Of a stretch of DNA of 49,190 nt, positions 1-49,190 are shown piece after piece. The notes below the pieces were generated by a model. It ran no database searches. It was given only the letters and a program-made list of their open reading frames with translations, and was not told the origin of the DNA. Within the stretch, counting starts at the first letter, position 1. Each line of letters opens with the position of its first letter. Origin of the DNA: an uncultured Candidatus Berkelbacteria bacterium (GTDB taxonomy: Bacteria > Patescibacteriota > UBA1384 > XYA2-FULL-43-10 > CAINNR01); the NCBI GenBank assembly GCA_903851235.1, contig CAINNR010000026.1:1-49190 (forward strand), written 5' to 3'. Both the position numbers and the translations under genes were made by a program.

Positions 1-106
1 ACCACATCTCTGACAGTTTTTTTAGCCATGATTACAATTCCTTGTAGATAAATACTTAATTATCATTTACAGGATATGATAATCAGCTACTTTTAGCAAC
101 AATTTT

Positions 107-2932
107 TTGCAATTAAGCCAAATCCGAGCTTATCCCTCCGAGAAAATTCATGCCAAGGTCTATATTATGACCTTCGCCGAGGATGATCGAGACAAAGGCA
201 GGGTTATCACTGGTTCTAGTAACTTCACCCAATCTGGTCTAGTCGATAACCTCGAATTTAATGTCGAGCTAAAAACCCGATCTGACTATGACTTCGCCCA
301 GAATAAATTCAATGAACTTTGGCAAAATGCCGTTGATGTAAGTGAAAAGTATGTCGAAACAATCCAAACCAAAACTTGGCTTTCTAATGATGTCACTCCT
401 TACGAACTCTATCTGAAGTTTCTATATGAATATTTTAAAGACGAGCTCAGCCAGAATGACGAAGTCTTTATGAAATATTTACCACCTGAATTCAAACGAC
501 TCGAGTATCAAGAACAAGCAGTCTTAAACGCCAAGAAAATTCTTGGGGAATACGGCGGAGTTTTTATCTCCGATGTTGTTGGGCTCGGTAAAACCTACAT
601 CTCGGCAATGCTCGCCAACCAGCTTGAAGGACGAACGCTGGTTCTCGCCCCTCCTGTTCTTTTGGAAAAAAATAATCCTGGTTCTTGGCCAAATGTATTC
701 GAGGATTTTCAGGTTAGACAAACCCACTTTGAATCGATCGGCAAGCTGGATAGTTTAATTGAATCTGGCACGGACAAGTACACCAACATTATTATCGATG
801 AAGCCCATCGATTTAGAACTGAAAATAATGTCACCTACGAGAAACTGGCTGAAATTTGCCGAGGGAAAAGAGTAATTCTAGTTACCGCAACCCCATACAA
901 CAATTCGCCAAAAGACATTTTAAGTCAAATTAAACTTTTTCAGAAAACACGAAAGAGTACTATTCCTGGCATGCCTGATTTGGAGCGATTTTTTAATGGT
1001 TTAGATAGAAAAATTAAGGACATGGATCGCCAAAAGGATTTTGAAAAATACATACAAAATGTTAAAGATAACGCTCAGGAAATTAGAGAAAAAGTGCTTA
1101 AGCATTTAATGGTCAGACGCACTCGAGCTGAAATTATGGCCTTCTTCGGCGAGGATCTCAAAAAACAAAACCTTAAATTTCCTGAAGTCGAAAAGCCGGA
1201 GCCATGTTTCTACGAACTCAACGATCTCGAAGACAAGATTTTTTCACAAACAATTGAGCTTATCACCAGGCATTTCAAATATGCCCGATATACGCCCATG
1301 CTCTATTACAAAGGAGAGCTATCTCAGCCGGAACTATTGGCTCAAAAGAACATGGGCAAATTCATGAAAATCTTGATGATTAAACGACTGGAAAGTAGCT
1401 TCTTTGCTTTTAGGCAAACTCTAGGCCGCTTCGCCCATTCTTACGAGCAGTTCATCGACGAGCTGGATGCCGGGAATGTTTATGTTAGCAAAAAATATAC
1501 CAATAAAGTTTTTGAATTCCTTGAAAATGATGACGATGTCGCAATTCAACGACTAATTGATGAAGACAAAGCTCAAAAATATGAAAGCAAAGATTTCAAA
1601 GTTGAATTGAAACAAGATCTCCAAAGCGATCTGGATACCCTAAAACAGATTCAAGACTTATGGCAGGAGATAAAAAGAGATCCCAAACTTGAATCCTTGG
1701 TCAAAAATATCAGCACAGAACCAGTTCTTAAGGAAAACAAGATCATTATCTTTACCGAATCAAAGGAAACCGCTTATTATCTGGAAAAGAATTTAAGCCA
1801 AAAATTCCCTGACGAAGTTCTTTGCTACACCGGAGAATCAAGTTCGGCTGTTAAGGATAAGGTAATCGATAATTTCGACGCCAAAGCTCGCAACCAAAGC
1901 GATCAGTTTAAGATCTTGATTGCCACTGAAGTATTGTCGGAAGGTGTAAACCTTCACCGCTCCAATGTGGTCATTAACTATGATATCCCATGGAACCCGA
2001 CCAGAATGATACAACGAGTTGGGCGTGTAAATAGAATTGATACCAAGTTTGAAAGAATTCATACCTTTAACTTTTTCCCGACTAAACAAGCCAACGACGA
2101 GATCAAACTCAAGGAGGCTGCCGAAGCTAAAATTAATGCTTTTATCACTTTGCTTGGCGCCGATGCTCAGCTTCTAACCGAGGGAGAGCCAATCGAACAG
2201 CATGAACTGTTTAACAAATTAACCTCCAAGTCCACTCTTACCGGCGAAGACGGTCTCGATAAAAGCGAGCTCAAATACCTAAGATTGATCAAGGATATAC
2301 GAGATAAGGAACCTGGAACATTCGAGAAAATAAAACGTTTACCCAAAAAAGCCAGAACAGCCAAACAATCCGACAAGATGTCAGAGTCGGTCATCACTTA
2401 TTTCCGACGAGGCAAACTGCAGAAATTTTACGCAGCAGGTGCCGAAAGAGATTCTGCGGAAATTGATTTTATTTCAGCCGCCGAAATACTAGAATCAATC
2501 AAGGAAGAAAAGAGAGAATCACTACCAGAAAACTTCTTTGAGATTTTAGACAAGAACAAGCAAGCATTCATCTTTTCGACCACCGAAGATATCGAAGAAG
2601 CTAATCTGCGAGGCGGCCGCGACAGTGCCACCCAAGTACTTAGAATAATTAAAGCAACTCTTAAAGATCGTCGACAATTCACCGAAGAGCAAGAGCTTTA
2701 CCTAAAAAAGATCATGGTTCAGCTAGAAGAAGGTGGATTACCCAAGCAGACCTCGAAAGAAGCCCTCAAGGCGGTACAAGAGGAAATACAGCAAGGCATT
2801 AACCCACTTAGAATCCTGGCGGTTTTGCAAACTAAAATTCCAGAGAAACTTCTCGAAAAGCACTTTGCCGAGGATCAGAGCCTGACTTTTGGTAAAAGAG
2901 AAGTAATTCTCTCGGAGTACTTAATGAAATGA
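107..2932 (+). CDS. PLD-nuclease/SNF2-type helicase, 5' end missing
   Basis: The protein is a predicted DNA helicase/translocase of a restriction or defence system. The first ~60 residues are the end of a phospholipase D-like nuclease domain (HAK near residue 15, GSSNF near 37). A superfamily 2 helicase core follows: GLGKT Walker A near 158, DEAH near 231, TATP near 260, and the C-terminal lobe with GVNLHRS and RVGRVNR near 613-642. PLD-helicases of this type normally carry a complete PLD domain before the HxK motif, so 100 or more residues appear to be absent. The frame opens just after a TAA at 80-82 and offers only a TTG at 107 without a Shine-Dalgarno site, so the gene is truncated or joined to foreign sequence at the window edge. 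The stop overlaps the next ATG by 4 bases, indicating translational coupling to the methyltransferase. Helicase assignment is firm; the role in defence is inferred from context. Confidence 0.85.
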   Translation: MQLSQIRAYPSEKIHAKVYIMTFAEDDRDKGRVITGSSNFTQSGLVDNLEFNVELKTRSDYDFAQNKFNELWQNAVDVSEKYVETIQTKTWLSNDVTPYELYLKFLYEYFKDELSQNDEVFMKYLPPEFKRLEYQEQAVLNAKKILGEYGGVFISDVVGLGKTYISAMLANQLEGRTLVLAPPVLLEKNNPGSWPNVFEDFQVRQTHFESIGKLDSLIESGTDKYTNIIIDEAHRFRTENNVTYEKLAEICRGKRVILVTATPYNNSPKDILSQIKLFQKTRKSTIPGMPDLERFFNGLDRKIKDMDRQKDFEKYIQNVKDNAQEIREKVLKHLMVRRTRAEIMAFFGEDLKKQNLKFPEVEKPEPCFYELNDLEDKIFSQTIELITRHFKYARYTPMLYYKGELSQPELLAQKNMGKFMKILMIKRLESSFFAFRQTLGRFAHSYEQFIDELDAGNVYVSKKYTNKVFEFLENDDDVAIQRLIDEDKAQKYESKDFKVELKQDLQSDLDTLKQIQDLWQEIKRDPKLESLVKNISTEPVLKENKIIIFTESKETAYYLEKNLSQKFPDEVLCYTGESSSAVKDKVIDNFDAKARNQSDQFKILIATEVLSEGVNLHRSNVVINYDIPWNPTRMIQRVGRVNRIDTKFERIHTFNFFPTKQANDEIKLKEAAEAKINAFITLLGADAQLLTEGEPIEQHELFNKLTSKSTLTGEDGLDKSELKYLRLIKDIRDKEPGTFEKIKRLPKKARTAKQSDKMSESVITYFRRGKLQKFYAAGAERDSAEIDFISAAEILESIKEEKRESLPENFFEILDKNKQAFIFSTTEDIEEANLRGGRDSATQVLRIIKATLKDRRQFTEEQELYLKKIMVQLEEGGLPKQTSKEALKAVQEEIQQGINPLRILAVLQTKIPEKLLEKHFAEDQSLTFGKREVILSEYLMK

Positions 2933-5900
2933 TTAAAGATGCAACCAAGCAGATCATAAAAAGAACTCTGCAAAGCTCTTTCGACAAAGAGCAATTTTTA
3001 AATTTCACCAAGAATCTTCTCAATCACATCAATGAAGACAAGGCATTTCACGCCCATGGGTATGTCAAAGAGCAATTCAAAAAAACGGCCAACATTATTA
3101 AGACTTACGAACGGCTTGGTACTTATACCGATCCAAACGAAAAGAAAATTGATATTTTGGTTGTTTATTTAGAGAAAGATAATTCTATCGATCGGGCACG
3201 AACATCACTTCGAAATTTTGTAGCCGATTACCTAAAGGGGCGCGACCAAAAAGACGCTGCCTTGGTTGCCTTCGTTAGCCCAAGCCAAGATGATTGGCGT
3301 TTTTCTCTGATCAAAATGGAATATAAGTTCGAGGAAGGCAAAAGCGGCAAGATGAAAGTTAAGGAAGAATTCACTCCCGCTCGTCGTTGGTCATTCCTGG
3401 TTGGTTCAAAAGAAAGTTCTCATACGGCTCAAAGCCGTTTGGCTCCGATACTCGAAGACGATGATAGTAACCCGACGCTTGAGCAGCTCGAAGATGCCTT
3501 CAATATTGAAAAAGTTACCAAAGAGTTCTTCGAGAAATACCGAGAGCTATTCTTGAGGTTGAAAGATAATCTGGACGAGATGGTCAAAAACGATACCAAG
3601 ATCAAAGCCGACTTTGCCGAAAAAGATGTCGACACGGTGGATTTTGCCAAAAAGCTACTAGGCCAGATTGTCTTTCTCTACTTCCTGCAAAAAAAAGGCT
3701 GGTTTGGCGTTGAACGAGACGCGGATTGGGGCACTGGTCCGAAAGATTTTTTACGCCAGCTTTACTCGGAGAAACACTCTAAGTACAAAAACTTTTTTAA
3801 CGAAATTTTGGAGCCGATGTTTTACGAGGCTCTGGCTCGAGAGCGAGACGACGATTATTATGGCAGTTTTAATTGCAAGATCCCTTTTCTTAATGGCGGA
3901 CTTTTTGATCCGATCGGTAACTACGACTGGGTTCACACCGATATCAATTTAGATAACGAACTATTTTCGAATTCACGACCGACCAAACAGGGCGATATTG
4001 GTGATGGTATTCTTGATATTTTTGATCGCTATAACTTCACGGTTAGAGAAGACGAGCCACTGGAAAAGGAAGTGGCAGTTGATCCTGAAATGCTCGGAAA
4101 AGTTTTCGAAAACCTTCTTGAAGTTAAGGATCGTAAATCCAAAGGTACTTACTATACTCCCCGAGAGATTGTCCACTATATGTGTGAGCAGAGTTTAATA
4201 AATTATTTAGCTACAGAGCTACCAGAAGTTACCAAAAATGATCTAGAAGAGTTTATTAAAATTGGCGATCAAGTTCTGGAAAACGAGTATTTGGTGACTC
4301 AAAAAGACAGTGGCGAGGGCTCAATGATTCCCGCTTCGATAAAGGAAAATGCCAAACTCATTGATCAGAAACTAGCAGATATAAAGGTTTGCGATCCGGC
4401 CATCGGCTCGGGTGCTTTCCCTGTTGGCATGATGGGCGAAATAGTTACTGCTCGATTATCTTTGAATCCCTTCCTCTGTCATTCAGGCCTTGATCCAGAA
4501 TCTAGTTCTCTAGAATGTGCTGGCAGAACCGCTTACGATTTCAAAATGCAGGCAATAACAAATTCTATTTATGGTGTTGATATCGATCCTGGTGCAGTTG
4601 AAATTGCCAAACTTCGTCTTTGGCTTTCGTTGGTAGTAGATGAGAATGATATTAAACAGATCAAACCGTTGCCGAACTTAGACTACAAGATTATGCAAGG
4701 CAATAGTTTGCTCGAAGAATTCGAAGGTATCAAGCTTTTCGATGAAAGTATTATTCCCCAAGATCACGCCGATCGAGAAGCACAAATTGTCAAAGCCAAT
4801 GAGAAAATCAATGAGCTTCAAAGGGAATTCTTTAGACTCCACTCAAAAAATGCGTTATCAAAATCACAAGAACAGCTGATCAAACAGCAAATTAAAGGTC
4901 AGCAAAAACTTATTCAAAGTTTGCAAGAGAAACCCAAGCAAGGTGGCACCGTTGATTTATTCAATAAAATCGACGAAATTAAGGCCAGATGGGACGAACT
5001 CACAGAACTTCATAAGAAGATCGTCAATGAAAGCAATCGGCAAGAGAAAACGCAAATGCTTGATCGAGCATCTGAACTCGAATGGCAATTCATCGAGGCG
5101 ACTTTAAAGCGCGAGTGTAAACCTGAGTCACTGAAAAAAATAGAGCAATTCAAAAAGAAAAATACCAAGCCATTTTTCCTCTGGCATCTCCATTTTGCCG
5201 ATGTATTTCAATCTAAAAGTGGTTTTAATGTGGTAATTGCAAATCCCCCTTATGTTAGTGCATGGTCTATGGAAAAAGAAGACCCAAATATGCGCCCCGA
5301 GATTAAAAGTGCCTTGAAGAATTACTCTATATTAGTCGGGCATTGGGATCTCTATATAGCATTTGTAGCTAAAGGTCATGATATCTTGAGTAATAATGGG
5401 AGTATGTCCTATATTGTCCCAAATCCAATATTGAGAGAGAAATATGCAAAAGAGACAAGAGAATTTCTGTTAACTCAAATGCGAATAGCATCGCTATTAG
5501 AGTTTAACGACACAAATGTTTTTGATGGAGTTGCTCGAAGGACTACTGTTTTAGTTGCTAAGAAAGGTGAAGATAAGTCAAACTATAAAATAGATATTCA
5601 TAGTAATAAAGACTCGGATATCATAGGGCTCGTAAAAAACATTGAAAGAGATAATTGGCTTAGTCACCCCAGTCATTCTTTTCTTATTGATAGCAGTGAT
5701 GAGAAGGATGATCTCATTGTTAAGATTGAAAAACAATCGGAGAGAATTGGTAATTTTTTCTATGTAAACTATGGAGCGCAGGTTTCAAGTAAAGATAAGG
5801 GTGGTTTTGGCAAAAAAGATGTTGTAAGCAAACATCCAGTTGGCAACGCAAAGCCATATTATGAAGGGAAAGATATTCAGCGATGGAAGCTTGCGTCCAG

Positions 5901-6456
5901 GAACCTGTGGCTGGACTATCGTCCAAAAGAAATGTATGGTCCCCGACATCCATCATTATTTGAGCAGGAAAAAATAGCGATACGAATGATTTCTGATAAA
6001 GGTCATGCTCTAGCAGCTGTGTTAGACGAGACCGGCCGATACTCAAATCATAGTGTTGTTCTTATCGCTCCATACCACGGTCTCAGAGATACAGATCTCA
6101 GGAGTGATTTTGATGACTTTAAGCACATCGATGCAGATATAGATATACATTACGTATTAGCAATAATATTATCCAAGCTAGAGAGTTTCTACTTCAAGAA
6201 AAGATTTGCAACAGAAAGTCTGCAAGGTTCGACATCACATACTTACCCAACTGCCGTGAGGGGCCTTGTAATAAAAAATATCAGTAAGGCAGAACAAAAC
6301 AGCTTCGTCACAATTGCTGATCAAATTTTAACTTTAAAAAAACAAAATAAAGACACGGATACCAAAAATCTCGAATCTCAAATTGACCAAATGGTCTACA
6401 AACTTTATGGGCTTACACCTGAAGAGATAAAGATCGTTGAGGGTTCGAATGGATGA
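2929..6456 (+). CDS. Eco57I/PglX-like N6-adenine DNA methyltransferase
   Basis: Predicted to methylate adenine in DNA using S-adenosylmethionine. Motif I is DPAIGSGAF near residue 490, and the catalytic motif IV is NPPYV near 773. The segment GVDIDPGAVEIAKLRLW after motif I is typical of Eco57I-class enzymes. The C-terminal third contains a TaqI-type target-recognition signature (YYEGKDIQRW near 977). A coiled-coil-rich stretch lies between motifs I and IV. At 1175 residues it matches long type IIG, PglX or DrmMI-like methylases, but no nuclease motif is visible in it; nuclease and motor functions would come from the upstream PLD-helicase. A short foreign-looking insertion sits between motif I and the GVDIDPG segment. 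It overlaps its neighbours on both sides (4 bases upstream, 8 downstream), so the three genes form one transcription unit. Methylase identity is firm; the exact system type is not. Confidence 0.9.
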   Translation: MIKDATKQIIKRTLQSSFDKEQFLNFTKNLLNHINEDKAFHAHGYVKEQFKKTANIIKTYERLGTYTDPNEKKIDILVVYLEKDNSIDRARTSLRNFVADYLKGRDQKDAALVAFVSPSQDDWRFSLIKMEYKFEEGKSGKMKVKEEFTPARRWSFLVGSKESSHTAQSRLAPILEDDDSNPTLEQLEDAFNIEKVTKEFFEKYRELFLRLKDNLDEMVKNDTKIKADFAEKDVDTVDFAKKLLGQIVFLYFLQKKGWFGVERDADWGTGPKDFLRQLYSEKHSKYKNFFNEILEPMFYEALARERDDDYYGSFNCKIPFLNGGLFDPIGNYDWVHTDINLDNELFSNSRPTKQGDIGDGILDIFDRYNFTVREDEPLEKEVAVDPEMLGKVFENLLEVKDRKSKGTYYTPREIVHYMCEQSLINYLATELPEVTKNDLEEFIKIGDQVLENEYLVTQKDSGEGSMIPASIKENAKLIDQKLADIKVCDPAIGSGAFPVGMMGEIVTARLSLNPFLCHSGLDPESSSLECAGRTAYDFKMQAITNSIYGVDIDPGAVEIAKLRLWLSLVVDENDIKQIKPLPNLDYKIMQGNSLLEEFEGIKLFDESIIPQDHADREAQIVKANEKINELQREFFRLHSKNALSKSQEQLIKQQIKGQQKLIQSLQEKPKQGGTVDLFNKIDEIKARWDELTELHKKIVNESNRQEKTQMLDRASELEWQFIEATLKRECKPESLKKIEQFKKKNTKPFFLWHLHFADVFQSKSGFNVVIANPPYVSAWSMEKEDPNMRPEIKSALKNYSILVGHWDLYIAFVAKGHDILSNNGSMSYIVPNPILREKYAKETREFLLTQMRIASLLEFNDTNVFDGVARRTTVLVAKKGEDKSNYKIDIHSNKDSDIIGLVKNIERDNWLSHPSHSFLIDSSDEKDDLIVKIEKQSERIGNFFYVNYGAQVSSKDKGGFGKKDVVSKHPVGNAKPYYEGKDIQRWKLASRNLWLDYRPKEMYGPRHPSLFEQEKIAIRMISDKGHALAAVLDETGRYSNHSVVLIAPYHGLRDTDLRSDFDDFKHIDADIDIHYVLAIILSKLESFYFKKRFATESLQGSTSHTYPTAVRGLVIKNISKAEQNSFVTIADQILTLKKQNKDTDTKNLESQIDQMVYKLYGLTPEEIKIVEGSNG
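4474..4526 (+). repeat. REP/RPE-like palindromic element inserted in frame in the methyltransferase
   Basis: The segment encodes CHSGLDPESSSLE, which resembles the translated form of dispersed palindromic repeats found in many bacterial genomes. It contains the inverted repeat TCTAG-TTCT-CTAGA. It lies between methylase motif I and the conserved GVDIDPG block, where related enzymes have only a short linker. The insertion keeps the frame open. A GGATTCCCGC-type hairpin at 40323-40342 looks like the other half of the same repeat family. Confidence 0.55.
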
Positions 6457-7840
6457 TATTGACGCATTAGTAATTTTATTGGAGAGTGCAGGATTAACTA
6501 ATTTGGGGAGAATATTAAAGAATGCAATTGGCGAGCTTGAACAGACCACCCAGTATGGCTCAATCATAAACTCAACTCTCAGCCACTTTAATATTTATGT
6601 CCCAGCAGAAACTTACTTTGACGCCGAATCTCTATTAAAAGAATCTTATGACAAGGCGCTAGAATGCGTCAAAAAAATATATCCCGATAGAGAAAATGCT
6701 CCTGAAGTGGTAGATATTATTTTGATGGTGCTAAAACAAGGAAAGATAAAAGCTGGAGACGATAAGGCCAACCCTAAAATTTTGAGTTCGATTAGAGATC
6801 TTATTAAACGGATGCCTGAAGCGGATAGCTACGTTGTCGAAGCCTCTATGTGCTATCAAAATTTGTTGCTTAGGTCATCGGTGAATATGACATGGCAACT
6901 TTTTGTGTTTGCTCTATTTAAACGGATTCAAGAATTTGACTTAACTAAATTTGTCCAGTTAGCTAAGAGCAAAAACATGATTAAATGCAATATTACTGTC
7001 TTTCATGATCTGAACAAGTTCAAGGAGTCTGATCTTATACAATTAAGCCATGAATGTGGTTTTTATGACCAGAATGTAAGAAATGATTTAAACTCTTACT
7101 CCCAACTTAGAAATAGCTGTTCGCATGTGTCTTTCAACGCTATATCGCGCCAGAAGGTTGAGTCATTTTTAACTGATGTGGTATCGTATACAGAGGAATT
7201 GCTTAGTCCAAATAGAGATCAGGTTGGTTCAACACCAGACGATGATTTTTTGAGACTATCTGAATTGGAAAGTAGTGAGCTCAATATCGCATATTCGAAA
7301 TTAAATCCTCAACAAGAAAAAGAACTTCTCAAGCAATGTTTTTATTATTTGAGCAAAGAAAACGCTTTGGGCGAACTGGGAATTATAAAATCAGAAAAAC
7401 TACTCAAATATGCTGTGACGTCTGGGAATGCTTCAGTAAAAGTGCAAAAAATAAAAATGATGTTGTCGCAAGCCGTTAATTTTAATTTTTACCCTGAATT
7501 CTTAAAGCGAATATTACCAGTTTTCTTTAAAAATCCAACTTACGAAAAGCTCCTTGGTAACGATCCTGAGTTTCGTGCTAATATTGTCGACTTGTACTGT
7601 AACAGTACATCGTTTGATGAGACAAAACGGAGGGCGGATCTCCCTTTTTATATTCTCGGCTATCTTACTCAGGAAGAGAAAACAAAATTAGGAGAAGCTA
7701 TCACTGATAACTCTCAAATCAATGGATGCTTCTCTGGTAGATGGCGAGAGTTATTGGGCAAAATCAACTATACTATGGTCGCCCCTGACGATGGAAGTAT
7801 CGAAATCGATACAATAAATATTGATGATATCCCTTTTTAA
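6449..7840 (+). CDS. Hypothetical protein with HEPN-type RNxxxH motif, third gene of the helicase-methylase operon
   Basis: I do not recognise the full-length family. Near residue 221 the sequence RNSCSH, in the context LNSYSQLRNSCSHVSF and followed by an amphipathic helix, matches the Rx4H signature of HEPN domains. HEPN domains are often metal-independent RNases in abortive-infection and toxin systems. The N-terminal ~100 residues and the C-terminal half are mostly helical and without clear motifs; the end is acidic. The ATG at 6449 is chosen over a TTG at 6437 because GAGGG at 6439-6443 gives a Shine-Dalgarno site five bases upstream. It overlaps the methylase stop by 8 bases. An RNase or abortive-infection effector that complements the restriction module is the simplest reading, but this is inference. 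Confidence 0.6.
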   Translation: MDDIDALVILLESAGLTNLGRILKNAIGELEQTTQYGSIINSTLSHFNIYVPAETYFDAESLLKESYDKALECVKKIYPDRENAPEVVDIILMVLKQGKIKAGDDKANPKILSSIRDLIKRMPEADSYVVEASMCYQNLLLRSSVNMTWQLFVFALFKRIQEFDLTKFVQLAKSKNMIKCNITVFHDLNKFKESDLIQLSHECGFYDQNVRNDLNSYSQLRNSCSHVSFNAISRQKVESFLTDVVSYTEELLSPNRDQVGSTPDDDFLRLSELESSELNIAYSKLNPQQEKELLKQCFYYLSKENALGELGIIKSEKLLKYAVTSGNASVKVQKIKMMLSQAVNFNFYPEFLKRILPVFFKNPTYEKLLGNDPEFRANIVDLYCNSTSFDETKRRADLPFYILGYLTQEEKTKLGEAITDNSQINGCFSGRWRELLGKINYTMVAPDDGSIEIDTINIDDIPF

Positions 7841-7854
7841 TAAAAGGGATATCA
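7825..7854 (+). terminator. 13-bp perfect stem-loop at the 3' end of the HEPN gene
   Basis: GATATCCCTTTT, a TAAT loop and the exact complement, plus one more T-A pair, overlap the stop codon of the HEPN gene. No U-tract follows, so it may act as an mRNA 3'-stabilising or processing hairpin rather than a full intrinsic terminator. Confidence 0.6.
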
Positions 7855-7920
7855 AGTTTGACAAGTAAGAGAATTATTTACGAAATAAAAATTATAGAAT
7901 AATCGGCGAAACATAAATTC

Positions 7921-7952
7921 AAAAAAGCAGATAACCATACCTGCTTTTTTGT
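7921..7952. terminator. Bidirectional intrinsic terminator
   Basis: AAAAAAGCAG and CTGCTTTTTT are perfect 10-bp arms around a 10-base loop, with a T-tract on either strand. It lies between the convergent HEPN and Cas2-like genes and can serve both. Confidence 0.8.
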
Positions 7953-7956
7953 TTCT

Positions 7957-8226
7957 CTAGTTATTCTTGAGCCACTCTGAGACTTTATCACCAAGGCCAC
8001 GCCAGGCCATTGCGTCTCCGGAGACATCGATTACAATAATTGAGTCATCCTTGTCGATGTGGGCTACAATTTCATCTCTAATAGCGATGTGTGATTTCGA
8101 AGTTTTGACCATCCACAATGATTCCAGGGGCTTTGCTCGCGTACCAAAACCTTTTAGATATCTGTATAGTTCTTCGTAATCTTTGACGGGCTTGTGCAAA
8201 TCGTACGATATTAAGATCTTATTCAT
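7957..8226 (-). CDS. Stand-alone Cas2-like (SinR-family) protein
   Basis: Small ferredoxin-like-fold protein of about 89 residues. It starts NKILISYDLHKP and continues with an LWMVKT strand and a DDSIIVIDVSGDAMAW strand, the pattern of the SinR/Cas2-like family, which is related to Cas2 and VapD. The aspartate after ISY corresponds to the metal-binding Asp of Cas2. Real Cas2 works with Cas1 in CRISPR adaptation, but there is no cas1 or repeat array here, so a stand-alone nuclease or toxin-like role is more likely. The ATG at 8226 is preferred over GTG at 8229 because AAGGA lies six bases upstream. The gene has its own promoter and a structured 5' leader, and is divergent from the XRE operon. 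Confidence 0.75.
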   Translation of the reverse strand: MNKILISYDLHKPVKDYEELYRYLKGFGTRAKPLESLWMVKTSKSHIAIRDEIVAHIDKDDSIIVIDVSGDAMAWRGLGDKVSEWLKNN

Positions 8227-8260
8227 CACAGTTCCTTAACGAATTATTTTTAACACTTGC

Positions 8261-8315
8261 GAGGTTCGACCGACGCTGTCGCCTCCATGCTGGTTAACGC
8301 CAGCACAGCGACCTC
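8261..8315 (-). promoter_or_regulatory. Structured 5' leader of the Cas2-like gene
   Basis: Three nested complementary blocks form one branched stem: GAGGT/ACCTC (8261-8265 with 8311-8315), CGCTG/CAGCG (8274-8278 with 8306-8310) and TGCTGG/CCAGCA (8288-8293 with 8300-8305). On one side the helices abut without a gap. The element starts right at the predicted transcription start, so it would cap the mRNA 5' end. It may be a protein-binding or self-regulatory site. Confidence 0.5.
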
Positions 8316-8323
8316 TGAATACA

Positions 8324-8352
8324 AGAGTAATCAACATTTTGAAAAATGTCAA
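8324..8352 (-). promoter_or_regulatory. Sigma70-type promoter of the Cas2-like gene
   Basis: On the minus strand TTGACA (8352-8347), a 17-base spacer and TACTCT (8329-8324) give a good promoter, with the start of transcription expected near 8317. Confidence 0.6.
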
Positions 8353-8378
8353 TATTTCTTACATACCATTACTATCTA

Positions 8379-8408
8379 TTGACAAGAATGTCACATTAAT
8401 AATACAAT
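8379..8408 (+). promoter_or_regulatory. Promoter and dyad operator of the XRE-ImmA-PIN operon
   Basis: TTGACA at 8379-8384, an 18-base spacer and TACAAT at 8403-8408. A perfect dyad TGACA-AGAA-TGTCA at 8380-8393 overlaps the -35 box, the expected place for an autorepressing XRE protein. Confidence 0.65.
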
Positions 8409-8447
8409 AAAATCAGATATGTAAACATTAAGGAGGGAGGGAGTAAA

Positions 8448-8789
8448 ATGATTTCTCAAGCTGAATTAGGCCAGAGAATAAAGTTTTTGCGCGAAAAAAC
8501 CGGTTACAGCCAGGAATTTTTAGCTGAACAGCTAAAAATCAGTCGTCAGGCAATTATTTCGATCGAAGCCGGCAAGCGTAAAATCGATAGCTTTGAACTG
8601 TTTGAGCTGTGCCGGCTTTTAGGGGTGTCGGTCAACGATCTTCTGCAAAATACCGTTTCAAAAGTAGAATCGCTTGAGGAATGTTTAATCCATTGCCGCG
8701 GGAACGTCAACGAAGTGGGCAAAAAGGCTATCGCTGAGTTCGGGCAAATCTTGAAAGACTACGATTCCCTCATGGAGTTAACCAAATGA
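8448..8789 (+). CDS. XRE-family HTH regulator, predicted antitoxin
   Basis: A 113-residue protein whose first ~65 residues are a Cro/C1-type helix-turn-helix (LGQRIKFLREKTGYSQE, then ISRQAIISIEAGKRK). The C-terminal ~45 residues are helical and of unknown fold. A very strong Shine-Dalgarno site, AGGAGGGAGGG, precedes the ATG. The stop overlaps the start of the ImmA/IrrE gene by 4 bases. XRE proteins paired with ImmA proteases usually repress their own operon until cleaved or displaced; the dyad over the -35 box supports this here. Confidence 0.88.
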   Translation: MISQAELGQRIKFLREKTGYSQEFLAEQLKISRQAIISIEAGKRKIDSFELFELCRLLGVSVNDLLQNTVSKVESLEECLIHCRGNVNEVGKKAIAEFGQILKDYDSLMELTK

Positions 8790-9562
8790 ATCGAGATTAC
8801 ATCGCCGAAGGAAAACATTCTGCTGAGCTTGCCAGAAAAAAGCTTGAGCTTGACAATGCTCCGATTAAAGATTTGTTTGGTTTGCTTGGATCTCAAGGAA
8901 TTTTCGTCGTCAGGATGCCAATCGGCGATCCGGATTTGTCGGGAGTGTTTTATTTCGAAAAGAACAAAAATCGCGCCAGTATTCTCGTAAATAGCGATCG
9001 ATCACCGGGGCATCAAAATTTTACGGCCGCTCATGAATACTGTCATTATCTTTATGACAAAGAAGAAAATCCAGTCATTTTCGAAGAGGGAGCCCGAAAA
9101 AGTTATATTGAGAAACGCGCCGACCAGTTTGCAGCCAATTTGTTAATGCCCGAGGATGGCGTTAAATATTTTGTTGAGGATGTCTTACGGATTAAGATTA
9201 AACGACTTGATAACGAACAAATTGCTCAGATCCGCAACGAGTACGGAACTAGCTGGAAAACTACTCTTTATAGGCTTAATAATTTGGGCTACTCATTTGA
9301 TTGCGCTGTTGAATTAAAAATTAAAGATACTGGCAATTTAAATTTCGCTTCCCTCTCTCTTGGGCTGGAACAGGAAATAAATAACCATACTAACAAATTA
9401 CGACTTCCCAGTGATTATATTCGGATGGTTTTTAAAGCCTTTTACGCTGAGAAAATATCAATGGGTAGGTTGGCCGAGCTATTAAGAGTGTCTCAAGAAG
9501 AAGCGAAGGATATACTACAAGGTATGGACGAAGCGAGGGAAGATGATCGACCCAACATATGA
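8786..9562 (+). CDS. ImmA/IrrE-family zinc metallopeptidase
   Basis: A 258-residue protein with the zincin motif HEYCH (HExxH) near residues 83-87, and a downstream EKRADQFAANLLMP block that supplies the third zinc ligand, as in ImmA and IrrE. The C-terminal ~70 residues contain a second small helical domain ending in EDDRPNI. Family members cleave XRE-type repressors and so derepress mobile elements or stress genes. Here the likely substrate is the XRE protein encoded just upstream, which overlaps it by 4 bases. The stop lies 20 bases inside the PIN-domain gene, so all three are translated from one mRNA. Confidence 0.87.
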   Translation: MNRDYIAEGKHSAELARKKLELDNAPIKDLFGLLGSQGIFVVRMPIGDPDLSGVFYFEKNKNRASILVNSDRSPGHQNFTAAHEYCHYLYDKEENPVIFEEGARKSYIEKRADQFAANLLMPEDGVKYFVEDVLRIKIKRLDNEQIAQIRNEYGTSWKTTLYRLNNLGYSFDCAVELKIKDTGNLNFASLSLGLEQEINNHTNKLRLPSDYIRMVFKAFYAEKISMGRLAELLRVSQEEAKDILQGMDEAREDDRPNI

Positions 9563-10067
9563 GCCACTCGTTTTTGATACCTGCGTATTGAGTAACTTTG
9601 CGATTGTTGGTCGTCTAGATTTGCTTTGTGAGGCTGGAGCGAGCCGTTTTGTAACCAAGGAAGTCTATGCGGAAATTGTCGACGGCATAAATTACCACCA
9701 GAATAAGAACGTCCAAAAAGTAGAATATCTCTCACAAATTGTCCAGTCAATTGAAAATAATAACTTTGTTTTATTTTCTCCTTCTTCTGAGCAATTTGAT
9801 TTGATTAATGAACTTTCAGCTATTGGTGCTCTGAACAAAGGTGAGATATCCTCAATGGTTCTGGCAAAACAAAAAGGCGCCGTGTTTGTTACCGACGAAA
9901 GAAGAGCAACAAATGAGGCGATACGACGGAGTATTAAAGTTTTAGACCTCAAAAATTATAAGGGTACAGTCCTGTTATCTGATTTTTTCCTCGGATCGAA
10001 AATAATAAATGATTCGGAATATTCCAGAATAAGGCAACTTCTCAAAGAAAACCGCTACGAATTTTAG
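9543..10067 (+). CDS. PIN-like domain protein, predicted ribonuclease toxin
   Basis: A 174-residue protein with the spaced acidic residues of PIN nucleases: D in VFDTCVLSNF near residue 12, E in NKGEISSM near 100, and D in VFVTDERRA near 118. PIN domains cleave RNA with a divalent metal and are frequent toxins. It is translated in overlap with the ImmA gene, and the order XRE-ImmA-PIN resembles known toxin-antitoxin-like modules that pair COG2856 proteases with PIN partners. The intergenic region that follows holds a structured RNA and a terminator. The PIN fold is a motif-based call. Confidence 0.72.
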   Translation: MIDPTYEPLVFDTCVLSNFAIVGRLDLLCEAGASRFVTKEVYAEIVDGINYHQNKNVQKVEYLSQIVQSIENNNFVLFSPSSEQFDLINELSAIGALNKGEISSMVLAKQKGAVFVTDERRATNEAIRRSIKVLDLKNYKGTVLLSDFFLGSKIINDSEYSRIRQLLKENRYEF

Positions 10068-10125
10068 ATTTTATTAAAAACTTATGAACCAAGAACTAAT
10101 TCAAATTTAAATTTATCATAATACT

Positions 10126-10134
10126 TGATATGAT
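10126..10134 (+). promoter_or_regulatory. Extended -10 element for the downstream RNA
   Basis: TGATATGAT matches an extended -10 (TGnTATnAT). A transcript would begin near 10141, just before the series of hairpins. No good -35 box is visible. Confidence 0.4.
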
Positions 10135-10140
10135 TAGACA

Positions 10141-10353
10141 GGAATAGTGAGAGTTGGTATTTTTCGAAGTTTTCTTTGAAAACACTGCTGCATATTAAAC
10201 CCGCCTTGTGCGGTCAAAAACAACAGTGGCTTACGGGTGTATCAAGAGCCGCTTTGCGGGAGCGATTAAAGGCAAACAAGCGACGAAATCTCGTTTCCTT
10301 TAAAAGCTTGCTATTCCGACAAAAAGCTTTCATTCATGGAAGCTTTTTGTGTT
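10141..10353 (+). ncRNA. Candidate structured small RNA with intrinsic terminator
   Basis: No convincing coding frame is present in this ~210-base stretch, but hairpins follow one another. TTTTCGAAG pairs with CTTTGAAAA (10161-10182). CACTG/CAGTG (10183-10187 with 10224-10228) encloses CCGC-CTTGT-GCGG (10201-10213). CCGC-TTT-GCGG is at 10249-10259. TTAAAGG/CCTTTAA (10266-10272 with 10297-10303) encloses ACGA-AATC-TCGT. An 11-bp terminator stem at 10319-10350 ends it. It does not resemble 6S, SRP, tmRNA or RNase P RNA. It could be an independent sRNA or a structured 3' UTR of the XRE-ImmA-PIN operon. Confidence 0.5.
10319..10353. terminator. Intrinsic terminator, both strands
   Basis: ACAAAAAGCTT and AAGCTTTTTGT are perfect 11-bp arms around a short loop. 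It ends transcription from the left and covers the 3' end of the convergent PLD-like gene. Confidence 0.8.
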
Positions 10354-11020
10354 TAGTGCGTGCGTGAATTAATTTGATTAAGCAAGAGATCAAGGCCTTG
10401 ATTCCAAGATAAATTATCCTCAAGCCGGCATAAAGCCAATTATTTTTCGAATTTTCAATTAGGTTTCGGCACAACCTCTCATACTGAAACTTATATCCCT
10501 CGGCTAATGGCTTGTTAAGTCCAAGATAGGACATAATTTGTTTTGAGCAGTCTTCATCCGTAATTCTCCTCATTATTTCTTTGCTTTCTCTTTGGGATAA
10601 AATGTTTAAGCTGCCCTCCCAAAGAATTTCCCGATCAATGATCGCAACTTTTTGATGAATAAAGCCGGGTAAGCAAATAATACAAACTCCCAGCTCTTCA
10701 TAATCTTTCAGCGCGCATTTAATTTCGGATTGCATCAAATATTCTTGCTCTTCCATGGGCCGAGTGAAAATAAAAATGCAGATGTTCCTTTTCCGTAGTT
10801 TTTTTAAGGTATCACTGAAAAATTCGGATCGGAACTTGGTTACGAACGGACTGTAAATAATGATTTCTTTTTTGGCGTTCAGCATATCTTCAACAAAAGC
10901 TTTGTAAAAAGTTTTCTCGTTATAAAGATCAAGTTTTTGCAATTCGTGATATTTCTTAGCATCAAATTCATTCTGCAAATTTTCCAAATGTCTTTTGTAT
11001 GCCGGTGATTGCATTGACAT
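10334..11020 (-). CDS. Phospholipase D-like domain protein
   Basis: A 228-residue protein with one HKD-type motif: HQKVAIID followed by EGSLNILS, preceded by the strand IIIYSPFVTKF that opens PLD-like domains. Single-HKD proteins of this size usually dimerise to form one active site; relatives include nucleases (Nuc, DrmC-like) and lipid enzymes. The C-terminus has a hydrophobic segment (LIYAGLRIIYLGIKALISCL type) followed by a basic tail, suggesting membrane association. AAGGAGAAAT precedes the ATG. It sits in the defence island and diverges from an XRE regulator, so a nuclease role is plausible but not shown. Confidence 0.75.
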   Translation of the reverse strand: MSMQSPAYKRHLENLQNEFDAKKYHELQKLDLYNEKTFYKAFVEDMLNAKKEIIIYSPFVTKFRSEFFSDTLKKLRKRNICIFIFTRPMEEQEYLMQSEIKCALKDYEELGVCIICLPGFIHQKVAIIDREILWEGSLNILSQRESKEIMRRITDEDCSKQIMSYLGLNKPLAEGYKFQYERLCRNLIENSKNNWLYAGLRIIYLGIKALISCLIKLIHARTKHKKLP

Positions 11021-11084
11021 ATTTCTCCTTCGATTATTATAATTTAAGTGGCTTATGGATATTTCGATAGTTTTTTGTTAGTAT

Positions 11085-11309
11085 ATGAACATAATGAGCG
11101 ATAATAACGAAACAACTCGGAAAAAATTGGGTGAAAAAATTCGGAAGGCCAGAGAGAAGGCTCGACTTACCCAGGCAGAGGTGGCTGAAAAAGCAGACAT
11201 CAATGTTAGCTATTATGCTCAGATTGAAAGGGGCGAAGTTAATCTTTCGATCGATAAGCTTCAAGGAATCGCAAAAGTGCTAAAGATTAGGTCTTTAGAG
11301 ATTGTTTAG
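11085..11309 (+). CDS. Small XRE-family HTH regulator
   Basis: A 74-residue, single-domain Cro/C1-type DNA-binding protein: KKLGEKIRKAREKARLTQ, then VSYYAQIERGEVNLSIDKL. It is divergent from the PLD-like gene and may regulate it. Two in-frame ATGs occur (11085 and 11094); neither has a Shine-Dalgarno site. TAGTAT at 11079-11084 would place the transcription start close to the second ATG, so a leaderless mRNA starting at 11094 is possible. Confidence 0.85.
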   Translation: MNIMSDNNETTRKKLGEKIRKAREKARLTQAEVAEKADINVSYYAQIERGEVNLSIDKLQGIAKVLKIRSLEIV

Positions 11310-11658
11310 AGTATTCAGGACTGTCACTCTCTTCAAAAGCTTGCCTTAACCGGTCAAGCCAGGCCAAAAGGTGTTCGAAGGAAAGTGCATCCAGTCCGCC
11401 AAATGAGACAGTACCACTTTGTAACTCCGATATTGTTTTGTAGAACCGGCTAGTCTGGTGTTCTGTCAGCTTAAAAACACTTGATTCGAATTTGTTAAAA
11501 AAAATAAAGAAGATTGGGTAAATGAATATAAGAGAGTCGATAAGTATTGGAATTTGTAACAGGAATTTGACAGGCAGGAAACCAGAGACAATATATTTAA
11601 TCCGTGACTTTATCTCGGAGTGCAGTGCACTCTCTATAAGAGTATATGGGCATGTTTT
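11287..11658 (-). pseudogene. Broken or start-less membrane-protein gene
   Basis: A minus-strand frame of 123 codons is open between two stops but has no ATG or GTG start. It reads like real protein: a hydrophobic block (GFLPVKFLLQIPILIDSL and the following IFIYPIFFIFF) and then an amphipathic helical tail (LSFEHLLAWLDRLRQAFEE). An ATG at 11654 lies in another frame and runs into a stop after 18 codons, so a frameshift could restore a start. The 3' end overlaps the convergent XRE gene by 23 bases. It is either a decayed gene or one using a rare start codon; the family is unknown. Confidence 0.45.
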
Positions 11659-11841
11659 TTATGGGTTTTGAGAGTGAATTTGATTAAAGAAAGTGTCTTT
11701 CGGATAACACTTTTTACCGCTTAAGAGAAACTTGAAATCACAATACCTAAACCATCCGCCTTTGGCGGAAGTATTATAGGATTTATTACAGTTTGGCCCG
11801 AATGTTTTTATAAGCGCACCACCAAAAAGAATTTTTTTCTA
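11659..11841. other. Non-coding stretch with hairpins
   Basis: No gene is seen here. AAGTGT/ACACTT arms at 11691-11712 followed by TTTTT look like a plus-strand terminator, and CCGCC-TTT-GGCGG is a tight hairpin near 11757-11769. Confidence 0.5.
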
Positions 11842-11869
11842 TTGACAAGTATATACGACGTGCTATTAT
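11842..11869 (+). promoter_or_regulatory. Strong sigma70-type promoter of the TasA/SipW operon
   Basis: TTGACA at 11842-11847, a 16-base spacer and TATTAT at 11864-11869, about 175 bases before the first gene, leaving a long 5' leader. Confidence 0.7.
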
Positions 11870-11945
11870 TGGTAAGTTGGAGGTTGATTTGTAGCCGGGC
11901 TCTATCTATGTGGGGGACACGGATCAATAAATTAAAATCAGTGAC

Positions 11946-12007
11946 TTGGGATGCTTTTTGAGTTTCCCATCCGCTGTTTTTTTTGTTGGGTTTTGGTCGA
12001 TACCCAA
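11946..12007 (+). promoter_or_regulatory. Possible attenuator in the long leader
   Basis: A TGGGA/TCCCA hairpin (11947-11969) is followed by eight T at 11977-11984, and then by a second hairpin TTGGGT/ACCCAA (11986-12007). The first unit resembles an intrinsic terminator inside the leader, so the surface-protein operon may be controlled after initiation. No known riboswitch is recognised. Confidence 0.35.
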
Positions 12008-12043
12008 TGTAATATAATTTTCTTAAATTAAAAAGGAATAATT

Positions 12044-12607
12044 ATGCTAAGAATCGCAAAAAGTTTGTTAACAATAATCGCCGTCGCCGCAATTGCTGCT
12101 GGGTCAACTAGCGCATATTTCAGTGATTCGGCAACAATTACTGGTAATACTTTTTCCACCGGTATTTTGGACATTAGAGTAAATGGTGAACCGTCTGTAA
12201 TTGGTGGGACTTTCAGTCCAATGGCGCCGGATCAAGTTGGTGACTCGCCACAGTTCGATATCAACAATTACGGCCAACCATGGTTTAATGGTCCAAGTAC
12301 CTTGACGGCGAAGAGTCTTAGCCTTAACGTTATCAACCCAAATGACTCCGGCTCTGGTCTTTGGCACAAAGTCAAGATCAAAGTTGAAGTCAACCGTGGT
12401 TGGCCAACGTGGCAGGTTGCTTATGACGGCAACATTGACGCTTTGGCAAATGTCGATTTGTTGAACCCGAACTGGACAGAACTGACCCCCGGTAGTTCGG
12501 AGTCGTTCCGATATCATGTCTATCTGCCTAATGAGGATGCCAATCAAAACACTTTGATGGGCCAGTCATTAGTCTGGGATTTTTACATTGAAGGCAGAAC
12601 AAACTAG
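12044..12607 (+). CDS. TasA/CalY-like surface fibre protein with SipW-type signal
   Basis: A 187-residue secreted protein. The signal region (LLTIIAVAAIAAGSTSAYFSD) has the AYFSDSA pattern typical of SipW-dependent substrates such as TasA, CalY and camelysin, with cleavage expected near residue 24. The mature part is a beta-rich single domain (LDIRVNG, SLNVINPNDSGSGLWHKVKI, SFRYHVYLP) like the TasA jelly-roll fold. AAAGGAATAATT precedes the ATG. The next gene encodes its likely peptidase. In Bacillus such proteins polymerise into biofilm fibres; in CPR bacteria homologues are common but their role is not established. Confidence 0.78.
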   Translation: MLRIAKSLLTIIAVAAIAAGSTSAYFSDSATITGNTFSTGILDIRVNGEPSVIGGTFSPMAPDQVGDSPQFDINNYGQPWFNGPSTLTAKSLSLNVINPNDSGSGLWHKVKIKVEVNRGWPTWQVAYDGNIDALANVDLLNPNWTELTPGSSESFRYHVYLPNEDANQNTLMGQSLVWDFYIEGRTN

Positions 12608-12624
12608 CAGTTGATGGTTTTTTA

Positions 12625-12650
12625 TCCAGCCTCAATTATTTGGGGCTGGA
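12625..12650 (+). terminator. Intercistronic hairpin between the TasA-like and SipW genes
   Basis: TCCAGCC and GGCTGGA are perfect 7-bp arms around a 12-base loop with no T-tract after it. It may lower transcription or stabilise the upstream mRNA, so that far more fibre protein than peptidase is made. Confidence 0.5.
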
Positions 12651-12660
12651 AATAAAGTCC

Positions 12661-13224
12661 ATGAAAAATAAACTGAAAAAAATAAATATTATCAAAATAT
12701 TGGAATACCTCTTTTACGTTTTAGTTGCTATTTTTGCCTTATTGGCGATCTCTTCTTCATTCTCGGTTGGCGGATTCAAATTACTAGTGGTTAAGTCCGG
12801 ATCAATGGAACCGGCGATCAAAACCGGATCTATCGTAATTGATAAAAATTATAATAATTACAATATCGGTGATATTATCACCTTTAAAAATCTTGAGAAG
12901 CCCAAGGAAACATCAACCCACAGAATTGCCGAAAAACAGTGCGCTGGGGGTATTTGTCTGTTCAAAACTAAAGGCGACGCTAACAATGGCGTTGACCTAG
13001 GGCAGGTAGCCCAAGATAAGATTGTTGGTAAGGTGATATTGTCGATCCCGTATTTCGGATATCTGGTCTCGTTTTGCCGCTCTCTTCCCGGAATAATTCT
13101 TTTGATTGTAATTCCGGCGGTGATAATTGTTTACGAAGAAGCGAAAAAAATCCACAAAGAGGTGAAAGAAATTAGAAGCAAGAAGAAAAAAATATCTCAG
13201 TCTCCAAAAAAGGAGAAAAAATGA
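12661..13224 (+). CDS. sipW: Signal peptidase I, SipW/ER type
   Basis: A 187-residue membrane peptidase that removes signal peptides of TasA-like proteins. An N-terminal transmembrane helix (residues ~14-35) is followed by the catalytic SGSMEP box (Ser48) and STHRI, in which His replaces the general-base Lys of ordinary bacterial LepB, the hallmark of SipW/ER-type enzymes. A second transmembrane helix (LPGIILLIVIPAVIIVYEEA) and a lysine-rich cytoplasmic tail end the protein. The ATG at 12661 is chosen because the upstream in-frame TTG lies within the intercistronic hairpin. It overlaps the next frame by 4 bases (ATGA). Confidence 0.85.
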   Translation: MKNKLKKINIIKILEYLFYVLVAIFALLAISSSFSVGGFKLLVVKSGSMEPAIKTGSIVIDKNYNNYNIGDIITFKNLEKPKETSTHRIAEKQCAGGICLFKTKGDANNGVDLGQVAQDKIVGKVILSIPYFGYLVSFCRSLPGIILLIVIPAVIIVYEEAKKIHKEVKEIRSKKKKISQSPKKEKK

Positions 13225-13466
13225 CTAGATTTTTTCGCTTGGTTTTTCTGTTTGTGGTTTACAAAAACGCTGACCTGCTTTTTTCCCTTAATAATTTCGG
13301 GCCGGAAACGGTCCGACTCTATGACGGTGCAATTGGACCGGACGTCCTAATCGACTCAGAAACTTATCAAAATACTGTCGAGTACAAATCTTGGTCAAGG
13401 TTGCCGGAGGGAACTGGAGTTTGCCCTGATAGGTACGCGCCGACTCCCGGAGGGCCAAATGTATAG
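13221..13466 (+). pseudogene. Truncated lamin-tail-domain (LTD) protein remnant
   Basis: An 81-residue frame whose last ~60 residues match the C-terminal half of bacterial lamin-tail domains: FSLNNFGPETVRLYDG, then a VIDS-like strand (VLIDSETYQ), KSWSRLPEGTG and the closing TPGGPN. The N-terminal half of the domain, which normally starts with an INEI strand and an EWIEL strand, is absent, and no signal peptide is present. LTD proteins often accompany TasA/SipW operons in CPR genomes, so a deletion probably fused the LTD tail to the end of sipW. It overlaps neighbours by 4 and 8 bases, so it is still translated in the operon, possibly only as a coupling frame. Confidence 0.55.
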
Positions 13467-14424
13467 GGGACTTGGTCAGAAAAATTTTGGCTTGTTGATA
13501 GCTTTGATTTCGATGGCGCTAGGTATCATTGGCCTGGTTTTTTGCAGTTACAAAACGTATGCCGGTAATCTGACAGCCGGGCCACTGGCGGTTTCCTATG
13601 CCGGCAACCAATTATTCAACGAGTCAAATTTGGCGCCGGGCGATATTGTAATTAAAGATTTATCAGTCAAAAATAACGGTACTTTGCCACACTCTTTTTC
13701 CATGTCAACCAGCAGTGTGGTCGGAAACTTGGCGTCAATATTACAAATTGAGCCGAGTGAAAATGGAACGGTTATCTGGAGTGAGACTCTGGCTAACTTA
13801 GCCTCACTGCCAAATGGGACAAAGGAAATTATTTCCTCGATTCCGGCTGGGGCAACCAGAAATTTGCAAATTGCGGCGATATTTCCAGCTAGTTCTGGCA
13901 ACAACTATCAGAATCAATCGGTTAGTTTCTCCATGTCCTTTGGTAATGAGTCAACTGATATCACCGAACCGAACAAATTTACATCAGAGGTTGATAATTC
14001 GTTGATACAAAGAGTGAGCAGAGTGATTAGATACAACTCGACAGAGAGTGGTCAGCCGCAAAATTCGGTCTCCACTTCTCCCCCAACAGCAGCTGGTGGA
14101 TCGGAAGGAATCAGTGACGCCGGGGTAAAGGGATCAACGACGAAAGCACTCCAGTTGTGTTTCTGGTGGTTAGTCATTGCAGTTATTTTAATAATCTTTT
14201 TAATAATCTATTACCGCTATTTGGCAAAAGCTGAAAAGGTCATTACTTGGTGGATTTGGCCGGTTTTTGCTGCCACTATCTTCTATTTTCTCCAAAACTA
14301 TTTCGATCAATATTATCAGCCGACAATCTTCTGCCATTACTTTTGGGTCATAGAGTTTCTAATATTGGTCCCGTTCTATTTTTTCGAAATTCGCTCTCTT
14401 TTGTCCAAAAATAGCCGGAAGTAA
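13459..14424 (+). CDS. TasA-like domain membrane-anchored protein
   Basis: A 321-residue protein. An N-terminal hydrophobic segment (LLIALISMALGIIGLVFCS) serves as signal or anchor. A beta-rich extracellular domain follows that reads like TasA/CalY (LTAGPLAVSYAGNQLFNESN, then APGDIVIKDLSVKNNG and SFSMSTSSVVGN). A Ser/Thr/Pro-rich linker (~residues 195-225) leads to three C-terminal transmembrane helices. It probably anchors or caps the fibre made by the first gene of the operon. No obvious sortase or pilin signals are present. Function is inferred from domain type and operon context. Confidence 0.65.
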   Translation: MYRGLGQKNFGLLIALISMALGIIGLVFCSYKTYAGNLTAGPLAVSYAGNQLFNESNLAPGDIVIKDLSVKNNGTLPHSFSMSTSSVVGNLASILQIEPSENGTVIWSETLANLASLPNGTKEIISSIPAGATRNLQIAAIFPASSGNNYQNQSVSFSMSFGNESTDITEPNKFTSEVDNSLIQRVSRVIRYNSTESGQPQNSVSTSPPTAAGGSEGISDAGVKGSTTKALQLCFWWLVIAVILIIFLIIYYRYLAKAEKVITWWIWPVFAATIFYFLQNYFDQYYQPTIFCHYFWVIEFLILVPFYFFEIRSLLSKNSRK

Positions 14425-14583
14425 TTTCACCTTGATCTCAAAAGCTTTACGAAAAGCTAAAAAATTGATATTCTCTGTATAGGGTGTTTTTTAATATTTT
14501 CTGGATTGTTGAAAAGTCCCCCTTTGCTCACCGAGGTGAGCTGCCACGGACTGTTTGATATTTAATCTCGGGCGGAGGATCTA
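14425..14583 (+). other. Intergenic region with a perfect hairpin
   Basis: AGCTTT/AAAGCT near the end of the previous gene and GCTCACC-GA-GGTGAGC at 14526-14541 are the only structures. GGCGGAGG just before 14584 is the Shine-Dalgarno site of the next gene. Confidence 0.5.
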
Positions 14584-15099
14584 ATGGCTGATAAAAAAAC
14601 CGATGTCAGTAAGCCGGTCCCAACAATTGCGGCCGGTGATAAGCCGGTTTTTTACTGGCAGGCGACGGAATTTGAAAGTCATGACAAACCGAATAATTGG
14701 CTTGTTTACATCATTGTCATCGCCGTCGTTTTGTTCGGCATTTTGCTTTACATGCAACTCTGGTTCGGCGCAGCGGTCGTTGTCGCCGCTTGCTTTGCTC
14801 TTTTTAGTCAGTCGCGGACTCGGGGTAAAAAGAAAAACTACGCTGTTTATGACCAGGGTATCACGGTTGATGACAGAGTTTATACTTTCGACCAATTTAA
14901 ATCATTCTGGATTTTTCCTTATCAAGACCGGATGATTGTCCGACTCGAACAGCTCAAGCGCTTGGCGTTGCCGATTGAAATGCCGATTGGCGACGAAAAT
15001 CCTGATCAAATTAAACTATTTTTGGCCAAGCATTTGCCGGAAGCTGACGATCGTGGCGAGGACATCGCTGACACAATCAATAGATGGATTAAGTTTTAA
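14584..15099 (+). CDS. Conserved membrane protein with PH-like soluble domain
   Basis: A 171-residue protein with about 40 polar N-terminal residues, two closely spaced transmembrane helices (residues ~40-80: NWLVYIIVIAVVLFGILLY and the following segment) and a cytosolic beta-rich domain (YAVYDQGITVDDRVYTFDQF, then FWIFPYQDRMIVRLEQ) similar in pattern to bacterial PH-like domains. It ends in a helix with LFLAKHLPEADD. The function is unknown. GGCGGAGGATCT is the ribosome-binding region. tRNA-Arg follows on the same strand. Confidence 0.7.
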   Translation: MADKKTDVSKPVPTIAAGDKPVFYWQATEFESHDKPNNWLVYIIVIAVVLFGILLYMQLWFGAAVVVAACFALFSQSRTRGKKKNYAVYDQGITVDDRVYTFDQFKSFWIFPYQDRMIVRLEQLKRLALPIEMPIGDENPDQIKLFLAKHLPEADDRGEDIADTINRWIKF

Positions 15100-15140
15100 G
15101 CCAAAATTTGGAAGTCAGAATTGTAATTCAAAGTGATAAT

Positions 15141-15180
15141 AAATTTTGAGTTTTGACTTTTGAATTTTGCATTTTGAGTT
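15141..15180 (+). repeat. AT-rich low-complexity TTTTGA repeat
   Basis: Short units of the form TTTTGAGTTTTGACTTTTGA run up to the tRNA gene. Related strings occur at 17198-17215 and, translated, inside dnaE and dnaX. Confidence 0.6.
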
Positions 15181-15188
15181 GTTCTTAT

Positions 15189-15264
15189 GCGCCCGTAGCT
15201 CAGTGGATAGAGCGTCCGGTTGCGGTCCGGAAGGTCGCAGGTTCAATTCCTGCCGGGCGTACCA
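15189..15264 (+). tRNA. tRNA-Arg (anticodon GCG)
   Basis: Full cloverleaf: acceptor GCGCCCG/CGGGCGT (the first pair is G-U), D-arm GCTC/GAGC, anticodon stem TCCGG/CCGGA with loop TTGCGGT, and T-arm GCAGG-TTCAATT-CCTGC. CCA is encoded. Confidence 0.95.
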
Positions 15265-15314
15265 GACCGTGAAGTGGCGAACATATAACTCAAAATGAAT
15301 AACCATAGAAAAAG

Positions 15315-16583
15315 ATGCCGGAAATTAAAAAACTCAAAAATGGAATAACCTTAATCCTGGCGCCAAACTCGGCAATAGCGACAGTTTCACTTTTGATTAT
15401 GGTTGGAATCGGATCTCGCGACGAAAGTGAGGAGATTGCCGGGATTTCTCACTTTTTGGAGCATATGTTTTTCGATGGTACAACAAAGCGGCCAAAATCT
15501 GCTGATATCTCTCGCGAAGTTGATGCTTTTGGTGCTGATTTTAACGCTTTTACCGCTGAGGAAGTCACCGGTTTTTATATTACTTCGGCCTCGGAACATC
15601 TGAAAAAAACAGTCGATGTTTTTTCCGACATGTTAACGAACTCAAAGTTTGAAGACAACGAAATCAAAAAAGAAAAAAGTGTGATTTTTGAGGAAATAAA
15701 AATGTATGAAGATATGCCCGGAAGCTATGTTCAACATATCTTCAATCAGGCAATTTACGGCTCGAATCCATTGGGGCGAGATGTCGCCGGAACGATTCAA
15801 GCGGTAGGAGAGATGAATCGGGAAAAAATTATCAACTTTAAAAATAGTTATTATTTTGGCGAAAACGTTGTAATCGTTATTTCGGGAAATTTTTCCGATT
15901 TTTCATCTGATGATCTGGAAAAAATTATAGGAGAAAGCTTTAATTTCCCTCAAAGTGGAAAAATAAAAAATCGTTCAAATAAATTTAGTCAGGAAAAATT
16001 AAAATTTCAAGTCAAGAATACAAGCCAAACTAATCTTTTGGTAGGTTTCCATGCGCCGGCGATTTTTTCTCCAGACTGGCTGGCTACGAAGCTTTTAGCG
16101 ATCATACTTGGCGGAAATATGAGTTCGAGAATGTTTTTGGAAATTCGTGAAAAGCAGGGCTTGGCATATTCTGTCAGAACTTCTTATGATGGACGTTCGG
16201 ATATTGGTGATATCTCGACTTCTGCCGGTGTTGCGAATGACAAAGCCGAGTTGGCGCTTAAAGCAATTTTATCCGAATATGAAAAAATCCGGAGTGATGT
16301 ATCGGTTGCCGAAGTCAAAAAAGCTAAAAGTTATTTGATCGGTCAGGCAAAAATCAGTTTTGAGGATTCAAGAAATGTTGCCCAATTTCTGGCGACTTGG
16401 CAAATATATTCCGAGCGAGTGATAACTACAGATGATTACTACCGAATGATCCAAAATGTTAAAATTGAAGATGTAGTTGCGGCGGCTAAAAAATATTTAC
16501 AAGCCGATAAAGTTACCGTTGCTGCCATCGGACCCAAAACAGTAATTTCAAAAATTAATAATTTCTTTAGTCAGGAGAAATAA
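15315..16583 (+). CDS. M16-family zinc metallopeptidase
   Basis: A 422-residue protein with the inverted zinc motif HFLEH (HxxEH) at residues 46-50 and the distal glutamate in the EEIKMYEDM region, as in insulinase, pitrilysin and mitochondrial processing peptidase. The N-terminal LKNGITLILAPN and the C-terminal half with NMSSRMFLEIREKQGLAYSV are typical of the family. The length fits one subunit of the PqqL/MPP type, which needs dimerisation. There is no signal peptide, so it is probably cytosolic and degrades peptides or processes proteins. The stop overlaps the ndk start by one base. Confidence 0.93.
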   Translation: MPEIKKLKNGITLILAPNSAIATVSLLIMVGIGSRDESEEIAGISHFLEHMFFDGTTKRPKSADISREVDAFGADFNAFTAEEVTGFYITSASEHLKKTVDVFSDMLTNSKFEDNEIKKEKSVIFEEIKMYEDMPGSYVQHIFNQAIYGSNPLGRDVAGTIQAVGEMNREKIINFKNSYYFGENVVIVISGNFSDFSSDDLEKIIGESFNFPQSGKIKNRSNKFSQEKLKFQVKNTSQTNLLVGFHAPAIFSPDWLATKLLAIILGGNMSSRMFLEIREKQGLAYSVRTSYDGRSDIGDISTSAGVANDKAELALKAILSEYEKIRSDVSVAEVKKAKSYLIGQAKISFEDSRNVAQFLATWQIYSERVITTDDYYRMIQNVKIEDVVAAAKKYLQADKVTVAAIGPKTVISKINNFFSQEK

Positions 16584-17185
16584 TGGAGAAACCGAAATTG
16601 GAACGGACGATGATTGCGATTAAGTCAGAATCTATCCAGCGGCATTTAATAGGTGAGCTAATGAGCAAATTTGAAAAGCGGGCGTTGAAAATGGTCGCTT
16701 GCAAACTGATGGCGCCTAATGCCGAACTGATTGGCAAGCATTATGCCGACGACGAATCGTGGTATGTTTCCTCTGGAACGAAAACTCGGGCCAACTACGA
16801 AACCAAAGGCGAAAAAAATCTTTTGACACCGATAGAATATGGCAAGCGAACTAGAAATTTACTGATGGATAGTTTGCGCGATCGACCGATTTTGGTCATG
16901 ATTTGGGAGGGACCGCATGCGGTGGCTCTTGGTAGAAAAACTGCCGGTGCCACCAATCCACTAATCGCCGACATTGGTTCAATCCGTGGCGATTACTCAT
17001 CCGACTCTTACGAAATGTCGGATGAAACCGGACGAGCGATTCAATCGTTGGTTCATGCTTCCGGATCGGTCGAAGAAGCCGAAATGGAAATTAAAATCTG
17101 GTTCAAACCGGAGGAAATACTCGATTACGAATTGGTAACGGAAACAGTTATCTACGCCGATGATTGGGGAAGAGTTAATAGGTAA
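16583..17185 (+). CDS. ndk: Nucleoside-diphosphate kinase
   Basis: Transfers the gamma phosphate from ATP to nucleoside diphosphates through a phosphohistidine. Recognisable parts are the N-terminal RTMIAIKSESIQRHLIGEL, the block GPHAVALGRKTAGATNP, the IRGDYSSDS strand and the catalytic His in LVHASGSVEEAEMEI. At 200 residues it is longer than the usual 140-150 because of an extra segment around residues 55-85 and a C-terminal extension, a form seen in archaeal and CPR enzymes. The start codon shares a base with the stop of the M16 gene, so the two are co-translated. Confidence 0.92.
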   Translation: MEKPKLERTMIAIKSESIQRHLIGELMSKFEKRALKMVACKLMAPNAELIGKHYADDESWYVSSGTKTRANYETKGEKNLLTPIEYGKRTRNLLMDSLRDRPILVMIWEGPHAVALGRKTAGATNPLIADIGSIRGDYSSDSYEMSDETGRAIQSLVHASGSVEEAEMEIKIWFKPEEILDYELVTETVIYADDWGRVNR

Positions 17186-17197
17186 TTTAAATGTCAA

Positions 17198-17215
17198 AAC
17201 TCAAAATTTTGAGTT
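17198..17215. repeat. Perfect 18-bp AT-rich palindrome
   Basis: AACTCAAAATTTTGAGTT is its own reverse complement and belongs to the same TTTTGAG repeat group as 15141-15180. It lies between ndk and the transferase gene and could form a weak hairpin. Confidence 0.6.
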
Positions 17216-17235
17216 AGAATTTGAGAGTATTGAAC

Positions 17236-18321
17236 ATGGCTTTTTTTTTAGCATTTCTTTCAACACTGATTCTCTCGGTAATTTTGACCGGAGTTGTTCG
17301 CGATTTTGCTGTTAAGAAAAAAATGGCGCCAGAGTTACGCGAACGAGATTCTCATTCGCGCCCGCTACCGCGAATCGGAGGTCTGGCAATGTTTTTTTCC
17401 TTTTTTATTGTTTCCGTTGTCTATTTTTTATTGATAGCTCCGCACTCCAGCATCGGTCAGGGTCAATGGTTTGGATTCGATAAACGGATTCTTAGCATTT
17501 GGCTCGGTTCCTTAATCATCGTTTCGGCCATGCTTTACGATGACATTCGCGGGCTTTCGGCTTGGAAGAAACTGTCATTCCAGATTCTGGCGGCGCTCAT
17601 TGTCATCGCCGGTGGTATCGGCGTCGGATCGATTTCCAATCCTTTCGGCGGGATTATCAATTTGAGCAATGTCATTATCCCGATAAATCTATTCGGCAGG
17701 GTTCACCATATTTGGCTTTGGTCGGATCTGTTGGCCTTCGTCTGGCTGATTGGCATGATGAACGTTATCAACTTCATTGACGGTATCGATGGTTTAGCCG
17801 CCGGCGTTTCCGGCATCGCCGCCTTCATAATCTTTCTGCTTAGCCTAGCGATCGGACAAGGTTCGGTGGCGATGATCGCTATCATACTTTTTGGCGCGAC
17901 TATTGGATTTCTCTACTGGAATTTCTACCCGGCAAAAATTTTTATGGGTGACTGTGGCAGTATGTTTTTGGGCTTTATACTCGGAATTTTGCCGCTGATT
18001 TCCGGTGGAAAATTAGCAACGGCGTTTCTGGTTTTAGGATTCGCGATCATTGACGGCTTAATAGTCGCCGGTACTCGAATAATTCGGGGCAAAAATCCTT
18101 TTACCACACCGGATAAAACTCACTTGCATCACCGTTTTTTAGCTGCCGGTTTTTCCGTCCCGGCAACAGTTTTATCACTTTACGCCATCGCTGCCCTTTT
18201 CGGCTGGGTGGCGCTGCGATCAACGACGATGAACAAAATCATCGCTTCTAGCATCCTAATTATTGTTATCGCCGCACTGATATTGGTTTTGAATCAAATC
18301 AAAAAATCAATTGATATTTGA
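17236..18321 (+). CDS. WecA/TagO-like polyprenyl-phosphate sugar-1-phosphate transferase
   Basis: A polytopic membrane enzyme of about 361 residues, with about ten transmembrane helices, that starts glycan assembly by moving a HexNAc-1-phosphate from its UDP derivative to undecaprenyl phosphate. The diagnostic cytoplasmic motifs are all visible: DDIRGLSAWKKL, NFIDGIDGLAAG, KIFMGDCGSMFLG and HLHHRFLAAGFS. The HHR motif favours the WecA/TagO/Rgp branch over MraY. The ATG at 17236 replaces a TTG at 17221, which lies inside the upstream AT repeat. With the GT, PIG-L and flippase genes elsewhere in the window it fits a surface-polysaccharide pathway. Confidence 0.9.
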   Translation: MAFFLAFLSTLILSVILTGVVRDFAVKKKMAPELRERDSHSRPLPRIGGLAMFFSFFIVSVVYFLLIAPHSSIGQGQWFGFDKRILSIWLGSLIIVSAMLYDDIRGLSAWKKLSFQILAALIVIAGGIGVGSISNPFGGIINLSNVIIPINLFGRVHHIWLWSDLLAFVWLIGMMNVINFIDGIDGLAAGVSGIAAFIIFLLSLAIGQGSVAMIAIILFGATIGFLYWNFYPAKIFMGDCGSMFLGFILGILPLISGGKLATAFLVLGFAIIDGLIVAGTRIIRGKNPFTTPDKTHLHHRFLAAGFSVPATVLSLYAIAALFGWVALRSTTMNKIIASSILIIVIAALILVLNQIKKSIDI

Positions 18322-18352
18322 GTTTTGATCTTATGATTTTTTAAGGAGCAAG

Positions 18353-18457
18353 ATGTTCGAAACAAAAAACAAAAAATGGGTGAAAATTGTGTTCATTGTC
18401 CTATTGATTTTAATGCTGGTGTTCACCATCTTGCCGTTTTTGGGCAGTTTGAAATAA
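18353..18457 (+). CDS. 34-residue single-pass membrane peptide
   Basis: A small frame directly after the transferase gene with a good Shine-Dalgarno site (AAGGAG, six bases before ATG). It has a basic N-terminus (MFETKNKKWVK), then one transmembrane helix (IVFIVLLILMLVFTILPFL) and a three-residue tail. The charge pattern suggests an N-in orientation. Function is unknown; it may be a subunit or regulator of a membrane complex. The clean ribosome-binding site and typical helix argue that it is real. Confidence 0.65.
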   Translation: MFETKNKKWVKIVFIVLLILMLVFTILPFLGSLK

Positions 18458-18460
18458 GAT

Positions 18461-18490
18461 TTGACATTATTTTCGATTGCAAACTATAAT
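18461..18490 (+). promoter_or_regulatory. Promoter for a leaderless coiled-coil gene
   Basis: TTGACA at 18461-18466, an 18-base spacer and TATAAT at 18485-18490. The ATG follows after only nine bases, so the mRNA would start at or within three bases of the start codon. Confidence 0.75.
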
Positions 18491-18499
18491 TAAACAACC

Positions 18500-18919
18500 A
18501 TGGAAAAGACAGATACCAAGAAAATTGAGAAACTCTTTGAAGGAATGACAGATTTTGTCGCCGAAGGATTTTATGGTGTAAATATTCGGCTTGATAAAGT
18601 TGAGACAAGAATAGAGGGTGTCGAAACTCGGCTTGATAAAGTTGAGACAAGAATAGAGGGTGTCGAAACTCGGCTGGGGGGCGTTGAAGTTAGACTTGGC
18701 AGGGTAGAAAAAGAAGTTTCCGGGCTTAAAATCAATATCATCACTTTGTTCGATTGGATCAAGAAAATCGACACAAAATTGGAAAAAATCAGTGTCAAGA
18801 TTGATAAATTGGTCGGCAAAGTTGAGCGAAATGAAAAAGCCCACAAAGAATTGGTCTTTGAAGTTAAACGCCTTGATGCCGAACTGGCGCGAATAAAAAA
18901 AGTTCTCAAAATCGCCTAG
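18500..18919 (+). CDS. Tandem-repeat coiled-coil protein
   Basis: A 139-residue, highly charged protein made almost only of heptads (RLDKVETRIEGVET repeated, then RLGGVEVRLGRVEKEV). The 14-residue unit equals two heptads. The C-terminal half (TKLEKISVKIDKLVGKVERN and the following helix) continues the coiled coil. There is no membrane segment or enzyme motif. It resembles generic coiled-coil proteins annotated near tail-fibre or t-SNARE-like families, but no function can be assigned. No Shine-Dalgarno site is present and the promoter position indicates a leaderless transcript. Confidence 0.75.
   Translation: MEKTDTKKIEKLFEGMTDFVAEGFYGVNIRLDKVETRIEGVETRLDKVETRIEGVETRLGGVEVRLGRVEKEVSGLKINIITLFDWIKKIDTKLEKISVKIDKLVGKVERNEKAHKELVFEVKRLDAELARIKKVLKIA
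18587..18670 (+). repeat. Perfect 42-bp tandem duplication
   Basis: Two identical 42-base copies (18587-18628 and 18629-18670) encode 14 residues each. The exact identity, including third codon positions, points to recent slippage or unequal exchange. Confidence 0.95.
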
Positions 18920-18952
18920 TCCCCACAGTAGTCCAAGTTATTGTTTGCCAAT

Positions 18953-18987
18953 AAAATCCACTAATGATTTCTCGAAGAGGATTTTTT
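18953..18987 (+). terminator. Intrinsic terminator of the coiled-coil gene
   Basis: AAAATCC and GGATTTT arms with a 19-base loop, the right arm running into a T-tract. Confidence 0.55.
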
Positions 18988-19136
18988 AGTGTGGCTTCCC
19001 AGCCCTTGCTGAATTGTTGTTCTGAATTTAATTCAGGATTTAGCTCATAAAAACCGGGCAGGAGTAGCCAAAACTTTGTTTTTCACAATTAAGGAGATGT
19101 CATTTTGTAAAATTACTTTTATGATAAAATGGTTTT

Positions 19137-19625
19137 ATGAGCGAATCGGATTTCACATTCAAAGGTCAACGGCCGAATGAAGCGGTTTTAAATGTTGTTC
19201 GTCGACATCCAATAGTTTTCTTTTGGCCGCTTTTGCAATCAACTTTAGTGTTGGCGGTAATTGTCATCGTACTGGTTTACTTTGATTTTGGCGTTATCTT
19301 CTACATCATCGCCGGCATTGGTCTACTTTATATCTTCGAGATTATCTTCAAAATCCGCTTCATTTACTTAGACAGTTTTTGCTTGGTGACAAATCAGCGG
19401 GTAATCAATGTCGACCAGCGCGGATTTTTTGATCGCCGAATTACTGAAACCGAACTTTCAAAAATCCAGGATGTAACCAACACCACCTCCGGCATGTGGG
19501 CAACGGCGCTAAATTTTGGTGAAATAATTATTCAAACCGCCGGCACTGAGAGCAGACTTATCATCAAATACATTCCCGATCCGTACCGACTCCAACAAGA
19601 AATAACAAAAAACCTTGTGAGATAA
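19137..19625 (+). CDS. Membrane protein with bacterial PH domain
   Basis: A 162-residue protein with a short cytosolic N-terminus, two transmembrane helices (residues ~27-75), and a bPH2-type domain (YLDSFCLVTNQRVINVDQ, then ITETELSKIQDV and FGEIIIQTAG) like DUF304/YdbT proteins. The role is unknown; such proteins are thought to act at the envelope. A -10-like TAAAAT lies six bases before the ATG, in the same arrangement as upstream of gltX (TGGTTTTATG in both), so the transcript is probably leaderless. No Shine-Dalgarno site is present. Confidence 0.75.
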   Translation: MSESDFTFKGQRPNEAVLNVVRRHPIVFFWPLLQSTLVLAVIVIVLVYFDFGVIFYIIAGIGLLYIFEIIFKIRFIYLDSFCLVTNQRVINVDQRGFFDRRITETELSKIQDVTNTTSGMWATALNFGEIIIQTAGTESRLIIKYIPDPYRLQQEITKNLVR

Positions 19626-19659
19626 AAAAGGCGAGCCGCTCCGGTTTGGAGTGGCTCGC
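19624..19659 (-). terminator. Intrinsic terminator for the minus-strand small gene
   Basis: GCGAGCCGCTCC and GGAGTGGCTCGC (one wobble) around GGTTT form a 12-bp stem. On the minus strand it is followed by a run of T. Confidence 0.85.
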
Positions 19660-19890
19660 TTAGTGATATCCCCCGCTTCCTGTTCTTGTTGCTAACTCGT
19701 ACTGTTGGCACTTATCGCAAGACAGCATGTGTCCCGGAAAATCTGCCATGACCTCTGACCCGACCTGTGGTCCGGACGTTCCGAGATAGTGCGCATCGAT
19801 CATTGCTCTCGCAACCGAGCAGAACGAAACGTCACTCGGCGTTTTTTCGCCGGGCGAGAATTGGACTCTTGTTCCAGGTTCAAACTTCAT
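19660..19890 (-). CDS. Orphan small protein with CDKC motif
   Basis: About 76 residues from the ATG at 19890, chosen because GAAAGGTGAT lies just upstream; a longer reading would overlap the preceding gene. The sequence (MKFEPGTRVQFSPGEKTP, C-terminal SCDKCQQYELATRTG) contains two CxxC-like cysteines that may bind zinc. I do not recognise it. It follows the nuclease-like gene after 13 bases on the same strand and ends in a strong terminator, so the two probably form one transcript. Its GC-rich codons resemble the other orphan genes of the window. Confidence 0.6.
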   Translation of the reverse strand: MKFEPGTRVQFSPGEKTPSDVSFCSVARAMIDAHYLGTSGPQVGSEVMADFPGHMLSCDKCQQYELATRTGSGGYH

Positions 19891-19903
19891 TTCATCACCT
19901 TTC

Positions 19904-20818
19904 TCAAAGCATGAAACCCAATTCGGAGAAGAGCTCATCCTTCATCCTTGGTTTAGGCAAACCAGTAGCCCTGTCGAAGGTTACTGGCCCACCATTCATT
20001 TTTGGCAAAAAGACGAAGACAGGAGTTATATTATCGTATTTAGAACAATTTGTCAATAGGGCACGGCCCCTTCGCTCGAGTTTTGCCCGGTAATCGCCGT
20101 TTTTAAATAAATTGACTCCAGCATAATCACTGTTATCAAGAATTCTGTCCTTGATTGATTGAGGATCCAGACTTAGCCCCTTCGCCAAATGTTCTGGTGC
20201 TTTGGTTACGGTTAAACATTTTGTTTGAATTGCTAGAGCCTTTTTTTGATTTGGATCCCAAACAAATGAGTCGGTACCGTATTTTACGTCTTCGTCTCTT
20301 GTTGCGTGATAAATTTCCCAACCGGTAGCGGCTGATCTTTCTTTTAAAGCCTGCATGACTGCAAATTCTGCAAAAGCAGAATCGAGTATCAAGTCAAGTT
20401 CGTCCTGATGCAGATAAGGTTTTTCCCCTTTACTGTCGGGATAGGTGTAAAAACCGCTGAAATATTCCGACAACATTTTTAGTCTGAAAGCTATTCTTTT
20501 TAAATTTTCCTCCGAGTTATCCGAATACAATGATGCTGGATTTATCGCTTCGATTGCTCCGACGGTGCTGCTGATATTGGACTGGCCAGTGTAGTAGTCT
20601 TCATTTTTCATCTGCCCACGAAAAATCCCGCCGTAATTTTGGCCAATTTCACGTTGTTGTTCGAAGACAGTTTTCACCTCGGTTCGGCTTTCTTTACCAA
20701 TTGAATACATTCGGCTGATTTCCGGCGTAGCTTTTAGCCCTCTGTTTCCAGGAACAAACATCATATTCTGATCTTTTGTGGAAGGCGCTTCATTTTTCGG
20801 TTGCCATGATTCAGGCAT
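19904..20818 (-). CDS. Hypothetical protein, possible PD-(D/E)xK nuclease fold
   Basis: A 304-residue protein starting MPESWQPKNEAPS at 20818, with AAGGAGAAAT upstream; longer readings run into a duplicated dnaE tail and a terminator. In the middle, a helix with E (FAEFAVMQALKERSAATGWE) is followed by YGTDSFVWDPNQKKALAIQTK, the spacing of the E...D...(E/Q)xK core of restriction-endonuclease-like folds. The N-terminal third has no clear motifs. It could be a restriction-type nuclease or an inactive relative. The call rests on motif spacing only. Confidence 0.5.
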   Translation of the reverse strand: MPESWQPKNEAPSTKDQNMMFVPGNRGLKATPEISRMYSIGKESRTEVKTVFEQQREIGQNYGGIFRGQMKNEDYYTGQSNISSTVGAIEAINPASLYSDNSEENLKRIAFRLKMLSEYFSGFYTYPDSKGEKPYLHQDELDLILDSAFAEFAVMQALKERSAATGWEIYHATRDEDVKYGTDSFVWDPNQKKALAIQTKCLTVTKAPEHLAKGLSLDPQSIKDRILDNSDYAGVNLFKNGDYRAKLERRGRALLTNCSKYDNITPVFVFLPKMNGGPVTFDRATGLPKPRMKDELFSELGFML

Positions 20819-20871
20819 ATTTCTCCTTATATAAGAAATATATTTATTTTTAATAACCCTTTTTCTATTCT

Positions 20872-20911
20872 CTCCTAACTGCCTGATTGCCGTCAAGACG
20901 GTTTTTGGCTT
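20872..20911 (-). repeat. Degenerate copy of the dnaE 3' end
   Basis: This stretch aligns without gaps with the last codons of dnaE (21254-21293): 28 of 35 bases agree over the core, including CTCCTAAC and GTCAAG-CGGTTTTT. It lies beyond a small gene inserted downstream of dnaE. Confidence 0.5.
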
Positions 20912-20913
20912 AT

Positions 20914-20940
20914 AAAAAAAACTGCCGGCAACACCGGCAG
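20914..20940 (-). terminator. Intrinsic terminator of the 53-residue gene
   Basis: CTGCCGG-TGTTG-CCGGCAG followed by eight T on the minus strand. Confidence 0.9.
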
Positions 20941-20972
20941 TGTCAGTTGGGAAAATCCTCCGTCTACTCCTC

Positions 20973-21134
20973 TTACCATTTTCTCCCGCGCAGACGGCGA
21001 AGGATGTCCTCTCTTGTTTCCATGCCAACCCCTATCGCCATTTCAGGGTACATCGGGTCGTACAGGATTACCCCCTTGCCATCTTCCGTCTCCTCTTCAG
21101 TGTCATCTTCGCTTTTGGGCTTTTCGTCGAGCAT
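20973..21134 (-). CDS. Small acidic orphan protein
   Basis: 53 residues starting MLDEKPKSEDDTEEETEDGK at 21134, with GGAAGGAG seven bases upstream; it ends in RREDILRRLRGRKW-like basic residues (ETREDILRRLRGRKW). An acidic disordered N-terminus is followed by a short hydrophobic middle (GVILYDPMYPEMAIGVG). The family is unknown. It sits 83 bases downstream of dnaE on the same strand and has its own strong terminator. The flanking copy of the dnaE tail suggests it was inserted there. Confidence 0.6.
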   Translation of the reverse strand: MLDEKPKSEDDTEEETEDGKGVILYDPMYPEMAIGVGMETREDILRRLRGRKW

Positions 21135-21217
21135 TTGTGCTCCTTCCGGGGTCTGAAGTTTACGAAAATATATTAGCATCAAATAAAAAACAAATCAACA
21201 GTCGGAAACGATTTTTT

Positions 21218-24200
21218 TCATCTGATATTTTCATTCCCAACGATCTCTTTTAATTTTCTCCTAACCACAGGACTGCTGTCAAGGCGGTTTTTAATTTTGA
21301 TCTCCTCCCAACCCTGACCATTTTTCGGCAGGCGTATTATGACCGGAGTGTTACCCGGATGATCAGAAATCACCTTTTTGATATCGGCTAAAATTACCGA
21401 CTTGGAGTTTCGGGGAATTATTATGGTTAGAATCTCAGGCTGATTTTCTGTTTGAGCACTTGGGTTTTGAAATTGTTTAGGATTTTGAGTTTCGGTATTC
21501 GAATATTGATTATTGCCATTTCCGGCCCAATTACTAATTTTTTTCTTTGCTCGCGACTCAAATGATGGGATTTTTTCATCGCCGACAGGATAAATCTCTT
21601 CAGCTAGAATTTTTAGCTCTCCGTCTTTATTACTAACATATCCATCGACAACAATTACCTGATCCGGAGTGAAAATAGTCGGGGTTGCGGCGAAAATTTT
21701 TGGAAAAACCAAAACCTCAATATTTTTGCTTTGGTCTTCGACTTTTATAAAGGCCATTTTTTGACTATTTTTTTTAGTCAAAATTTCCTGAACGGTAGTA
21801 ATAATACCGGCAATGCGAACAAATTGATTTTCCATCTCGGGCAAAATTTCGACGATCTTCTTATGTTGATATGGCTCAATTATCGGTTGCAAATCTGACA
21901 ATGGATGCTCGGAGATATACATCCCCAAAAGCTCGCGCTCCCAAGCTAAACGTTGTTTTTTCTCCGCCGGCGGAGCTTCTTCAAATTCGATCTTTGCTGA
22001 CTCAATTACGTCGTCGGCGAAGAGAGAATCTTGTTTTGAGTCTCTGTTTTTTTTCATTCCAGTGGCGAAAGCCAGCATTCGTTCCATATTAAAGAGCAGT
22101 TCGTTCCTTTCGGCCAAATCATCCAACGCTCCAGCCATCACCAAGGCCTCGAGTGATTTTTTGTTTATTACCTTCGGACCTAATCGAGTCAAGAATTCGG
22201 CGACATCCCTAAATTTGCCATTGACTTTGCGATCCTCAACTATCTCCTCGGCAACGGCGCCACCGACATGTTTGATCGCTGAAAGTCCGAAACGAACGTT
22301 GCCGGTTTCCTTCACGACTCCGAAGTCAACGAATGATTCGTTAACCTCCGGCGGCAAAACGCTAATTCCCATTCGTTTGCACTCGTCAATTTCCATCGCC
22401 AATTTATCCAAATCATCTTTATTTGATGTCATTAGCGCTGACATGTACTCCGGTGGCCAGTTGGCTTTCAAGTAAGCGGTTTGATAGGCAACCAAGGCGT
22501 AACTGGCGGCGTGGGCTTTGTTAAAACCGTAACCGGCGAAGGTTTCGATTTGATTCCAAAGTTCGTTGGCCGCCAACTCATTCATTCCGCGTTCAATTAT
22601 CTGGCGAAAAAATTTATCTTTTTGCGCTGCCATTTCTTTGACAATTTTTTTTCCGATTGCTTTGCGGAATTTATCAACCTCTTCCCAATTGTAACCGGCA
22701 AGTTCAATGGCGATCATTAAAACGTCGTCCTGATAAACGATCAACCCAAGCGACTGTTTTAAAATTTCCTTCATTCGCGGATCGGCATAAACAATTTTAT
22801 CCGGATTGTGTTTACGAGTGACATATTCAGGGATGAAGGCCATCGGACCGGGACGATAAAGCGCGACCATCGCCATGATGTCTAAAATGGTTGTTGGACG
22901 AAGTTCTTTAATATTTTTTCGCATGCCTTCGGATTCCAACTGAAAAACGCCGATAGTTTCACCCCGAGCCAGTAGCTGAAAGGTTTTTTTGTCGTCAAGC
23001 GGAATTTCGTCCAAATCGATTTGAGTGTCGCGGGTTTTAGCAACAATTTTGATCACGTTTTGAATAATTGAAAGGTTGGCCAAGCCCAAGAAGTCCATTT
23101 TGATCAAGCCGACGCCGTCTTCGCCAACGGCGTGCATTTCATACTGAGTGATTAAGCGGTCACCCTTGGTGTCCATCATCACCGGTGTGTAATTCGTAAT
23201 CTCTTCCGGCGCAATAACCACACCGGCGGCGTGGACCGAGGCGTGACGAACAACGCCTTCAAGCCGACGAGCAATGTCGATACACTGTTTAACTCGCGGA
23301 TCGGAATCGTAGAGATTCTTTAGCTCGGCAACCTCTTTCAGAGCCTTATCCAAAGTCGTTTTTAGTGGTGGAATCAATTTGGCGATAATATCAACCTCGG
23401 AGTAACTCATACCAAGAACTCGACCGACATCGCGAACCGCCATTCTGGCCGCCATTGTACCGAAAGTAACAATTTGAGCAACGTGGTTTTTGCCATATTT
23501 GGCGGAAACATATTTAATAATTTCATCGCGGCCGGCGTCAGCGATATCACAATCGATATCAGGTGCCGACGGGCGAAAGGGATTTAAAAATCGCTCAAAG
23601 GGTAAATTGTAATCAAAAGGATTGAGTTGTTTACCGGTAACACCGAGAGCGTAGGAGATAAAACAGCCGGCGGCCGAGCCTCTAACATTGGTCGGAATAC
23701 CGTTTTTTTTCGCCCACGAGAAGAAGTCCTGAACGATCAGAAAGTAACCCAAGTAACCTTTGTCTTTTATCACTTTGAATTCGTATTCAATCCGTTCCCT
23801 GATTTCCGGCGTGATATCTTTAATCCGATTTGGCAATCGCTCCTCGATTAACTTGCGTAAATAAGATTCGTAGGTTTCGCCGGCCGGCAGTGGAAATTCT
23901 GGAAATTGAAATTTGCCCAATTCGATCTCCAAGTTACATTTTTCCATCACCTCCAGCGTGTTAGTTAAAACCTCCGGGTGGTCAGGGAAATTAGCAGCCA
24001 TTTGCGCTTCGGTTAGGAGTGAGTAGTCATCTCCGGCCATTGTCATCCGGTTGGCGTCGGTAACTAACTTTCCGGTTTGCAAACAAAGCAAGGCGTCGTG
24101 AGCGATATCATCACCGGAATCAACGTAATGCGGATCATTGGTGGCGATAACCTTCAAACCGAATTCATTTGCCAACTTAAAAATATTTTCATTCGCCTGT

Positions 24201-24775
24201 TTCTGTTCTGGCACAGTGTTTGGGTGGTGTTGAACCTCCAAATATAAATCATCTTTAGAAAAAATTTCCAAATATTCGGTCAGAGCTTTTCGACCCTCGG
24301 CGATATTTTCCAGCGACTTCCGGGGAATTTCACCCTGGACACAGGCTGAACAGGCGATCAGACCGTCGGAGAATTTTTCTAAAGTTTTTTTGTCAATTCG
24401 CGGTTTGTAGTAGTAGCCATCTAAATGAGCAATCGAGGTTAATTTCATCAAATTTCTGTAGCCGACATCATTTTTCGCCAGCAATATCAAGTGATAAGAG
24501 TTGGAATCGACCCGCGGTTGTTTATCTTTCATTGTCCGCTGAGCGACGTAAGCTTCGAGACCCAAAATCGGTTTTATGCCCTGCTTTTTGCACTCTTCGT
24601 AAAACTCAATAATTCCGTGCATTACTCCGTGATCGGTTAGCGCCAGCGCCGGTTGGCCGTCGCTTTTGGCTTTGGCGACCAAATCGGGAATCTTGCCCAT
24701 TCCGTCAAGCATTGAATAGTGCGAATGGACATGAAGGTGAACAAAATTTGCGGCTTGTTTGATTTCTGATGGCAT
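21218..24775 (-). CDS. dnaE: DNA polymerase III alpha subunit
   Basis: The replicative polymerase, 1185 residues, the usual length. Domains in order: PHP (HLHVHSHYSMLDG near residue 12, LTDHGVMHG), palm with catalytic aspartates in PDIDCDIADAGRDEI (near 405) and KMDFLGLANL (near 560), fingers with the FQLESEGM and YRPGPM blocks, helix-hairpin-helix (GYGFNKAHAASYALVAYQTA), and a C-terminal OB fold (VRIAGIITTVQEILTKKNSQ). No epsilon exonuclease domain is fused. Near residue 1098 a Gln/Asn-rich linker (ETQNPKQFQNPSAQTENQ) derives from a low-complexity AT repeat. The gene is divergent from the Trm11-like gene; TTGCAA-16-TATCAT at 24829-24802 is a likely promoter. Confidence 0.98.
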   Translation of the reverse strand: MPSEIKQAANFVHLHVHSHYSMLDGMGKIPDLVAKAKSDGQPALALTDHGVMHGIIEFYEECKKQGIKPILGLEAYVAQRTMKDKQPRVDSNSYHLILLAKNDVGYRNLMKLTSIAHLDGYYYKPRIDKKTLEKFSDGLIACSACVQGEIPRKSLENIAEGRKALTEYLEIFSKDDLYLEVQHHPNTVPEQKQANENIFKLANEFGLKVIATNDPHYVDSGDDIAHDALLCLQTGKLVTDANRMTMAGDDYSLLTEAQMAANFPDHPEVLTNTLEVMEKCNLEIELGKFQFPEFPLPAGETYESYLRKLIEERLPNRIKDITPEIRERIEYEFKVIKDKGYLGYFLIVQDFFSWAKKNGIPTNVRGSAAGCFISYALGVTGKQLNPFDYNLPFERFLNPFRPSAPDIDCDIADAGRDEIIKYVSAKYGKNHVAQIVTFGTMAARMAVRDVGRVLGMSYSEVDIIAKLIPPLKTTLDKALKEVAELKNLYDSDPRVKQCIDIARRLEGVVRHASVHAAGVVIAPEEITNYTPVMMDTKGDRLITQYEMHAVGEDGVGLIKMDFLGLANLSIIQNVIKIVAKTRDTQIDLDEIPLDDKKTFQLLARGETIGVFQLESEGMRKNIKELRPTTILDIMAMVALYRPGPMAFIPEYVTRKHNPDKIVYADPRMKEILKQSLGLIVYQDDVLMIAIELAGYNWEEVDKFRKAIGKKIVKEMAAQKDKFFRQIIERGMNELAANELWNQIETFAGYGFNKAHAASYALVAYQTAYLKANWPPEYMSALMTSNKDDLDKLAMEIDECKRMGISVLPPEVNESFVDFGVVKETGNVRFGLSAIKHVGGAVAEEIVEDRKVNGKFRDVAEFLTRLGPKVINKKSLEALVMAGALDDLAERNELLFNMERMLAFATGMKKNRDSKQDSLFADDVIESAKIEFEEAPPAEKKQRLAWERELLGMYISEHPLSDLQPIIEPYQHKKIVEILPEMENQFVRIAGIITTVQEILTKKNSQKMAFIKVEDQSKNIEVLVFPKIFAATPTIFTPDQVIVVDGYVSNKDGELKILAEEIYPVGDEKIPSFESRAKKKISNWAGNGNNQYSNTETQNPKQFQNPSAQTENQPEILTIIIPRNSKSVILADIKKVISDHPGNTPVIIRLPKNGQGWEEIKIKNRLDSSPVVRRKLKEIVGNENIR

Positions 24776-24882
24776 AATATCCTGGCTAAATTTAATGATT
24801 TATGATATGATAATGAAGAAATTTTGCAATTTACAATTAAATTCCAATGATTTAATTTTCGAACATTGGGAGATTGAAAGTT

Positions 24883-26085
24883 ATGATTTACTATTTCATT
24901 CTTGGTCGGGAAAATAAAATAAGCCAAAAAGAGTTGGAGTGCGTTTTGGCTGGTTTTGATTTTGGTTTAACAGACGATTCTGTTTCCATCTTAACCGATC
25001 AGATTTTAGAGATCAAACTCGACCAAGATTCAAAAAAGGTTGCCGAGCTGATAAAAATTCTTGGTGGAACGGTGAAAATTTATCAGAAAATCGCTTCTGC
25101 TGATGAAAAACTCGCCGATCTACTGGCAAAAGAGAATTTTTCCAAAAAAATGATTTTTGCCGTTTCAAATTACAGCAAGGTGAAAATCGATACTTTTAAA
25201 TTGGCGATCTCGGCGAAAAAATCGGTTGGGAAATCAATTCGAGTTGTTGATGGCAAAGAGGACGATCGGCTCTCCTCGGCTCAATCATTTCAATATAAGA
25301 TGGATATCGAAAATACCGAGTATGGGTTATTTGAAACCGGAATTGGCAAATTAATTGCTGTTCAGGACATTAATGATTGGAGCCGACGGGATTACGGTAA
25401 ACCTCGTTCCGATGCTGTTTCCGGAATGTTACCGCCAAAACTTGCCCGTATGATGGTGAATCTGGCCGTCGGCCAAACCAGAATTATGAATAAACCCGAT
25501 AATTTTGAACTCATCAGTCATGATTCATGTCTTGTCGTCGATCCGTTTTGCGGCTCAGGCAATATTTTAATAGAAGCATTATCGCTTGGTTGTGATCTGA
25601 TCGGCTCCGATTTATCGGAAAGAGCCGTCTTGGATACGAAAGTTAATCTAGGTTGGTTTATTAATGAATCAGGAATTATAAATCAGAAATTATCGACCAA
25701 ACCCGATGATTCAGTTTTTGTTGCGGATGCGACCAAATTTGATTTTTCGAAAATCGATCGGGATTTTATCATTGTCAGCGAACCGTTTCTCGGCCAACCA
25801 CGGAAGGCAAAATTGCGAATTGAGGAGGAAATTCAGGCAAAAAAAAAGATCACAAAATTATATCTAGATTTTCTTAAAAATCTGCTGACTGCTGGCGACC
25901 GGCTACGAGCCGTTGGTCTGGTTTTTCCGCTTTTTGAGCTGGCGAATGGCAAAAAGTTATCGATTTTCAACGAATCTGTTGACTTTATCAAGGAAATCGG
26001 CTACGCTATTCTTTGTCCACCCATGGAGTATGGGCGCGATTATCAAGTCGTAAAACGACAAATTGTCCTGCTGGAGCAGAAATAA
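24883..26085 (+). CDS. Trm11-like THUMP/SAM RNA methyltransferase
   Basis: A 400-residue protein resembling tRNA guanosine-10 N2-methyltransferases (Trm11/TrmG10). An N-terminal ~150-residue THUMP-like half (YFILGRENKISQKELECVLA) is followed by a Rossmann methylase: DPFCGSGNILIEAL (motif I), IGSDLSERAVLDTKVNL (motif II) and SEPFLGQP at the place of the catalytic DPPYG motif. The unusual SEPF instead of DPPY may alter specificity. The ATG at 24883 has GGGAG ten bases upstream and an extended -10 (TGATTTAAT, 24848-24856). The substrate cannot be decided from sequence. Confidence 0.75.
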   Translation: MIYYFILGRENKISQKELECVLAGFDFGLTDDSVSILTDQILEIKLDQDSKKVAELIKILGGTVKIYQKIASADEKLADLLAKENFSKKMIFAVSNYSKVKIDTFKLAISAKKSVGKSIRVVDGKEDDRLSSAQSFQYKMDIENTEYGLFETGIGKLIAVQDINDWSRRDYGKPRSDAVSGMLPPKLARMMVNLAVGQTRIMNKPDNFELISHDSCLVVDPFCGSGNILIEALSLGCDLIGSDLSERAVLDTKVNLGWFINESGIINQKLSTKPDDSVFVADATKFDFSKIDRDFIIVSEPFLGQPRKAKLRIEEEIQAKKKITKLYLDFLKNLLTAGDRLRAVGLVFPLFELANGKKLSIFNESVDFIKEIGYAILCPPMEYGRDYQVVKRQIVLLEQK

Positions 26086-26151
26086 CCAATAAACAATCAG
26101 CAATAGCCAAATTCCAAAAAGTTCGGATATAGGCTGTTGGATATTGATTGC

Positions 26152-26179
26152 TTGTTGTAATTTGGTGATTAACTATAAT
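26152..26179 (+). promoter_or_regulatory. Promoter of rpmA
   Basis: TTGTTG, a 16-base spacer and TATAAT at 26174-26179, 28 bases before the rpmA start; AAAGGAG gives the ribosome-binding site. Confidence 0.65.
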
Positions 26180-26207
26180 ATTTTGGAACTTACTCAAAAG
26201 GAGTTAA

Positions 26208-26480
26208 ATGGCCCATAAGAAAGCCGGAGGCAGTACAAGTTTAGGTCGGGATTCGGTCTCTAAACGACTCGGTGTCAAGCTTTTTGCTGGCGAAAAAATC
26301 GTCGCCGGCAATATTATTATTCGACAGAAAGGCACAAAATATTTGCCCGGTGACAATGTTGGTGTTGGCAACGATTATACGCTTTACGCCAAAAAGAACG
26401 GCGTTGTTAAGTTTTCCGAAGTGCGCAAAACAACTTTTTCCGGTTCTGGCGCAAAAAAAACCAAAGTTGCGGTTGTTTAA
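26208..26480 (+). CDS. rpmA: 50S ribosomal protein L27
   Basis: 90 residues beginning [20 protein letters not shown], the conserved N-terminus that reaches towards the peptidyl-transferase centre. It has no cleavable N-terminal leader of the Firmicutes type. STSLGRD replaces the common STRNGRD. The remainder ([18 protein letters not shown], then [13 protein letters not shown]) is standard. It is normally next to rplU, which is absent here; instead it is followed by the GC-rich structured region and rplS. Confidence 0.97.
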
Positions 26481-26488
26481 GTGGAGAC

Positions 26489-26507
26489 CAAGCTTTAGCT
26501 TGTTTTT
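26489..26507 (+). terminator. Weak terminator after rpmA
   Basis: CAAGC-TTTA-GCTTG with a five-T tail. The five-pair stem is short, so read-through into the structured region is likely. Confidence 0.55.
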
Positions 26508-26509
26508 GA

Positions 26510-27130
26510 TAGGCTGAAGCGTGAGCTCCATGGGAACAGGAGGTGGCCCACTGGTAATGGGTATGCTGGTGTCAGCAGCTGTGATCCAAAGCCCGGCACG
26601 TGTCTTGATGTCCACTAGGACGTGGTGAAAACGTCCGGTGGGGGTGTCTGGGTATCACCACCCGGCACCGAAAACCTAAGGGAAGGCGCGTCTTGGATGA
26701 AGCCCCATTGCAGACGACGCGCACGGAGGGGTCTTGCTTCGGCGCCATTCCCGGAGCAGGGAGACATAAAATGCCACCTGAAGAGGAAGGCATGACAGTA
26801 GAAGAAATACGGGCCAAGTTGGCGGCCAAGTCGTCTAGCCACGGACCTCAAGTCAGGTTAGATGGTCAGGCAATCGCGCCTCACCTTCAGCGGCCGCCGT
26901 TCAGCCGGTGCCCTGGTGACATCGCGGCTCTTTGTGCCAGTGCAGACGACTAAGTCGGTGTCGGTGATGTACCGAACGGCGCGACATTGGCCGCGTCGAA
27001 AGCCCTACCAGTTTTGCTGGATCGTTTAGGATCGAGTCCAGCCACTAACTGACCCGGTGACGACGCGAAAGCCTCGTCGCCGGACGCGATCATTCCATAT
27101 CCGGAGCTGTCGATGTCTTGGCAGCTCCAG
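26510..27130 (+). ncRNA. Candidate large structured RNA of unknown class between rpmA and rplS
   Basis: About 620 bases, markedly more GC-rich than the flanking genes and full of complementary blocks. Local stems: CCCA/TGGG (26547-26561), GGACG/CGTCC enclosed by CCAC/GTGG (26612-26641), GCGCGTC/GACGCGC (26686-26692 with 26716-26722), CGAC/GTCG and TCGGT/ACCGA (26947-26975), GCTGGA-TCG/CGA-TCCAGC (27016-27042), a 10-bp stem capped by a GC-GAAA-GC tetraloop (27054-27083) and GGAGCTG/CAGCTCC (27103-27128). Possible long-range pairs: GGCACCG (26664) with CGGTGCC (26906), and GTCGTCT (~26830) with AGACGAC (~26944). It lacks the signatures of RNase P RNA, tmRNA, 6S, SRP RNA and group I/II introns. 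It contains a 60-codon frame with a plausible start, so a small protein gene in a structured leader is the alternative. Confidence 0.55.
26771..26953 (+). CDS. Possible 60-residue orphan protein within the structured region
   Basis: The frame opens with MPPEEEGMTVEEIRAKLAAK, which reads like a real helix, and has AGGGAGA eight bases before the ATG. The second half (HLQRPPFSRCPGDIAALC) is less protein-like. No promoter is seen nearby. GC-rich codons match the other orphan genes of the window. It could instead be a chance frame in a structured RNA. No family is recognised. Confidence 0.35.
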   Translation: MPPEEEGMTVEEIRAKLAAKSSSHGPQVRLDGQAIAPHLQRPPFSRCPGDIAALCASADD

Positions 27131-27199
27131 TTCTCTCTGAATTTAATTATTTGAGTTCAGTGACGAACTGCAATTTGACTTATTAGGTTAATTAGACCA

Positions 27200-27733
27200 A
27201 TGAAAATTCAACTATCAAAATTCATGAAAAAGAATATTCCCGATATTAAAACCGGGGATACTGTTAAAGTACATCAGAAAATCAAAGAGGGTGACAAAGA
27301 GAGGGTTCAGATTTTTGAGGGCTTGATTATAGCGACTCATGGCGGAAAAACTTTGGACGGTTCATTTACCGTTCGTAAGGAATCATTCGGTGTCGGGGTC
27401 GAAAGAATTTTTCCGATTCATTCGCCGCGGGTGGTAAAAATTGAACGAATCAAACAGTCAAAAGTTCGCCGATCAAAGTTGTATTTTATGCGCGAGCTTT
27501 CCGGCAAAAACGCCAGACTGAAAGAGCTAAATCGCGACTATGCTGTTTGGGAAGAGAAGGGTGTCGAAGAGGAACTGGAAAAAATTGCTGAAGAAACAGC
27601 TAAAGCGGCTGAAGCGGCGGCGGCGGAAAAGGAAGCTGAGGAAGCCGAATTAGAGAAAAAGGCGGAAACGGCGCTGAAAGCGCATGGAACTACCGAAGAA
27701 ACGAAGATCGAAGAAATTAAAGAAGAAAAATAA
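27200..27733 (+). CDS. rplS: 50S ribosomal protein L19 with long acidic tail
   Basis: The first ~115 residues are standard L19 ([20 protein letters not shown], then [18 protein letters not shown] and [18 protein letters not shown]). An additional ~60-residue C-terminal tail rich in Glu, Ala and Lys ([20 protein letters not shown] and onwards) extends beyond the family's usual end. It is probably a charged helix or disordered arm on the ribosome surface and is not needed for the L19 fold. A terminator follows directly. Confidence 0.95.
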
Positions 27734-27751
27734 AGCAAAGTTGCAATCGAT

Positions 27752-27783
27752 AAAAAACCCACTGGAAACGGTGGTGTTTTTTT
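27752..27783 (+). terminator. Intrinsic terminator of rplS
   Basis: CCACTG-GAAA-CGGTGG stem with a GNRA loop, flanked by an A-run and T-run that extend the stem with one bulge. Confidence 0.8.
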
Positions 27784-28110
27784 ATGAAAACATTTATTTT
27801 TTGCGATCGGAAAAAATTATCCGAAAGAAAATATTAGAATTGATGTCATTGGCATTGACATCGGAGTTCTTACACATCTAAACAATGCGGTTGAAGGGGA
27901 GTAAAAAATAATTTGAAATAAAAAAACAAGCTTTTCGGGCTTGTCCTTCCGGCCTACTTGCATCCGAGTTTTTTATATTTATGCGCAAAGTACACTACAT
28001 AGCCGAGATGAGAAGACACTGGATCTACCAGCATGATAAATTCAACTATTTGAATTTATTTATGCCGAAGACCAATTTAGTGAAACTAAATTAATGGTAT
28101 ATTAAAGTAT
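27784..28110. other. Intergenic region with three inverted repeats
   Basis: No gene is seen. ACAAGC/GCTTGT lies near 27926-27945. ATAAATTCAA-CTAT-TTGAATTTAT at 28036-28059 is a perfect 10-bp hairpin. AATTTAG-TGAAA-CTAAATT at 28074-28092 lies just before TATATT (28098-28103), the likely -10 of the next small gene, and could be an operator. Confidence 0.55.
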
Positions 28111-28123
28111 TTTGGAGGCGACG

Positions 28124-28297
28124 ATGATGCCGCCCCCGGATGATTGCGTACTTGAGAAGTTTTACTCTTCCGCTTCTCACGGAGATGGGTTTTCAGGAGG
28201 TCTACCCACCGACCTGACCCGGGTCACCGCCGGTATCTGCGGGCTTGCTGTGTCTAACGGGCACAGCGCTCACCGGTTTAACATTCCTCGAGCGTAG
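28124..28297 (+). CDS. Small GC-rich orphan protein
   Basis: 57 residues (MMPPPDDCVLEKFYSSASHG, C-terminal LAVSNGHSAHRFNIPRA) with no recognised family. GGAGG lies five bases before the first ATG. Codons are GC-rich, unlike rplS and gltX on either side. It is convergent with the next minus-strand orphan; a CGGGG-CTA-CCCCG hairpin lies between the two stops. It is possible that it is not translated, but the ribosome-binding site is strong. Confidence 0.5.
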   Translation: MMPPPDDCVLEKFYSSASHGDGFSGGLPTDLTRVTAGICGLAVSNGHSAHRFNIPRA

Positions 28298-28314
28298 CGG
28301 GGCTACCCCGTCTG

Positions 28315-28512
28315 CTAGTACTCGATGAGGGACTGCTGGTCGGCCATACACTGGCCGTGCCAGGCTTCTCCAGCAGCGCGCTGTTCCTCACTCGCATTCG
28401 GTGAAACCATCCACTCGATTGCAAGCCGATCAGCGTCCAACTTCAGTCTACGATAAGGCGTTTTTCGATCTTGCCCGTCCAGTAACAAACAAATTGCGTC
28501 TACCCGATCCAT
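28315..28512 (-). CDS. Small orphan protein, helical
   Basis: 65 residues (MDRVDAICLLLDGQDRKTPY, C-terminal GEAWHGQCMADQQSLIEY), predicted mostly helical, family unknown. The ATG at 28512 is chosen because AGGAGG lies eight bases upstream; a GTG nine bases earlier overlaps that site. It has a consensus promoter and a ~75-base leader containing a 12-bp palindrome (CGCCTTAAGGCG) and a GGGC/GCCC stem, suggesting regulated expression. Confidence 0.65.
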   Translation of the reverse strand: MDRVDAICLLLDGQDRKTPYRRLKLDADRLAIEWMVSPNASEEQRAAGEAWHGQCMADQQSLIEY

Positions 28513-28575
28513 GTTTTTCACCTCCTAGCGTGGGCACATGGTAGCCCGTGTAATTTACGCCTTAAGGCGGAGTAG

Positions 28576-28589
28576 TGTTCAATCGAACA
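28576..28589. promoter_or_regulatory. Dyad operator candidate at the transcription start of the 65-residue gene
   Basis: TGTTC-AATC-GAACA is a perfect inverted repeat four bases downstream of the -10 box, where a repressor would block initiation. Confidence 0.45.
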
Positions 28590-28593
28590 ATTT

Positions 28594-28622
28594 ATTCTAG
28601 CATTTAAATTTGAGTTTGTCAA
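28594..28622 (-). promoter_or_regulatory. Consensus sigma70-type promoter of the 65-residue gene
   Basis: On the minus strand TTGACA (28622-28617), a 17-base spacer and TAGAAT (28599-28594). Confidence 0.8.
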
Positions 28623-28658
28623 GTTTAAAAACTAGCATAAATGTGCTAAATTGGTTTT

Positions 28659-30053
28659 ATGATAAAAACACGATTCGCTCCGAGTCCGACCGGAGAATTA
28701 CATATCGGTGGCGCCCGGACCGCGCTTTTTTCCTATTTATTTGCCAAACACTCCGGCGGCGAATTTTTGTTGCGAATTGAGGACACCGATCGCGAGCGAT
28801 TTGTCGAAGGTGCAACAGAGCGCATCATCGAATCACTAAATTGGATGGGGATTGTCGCTGATAACGCCGACAAGCCGATGATTCAATCTGAACGGCTGAA
28901 AATTTATCAAACAGCGGCAAAAAAATTGGTTGATGAAAAAAAAGCTTATGTTTGCACATGTTCTAAAGAAGAGTTGGAAACTGAACGCCAAAGTCAGATA
29001 AAAGCCGGACAACCGCCAAAGTATTCGGGAAAATGTCGTGATGTCAATCACCAAATTAATGATCAATCATATGTTATTCGGATGAAAATGCCGGAATCGG
29101 GAATTATAAAAATTCATGATTTAATTCGCGGCGAAGTTGAGTTTGACGCCAGTTTACAGGACGATCAAATTATCCTCAAATCGGACGGTTATCCTACCTA
29201 TCATTTGGCATCGGTTATTGATGACCATCAAATGGAAATTTCTCAGGTTATTCGCTCGGAGGAGTGGCTGTCGTCGACGCCGAAACATATTATTCTCTAC
29301 GAAATGCTCGGCTGGAAAGCTCCGGAGTTTGCTCACCTGTCGATGATTTTGGGACCGGATCACGCAAAGTTATCAAAACGTCATGGCGCAACATCGGTTA
29401 TTGACTACAAAAATCAAGGCTATCTGCCGGAAGCGTTGGTAAACTTCATGGCGCTTTTGGGCTGGAATCCGAAGGATGATCGAGAGTTTTTCGCCATCGC
29501 CGAATTGATTCAAGAATTTAAATTGGAAAATGTTAACAAAAGCGCGGCGATTTTTGATATTTTAAAATTGAATCATTTTAATGCGGAATATCTAAAATCT
29601 AAAAAATTAGATTTAAAAGATCTTGAAAATTTTGGCCTGAAAGATTTATCATCCGGGGAATTGGAATTGATCAGTCGCGGTGGATTTAAAACCCTGAAGG
29701 GGGTCGGTGAATATATTCTCTCGCTGCGAAAGAATCCAGAATATGACCCATTGTTGTTAATTTTCAAAAAATCCAACAAAGGAAAAACACTGAAAGCGCT
29801 GGTAATTTCAAAATCCAAATTCCAAACATCAAATAAATGGAGTGAGGAAAACTTAGAGAAAACGCTGGAATCGATTGTAGCGGAAAACAATTTAACAAAC
29901 GGTGATGTGTTTTGGCCGGTGCGAGTGGCACTCTCCGGCGCCGAAAAATCACCATCGCCAGTTGAGCTGTTGCTGGCGTTGGGGAAAGAAAAATCAGGTA
30001 AAAGAATCGAAAAAGCTATTGAAAAATTAAGGAATCTAGAAAGTATTGATTAG
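28659..30053 (+). CDS. gltX: Glutamyl-tRNA synthetase
   Basis: Charges tRNA-Glu (and, in many bacteria lacking GlnRS, tRNA-Gln) with glutamate. 464 residues, class I. The signature FAPSPTGELHIGGARTALF carries the HIGH-type motif, KLSKR is the KMSKS equivalent, and the C-terminal anticodon-binding half is standard. A CTC...C pattern (YVCTCSKEE and GKCRDV) in the insertion domain may be a zinc site. The start has no Shine-Dalgarno site; TGCTAAATT, an extended -10, lies six bases before the ATG, indicating a leaderless mRNA. A terminator follows the stop immediately. Confidence 0.97.
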   Translation: MIKTRFAPSPTGELHIGGARTALFSYLFAKHSGGEFLLRIEDTDRERFVEGATERIIESLNWMGIVADNADKPMIQSERLKIYQTAAKKLVDEKKAYVCTCSKEELETERQSQIKAGQPPKYSGKCRDVNHQINDQSYVIRMKMPESGIIKIHDLIRGEVEFDASLQDDQIILKSDGYPTYHLASVIDDHQMEISQVIRSEEWLSSTPKHIILYEMLGWKAPEFAHLSMILGPDHAKLSKRHGATSVIDYKNQGYLPEALVNFMALLGWNPKDDREFFAIAELIQEFKLENVNKSAAIFDILKLNHFNAEYLKSKKLDLKDLENFGLKDLSSGELELISRGGFKTLKGVGEYILSLRKNPEYDPLLLIFKKSNKGKTLKALVISKSKFQTSNKWSEENLEKTLESIVAENNLTNGDVFWPVRVALSGAEKSPSPVELLLALGKEKSGKRIEKAIEKLRNLESID

Positions 30054-30080
30054 AAAATTACATATCTCTAGTAATTTTTC
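30054..30080 (+). terminator. Intrinsic terminator of gltX
   Basis: AAAATTAC and GTAATTTT arms, nine-base loop, followed by T. Confidence 0.7.
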
Positions 30081-30179
30081 GTATTTTGCCCTTTGGTATT
30101 CTCTTAAGAGGCCAGAGCTACTTGGTCGCTTATATTGCGAATTTTCTTCGAAAATAATTCATCACAATATGCAATAAAC

Positions 30180-30218
30180 AAAAAAATGCCCCCTGCCTGA
30201 GTAGATCAGACAAGGGGC
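30180..30218 (-). terminator. Intrinsic terminator of the radical SAM gene
   Basis: A 13-bp stem (GCCCCCTGCCTGA against its complement with two wobble pairs) and a run of seven T on the minus strand. Confidence 0.85.
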
Positions 30219-30229
30219 GGATGTTCTAA

Positions 30230-31366
30230 CTATTTAGAGTTTTTGCGGAAGTTCCAGCAACCAGCGGTGTCAACATACCCTTCCTTCTCGAGGAAGGCGT
30301 TGTTCAGATTTACAGTGCTCCTACCGAGGCAGGAGTTGCAGATCCCATCGGAGAAATTGGCACATGTGGTGCCGCAGACTCCACCATAGCAACGGGCACG
30401 GATGATCTGCATCAGTGGGTTGTCGAATGCATCCTGCAACATGGTGGTCTGAACATAACCCAGGACCACGTTAATCGAGCCGATGCAGGGGTGAATCGAA
30501 CCGAACTTTTGGATGTAGAGGTGATGCTTGAAGCGGTCGCAAGTAGTGCCGGCGTAGCTGCGTGTGATCGGCCACGAATTGCAATACTCTTCGCGATCGA
30601 TGGTCTGTAACTCGACCATCTTTGTTTTTTGCAGTTCATCCTGGAGGGACATACCGCAGGTGGCACCTCGCCCCCGTTCGAGGACTGTGTCACAGTCAAA
30701 GATGATGTTGCGGTTGCGGCAATAGCGGAGGATGTCGCCAACCTCGTCGTAATTCGAGGGGCCTCCATCCTTCCCGGTCATGACGCTGGTAACCAGCGCC
30801 ATGCGGGATTTGCGACCGAACTCGGCTATGCTCCTGGACTCATCAGTGAAACCGACTGCCATCAGTATCTCGATGGCTCTGTTGCGGGCTTTGCCATAAC
30901 CCCTGATGTTGCGGCTACGGGAGGGATCGCTCACGAAGCGATCCTGCTTCTCGGGGTCGAGGCTGTTGCCCTTGATCATCAACTCGACGGGCAACTCGTA
31001 CAGCTTTGCGGCCAGCTCCAGCGTAATGAATTCGCCGGTGGAGAACAGTGTTACGTAGATGTTGCGTGCTGCGCACTCGTGCAAGAACCAAATCGTGAAC
31101 TCTTGGTTGCACGGCAGGAGCGGTTCGCCGCAACCGGGGATTCCGATACTATCTACACCTAGCTGCTGTGCCTGATTGAGTATAGAGACGTAGTCATTTC
31201 TGGTGAGACAAGCCTCGTCACCGAGTTTGCTGCCGCCGTTGGCGAAACAGTATGAACAGGCGAGATTACAGGGCTGGTCGAACTCCAGCCAGAGTGTTTG
31301 GAGCCGACCATTGTCGCTACGTTCCAGTCCGTGCTGTACAGCCATGCTGCTGACGCTCTGTTTCAT
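30230..31366 (-). CDS. Radical SAM protein with SPASM-like cysteine-rich C-terminus
   Basis: A 378-residue enzyme that uses a 4Fe-4S cluster to cleave S-adenosylmethionine. The cluster motif is CNLACSYC (CxxxCxxC) near residue 33, after the strand LWLEFDQ; GIPGCGEPLL is the SAM-binding GGEP-like motif. At least eight Cys in the last 110 residues (SIHPCIG, CYGGVCGTTC, GICNSCLG, AGCWNF) could hold auxiliary clusters, as in SPASM proteins that modify peptides or mature enzymes. No precursor peptide is visible next to it. The gene is GC-rich, monocistronic, has AGGAG before the ATG and diverges from a TrmB-family regulator, which may control it. Confidence 0.85.
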   Translation of the reverse strand: MKQSVSSMAVQHGLERSDNGRLQTLWLEFDQPCNLACSYCFANGGSKLGDEACLTRNDYVSILNQAQQLGVDSIGIPGCGEPLLPCNQEFTIWFLHECAARNIYVTLFSTGEFITLELAAKLYELPVELMIKGNSLDPEKQDRFVSDPSRSRNIRGYGKARNRAIEILMAVGFTDESRSIAEFGRKSRMALVTSVMTGKDGGPSNYDEVGDILRYCRNRNIIFDCDTVLERGRGATCGMSLQDELQKTKMVELQTIDREEYCNSWPITRSYAGTTCDRFKHHLYIQKFGSIHPCIGSINVVLGYVQTTMLQDAFDNPLMQIIRARCYGGVCGTTCANFSDGICNSCLGRSTVNLNNAFLEKEGYVDTAGCWNFRKNSK

Positions 31367-31448
31367 CTTGATTCTCCTATTGTGCCCTTGTGGGCTGGTT
31401 GTTAATATTCCTCCGATGAGGACTCTTACCTCTCATCGTAACAACACA

Positions 31449-31477
31449 TCATACTACAGAATGTTCAAAATGTCTAT
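31449..31477 (-). promoter_or_regulatory. Promoter of the radical SAM gene
   Basis: TAGACA (31477-31472), a 17-base spacer and TATGAT (31454-31449) on the minus strand. Confidence 0.6.
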
Positions 31478-31527
31478 AATTCGTAACATCTAAAATTAGC
31501 AAAAAAGTCTAAGAATGAAGCTAAATG

Positions 31528-31557
31528 TTGACAATTTGCAAATATGCATGTTATACT
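31528..31557 (+). promoter_or_regulatory. Promoter of the TrmB regulator gene
   Basis: TTGACA at 31528-31533, an 18-base spacer and an extended -10, TGTTATACT, ending at 31557. Confidence 0.8.
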
Positions 31558-31574
31558 GTGAAGAGAAATTCACA
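31557..31574. promoter_or_regulatory. Dyad operator candidate over the transcription start
   Basis: TGTGAA-GAGAAA-TTCACA is a perfect inverted repeat directly after the -10 box. It suits binding of a dimeric winged-helix protein and so TrmB autorepression. Confidence 0.6.
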
Positions 31575-31591
31575 ACAAATTATGGTCCAAA

Positions 31592-32344
31592 ATGGATGAG
31601 ATAATCGAAAAATTAGCCGAGATTGGAATAGAGGAGAAACCAGCTAGAGTCTACCTAGCCACTCTTGAGGTAGGTGGAGGTCTTGCTTCGGAGATCGGCA
31701 AAGTTGCAGGTGTGGAGCGCTCTCATACTTATCACATTCTTGAGCAACTGATCCAGAAGGGGTTAATTTATCGTTCTGAGCGTGGCAATAAACTAATATT
31801 TGCAGCGCAAAGCCCGAGACAACTGGAGACAATTGTGAAGCTTAAGCTCGAGCACGCACGAAATATTATCCCCGAGCTTATGATGATGGAGGGGTTGAAC
31901 CAAACCAAGCCTAAAATTAAACTGTTTGAGGGTATTGAGGGTATCAAACAACTATTTGAGGAGACTCTCGAGTCGCCAAAAAATAGTGAAATGTTGGCAT
32001 ATTCGTCAGCCGAATCAATTCACGATTATCTTAAAGAGTATGTTCCTGAGTATTTGAAGCGTAGAGTGCGCCGTGGAATTAGGCAACGGGCCATTGTGGA
32101 GGATTCTGATGATGCGAGGGTGCACAAATCGAATGACAAGGTTGAACTACGCGATACAAGGCTTATTGACCGTGAAAAATTCCCCTTCAAGAACGAAATC
32201 AATATCTTTGGTAATAAGATTATGATTGCCTCGTATAAGGATCTAATAGGTCTGATTATTGAATCCAAAGACATTGCCGATACACAGCGCGCCATTTTCG
32301 AGTTAGCATGGATTGGGGCCCAAAATATCAATAATCAGGTTTAA
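31592..32344 (+). CDS. TrmB-family transcriptional regulator
   Basis: A 250-residue protein with an N-terminal winged helix (KLAEIGIEEKPARVYLATLE, then EIGKVAGVERSHTYHILEQL and GLIYRSERGN) and a ~170-residue C-terminal domain of the TrmB type (MLAYSSAESIHDYLKEYVPE, then ANIFGNKIMIASYKD-like INIFGNKIMIAS). TrmB proteins, first described in archaea, are sugar or metabolite sensors. It is divergent from the radical SAM gene, which is the obvious target together with itself. The start at 31592 leaves a ~28-base leader with no Shine-Dalgarno site. A second TrmB-like gene is at 38817-39563. Confidence 0.85.
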   Translation: MDEIIEKLAEIGIEEKPARVYLATLEVGGGLASEIGKVAGVERSHTYHILEQLIQKGLIYRSERGNKLIFAAQSPRQLETIVKLKLEHARNIIPELMMMEGLNQTKPKIKLFEGIEGIKQLFEETLESPKNSEMLAYSSAESIHDYLKEYVPEYLKRRVRRGIRQRAIVEDSDDARVHKSNDKVELRDTRLIDREKFPFKNEINIFGNKIMIASYKDLIGLIIESKDIADTQRAIFELAWIGAQNINNQV

Positions 32345-32366
32345 ACGATCTGGTATAATTAAACTG

Positions 32367-33485
32367 ATGGAAAAACAATCCAAGATCAAACTTATTCAAG
32401 TGATCGCCGATTCGGCGATCGGCGGCGGGCCGACCCATGTTTTGGGACTTTTAAAAAAGATCAATAAAGAAAAATTCGATCTTCTTTTAGTTGCGCCACG
32501 CGGTTGGCTGTCATCAGAAGCGACGAAGATCAACGGCGTCAAAGTCAAAATTGTCGAATTCAAAAGTAAATGGGATTTATCGTCACTTGGTAAATTAAAA
32601 AGAGACATCGCCGAATTTCGCGCCGCCGGCGATCCGTTTGCGCCAATTATTATCCACGCTCACGGTCCGCGAGCTGGATCGTTTTGTCGATTAGCGCTTC
32701 GACCAGGTGAAAGATTTTTTTACACCGAACACATTTGGAGTGGCAATTATCACTTGCAAAATCCTCTTAATTCGGTTTTTCAAAAGTTTGGGCTAAGAAG
32801 CATCTATAAACGCGCCGATCATTTAATCGCGGTTTCGAAATCGGTCAAGAGATTTATGCTCCAATTTGGAATTGCTAAGGGGAAAATTGTAGTGATTCCA
32901 AATGCGATTGAGATTGATTCATCAACCGGGCATGCAGCAGATCACACCGGGTTGATGATTGGCACCATTGGCGCGTTAAATAAACAAAAAGGCCAAACAT
33001 ATCTTATCCAGGCGTTTAAAAAACTGACCGAAAGTTTGCCAAAAGCTAGATTGGAGATCATCGGCGATGGGTCGGAAAGGGAAAAACTACTGGCAGATAT
33101 TAACGAGCTTGATTTGGAGTCGCGGGTTCAGCTTCTGGGCAAAATTGACAAGCCGAGAAAATATTTAGAGAGTTGGGATTTATTTGTTTTGCCTTCGCTA
33201 TCTGAAACTTTCGGTTTAGTGATTTTGGAGGCTTTTGCCGCCGGTGTTCCGGTGGTTGCATCCGATGTTGGTGGAATTTCGGAGTTAATCACCAATGGAA
33301 AAAATGGCTACTTGGTTCCTCCGGCCGATTCGGAGAAGTTGGCAAAAGCGGTTTCCCATCTTTTAGTTGAAAAAAAAGCTCGTGAATCTTTGACTCAAGA
33401 GGCGAGCAAGACTTTGAAAGAGAAGTATGATTGGAGTAAGATAATATTGGAGATAGAAAGAGAATACGAAGAAGCGGTAAAATAA
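32367..33485 (+). CDS. GT4-family glycosyltransferase
   Basis: A 372-residue GT-B-fold enzyme: N-terminal glycine-rich loop (ADSAIGGGPTHVLGLLKKIN), C-terminal Rossmann half with IGTIGALNKQKGQ and the EX7E motif within SETFGLVILEAFAAGVPVV. It probably adds a sugar from a nucleotide donor to a lipid-linked glycan at the inner membrane face. The ATG at 32367 is chosen because an extended -10 (TGGTATAAT) ends seven bases upstream, giving a leaderless mRNA; the longer frame overlaps the TrmB gene. Two PIG-L deacetylase genes follow, suggesting a GlcNAc-containing product. Confidence 0.93.
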   Translation: MEKQSKIKLIQVIADSAIGGGPTHVLGLLKKINKEKFDLLLVAPRGWLSSEATKINGVKVKIVEFKSKWDLSSLGKLKRDIAEFRAAGDPFAPIIIHAHGPRAGSFCRLALRPGERFFYTEHIWSGNYHLQNPLNSVFQKFGLRSIYKRADHLIAVSKSVKRFMLQFGIAKGKIVVIPNAIEIDSSTGHAADHTGLMIGTIGALNKQKGQTYLIQAFKKLTESLPKARLEIIGDGSEREKLLADINELDLESRVQLLGKIDKPRKYLESWDLFVLPSLSETFGLVILEAFAAGVPVVASDVGGISELITNGKNGYLVPPADSEKLAKAVSHLLVEKKARESLTQEASKTLKEKYDWSKIILEIEREYEEAVK

Positions 33486-33576
33486 CTTCCGATTTTGCAA
33501 ATAAATTCAAACTACTCAATTTTTGAACCTTGAAAGATTACAAAATCGATAAAAATTGATAATTTTCCGGAGAATT

Positions 33577-34335
33577 ATGTTTTGGCAGAAGGAATCAACA
33601 AAAAATCCCAGGAGTGTTATACTGGACACTTTGCGAGTCATTATAGTGTCGCTGGTCAAGGCAGACAAGGTTTTAGTTTTGGCGCCTCATCCGGACGATG
33701 ATGCTTTGGGTTGTGGCGGGTTAATCAAATCGCTGGCGGACGACGGAGCAAAAATCAAGGTAATTTACTTTTCCGACGGATCAAAGGGAAATAAGAGCGG
33801 AAAATCGAGCGCGTCTTTGATCGTTGAACGTGAAAGTGAAGCCAGGGAAGCGGGAAAGGTTCTTGGCGTCGGCGAGGAGAAGTTTTTTCGCTTGCCGGAT
33901 GGCAAAATTGAACCAACAATCGACTTAGCGGCACAGATTCGCCGAGAAATCGAATTTGATAAACCGGATTTGATCTTGGCGCCTTCAATGGAGGAGTTAC
34001 ATCCAGATCACTACGCCGTGGCGGAGGTACTGGCGACCAGTTTGAAAAATTATTACGGTCAGTTAAACATTTGGCTTTACGAAGTTTGGGGCGCTGGTAG
34101 ATTCAATCGTCTATTCGTCATTGATGATTATCTGCCTGACAAACGTCAGGCGCTAAAATGCCACAAATCGCAGATGAAAGTCAAAAAGTATGATGATGCG
34201 ATTTTGGCGCTGAATAATTATCGTGGACTCTCAACCGGCGCCGGAGATTATGCTGAAGCTTATTATGCTACTGGTCCGCGTAATTTTCAAAAATTGTTTG
34301 AGTTCTACCGTCGCCACCACGAATCTAAATTTTGA
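33577..34335 (+). CDS. PIG-L/LmbE-family deacetylase
   Basis: A 252-residue zinc-dependent N-deacetylase of the LmbE/GlcNAc-PI type. Zinc and catalytic residues lie in LAPHPDDDALGCGG (AHPDD) near residue 36 and in LHPDHYAV near 145. It should remove the acetyl group from an N-acetylglucosamine glycan or precursor. The ATG at 33577 has CCGGAG just upstream. It follows a GT4 glycosyltransferase and precedes a second PIG-L gene, so the three likely act on one glycan. Confidence 0.9.
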   Translation: MFWQKESTKNPRSVILDTLRVIIVSLVKADKVLVLAPHPDDDALGCGGLIKSLADDGAKIKVIYFSDGSKGNKSGKSSASLIVERESEAREAGKVLGVGEEKFFRLPDGKIEPTIDLAAQIRREIEFDKPDLILAPSMEELHPDHYAVAEVLATSLKNYYGQLNIWLYEVWGAGRFNRLFVIDDYLPDKRQALKCHKSQMKVKKYDDAILALNNYRGLSTGAGDYAEAYYATGPRNFQKLFEFYRRHHESKF

Positions 34336-34384
34336 ATCATGGATCTAACGACCATGGTTTCTAACTTCCAATAATTCAGTTTCT

Positions 34385-35149
34385 ATGAGCTTAAAAAAAT
34401 ACTTTCTCTCAATTTACAGAACAATGAATTTTGTCAGTACCGAGCGGGTTTGGACAGCGCTGTTGGCAGATGCCGATTTTCAAGTAGTTGATGGTTTGCC
34501 AAAAAAAGATATTCTTATCATCGCACCACATCCGGATGATGAAATTTTTGCATGCTCCGGTGCCTTGCTTAAGGCGTCAGAGAATCAAAAAATCAAAATT
34601 GTCTACATTTTTTCCGGCGATAGAAAATCGCATTCACCGCTTGCTATTGAGCGTGAAGAGGAATCAAAAAAGGCTGTTGCTTTGCTGGCGGGACCGAATC
34701 AAGTTTTCTTTCGTCTGTCAAACAATAGTTTGGTGCCAGAATCGAAGATTTCAGAGCTAGCGAATATTATCGTCAAATTTAATCCGGGAATAATTATGAT
34801 GCCGCGGTTTTTTTCCATGAATTCCGATCATGTTGAGGCGGCAAAAGCGGCAATTGAAAGTCTGAAAGTTGCCAAAATTAACGGTTTTGATCTGAAGAAA
34901 ATCTCAATTTGGCTGTACGGCATCTGGTCACCGTTGTCGCATTTTAACCGTTTGTTGGAATTCGATTGGTCGAAAAAAGAAAAAGCGATGGAGAAGTTCT
35001 TGTCACAACACAAAGATCGAAATTACATCAAGGCGATCAAATCACTCGATGAATATTACGGCGAAATTTACGGTTTGGCCAAGCCGGCCGAAGCCTTTTT
35101 CGCTCTGCCGGCTGATTTGCTATTAAAAGTATCAAAGGAGAAGAAATGA
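34385..35149 (+). CDS. Second PIG-L/LmbE-family deacetylase
   Basis: A 254-residue paralogue with the motif IIAPHPDDEIFACSG near residue 44 and the second motif altered to MNSDHVEA (usually HPDH). Loss of the His-Pro in that loop may shift metal binding or substrate. The rest of the fold (IKIVYIFSGDRKSHSPLAIE) is conserved. Its stop overlaps the next start by 4 bases (ATGA). Either the two PIG-L enzymes have different substrates or this one has diverged in activity. Confidence 0.88.
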   Translation: MSLKKYFLSIYRTMNFVSTERVWTALLADADFQVVDGLPKKDILIIAPHPDDEIFACSGALLKASENQKIKIVYIFSGDRKSHSPLAIEREEESKKAVALLAGPNQVFFRLSNNSLVPESKISELANIIVKFNPGIIMMPRFFSMNSDHVEAAKAAIESLKVAKINGFDLKKISIWLYGIWSPLSHFNRLLEFDWSKKEKAMEKFLSQHKDRNYIKAIKSLDEYYGEIYGLAKPAEAFFALPADLLLKVSKEKK

Positions 35150-35640
35150 CAGAAGATGAACCGATTGAACCATCGCAGGAACTTTTTCCGGTCGGGGTAA
35201 AATTGAGCGAATTGGTTGATAAATTTCCACGAGAAGAAACCGCTTCGCGATTGGTGGCGATAATGATTGAAAACGGTGAGCCAACCGCTGACTTTTATCA
35301 ACAAACAGGAGAGTACGCCGAAAGAATCAAAACAGCCTGTCAAATCGATTTGGAAAAAGCGGTGGATGAAAATGAAAAACACGCATTAGGTATTCGAGCT
35401 CAACTGTTACATCAAACTGGTTTGATTATCCTGTTGTTGGATACATATTGGCAGTTGGTTGATAGTGGTCACAAGGATCAAGCAGAAATTTTGGCTGCTG
35501 AAATTAGTGACAAATCCGATGAGCTTTTGGGACAACTTGAGATGTCGTTGCTAAGAATTGAATCCTCACCAACTTTAATTCATCAGGATTATTTTGTATC
35601 AATCCAAAAAATGGTTGAGGGACTTCGTTCGAACAGTTAG
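35146..35640 (+). CDS. Hypothetical helical protein coupled to PIG-L
   Basis: A 164-residue acidic protein, predicted almost fully helical (ETASRLVAIMIENGEPTADF, LHQTGLIILLLDTYWQLVDS), with no signal, membrane helix or catalytic motif. The start overlaps the stop of the second PIG-L gene, implying co-translation. The family is not recognised; an accessory subunit of the deacetylase is possible. Confidence 0.65.
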   Translation: MTEDEPIEPSQELFPVGVKLSELVDKFPREETASRLVAIMIENGEPTADFYQQTGEYAERIKTACQIDLEKAVDENEKHALGIRAQLLHQTGLIILLLDTYWQLVDSGHKDQAEILAAEISDKSDELLGQLEMSLLRIESSPTLIHQDYFVSIQKMVEGLRSNS

Positions 35641-35689
35641 TCGTTTTGGATTGCTAATCGATCTCAAATCTGATAGAGTTTCTTAGTGA

Positions 35690-35763
35690 TCCCGGGTAGT
35701 ATAATGGCAGTACGGTGGATTCTGACTCCATTAATCTAGGTTCGACCCCTAGCCCGGGAACCA
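35690..35763 (+). tRNA. tRNA-Gln (anticodon CTG)
   Basis: Acceptor TCCCGGG/CCCGGGA, anticodon loop TTCTGAC, T-arm CTAGG-TTCGACC-CCTAG, encoded CCA. It reads CAG. Confidence 0.95.
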
Positions 35764-35764
35764 T

Positions 35765-35841
35765 GCCGCGTTCGTCTAGTGGTCCAGGATACCTGGTTCT
35801 CATCCAGGAGATCAGGGGTTCGATTCCCCTACGCGGTACCA
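35765..35841 (+). tRNA. tRNA-Glu (anticodon CTC)
   Basis: Acceptor GCCGCGT/ACGCGGT (one G-U), anticodon stem CCTGG/CCAGG with loop TTCTCAT, T-arm AGGGG-TTCGATT-CCCCT, encoded CCA. It lies one base after tRNA-Gln, so the two share a transcript. Confidence 0.95.
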
Positions 35842-35842
35842 C

Positions 35843-35870
35843 CCCATATCTTCTACGTGGGTTTTTTTTA
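35843..35870 (+). terminator. Terminator of the tRNA pair
   Basis: CCCA/TGGG arms with an 11-base loop, followed by seven T. Confidence 0.65.
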
Positions 35871-35882
35871 TGGACAATTATC

Positions 35883-35917
35883 AAAAAAAAGCGGGCTGGA
35901 CTTTGCCAAACCCGTGC
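35883..35917 (-). terminator. Terminator of the 179-residue orphan gene
   Basis: GCGGGCTGG against CCAAACCCGTGC with small mismatches, followed on the minus strand by eight T. Confidence 0.65.
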
Positions 35918-35929
35918 AGAAATCATTGA

Positions 35930-36469
35930 CTATCTAGGAATCTCGATACCGACGCCCTTAATCTCGTGCCCGTTGCTTAGGATTAAAGCGCCTTCTCCAT
36001 CAGGGCAGTTGGCAGGCACTCGGTCGTAATATTTGTAGGGGATGGTAATCAGAACTTCATCATAGATTATTGGGTTGCCCTTTTCCGGAATAAAAACTTT
36101 ATGACCGGCGGGTAGATTGAAACGTTGGAAGTGCTCTCCCTCAACAATTGGCATAGGAGTGTACATTGCGTCTGAAAGGTCGTCCTGATAATAACAGGCC
36201 TGAATCGGACCGGTGAGAATTTGTTGCCAGGTGAAATCCCATGCTCGATACCAAGCATAGATGCTACCGAGCGACAGAATCGTTTCGAGTGCTAATTTTG
36301 CTGTTAAGACATCACTTCCAGGACAGGGAACGGGATTTTCGCCGAGATCTCTTTCGGGTTTTAGCACGCCACAATAATCACAAAAACATCCAGTACCAGT
36401 ATATTCAACTCCATCGACCGAAAATGAGGTCGGTTTTATCCCCCAAGCGTGTCGATCTTCCATGCTCAT
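35930..36469 (-). CDS. Orphan protein family A, copy 1 (CxxC, GDxVFIPxxGNPIxY)
   Basis: A 179-residue protein, family not recognised. An N-terminal zinc-knuckle-like part has CFCDYCG and a later CPGS; a central FTWQQILTGP motif follows, then HKVFIPEKGNPIIYDEVLI, YDRVPANCPDGEG and the terminal GVGIEIPR. The same blocks occur in the same order in the neighbouring gene. The pattern of one possible zinc site plus a beta-rich C-terminal domain gives no function. GGAGGGTGAT precedes the ATG. The gene is monocistronic, GC-rich and flanked by its own promoter and terminator. Confidence 0.75.
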   Translation of the reverse strand: MSMEDRHAWGIKPTSFSVDGVEYTGTGCFCDYCGVLKPERDLGENPVPCPGSDVLTAKLALETILSLGSIYAWYRAWDFTWQQILTGPIQACYYQDDLSDAMYTPMPIVEGEHFQRFNLPAGHKVFIPEKGNPIIYDEVLITIPYKYYDRVPANCPDGEGALILSNGHEIKGVGIEIPR

Positions 36470-36506
36470 TATCCATCACCCTCCCGCGTCAGATGTCACT
36501 GTGCAA

Positions 36507-36535
36507 TTTATATCAATATAACGATTTAAAGTCAA
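36507..36535 (-). promoter_or_regulatory. Promoter of orphan family A copy 1
   Basis: TTGACT (36535-36530), a 17-base spacer and TATAAA (36512-36507) on the minus strand. Confidence 0.7.
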
Positions 36536-36574
36536 CAACTACGGGATTTTTTTGATTGCAAATAAAAATGAACG

Positions 36575-36597
36575 AATCGGACAGTGTCCAACTCGCT
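36575..36597 (-). terminator. Terminator of orphan family A copy 2
   Basis: A 10-bp stem (CGAGTTGGAC with GTCCGATTCG, two wobble pairs, loop ACT) and a T-rich tail on the minus strand. Confidence 0.6.
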
Positions 36598-36614
36598 CTG
36601 GTTTTTTGTTGTAT

Positions 36615-37193
36615 TTAGTCTGGGATTTCAACCCCAATTCCGTTAATGTGTCCATTGCATGAACTACGTCCTGCAATCGCAACGGTAACGGACTCCACCT
36701 TGCCCAGAGGACACTCTGCCGGCACCTGATCGTAGCAATGGAATGGCACCAAAATGTGTTTACCTTGGTAAACGATTGGATTGCCCCTTTGCGGGATAAA
36801 CACTCGGTCACCTGATTCTAGTTGCAGGCGGAGAAAGTTGTCGCCGCTCTTAAGTGGAGCAACGGCGTGATAATTTCCGCAATCCATCAGCAGATTCTCG
36901 AAGGAATTTTCTACCGGCCCACCCAGAACTTTTTGCCAGGTGAAATATGGATAAGTGAAGGGTGTTTTCCAGGCAAAAACTGATTTTGTACTTATCATCA
37001 TGGCAATTGCCAGTCCCTCGGTCAGTCTTTTGCTGCCAGGGCAAACAGACTCGACGTTTATAACGACATGACTGGCTGGTTTTGCCACCCCGCAATGAAA
37101 GCAAATAGCAGAACTGCTCTCGTGAAAACTTCCACCTGCCATGTATGCAGAAGTTTCTGTTGCCCAACTGTGAGCTCCAAAAGTCTCACCCAT
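36615..37193 (-). CDS. Orphan protein family A, copy 2 (tandem paralogue)
   Basis: A 192-residue paralogue of the preceding orphan: CFHCGVAKP and CPGSKRL match the N-terminal Cys region, FTWQKVLGGP the middle, and DRVFIPQRGNPIVY, YDQVPAECPLG and GIGVEIPD the C-terminal half. Overall divergence is high but the motif order is the same, so this is an old tandem duplication. It has separate transcription signals from copy 1, so the two can be regulated independently. The function is unknown. Confidence 0.75.
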   Translation of the reverse strand: MGETFGAHSWATETSAYMAGGSFHESSSAICFHCGVAKPASHVVINVESVCPGSKRLTEGLAIAMMISTKSVFAWKTPFTYPYFTWQKVLGGPVENSFENLLMDCGNYHAVAPLKSGDNFLRLQLESGDRVFIPQRGNPIVYQGKHILVPFHCYDQVPAECPLGKVESVTVAIAGRSSCNGHINGIGVEIPD

Positions 37194-37236
37194 TTTGGTC
37201 AGCTTCCTCTCCCAGCGTTATGTGTTGCTCACTGTC

Positions 37237-37265
37237 TTTATATCACATATATCATTCTCGATCAA
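37237..37265 (-). promoter_or_regulatory. Promoter of orphan family A copy 2
   Basis: TTGATC (37265-37260), a 17-base spacer and TATAAA (37242-37237) on the minus strand, the same layout as copy 1. Confidence 0.7.
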
Positions 37266-37332
37266 GACTAAAATCGTCGAAATTCAGTCGTAATGTTTTT
37301 TGTTTTTACAAATTTGGTTTAAAATAGAATTG

Positions 37333-38820
37333 ATGAATGCAAAAATAAATTTTAAAAATTGGCAGTTTTGGCTAAAGATTTTTTTGATTATTCTCATCAT
37401 CACCGGAGGAATCGCCGGCATTTTATTGTTGAAAAAGTATCGGGCGCTTGCGCCAACTGCGGAAATCAAGACACCGACTGAAGCAGTCATCCCAACGGTG
37501 GTGCCGCCGGCAGAAGCGAAAAATGCCATCGTCAAAGCGCCACCAAAGGTTAAAACTTCGGGTAAAACTTCAACCAAAACCAATTCCGATGGTTCAAAAA
37601 CCGTTACAACTACAACCGGGCCAACCAATTCGGCCGACACGACCTTGTCCGCCGCCGCCGGGCCGTCATCATCAATCGCCGGCATCCACTACATCGATCA
37701 AACCGGAGTTCACGCCGGACTTGGCGACCAACTCAAAAGTTTTATGTCGAGCAATCTGTTGGTTAAAGGTGAAGTGAATAATCTCTACTCAATAATACTG
37801 AAGAACGCCGGCGACACCGGCTGGGCTGGGCTTTACTCTGGGTCCTACAATCAGGGTCCAAACGGGCAGATAACTTCAGCCTGGGGCTACATAACGCTAA
37901 ATAGCTACTATTATGAAGGTAGCCCGTACTTCACTGATTATATGAAACTGGTTCTGTCGCACGAATATGGCCACCACTACTCTCTTTATTACAAATGGAT
38001 GGTTTGGCAAATTCCCTCGGGCGAGCGTTTCCCCGATTCCTATTATTTGATCCGACCGCTGGCGAAATCGACAACGGCAGCGGATTATTCACTTGGTTGG
38101 GGAAATTGTGATGCGGAAATTATGGCCGAGGATTACTCATATTTATTCTCCGGTTATGGTGTCGACCAAATGTCGGCGACCTATGGTTACCCATCGGGCG
38201 GTACAAAAACCTGGTTGGAAAATGAGCCGAATGGGCCTGGTGCGGCGCCGGCATCCGATACTCCGCCAACAGTTTCGATCACAGCGCCGGTGAACGGTGC
38301 AACGATTTCCGGTATCATAAACTTCTCCGCTTCGGCATCCGACGATGTCGGTGTCGCAAAGGTTGGATTTTACATCGACAACAACTCGATATCAGAAGAC
38401 TCTTCCGTTCCGTATGAAGCATCAATTGCGACTGCGAGTTACAGCAATGGCCCTCATACTTTGCGGGCCAGGGCCTATGATTCTTCAGGTCAAACTACTG
38501 ACGCGACCGTTTCGGTCACGATTAGTAACGCGACATCAGATAGCGAGAACCCGACAGTTTCGATCACTGATCCGTCGGATAATCCACACAACTGGTCGTC
38601 AGACGATTTGCACATCCAAGTGGCGGCAACTGATAATGTTGCCGTCCAGAAAATTGAGATCTATATCAACGACCAGTTAGCACTGACGCGAAATTCATCA
38701 TCCGTCTCAGCGGTCTGGAGTTATTCAAACGCTCCAACCGGAACTTATATACTTAAAGCCAAAGTCTACGACACCTCCGGCAACACGGCGGAAACAAGTA
38801 TTACGATCAATAAGACCTAA
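37333..38820 (+). CDS. Membrane-anchored HEYGH zincin with two Ig-like domains
   Basis: A 495-residue extracellular protein. It has an N-terminal membrane anchor (residues ~12-32, IFLIILIITGGIAGILLL) and a Thr/Lys/Pro-rich stalk with KTSTKTNSDGSKTVTTTT. The metallopeptidase-like domain has LSHEYGHHYSLYY (HExxH) and a downstream CDAEIMAEDYS block that may carry a further zinc ligand. Two tandem bacterial Ig-like domains follow, both with the PTVSITxP start and a DNVAVQK-type strand, about 90 residues each. It probably degrades or binds surface proteins or polymers. TAAAAT seven bases before the ATG and absence of a Shine-Dalgarno site suggest a leaderless mRNA. Confidence 0.8.
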   Translation: MNAKINFKNWQFWLKIFLIILIITGGIAGILLLKKYRALAPTAEIKTPTEAVIPTVVPPAEAKNAIVKAPPKVKTSGKTSTKTNSDGSKTVTTTTGPTNSADTTLSAAAGPSSSIAGIHYIDQTGVHAGLGDQLKSFMSSNLLVKGEVNNLYSIILKNAGDTGWAGLYSGSYNQGPNGQITSAWGYITLNSYYYEGSPYFTDYMKLVLSHEYGHHYSLYYKWMVWQIPSGERFPDSYYLIRPLAKSTTAADYSLGWGNCDAEIMAEDYSYLFSGYGVDQMSATYGYPSGGTKTWLENEPNGPGAAPASDTPPTVSITAPVNGATISGIINFSASASDDVGVAKVGFYIDNNSISEDSSVPYEASIATASYSNGPHTLRARAYDSSGQTTDATVSVTISNATSDSENPTVSITDPSDNPHNWSSDDLHIQVAATDNVAVQKIEIYINDQLALTRNSSSVSAVWSYSNAPTGTYILKAKVYDTSGNTAETSITINKT

Positions 38821-39563
38821 TTATTTGGCAGCAAATCCCATAAAAGCTGAAACCACTTTCTGTAATCTTCTGCCATTTCTTTGTCTTTGAGTACGAAAAT
38901 GGAGATCTCATCCTCGAATGCTTTGGGGCCGATACCGGAATAAATGGCAACATAATCGCCAAAAATATCAATTTGCGACTTAGTGGAGTACTTTTTGGGC
39001 AAAAATTTGTATTTGCCACCAACGTATTTTAGGACTTCGGGAAATTTTTCAATTTCAGCGTCGTAAATATCATATGACTGCTGTTTTTGCTCACGCCACT
39101 TTTCCTCAGCGGAGATGACAAATTTGGTAATTCTGGGATCGAACCAAGAGCCTTTGCCCCCGATGGTGTAGTTGGTCTTATTAACTTTGAGCATCAGCCG
39201 GATGTAGCTTTTCAGGCCTCCAACGCCTTTGTAAACCGCGGTGGTTTGTGTAGGCTGATTATGCTTATACAGTTTGTCCAGACCGGGCAATATCATATTG
39301 AGCGAAGTTTGTTTTTCTTCAACAATCTCATTCAACTTTTCCGGGTCAACAGCAGAAAAGAGAAGTGTTTTGGAGGAAATAATTTGCGTGATTAAACCTT
39401 TTTGTTGCAATCGCTCCAGAGTGTCATAAACATTTCGCCGATGAATATCGGCGCGCTTAGCAATCTCATCAATCGAACCGTTTTTAAGTTTGAGTAGGGA
39501 ATAATAAATCCGCGCTTCGTTCAGCGTTAATCCCAGGTCAATTAAATTTTGGATGTTGTCCAT
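38817..39563 (-). CDS. TrmB-family transcriptional regulator, second copy
   Basis: A 248-residue regulator with a winged helix (NLIDLGLTLNEARIYYSLLK, then EIAKRADIHRRNVYDTLERL) and a C-terminal sensor-like domain (VYKGVGGLKSYIRLMLKV, QIDIFGDYVAIYSG). The stop overlaps the stop of the convergent zincin gene by 4 bases. The promoter is consensus, and the ATG follows the -10 by six bases, so the mRNA is leaderless. A perfect dyad between it and the divergent gene at 39682 is the likely operator. Confidence 0.85.
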   Translation of the reverse strand: MDNIQNLIDLGLTLNEARIYYSLLKLKNGSIDEIAKRADIHRRNVYDTLERLQQKGLITQIISSKTLLFSAVDPEKLNEIVEEKQTSLNMILPGLDKLYKHNQPTQTTAVYKGVGGLKSYIRLMLKVNKTNYTIGGKGSWFDPRITKFVISAEEKWREQKQQSYDIYDAEIEKFPEVLKYVGGKYKFLPKKYSTKSQIDIFGDYVAIYSGIGPKAFEDEISIFVLKDKEMAEDYRKWFQLLWDLLPNN

Positions 39564-39569
39564 ATCTAA

Positions 39570-39598
39570 ATTCTAGCAAACCTGATGTCTGGTGTCAA
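39570..39598 (-). promoter_or_regulatory. Consensus promoter of the second TrmB gene (leaderless)
   Basis: TTGACA (39598-39593), a 17-base spacer and TAGAAT (39575-39570) on the minus strand; the ATG begins at 39563. Confidence 0.85.
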
Positions 39599-39603
39599 AT
39601 AAA

Positions 39604-39623
39604 ATGGTGGTATTGACCACCAT
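39604..39623. promoter_or_regulatory. Dyad operator between TrmB and the divergent orphan gene
   Basis: ATGGTGG-TATTGA-CCACCAT is a perfect 7-bp inverted repeat between the two promoters. It covers TTGACC, a likely -35 box of the rightward gene. Confidence 0.6.
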
Positions 39624-39681
39624 ACTAGCGATTTGATACATTGGTCAGGTCGTGAAAATACTGAGAAAAGGATGGCGCGTG

Positions 39682-40260
39682 ATGGCTGAACATGAGGTTC
39701 ACGTAATCAATTTGGGAGTTGTTGCGGTTCAGAACTTCCGGCTAACACGAAGTTTTTTAAGGAGTAGATTGCCGTCAGCAGTTGATGATGTCTGGATTGG
39801 GTCGGAACATCGGTCTGATTTGGAGGATCAAGAGATGTTTTTGATCAAATTTGGGCACATGCCCAAGACACTTGCTATTATGAGAGAGGCAATTCTTGGT
39901 AGTGGGTATGAACTGGCCGGCTTTTGTTCATTGGTTTCGTTGGTGAACAAATCGCCGGCAAATCTGGAGTCATTGGGGGAGTGTTCTGTTTTTCCGACTG
40001 ATCCTTCGGCTGTTTGTGTTTATCTGAAGTGGTGGTATGCGACAAATCGTACCTACAACGGTTATTACTTTGACCAAAAAGAATATTTGCGTTACTATGC
40101 CCAGACCAAGGATTCCTGTAGTTATAAACTTTTAGCTGTTGTTGATAGCGATTTTGTTTTCAAGCAGCTGAATGTGGAATCCCCATACTTTTTGGTAAAG
40201 AAAACCATTTCAACGCCGATAGGTCGAATCAAACACACACTAAGAATTGTTCAGGAGTAA
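39682..40260 (+). CDS. Orphan protein, probable TrmB target
   Basis: A 192-residue protein of unknown family (MAEHEVHVINLGVVAVQNFR, then SVFPTDPSAVCVYLKWWYAT and a C-terminal VKKTISTPIGRIKHTLRI). It appears globular, without signal or membrane segments; the rich aromatic middle suggests a folded enzyme or binding protein. The ATG at 39682 has AAAGGATGG upstream; a GTG at 39652 is an alternative. It is divergent from a TrmB gene across a dyad operator and followed by a clear terminator. Confidence 0.65.
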   Translation: MAEHEVHVINLGVVAVQNFRLTRSFLRSRLPSAVDDVWIGSEHRSDLEDQEMFLIKFGHMPKTLAIMREAILGSGYELAGFCSLVSLVNKSPANLESLGECSVFPTDPSAVCVYLKWWYATNRTYNGYYFDQKEYLRYYAQTKDSCSYKLLAVVDSDFVFKQLNVESPYFLVKKTISTPIGRIKHTLRIVQE

Positions 40261-40267
40261 AAAATCT

Positions 40268-40296
40268 GCGGGGAGAATGAATCTCCTCGCTTTTTT
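40268..40296 (+). terminator. Terminator of the 192-residue orphan gene
   Basis: GCGGGGAG and CTCCTCGC arms with a seven-base loop and six T. Confidence 0.85.
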
Positions 40297-40318
40297 ATAT
40301 ATAGACCGAAATCTTTAG

Positions 40319-40345
40319 GCGGATTCCCGCCTTAGCGGGAATAAA
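40319..40345. repeat. REP-like GGATTCCCGC hairpin
   Basis: ATTCCCGC-CTTA-GCGGGAAT at 40323-40342 resembles the widespread dispersed GGATTCCCGC...GCGGGAAT element and may belong to the same family as the insertion in the methyltransferase. Confidence 0.6.
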
Positions 40346-40380
40346 AAAAATTGATCTAATTGACCTAGTTCAATCTAAAA

Positions 40381-40407
40381 AAATAAAAAACCGCCCCGAT
40401 TGGGGCG
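40381..40407 (-). terminator. Terminator of the 95-residue orphan gene
   Basis: CGCCCC-GATT-GGGGCG followed by a T-rich run on the minus strand. Confidence 0.85.
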
Positions 40408-40414
40408 AGAGTTG

Positions 40415-40702
40415 TTAATCCTCTTTGGATTGTAAGGTGTATGTCATGCTTATAATTGTGCCTTCAGTACTGTGAGCCTGCGCGACGCAAATCGGATAGA
40501 AACCGTAAGCCGCAGCAAGATTCAAGGCATGGGCGGCCTTACATTCAATCGGTCCAATGTTTTCTTCCAGGCACTTCTCTAACTTTGCTCGGAGAACAAT
40601 TATTGTCCCTCTTGTTTCGAGTGCCCCGAGAGTGAATTCGCAAACATTACAAGAGGATTTTAACCGGTGAGTTGTTCTAATCGTCAGAATCGCGATCGAC
40701 AT
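40415..40702 (-). CDS. Small orphan protein
   Basis: 95 residues (MSIAILTIRTTHRLKSSCNV, then LEKCLEENIGPIECKAAHAL and ending SMTYTLQSKED), family unknown; four Cys but no CxxC pair in zinc-finger spacing except CNVC. The alternation of short strands and helices suggests a small alpha/beta fold. AAGGAGG precedes the ATG. The promoter TTGAAA-16-TATGAT is at 40769-40742. GC-rich, monocistronic, like the other orphans. Confidence 0.65.
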   Translation of the reverse strand: MSIAILTIRTTHRLKSSCNVCEFTLGALETRGTIIVLRAKLEKCLEENIGPIECKAAHALNLAAAYGFYPICVAQAHSTEGTIISMTYTLQSKED

Positions 40703-40813
40703 TGCCTGACCTCCTTGTGGCCTGGTTAAGCGACAGTTGCAATCATATCACACTGAGTAATCTTTTCAAGGGGTTCTTCTGTTTTAGAAATTAGATCAAT
40801 TAGAAATTGGTTT

Positions 40814-41845
40814 CTACTGTCCTTTATAGATCACATAATTGAAAATATCGAGTACTGTGCCGGTTTGACGATCAACGTTGGCACTGATTTGGCGCGAGTT
40901 GCCGGCGAAATAGCCGGTCGACTGAATTGTTGTCGCCAAGCCGGAAGTTAGTCTTTGATTAGTTCCCCCCGGTGTTTTTTGAGTAAATCCAAAATAAATT
41001 CCATCATTCATGCCCCCGACCGGCTTCAAAGTCATTTCGGTTGTATTTTTGCTGATACTGATCGTGTCAACAAATACTCCGATATTGCCACCGGGCGCAA
41101 TGGTGGCATTTTCGGCATTGGCGATTTTTGAACATCGCAGGTCTTGAAGCAAGGTTGTTTGTTCGTCACCATCGGAATCCTTCAATTTTACCTCCAGGGC
41201 TCGTGATTTTTGCAGAGGTGACGAAGGTGAATCGTTGCAGGTGGCTGTTGTCGTAAGCCATCGCCAATAAAGATTGATCGTGCCGGTGTTCGTGGCCGGT
41301 AAATCAGAATTGACGGTGAAAGCTATAGAATTATCTTTGGCGATTTGGTAAAGGCTGTTTGTGGTTTTTGCCAGATCGTTACCGTCAATTTTGCCGTCGC
41401 CGTTGACATCGTCGCCGGTGAAAGCTTGTTTATAATAAGATTGCAAATCATAAACCTGGACTCTATCCGACAGCGAATAACTGCCGCTGATGCCGCTGTC
41501 GATGGTTGTCTTTCTCATTGAGTTTAAATCTAAAAAATTGCGATAAAAATTCGTCGGCCGGCGAAAAAGTCCATTCGAGCCGACTTTAGTTGTAGCAGCC
41601 GAATCGATAGTTGTCGGAATTTCGGCATTTTTATCATATTTGTTATACAAAAGTCCCTGTTCCAAACCGGATTCGGCGGCATAATAGGCGACCAAACCAT
41701 TGTTGTAAGTTTCGGCGATGTTGACTTGGCGAAAGGCGATAGCGGTGACGCCGAGCGCCGCCGAACCGATAATCGCCGCCAGCAAAATCGCCACGACCAG
41801 CGCCTCACCTTTGCGTTTTTTTAATTTGTTGATTTTGTCGTTCAT
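40814..41845 (-). CDS. Type IV pilus PilX-like minor pilin with EF-hand/dockerin loop
   Basis: A 343-residue protein with an N-terminal pilin-like hydrophobic helix (EALVVAILLAAIIGSAALGV) and the AYYAAESGLEQGL stretch typical of PilX/GspK-like minor components. The large C-terminal part is beta-rich and extracellular. In the middle, DVNGDGKIDGNDL is a perfect calcium-binding loop of the dockerin/EF-hand type. It should sit in a pilus or pseudopilus tip, perhaps stabilised by calcium. The start overlaps the stop of the HU-fusion gene by 4 bases. Confidence 0.7.
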   Translation of the reverse strand: MNDKINKLKKRKGEALVVAILLAAIIGSAALGVTAIAFRQVNIAETYNNGLVAYYAAESGLEQGLLYNKYDKNAEIPTTIDSAATTKVGSNGLFRRPTNFYRNFLDLNSMRKTTIDSGISGSYSLSDRVQVYDLQSYYKQAFTGDDVNGDGKIDGNDLAKTTNSLYQIAKDNSIAFTVNSDLPATNTGTINLYWRWLTTTATCNDSPSSPLQKSRALEVKLKDSDGDEQTTLLQDLRCSKIANAENATIAPGGNIGVFVDTISISKNTTEMTLKPVGGMNDGIYFGFTQKTPGGTNQRLTSGLATTIQSTGYFAGNSRQISANVDRQTGTVLDIFNYVIYKGQ

Positions 41846-42603
41846 ATTCGCTGTGCAATTAATTGGTTACCGAACGGCGTTAATTTTCGCGTCAGCTTGA
41901 TTCGATCGCTGCCGAAAAGCAGTAACTCGTTTGATCCTCCGGCCAGCGACTCGATTTTCTCGACAATTACCGAGTGAGTATCCTTTGGTAGTGATCGCTG
42001 GTTTTTGGTTTCCGAACCGGAGAAATATAAAATTTTTGTTTCCGTTCTGTCGGGTGAAATTTCCAACTTATCGGCGCCAAAGGTTTTCATTAGGGTAAAA
42101 ATTGATTTAACGAATTTGGAAATCGGTGAATTTTCATCGGTTAAATAGGACTTTGATTTGCCGCGAAAATTGATTTTAATTTCACACAAATCGGTTTTTT
42201 CCATCGGCGGGTTATCGTGAACACCAACATCTTGCGCTAAAACTTCCGGTAGTTTGTCTTCAAAACTGGCATTGCCGATTAACGCAAGGTATTCATCGGC
42301 CGAAACCTCGCTTGAAGTGCCGCGGACACGGATTTTGCCCGACGGATGCCATTTGACGACATCGGTTGGTGGCATAAAAAAGGTTTTGTTATCGCCGCGC
42401 GGACTGTTAATTATTTTGGCGCCAAAGCGGACAACCTCAAAACTGCCAAAATTTGATACAATCAAATTACGATCGCGGGAAAGACCCTCGGACATTGATT
42501 CCGAAATAGCGTTGATTAATTTTTCGGCCTTTTCAACATTAAACTCAATATCGGCGGCTTTCATTTCCTTTGCCAATTGTGAGGCGAATTTGTCTTTGGT
42601 CAT
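41842..42603 (-). CDS. HU/IHF-family domain fused to a GspE/PilB N-terminal-like domain
   Basis: A 253-residue protein. Residues 1-95 are HU/IHF: KDKFASQLAKEMKAADIEFN, NFGSFEVVRFGAK and SPRGDNKTFFMPP are the helix, signature and arm regions. After a linker, residues ~150-253 contain KTFGADKLEISPDRTETKIL and LPKDTHSVIVEKIESLAG, which follow the pattern of the domain just before the motor in type IV pilus ATPases (GASDIHIEP, RYRIDG, LPKELH, RIKxLA). No Walker motifs are present. Translational coupling to the PilX-like gene supports a link to pilus function. Binding of DNA by the N-terminal half is expected from the family; the fusion partner is my inference. Confidence 0.6.
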   Translation of the reverse strand: MTKDKFASQLAKEMKAADIEFNVEKAEKLINAISESMSEGLSRDRNLIVSNFGSFEVVRFGAKIINSPRGDNKTFFMPPTDVVKWHPSGKIRVRGTSSEVSADEYLALIGNASFEDKLPEVLAQDVGVHDNPPMEKTDLCEIKINFRGKSKSYLTDENSPISKFVKSIFTLMKTFGADKLEISPDRTETKILYFSGSETKNQRSLPKDTHSVIVEKIESLAGGSNELLLFGSDRIKLTRKLTPFGNQLIAQRI

Positions 42604-42860
42604 TAAATTAACACATAATTAACAACGAATAACCGGAATCAAATAACTGGTTAACTTTATAATAGCAAAATATCGGCAGGTTGTCTTTTGGTCATTAATT
42701 GTTAATAAAGCTGTTGATAAGCTGGGTATGAATTTCCTTAAGTATTAATAATTGTTCCTGCAGTAATATAGAATTTGAAATGCGGATTTTTTTTATCGGT
42801 TTACAGTTGCCCGATTGTTGTATTGTTAAAACATCGACTAAAAATTTAGCTAGTTTTTTT
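42604..42860. other. AT-rich region between HU-fusion and dnaX with DnaA-box-like sites
   Basis: No gene is seen; dnaX starts at 42861. TGTTAATAA at 42700-42708 and TGTTGATAA at 42712-42720 are reverse complements of TTATTAACA and TTATCAACA, close to the DnaA box, in the same orientation and 12 bases apart. TTGTTA-18-TAGCTA (42823-42852) is the likely dnaX promoter. Confidence 0.4.
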
Positions 42861-44474
42861 ATGAGTCTTTACAGAAAATACCGGCCGCAAAAATTTGCCG
42901 ACTTGATTGGCGAGGATCACATCCGCGACACTCTGCTTTTGGCTGTCCGGGAAAATCGAATCGGCCAAGGTTATCTTTTTGCCGGCCTTCGCGGTACTGG
43001 TAAAACTTCGGTTGCCAGGCTTTTAGCCAAGGCGGCAAATTGCCAAAAACGAGACGAAATGAACAAATCCGGCAGTGGTGAACCGTGTTTGGAGTGTCAG
43101 AGCTGTAGGGAGATAATTCAAAACAAAAGTCTCGACATTATCGAAATTGATGCCGCTTCGAATCGGGGGATTGATGAAATTCGCGAATTGCGTGATCGGG
43201 TGAAGTTTGCGCCGTCGAGCGGAAAATATAAAGTTTTTATTATCGACGAAGTTCATATGCTAACGATGCCGGCGTTTAACGCACTGTTAAAAACCTTGGA
43301 AGAGCCGCCAAAACACGCGATTTTTATTTTGGCGACGACGGAAGCGCACAAAGTACCGGCAACGATCCTTTCCCGCGTTCAACGCTTTGATTTTCGACGA
43401 ATCGGCAAGGCTGATATCATTAAAAATTTGATGTTGATAGCGAAAAGTGAGAAGTATAAAATCAGCGACGAAGCATTGGAGGCGGTTGCCGTTGCCGCTG
43501 ATGGTAGCCACCGTGACGCCATATCAATTTTGGAACAGCTGGCATCCGATTCGGCTGAAATTTCGATTGAGAGCGTTCGCATTACCTTGGGCTTGGCTAG
43601 AAGCGAAGAAATCATCCAATTAATTTCAATGATCGTCGAAAATCAGCGGCAGGAAGCGATAAAAATCGTCGGCGAATTTATTGAAGCCGGTGTCGAAGCG
43701 AACCAGATTATCAAAGAGATAATTGAAATTTTGCGTCAGTCGCTGTTAATAAAAATCTCTGCAGGTGAGGTGAGTTTCGATCAAACGAAGGAGAGGATGA
43801 CAGAATTATCAAAGTTGGCTGAGAAATTTACCCCAGGCGAATTGAACAAAATGCTAACAATATTTATCGAGGCCGGCCAACTTTTGAAGGATTCACCGAT
43901 TCGAACCCTGCCGATTGAAATGGCGATTATTGAAGCGGCGGAAATATGTCAAAAGTCAGAAGTCAACCCGTCTCGCCTGGCGCGAGCCGAGGCGGAAAGC
44001 CAAAACGACAACTTAAAAGTCAAAATTGAAACAATTGAAATTGCGGAAGAAAATCCAAAGTCCGGAATTCGAATATCAGATGAAGTTCAAAACTCAAAAT
44101 CTGAATCAGCAGTCGAACAGTCGAGTAGTCGAACAATTAAAGTTTTGGATGATCAATCATGGAAAACCATTTTGGAGAAAATTAAGGAACACAACCACAC
44201 ATTAAATGCTCTATTGCGCGACGCCAAACCGGAGGGAATTGACGGCGACCAAATTGTTATCAGTGTTAGATTTAAATTCCATCACGATAAAATTACTGAG
44301 GTCAAAAATCGTCAGGTTTTGGAACAAATTTTCTCTGACGTTTTGGGCCGAAAGTGTTTTATCAAATGCCAAATCCAGGACAGAAAAAAAACCGAAGTCA
44401 GAAATCAGAAATCAGAAACAGTGGAGGGAGAAGACCTGGAGAAGGCGGCGAAGGAAATGTTTGAGACAGAATAA
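42861..44474 (+). CDS. dnaX: DNA polymerase III gamma/tau subunit
   Basis: Clamp-loader ATPase of 537 residues. Recognisable elements are SLYRKYRPQKFADLIG at the N-terminus, Walker A GLRGTGKTS, the zinc module (C, then CLECQSC), DEVHMLTMPAFNALLK and the sensor 1/arginine-finger block TTEAHKVPATILSRVQRF. The ATG at 42861 is preferred over 42780 because it starts the conserved MSLYRKYRP; a -10-like TAGCTA ends eight bases upstream and there is no Shine-Dalgarno site, so the mRNA may be leaderless. The linker near residues 370-430 contains low-complexity KSGIRISDEVQNSKSES-type residues that derive from an AT repeat. The C-terminal domain V is short. Confidence 0.96.
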   Translation: MSLYRKYRPQKFADLIGEDHIRDTLLLAVRENRIGQGYLFAGLRGTGKTSVARLLAKAANCQKRDEMNKSGSGEPCLECQSCREIIQNKSLDIIEIDAASNRGIDEIRELRDRVKFAPSSGKYKVFIIDEVHMLTMPAFNALLKTLEEPPKHAIFILATTEAHKVPATILSRVQRFDFRRIGKADIIKNLMLIAKSEKYKISDEALEAVAVAADGSHRDAISILEQLASDSAEISIESVRITLGLARSEEIIQLISMIVENQRQEAIKIVGEFIEAGVEANQIIKEIIEILRQSLLIKISAGEVSFDQTKERMTELSKLAEKFTPGELNKMLTIFIEAGQLLKDSPIRTLPIEMAIIEAAEICQKSEVNPSRLARAEAESQNDNLKVKIETIEIAEENPKSGIRISDEVQNSKSESAVEQSSSRTIKVLDDQSWKTILEKIKEHNHTLNALLRDAKPEGIDGDQIVISVRFKFHHDKITEVKNRQVLEQIFSDVLGRKCFIKCQIQDRKKTEVRNQKSETVEGEDLEKAAKEMFETE

Positions 44475-44568
44475 TAAGAATGGATGACGAATAAAACTAA
44501 TAGCGAATAGTCGATATAATTCAATTAGCCATTAGTATAATTAGCTATCACTTTTTGAAGGATGCCGG

Positions 44569-46398
44569 ATGACGAAATCAAAAAAACACAACCAAATAAT
44601 CGGTGCCAAATTGCCACCGCAGAATCTTGAAGCCGAAACCGCCGTTGTCGGCGCGCTTTTGATTGACAAGGATGCGATTTTATCGGTTGTCGAACTGTTA
44701 TCGGCCGAGGATTTTTATGATGATCGCAATGCAACAATTTTTCGGGCGATCGAAACATTATTCGAAAAACGAACGCCGATTGATATGGTAACGATCACCG
44801 ATCAATTGGAGAAGGAAAAAGAGTTGACTAATGTCGGCGGGAGTAGCCATATTGTTTCAATCGTCAACTCAACGCCGTCGGCCGCCAATGTTGTTCATTG
44901 GGCGAATATTGTTCGCAACAAAGCGATCCTTCGAAGATTAATCACTTCTGCCGTGACTATTTCCGATCTTGGTTTTGATGAAGAGGATGATGTAACATCA
45001 GTTTTAGACAAAGCCGAACAGTCGCTTTTTGCCGTATCGCAAAAATTTTTTCGGCAAAAATTTATTCCGATCAAAGATGTTTTGACCGAGGCTTTCGATC
45101 GAATTGACAAAATTCACAAAGAAAAAGGTGCCTTGCGTGGACTTTCAACCGGTTTCCGTGATTTGGACGCCAAACTTGCCGGTTTGCAAAAATCCGATCT
45201 GCTGATATTAGCTGCCAGACCATCGATGGGAAAAACTTCGCTGGCATTAAATATCGCTGAGCAAATTGCCGTCGAGGAAAAGATTCCCGTTGCCTTCTTT
45301 TCGCTGGAAATGTCAAAGGAACAGTTAGTTGACCGCTTAATTTCATCGCAGGCCGGCGTTGACTCTTGGAAACTCCGGACCGGAAATTTGTCAGACGAAG
45401 ATTTTCCGAAAATCGGTTACGCCATGGGAACATTATCCGAGGCGCCATTTTTCATTGATGATTCGCCGGGATTGACGGTGACGGAAATTCGAGCCAAAGC
45501 CAGGCGGTTGCAGATGGAACAAAATCTCGGCGTGATCTTTGTCGATTATTTACAATTGATTGAAGGCCGATCGAAATCCGGCGACGCCAACCGTGTTCAG
45601 GAAATCTCCGAGATCTCCAGGTCGCTAAAAACCTTGGCTCGCGAACTGGACGTGCCGGTGGTGGCATTATCACAACTTTCCCGCGCCGTTGAACATCGGC
45701 CGGACAAGCGACCGCAACTTTCAGATTTGCGCGAATCGGGATGTCTTTCCGGTGACACATTAATTTTTGATGCCGAAAATGGCAATCGAATCGCAATCAA
45801 GGAAATTGTCGGCAAAAATGATTTCAAGGTTTTGGCACTCAGCCAAAATGGCAAATTAGCCAAAGTTTCCGCTTCGAGAATTTTTTCAACCGGAAGGAAG
45901 AAAGTATTTGAAATTTTGTTTGCTAGTGGTAAAAAAATTAAAGCAACGGCGAATCATAAATTTCTTACTGTCGGTGGCTGGAAAAGACTGGATGAACTTT
46001 CAATCAAGAACGATAAACTTGCAACGATCGATACATCGTTAAATCATCAGGATTTATTCGAGTCAGATATTTTTTGGGACAAAATAATAAATATAACGCC
46101 ACTTGGTGCGGAAGAAGTTTATGATATTTCAGTGCCTAAGGAACATAATTTTGTTGCCAATGATATTATTGTCCACAATTCGATCGAACAGGACGCAGAT
46201 GTTGTGATGTTCATTTACCGCGACGATTATTACGACGAAAATTCGGATAAAAAAGGTGTAACAGAAATTCTAATCCGCAAACATCGAAACGGTCCAATTG
46301 GTAATGTTGAACTCTATTTCAACGCCGAACAGATGCGGTTTCGCGATTTGGCCCGAACTCCAAAATCCGGCCCGTCAGATTTCGGCCCTGAAGATTAA
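44569..46398 (+). CDS. dnaB: Replicative DNA helicase DnaB with mini-intein
   Basis: A 609-residue precursor; the mature helicase would be 463 residues, the usual size. The N-terminal domain (PPQNLEAETAVVGALLIDKD) is followed by the RecA-like core: Walker A ARPSMGKTS near 220, VIFVDYLQLIEG near 325 and VVALSQLSRAVE. The intein starts at residue 392, after LRESG, and ends before SIEQDAD, so it interrupts the highly conserved ATPase C-terminal motif, and splicing is required for activity. AAGGAT precedes the ATG. It lies ~100 bases after dnaX on the same strand. Confidence 0.97.
   Translation: MTKSKKHNQIIGAKLPPQNLEAETAVVGALLIDKDAILSVVELLSAEDFYDDRNATIFRAIETLFEKRTPIDMVTITDQLEKEKELTNVGGSSHIVSIVNSTPSAANVVHWANIVRNKAILRRLITSAVTISDLGFDEEDDVTSVLDKAEQSLFAVSQKFFRQKFIPIKDVLTEAFDRIDKIHKEKGALRGLSTGFRDLDAKLAGLQKSDLLILAARPSMGKTSLALNIAEQIAVEEKIPVAFFSLEMSKEQLVDRLISSQAGVDSWKLRTGNLSDEDFPKIGYAMGTLSEAPFFIDDSPGLTVTEIRAKARRLQMEQNLGVIFVDYLQLIEGRSKSGDANRVQEISEISRSLKTLARELDVPVVALSQLSRAVEHRPDKRPQLSDLRESGCLSGDTLIFDAENGNRIAIKEIVGKNDFKVLALSQNGKLAKVSASRIFSTGRKKVFEILFASGKKIKATANHKFLTVGGWKRLDELSIKNDKLATIDTSLNHQDLFESDIFWDKIINITPLGAEEVYDISVPKEHNFVANDIIVHNSIEQDADVVMFIYRDDYYDENSDKKGVTEILIRKHRNGPIGNVELYFNAEQMRFRDLARTPKSGPSDFGPED
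45742..46179 (+). other. DnaB mini-intein (146 residues, no homing endonuclease)
   Basis: It begins with CLSGDTLIF (Cys1, block A) and contains GKKIKATANHKFLTVGGW (block B with TxxH). At the end it has EEVYDISVPKEHNFVANDII (blocks F/G) and HN, followed by Ser as the +1 nucleophile. No LAGLIDADG or HNH block is present between the B and F blocks, so it is a natural mini-intein. The insertion point (RESG/SIEQDAD) is the same as that of the Synechocystis DnaB intein. Confidence 0.95.
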
Positions 46399-46493
46399 AC
46401 CATCCAATATCAAGAGAACTAGAATTGATTTGTGCGTTGGTTTTTATTATACTCAAAATATACAGAACAACCTGGTGACTAGGAGATGATGTC

Positions 46494-46718
46494 ATGCCAC
46501 TTTTTCTTGGAAAAGTATCTCATCTAACAGCAGCTGAATACGCCATGCTGGAGGCGAGATATTCCAACTGGCCCAAGCCTCCGATCTCACCCATAACTCG
46601 CCAATGTCATCCTTTGGAATCCGATTTGGATGGCAGACGTGCGTTGCTTGATTACACGCGCAAAAAACGACGCAACATCCTTGCTGCGAGAAATCGGCGT
46701 AGTGCTGAGTCCGACTAA
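46494..46718 (+). CDS. Small basic orphan protein
   Basis: 74 residues (MPLFLGKVSHLTAAEYAMLE, C-terminal KKRRNILAARNRRSAESD), helical and strongly basic at the end, so nucleic-acid binding is possible. No family is recognised. AGGAGATGAT lies just before the ATG. Upstream, TTGATT-16-TTATAC (46425-46452) is the probable promoter. A clear terminator follows. It belongs to the set of monocistronic GC-rich orphans. Confidence 0.6.
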   Translation: MPLFLGKVSHLTAAEYAMLEARYSNWPKPPISPITRQCHPLESDLDGRRALLDYTRKKRRNILAARNRRSAESD

Positions 46719-46759
46719 CAAAAACACAAAAACTCTATGAACCGGTCTCTTTCACTCCC

Positions 46760-46789
46760 GGCTCCTTGGAAAATCTTGGAGCCTTTTTT
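46760..46789 (+). terminator. Terminator of the 74-residue gene
   Basis: GGCTCC and GGAGCC arms around a 12-base loop, followed by six T. Confidence 0.8.
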
Positions 46790-46798
46790 ATTTCCCAA

Positions 46799-47602
46799 TC
46801 ATTTTTTTTGTAACAAAACATATGGTGAGCGGAGGAGTTTCATTAAAACCGTTTGGAAAATACCATGGTGTTTTTGCCAATAGTAATTTTGGCTTTTGTA
46901 GTAAAACTTTTTCTTTTCAAAATCGCTCGAACTTTTGCCCTCGAAGTGAATGACTTTTGCCGTTGCCAGTACGACGTTTTTGTAGCCCAATTTTGTTATT
47001 CGACGACAGAGATCTTCGTCTTCCAAATACATAAAAAATTTCTGGTCAAAACCCAAGAGTTTCTGAAAAAGCTCCCGACGAATCATTAGCGCTGCGGCAG
47101 TAATCATTTCGGCATAGAAAAAATCAGCTGTTTTTTTTGGCATCTTGCCGGCTTGATTGCGCAAAATTAGCGATGACAGACTTTGAAACCGGCCGAAAAA
47201 GTGGCGCTGGAGATTTTTCCCATCGGCTTGATAAATCAACGGCGTCAGCGCGCCAATTTCCGAATGTTTTGCCAGAAAATCGAGCATTCGCTCTACCGCA
47301 TCGTCGTAAATTTTGGTGTCGGGGTTTAATAAAAGCAAAAATTCGCCGTTGGCTGATTTGGCGCCGAGATTATTGCCGGCGCCAAAGCCGGAATTTGTTT
47401 CCGATTTAATAACTACAACTCTTCTGTCAGCAGCAAATTTTTTGCCAATAACATCGGCAGCATCGCTTTTTGGATCGTTATCAACAACAATTATTTCGAA
47501 ACGCAAATTATCCAATCTTTTTAATAGATCAGAGACCAGCGCAATAGTATTATCGCTACTTTTGTAATCGACAATAATAATCGACAGTTCTAGTTTATCC
47601 AT
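46799..47602 (-). CDS. GT2-family glycosyltransferase
   Basis: A 267-residue GT-A enzyme: LSIIIVDYKSSDNTIALVSD at the N-terminus, the FEIIVVDNDP strand, LLLLNPDTKI (the NPD/DxD region that binds the nucleotide-sugar metal), and the acceptor-side YLEDEDLCRRITKLG. This pattern is that of rhamnosyl- or related sugar transferases of the WcaA/RfbF group. It is predicted to be peripheral at the inner membrane face. The start overlaps the end of the flippase gene by 13 bases, so the pair is co-expressed. Confidence 0.92.
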   Translation of the reverse strand: MDKLELSIIIVDYKSSDNTIALVSDLLKRLDNLRFEIIVVDNDPKSDAADVIGKKFAADRRVVVIKSETNSGFGAGNNLGAKSANGEFLLLLNPDTKIYDDAVERMLDFLAKHSEIGALTPLIYQADGKNLQRHFFGRFQSLSSLILRNQAGKMPKKTADFFYAEMITAAALMIRRELFQKLLGFDQKFFMYLEDEDLCRRITKLGYKNVVLATAKVIHFEGKSSSDFEKKKFYYKSQNYYWQKHHGIFQTVLMKLLRSPYVLLQKK

Positions 47603-49032
47603 TTTTTCTTGACCGATGAAAAGTAATTATCGAGCGTGGTTTTTGGCACGGCGTCAGACAGATAACAGATGATTAAATAAAAACCGACGGAGATTATCAG
47701 TGAAAAGAGAAAATAAATTCCGGTTGTATCGAACAAAAATCCGATACCGGTTGAAAGTGCGGCGGCAAATATCAGCTTAAAAATTCTGGCAAAGTCGATT
47801 TTCAGCGGCAAAGCTCGGTTGGCGGCGATAAAGCCGAAAACCAAAAGCAACATCTCCGACGCCAGTGTGGTGTAAGAAGCGGCGACGTAGGAGTATTTGG
47901 GAATCAGAATTATATTGGTGCTGATATTAAACAAAAGAACAATTATCGAGACCCAGATTAGATATTTCCGCATATCTTTGGCAATCATTATTTCGCCGAA
48001 CAAAACATTTAGATAAATAAAAATTGGCGCGAATGCCAAAATTACTAAAGCGTGGGAGCCGGCGAGAAACTGTTGGTTACTAAGAAAAAGAATGATTTCT
48101 TTTGAAAATGGAATGCAGATAACAGCGATTGCAAAGGCCGCGAAAAGCAAAAAAGTTATTCCGCGGCTGACGGCGTTGGCAGCCTTTTCCTTGTCTTCAT
48201 AAACTGAAACTGACAATAGCGGTTTTAACGAATAGGCGAGAAAAGCGGCGATAAAAGTCGTAGTCTCCAGAACTTTGTAGGCGACGGAGTAAATTCCGAC
48301 CTCGGCCGCGCCCTTAAAATAGAATAATATCAAGGTGTCAACTTTGAAATAAAAGTTGTTGACGATAAAAACAACTCCTAGTGGCAAGCTTAATTTGAAA
48401 ATCCAGGAGATAATTTTCTTGTCAAATTCAAATTTCAGATGAATTTCTTTGCGGGTGAGAAAATATTTCAAAAAGAAATTGACAATCGCAGCCAGCGCCA
48501 CGGTTGAAAGGACGGCATAAAAACCGAGATTGAAAACCACCGCCAAGTAAATCAAAACAATTGTTGCGACTCGGGTAATGATTTCAGCGATGGCGGATTT
48601 CTCCATCTGCAGTCGAGTTTGGAGGTAGATATCATAAACGCTATAGAGCAAATTGAAAATCGGGTAGAGCGCCAAAAGCATGACACCATGTTTAATCTCA
48701 ACCGGATAATTTGTCAAAAGAGCGACGATGGTGGCAATCAGTGTCGCGATAATCGCCGTAATTAAGCGTAAAGTAAAAAGATTATTAAGGATTTTTGCCG
48801 TTTTTTCCGGTGCCTTGGAGATTTCCCGAACGCCAACAGAGAAAAGCCCAAGATCGGCGAAAGTGATGAAGAATGCGAAGTAGGTGATTATCGTGTTGTA
48901 ATAACCGGTGCCGACCGGACCCAAATAATTGGTGATCAGCTTGATCGAAATCAAAGAGACAGCCAAGGTAATAACTCGGCCGATAATTTGAACGATAATG
49001 TTCGAGGCGATAATGTTGGATTCTTTTTCCAT
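47590..49032 (-). CDS. Wzx-type lipid-linked oligosaccharide flippase
   Basis: A 480-residue polytopic protein of the MOP (MVF/Wzx) superfamily with about 14 predicted transmembrane helices. The N-terminal NIIVQIIGRVITLAVSLISI and TNYLGPVGTGYYNTIITYFA are characteristic of O-unit/polysaccharide flippases. It should move undecaprenyl-diphosphate-linked glycans to the outer leaflet, after synthesis by WecA/TagO-like and GT enzymes. It is the first gene of a minus-strand pair with the GT2 gene. Confidence 0.92.
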   Translation of the reverse strand: MEKESNIIASNIIVQIIGRVITLAVSLISIKLITNYLGPVGTGYYNTIITYFAFFITFADLGLFSVGVREISKAPEKTAKILNNLFTLRLITAIIATLIATIVALLTNYPVEIKHGVMLLALYPIFNLLYSVYDIYLQTRLQMEKSAIAEIITRVATIVLIYLAVVFNLGFYAVLSTVALAAIVNFFLKYFLTRKEIHLKFEFDKKIISWIFKLSLPLGVVFIVNNFYFKVDTLILFYFKGAAEVGIYSVAYKVLETTTFIAAFLAYSLKPLLSVSVYEDKEKAANAVSRGITFLLFAAFAIAVICIPFSKEIILFLSNQQFLAGSHALVILAFAPIFIYLNVLFGEIMIAKDMRKYLIWVSIIVLLFNISTNIILIPKYSYVAASYTTLASEMLLLVFGFIAANRALPLKIDFARIFKLIFAAALSTGIGFLFDTTGIYFLFSLIISVGFYLIICYLSDAVPKTTLDNYFSSVKKKWIN

Positions 49033-49190
49033 CAGTCCTTACTAATTTAGGCTTAATTGTAAAAAGTTGTTGTTCAATTATAAGGTTTATTCGGTCTCAG
49101 AATAGATAACTGATGGTTTATTTACAGAAAATTATAAATATATAACCTTAAATGATCTCTGGGGCTTATTAAACAGCGACTTTTAGCAAC
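49033..49190. other. Window-end intergenic sequence with a repeat of the window start
   Basis: No gene is seen in these AT-rich 158 bases. The last 17 bases (49174-49190) equal positions 84-100 except for one mismatch. Confidence 0.5.

Follow-up and report, generated by a model that had tools for sequence, protein, structure and literature searches.

What does a gene that joins an HU-type DNA-binding domain to part of a pilus motor do, and how did it come to lie beside dnaX? The question is raised by a short gene, here called HU-N2, in the window (the whole analysed stretch of 49,190 nucleotides, contig CAINNR010000026.1 of an uncultured Candidatus Berkelbacteria bacterium). The coordinates of the gene, its domains and its neighbours are collected in Table 1.

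Table 1. Features at the HU-N2 locus (positions in the window)
Feature	Coordinates	Strand	Remarks
HU-N2 gene	41842..42603	minus	ATG start at 42603; 253 aa; frame without internal stop
HU/IHF domain, residues 1-95	42319..42603	minus	Pfam PF00216; arm proline P68 kept
Linker, residues 96-157	42133..42318	minus	low pLDDT; replaces linker and MshEN of full-length relatives
PilB/GspE N2 domain (predicted), residues 158-253	41845..42132	minus	profile and predicted fold; motor comes next in relatives
PilX-like minor pilin gene (putative)	40814..41845	minus	ATGA overlap with HU-N2; orthologues at the locus in families f1 and f3
dnaX, divergent neighbour	42780..44474	plus	conserved start probably the inner ATG at 42861
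dnaB, adjoining dnaX	44569..46398	plus	looks intein-bearing, by inspection

Domains of the HU-N2 protein

HU-N2 is a single-copy gene in a search of its own genome (about 1.04 Mb, 39 contigs, 98% complete), in which a separate plain HU gene lies on contig C38. The HU-type DNA-binding domain claimed in the initial annotation is borne out by Pfam: residues 1-91 match Bac_DNA_binding (PF00216) with an E-value of 7.2e-10 (39.4 bits against a cut-off of 22.4), and residues 1-45, the helices of the AlphaFold2 model, match HU/Hbb/IHF structures with a Z of 5-6 (VIA-align). Among 12 HU domains that were compared, F52, G53 and F55 are invariant and P68 is at least 90% conserved. The window protein has P68, the beta-arm proline, which in HU and IHF is the intercalating residue.

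Beyond the HU domain, the protein gave no Pfam or NCBIfam match above the cut-off. MshEN had no Pfam match at E-values up to 10, and the linker is only about 60 aa long; pLDDT in the AlphaFold2 model is low over residues 82-149, and low values mark the latter half of HU as well as the linker. The motor core (Walker A, Asp box, Walker B and His box) is absent, the chain stops at the end of N2, and no T2SSE match was found at the locus in the window.

The C-terminal domain is shared by four orthologues, all from the window's family (f1), and the other three are 63, 38 and 39% identical to the window protein. It turned out that the profile of these four is collinear with the N2 domain of the four HU-less PilBs of the same genome (score 32.1) and with that of six HU-PilBs from relatives (score 38.4), while the best of 50 column shuffles run against the own-PilB profile reached 19.4. 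The HHalign probabilities were modest (22% and 57%) because the alignments are shallow. AlphaFold2, with four sequences only, modelled residues 151-253 at pLDDT 67-89 (in blocks of ten), and a Foldseek search against the PDB gave 19 matches at E ≤ 0.001, every one of which is a GspE, EpsE, PilB or PilF. VIA-align superposed residues 158-253 on residues 180-288 of Geobacter PilB (5tsh_C) with a Z of 14.6 and an rmsd of 1.8 Å over 96 residues. By profile and predicted structure, the C-terminal domain of HU-N2 is the N2 domain of the GspE/PilB family. The proposal that residues ~150-253 resemble the domain preceding the motor in GspE/PilB is upheld by the profile score, the predicted fold and the relatives that carry the full HU-MshEN-N2-motor protein at this gene position, and the structure comparison returned the very match on which this proposal had been staked. 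The description of the domain as ATPase-like was overstated: the N2 fold stands, and there is neither a motor nor MshEN. A further candidate for this domain, RpoY (the epsilon subunit), had Pfam E-values of 0.014-0.023, below the cut-off, and was displaced by the N2 match.

Of the N2 residues that do not vary among working motors (SDxH, RxR and PQDGR), nearly all are gone in all four f1 proteins, in which both RxR arginines and the PQDGR loop are missing and the fold is predicted to be intact (AlphaFold2, VIA-align). Since the ATPase core is absent and these residues are nearly all lost, HU-N2 is not regarded as an ATPase.

Neighbouring genes and full-length relatives

The stop of HU-N2 and the start of the PilX-like gene share the ATGA at 41842-41845. 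The 4-nt overlap is repeated in the same-genus relative. In the family's two remaining genera the pilin gene also comes next, without a clear overlap. The gene order is found in 4 of 4 members. The PilX-like orthologue of the same-genus relative approached PilX_N below the cut-off (E 0.018, 15.5 bits against 25.5), no PilX_N match was found in the window's own PilX-like protein or in four other orthologues, and the AlphaFold model of the PilX-like protein is poor (mean pLDDT 37). Translational coupling to a pilin, as first annotated, is thus matched by the ATGA overlap, and the neighbour is a likely, if weakly supported, pilin.

On the other side, the DnaB ORF (609 aa) appears on inspection to be interrupted, between DLRESG and SIEQDAD, by an intein some 145 aa long. 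DnaB of the same-genus relative has 463 aa without an intein, and the ORFs at other dnaX-dnaB loci of the class range from 618 to 879 aa; from these size differences, the putative intein comes and goes.

In a first search of 61 genomes, 15 had a match, and outside the window's family this was mostly HU on an ORF of 600-907 aa. These full-length relatives read out as HU, linker, MshEN, N2 and a complete PilB motor, with PF00216, PF05157 and PF00437 above the Pfam cut-off in 10 of 10 scanned proteins, and the linker between HU and MshEN ranges from about 17 to 270 aa. The relatives of the window protein in named genomes come from two Candidatus Berkelbacteria MAGs and one Patescibacteria MAG, in agreement with the CPR origin first proposed.

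The survey of the fusion across CPR genomes that had been suggested was then carried to the class, where 12 HU domains served as queries against 50 genomes of at least 80% completeness (G034 came from the phylum survey alone). The gene family was found in 32 of the 50: 24 have a full-length PilB, 4 have the short form of the window's family (4 of 4 members) and 4 have another short form (families f22 and f25). For the loci we read 33, with G009 (71% complete) added to the 32; G047, in which the HU stretch is broken by the contig start, was left uncounted. In the window's order the family is present in 10 of 11 genomes, and the eleventh is 81% complete. A class-wide fusion of HU to a complete PilB is larger than what the initial annotation could see.

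At the level of the phylum, a survey of 380 genomes with an HU plus MshEN profile gave 12 stop-free matches entering the HU part (query start 21 or lower), all of them in the window's class among the matches listed. No HU-PilB fusion was found outside the class among these matches, which reach to about E 1e-21, and very divergent fusions could fall below that level. G166, the sole candidate from outside the class, was rejected as a fusion: its match starts in the HU part of the query and crosses a stop, and its PilB reads without HU. With HU alone as the query (285 genomes), only plain HU genes appeared outside the class among the matches listed, which reach to about E 6e-14, so weaker fusions would escape this search.

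The loci share a common layout. Upstream DNA of at least 1 kb is available for 31 loci, and in 27 of these, motorless ones included, dnaX is divergent within 1 kb; it lies at 3 kb in one further locus and is unseen in three (G014, G045 and G052), while G009 and G017, with less than 100 nt of upstream DNA, were not counted. PilC follows within 630 nt downstream of all 21 testable intact HU-PilBs (G034, G048 and G002 were uncounted, their downstream DNA being too short). It follows at none of the 9 loci whose motor is degenerate or missing and whose downstream DNA extends to 1.8 kb or more. At none of the 33 loci was PilT found within 9 kb or up to the end of the contig or stretch. An origin from a plain HU gene near dnaX was considered and rejected, as none of 33 plain-HU loci (32 genes, flanks of 1.5 kb or less) has dnaX, dnaB, pilB or pilC.

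In a quick tree of 42 motors, a branch with SH-aLRT 96 has 16 of the 17 HU-less PilBs on the same side. The degenerate motors have long branches in this tree, which omits the 924-aa double motor oth_G004_C27 and the PilBs G006_C10, G004_C24 and G006_C26. The presence of HU takes two changes on it, and the HU fusion may have a single origin. The seventeenth HU-less PilB (L161 in G022) is divergent from dnaX, has PilC next to it and groups with the HU-PilBs; from this position and grouping, it is an apparent loss of HU.

Other genes were seen at some of these loci. In three f3 loci (L020, L022 and L025) the degenerate HU-PilB is separated from the PilX-like gene by a CheY-like response regulator, and at L024 a similar CheY-like regulator is near PilN/PilO.

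Motor loss and selection on the retained domains

The four motor motifs are intact in 22 of 25 HU-PilBs. The exceptions belong to f3: all four motifs are gone in G008 and G009; in G005 the GxxxxGKT loop and the Asp box EDP remain, and neither the Walker B glutamate nor the His box is left. Within one order, a decay series can be read from intact motors (f2 and f4) through degenerate ones (f3, three relatives) to absence (f1), the window's family, in which motor, MshEN and the neighbouring PilC are all gone. Other motors are encoded elsewhere in the window's genome, by two PilT-type genes and by four HU-less PilB-type genes whose motifs are intact. Throughout the order, each genome gave one or more further T2SSE matches (a fragment in the 81% complete G010).

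For selection on what is left, we compared the window gene with that of the same-genus relative. The HU domains are 71% identical, the N2 domains 69% and the linkers 42%; in HU and N2, third codon positions differ at 0.47-0.52 and positions 1 and 2 at 0.12-0.29. By this codon pattern, purifying selection acts on HU and N2 in the window's genus. HU is less conserved than any other domain in four pairs whose motors are intact (HU versus motor identity 57 versus 72, 62 versus 86, 93 versus 96 and 64 versus 79%). The one degenerate-motor pair (G008 and G009, same genus) has HU as the best conserved domain (65% versus 48% for the motor). This reversal, seen in one pair only, would fit a function that is shifting from the motor to HU.

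Short proteins are also found in f22 and f25 (four genomes, 249-312 aa), and three of the four genes are divergent from dnaX. The region after HU scored 30.3 against the HU-PilB N2 profile (best of 50 shuffles 24.6), only 23.0 against the own-PilB profile, and gave a partial match of 42 columns to the f1 domain; the proteins have an ending pattern similar to N2. These comparisons are suggestive of a second motorless group. A motor gene of another kind was seen in G004 (L149, C27:5713-7917), in which a 924-aa frame has two consecutive T2SSE matches, the first full length and the second covering 6-298 of 370 (a PilT-like extent), possibly a double-motor fusion.

Explanations for HU-N2 and HU-PilB

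The explanation we prefer, tentatively and at less than an even chance, is that HU-N2 descends from a DNA-tethered pilus motor and has been reduced to a DNA-binding adaptor or regulator. Its ancestor would be the class-wide HU-PilB gene divergent from dnaX, whose product carries HU on a flexible linker before a pilus extension motor. HU dimers may bind chromosomal DNA and in this way tether or regulate the motor of a type IV pilus with a PilT-less locus. The window's family has shed the motor, MshEN and the neighbouring PilC and has retained HU and the N2 fold; what remains would be a DNA-bound adaptor or regulator that HU keeps on DNA and whose non-catalytic N2 makes a protein contact. The partner of N2 would most likely be a component of another pilus or the product of the coupled PilX-like gene. 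Because the N2 residues that are invariant in working motors are lost, HU-N2 is not proposed as a normal subunit of other motors; their loss from the f1 proteins, RxR and PQDGR included, speaks against entry into another motor's ring in that capacity.

On the side of the full-length protein, the long and variable linkers between HU and MshEN would suit a leash. In Thermus PilF, according to the excerpted text of PMC6145873, each N2 is rigidly joined in a unit with the motor domain of the next subunit. ATPase activity does not require the N-terminal domains, which do affect transformation and twitching; a new N-terminal module on such a motor is therefore mechanically reasonable, as far as this excerpt goes. 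The wider claim, that a pilus motor is leashed to the chromosome by HU throughout the class and that at least two lineages have kept a motorless HU-N2 linking or signalling the nucleoid to pili driven by other motors, we regard as doubtful at present.

The net charge of the HU domain varies among families. In the window's order it is +4 to +14 with the arm kept, and the window's own HU is mildly basic (+4), with some arm arginines of plain HU replaced; f22 and f25 have +9 to +19, again with the arm kept, and f18 has +1 to +6, against +10 to +16 for the plain HUs of these genomes. The four HU domains read in f10 and f17 have charges of -6 to -10 and a shortened or altered arm, on proteins with intact motors. 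From sequence, DNA binding by HU is plausible in the window's order and is unlikely to be universal across HU-PilBs; as f10 and f17 have intact motors with an acidic, short-armed HU, that motor does not seem to need DNA binding everywhere.

A second explanation is that HU-N2 is a local nucleoid-associated or transcription factor, which would bind the short stretch between dnaX and its own gene and regulate dnaX as well as the pilin operon. It would then not touch a pilus machine, and N2 would serve only for dimerisation or stability. We consider this possible, if on the unlikely side. It would explain why the divergent dnaX is retained without a motor (7 of 8 motorless loci have it, across windows of 89-431 nt), and it agrees with the strongly basic HU of the motorless f22 and f25 and with the loss of the catalytic residues of N2. 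However, HU and IHF domains as a rule have little sequence specificity, and a link with pili is indicated by the coupled PilX-like gene and by descent from a motor.

The acidic, short-armed HU domains on the intact motors of f10 and f17, and the low conservation of HU in the four intact-motor pairs, lead to another explanation: that HU has lost DNA binding and become an oligomerisation or docking module, which aids the assembly of the PilB ring or its docking to the platform, HU-N2 being a leftover scaffold. For the CCDC81 group, it has been proposed that the HU folds have a function other than on DNA, and Pfam carries such models. But HU is basic and has its arm in f1-f4 and most other families, the arm proline is kept in the window's order, and long variable linkers fit a leash better than a rigid scaffold; this explanation is unlikely in our opinion.

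That HU-N2 is a functionless, decaying relic would account for the lost motor, MshEN and PilC and for the long branches of the degenerate f3 motors, but it is improbable given a frame that has stayed open in 4 of 4 members of the family, which are 38-63% identical, the codon pattern of purifying selection, the PilX gene order kept in 4 of 4 and the likely second retention in f22 and f25.

DNA uptake, the role first suggested for the gene, would have HU receive or pull incoming DNA at the pilus base. No ComEC (PF03772) match was found in the window genome (G000, 98% complete; an assembly gap is possible), and the same search found ComEC in 48 of 55 genomes of the class, among them that of the same-genus relative. 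With ComEC this widespread, no association is demonstrable, and co-occurrence with it was set aside as uninformative. ComEC and pili are commonly encoded in CPR bacteria (excerpt of PMC6744442), and mutations in the N-terminal domain of Thermus PilF affect transformation (work cited in the excerpt of PMC6145873). The PilT-less T4P-2 pilus of TM7x is, in the excerpted text of PMC12206443, needed for host binding and dispensable for competence, its mutants remaining competent. With this report, the missing ComEC match, no PilT at any of the 33 loci and no motor in HU-N2, the uptake role goes unsupported and is very improbable.

Compared with known systems, the window protein shares the N2 fold with PilB/GspE (PF00437 and MshEN PF05157; Geobacter PilB 5tsh, Vibrio EpsE 1p9r), and its relatives share MshEN, N2 and motor with an adjoining PilC; in contrast, the window protein has neither MshEN nor motor, and the relatives add an N-terminal HU. 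The N-terminal domain is like the nucleoid protein HU/IHF (PF00216) in profile, arm, arm proline and basic charge, but it is fused here to a pilus-motor domain, and the arm motif of the full-length relatives is altered (YPSKxI..P). HU serves likewise as a fusion module in the HU-HIG and HU-CCDC81 groups (PF18291, PF18175 and others), and some HU domains of HU-PilBs exceed the Pfam HU-HIG cut-off; the partners named in those models are wHTH, Ig, glycine-rich regions or CCDC81, whereas a pilus motor is absent there. A parallel in layout is T4P-2 of TM7x (Saccharibacteria), also a patescibacterial locus of PilB, PilC and PilM/N/O without PilT. It adjoins recAX as the HU-PilB locus adjoins dnaX, both being DNA-metabolism genes; however, the excerpt of PMC12206443 reports no HU domain for it.

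The motor family and HU are each known, and as far as our searches go their fusion and its motorless product are undescribed: no description of either was found in the open-licence PMC literature, in titles and the starts of abstracts. To our knowledge, pilus motors are pictured as membrane-side engines without a link to DNA. The joining of HU to a whole motor in the relatives suggests that some pilus machines may be tied to the cell's DNA, and its place beside dnaX makes it testable whether the chromosome anchors or controls the pilus base of these tiny epibionts. Besides, the apparently repeated loss of the motor from proteins that retain HU and N2 is a natural deletion series, which shows which part was worth keeping.

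Elsewhere in the window, a 941-aa SNF2-like helicase with a PLD-like start lies beside a 1175-aa protein with adenine-methylase-like motifs (107-6456, plus strand), and by inspection this gene couple looks like a restriction or defence pair.
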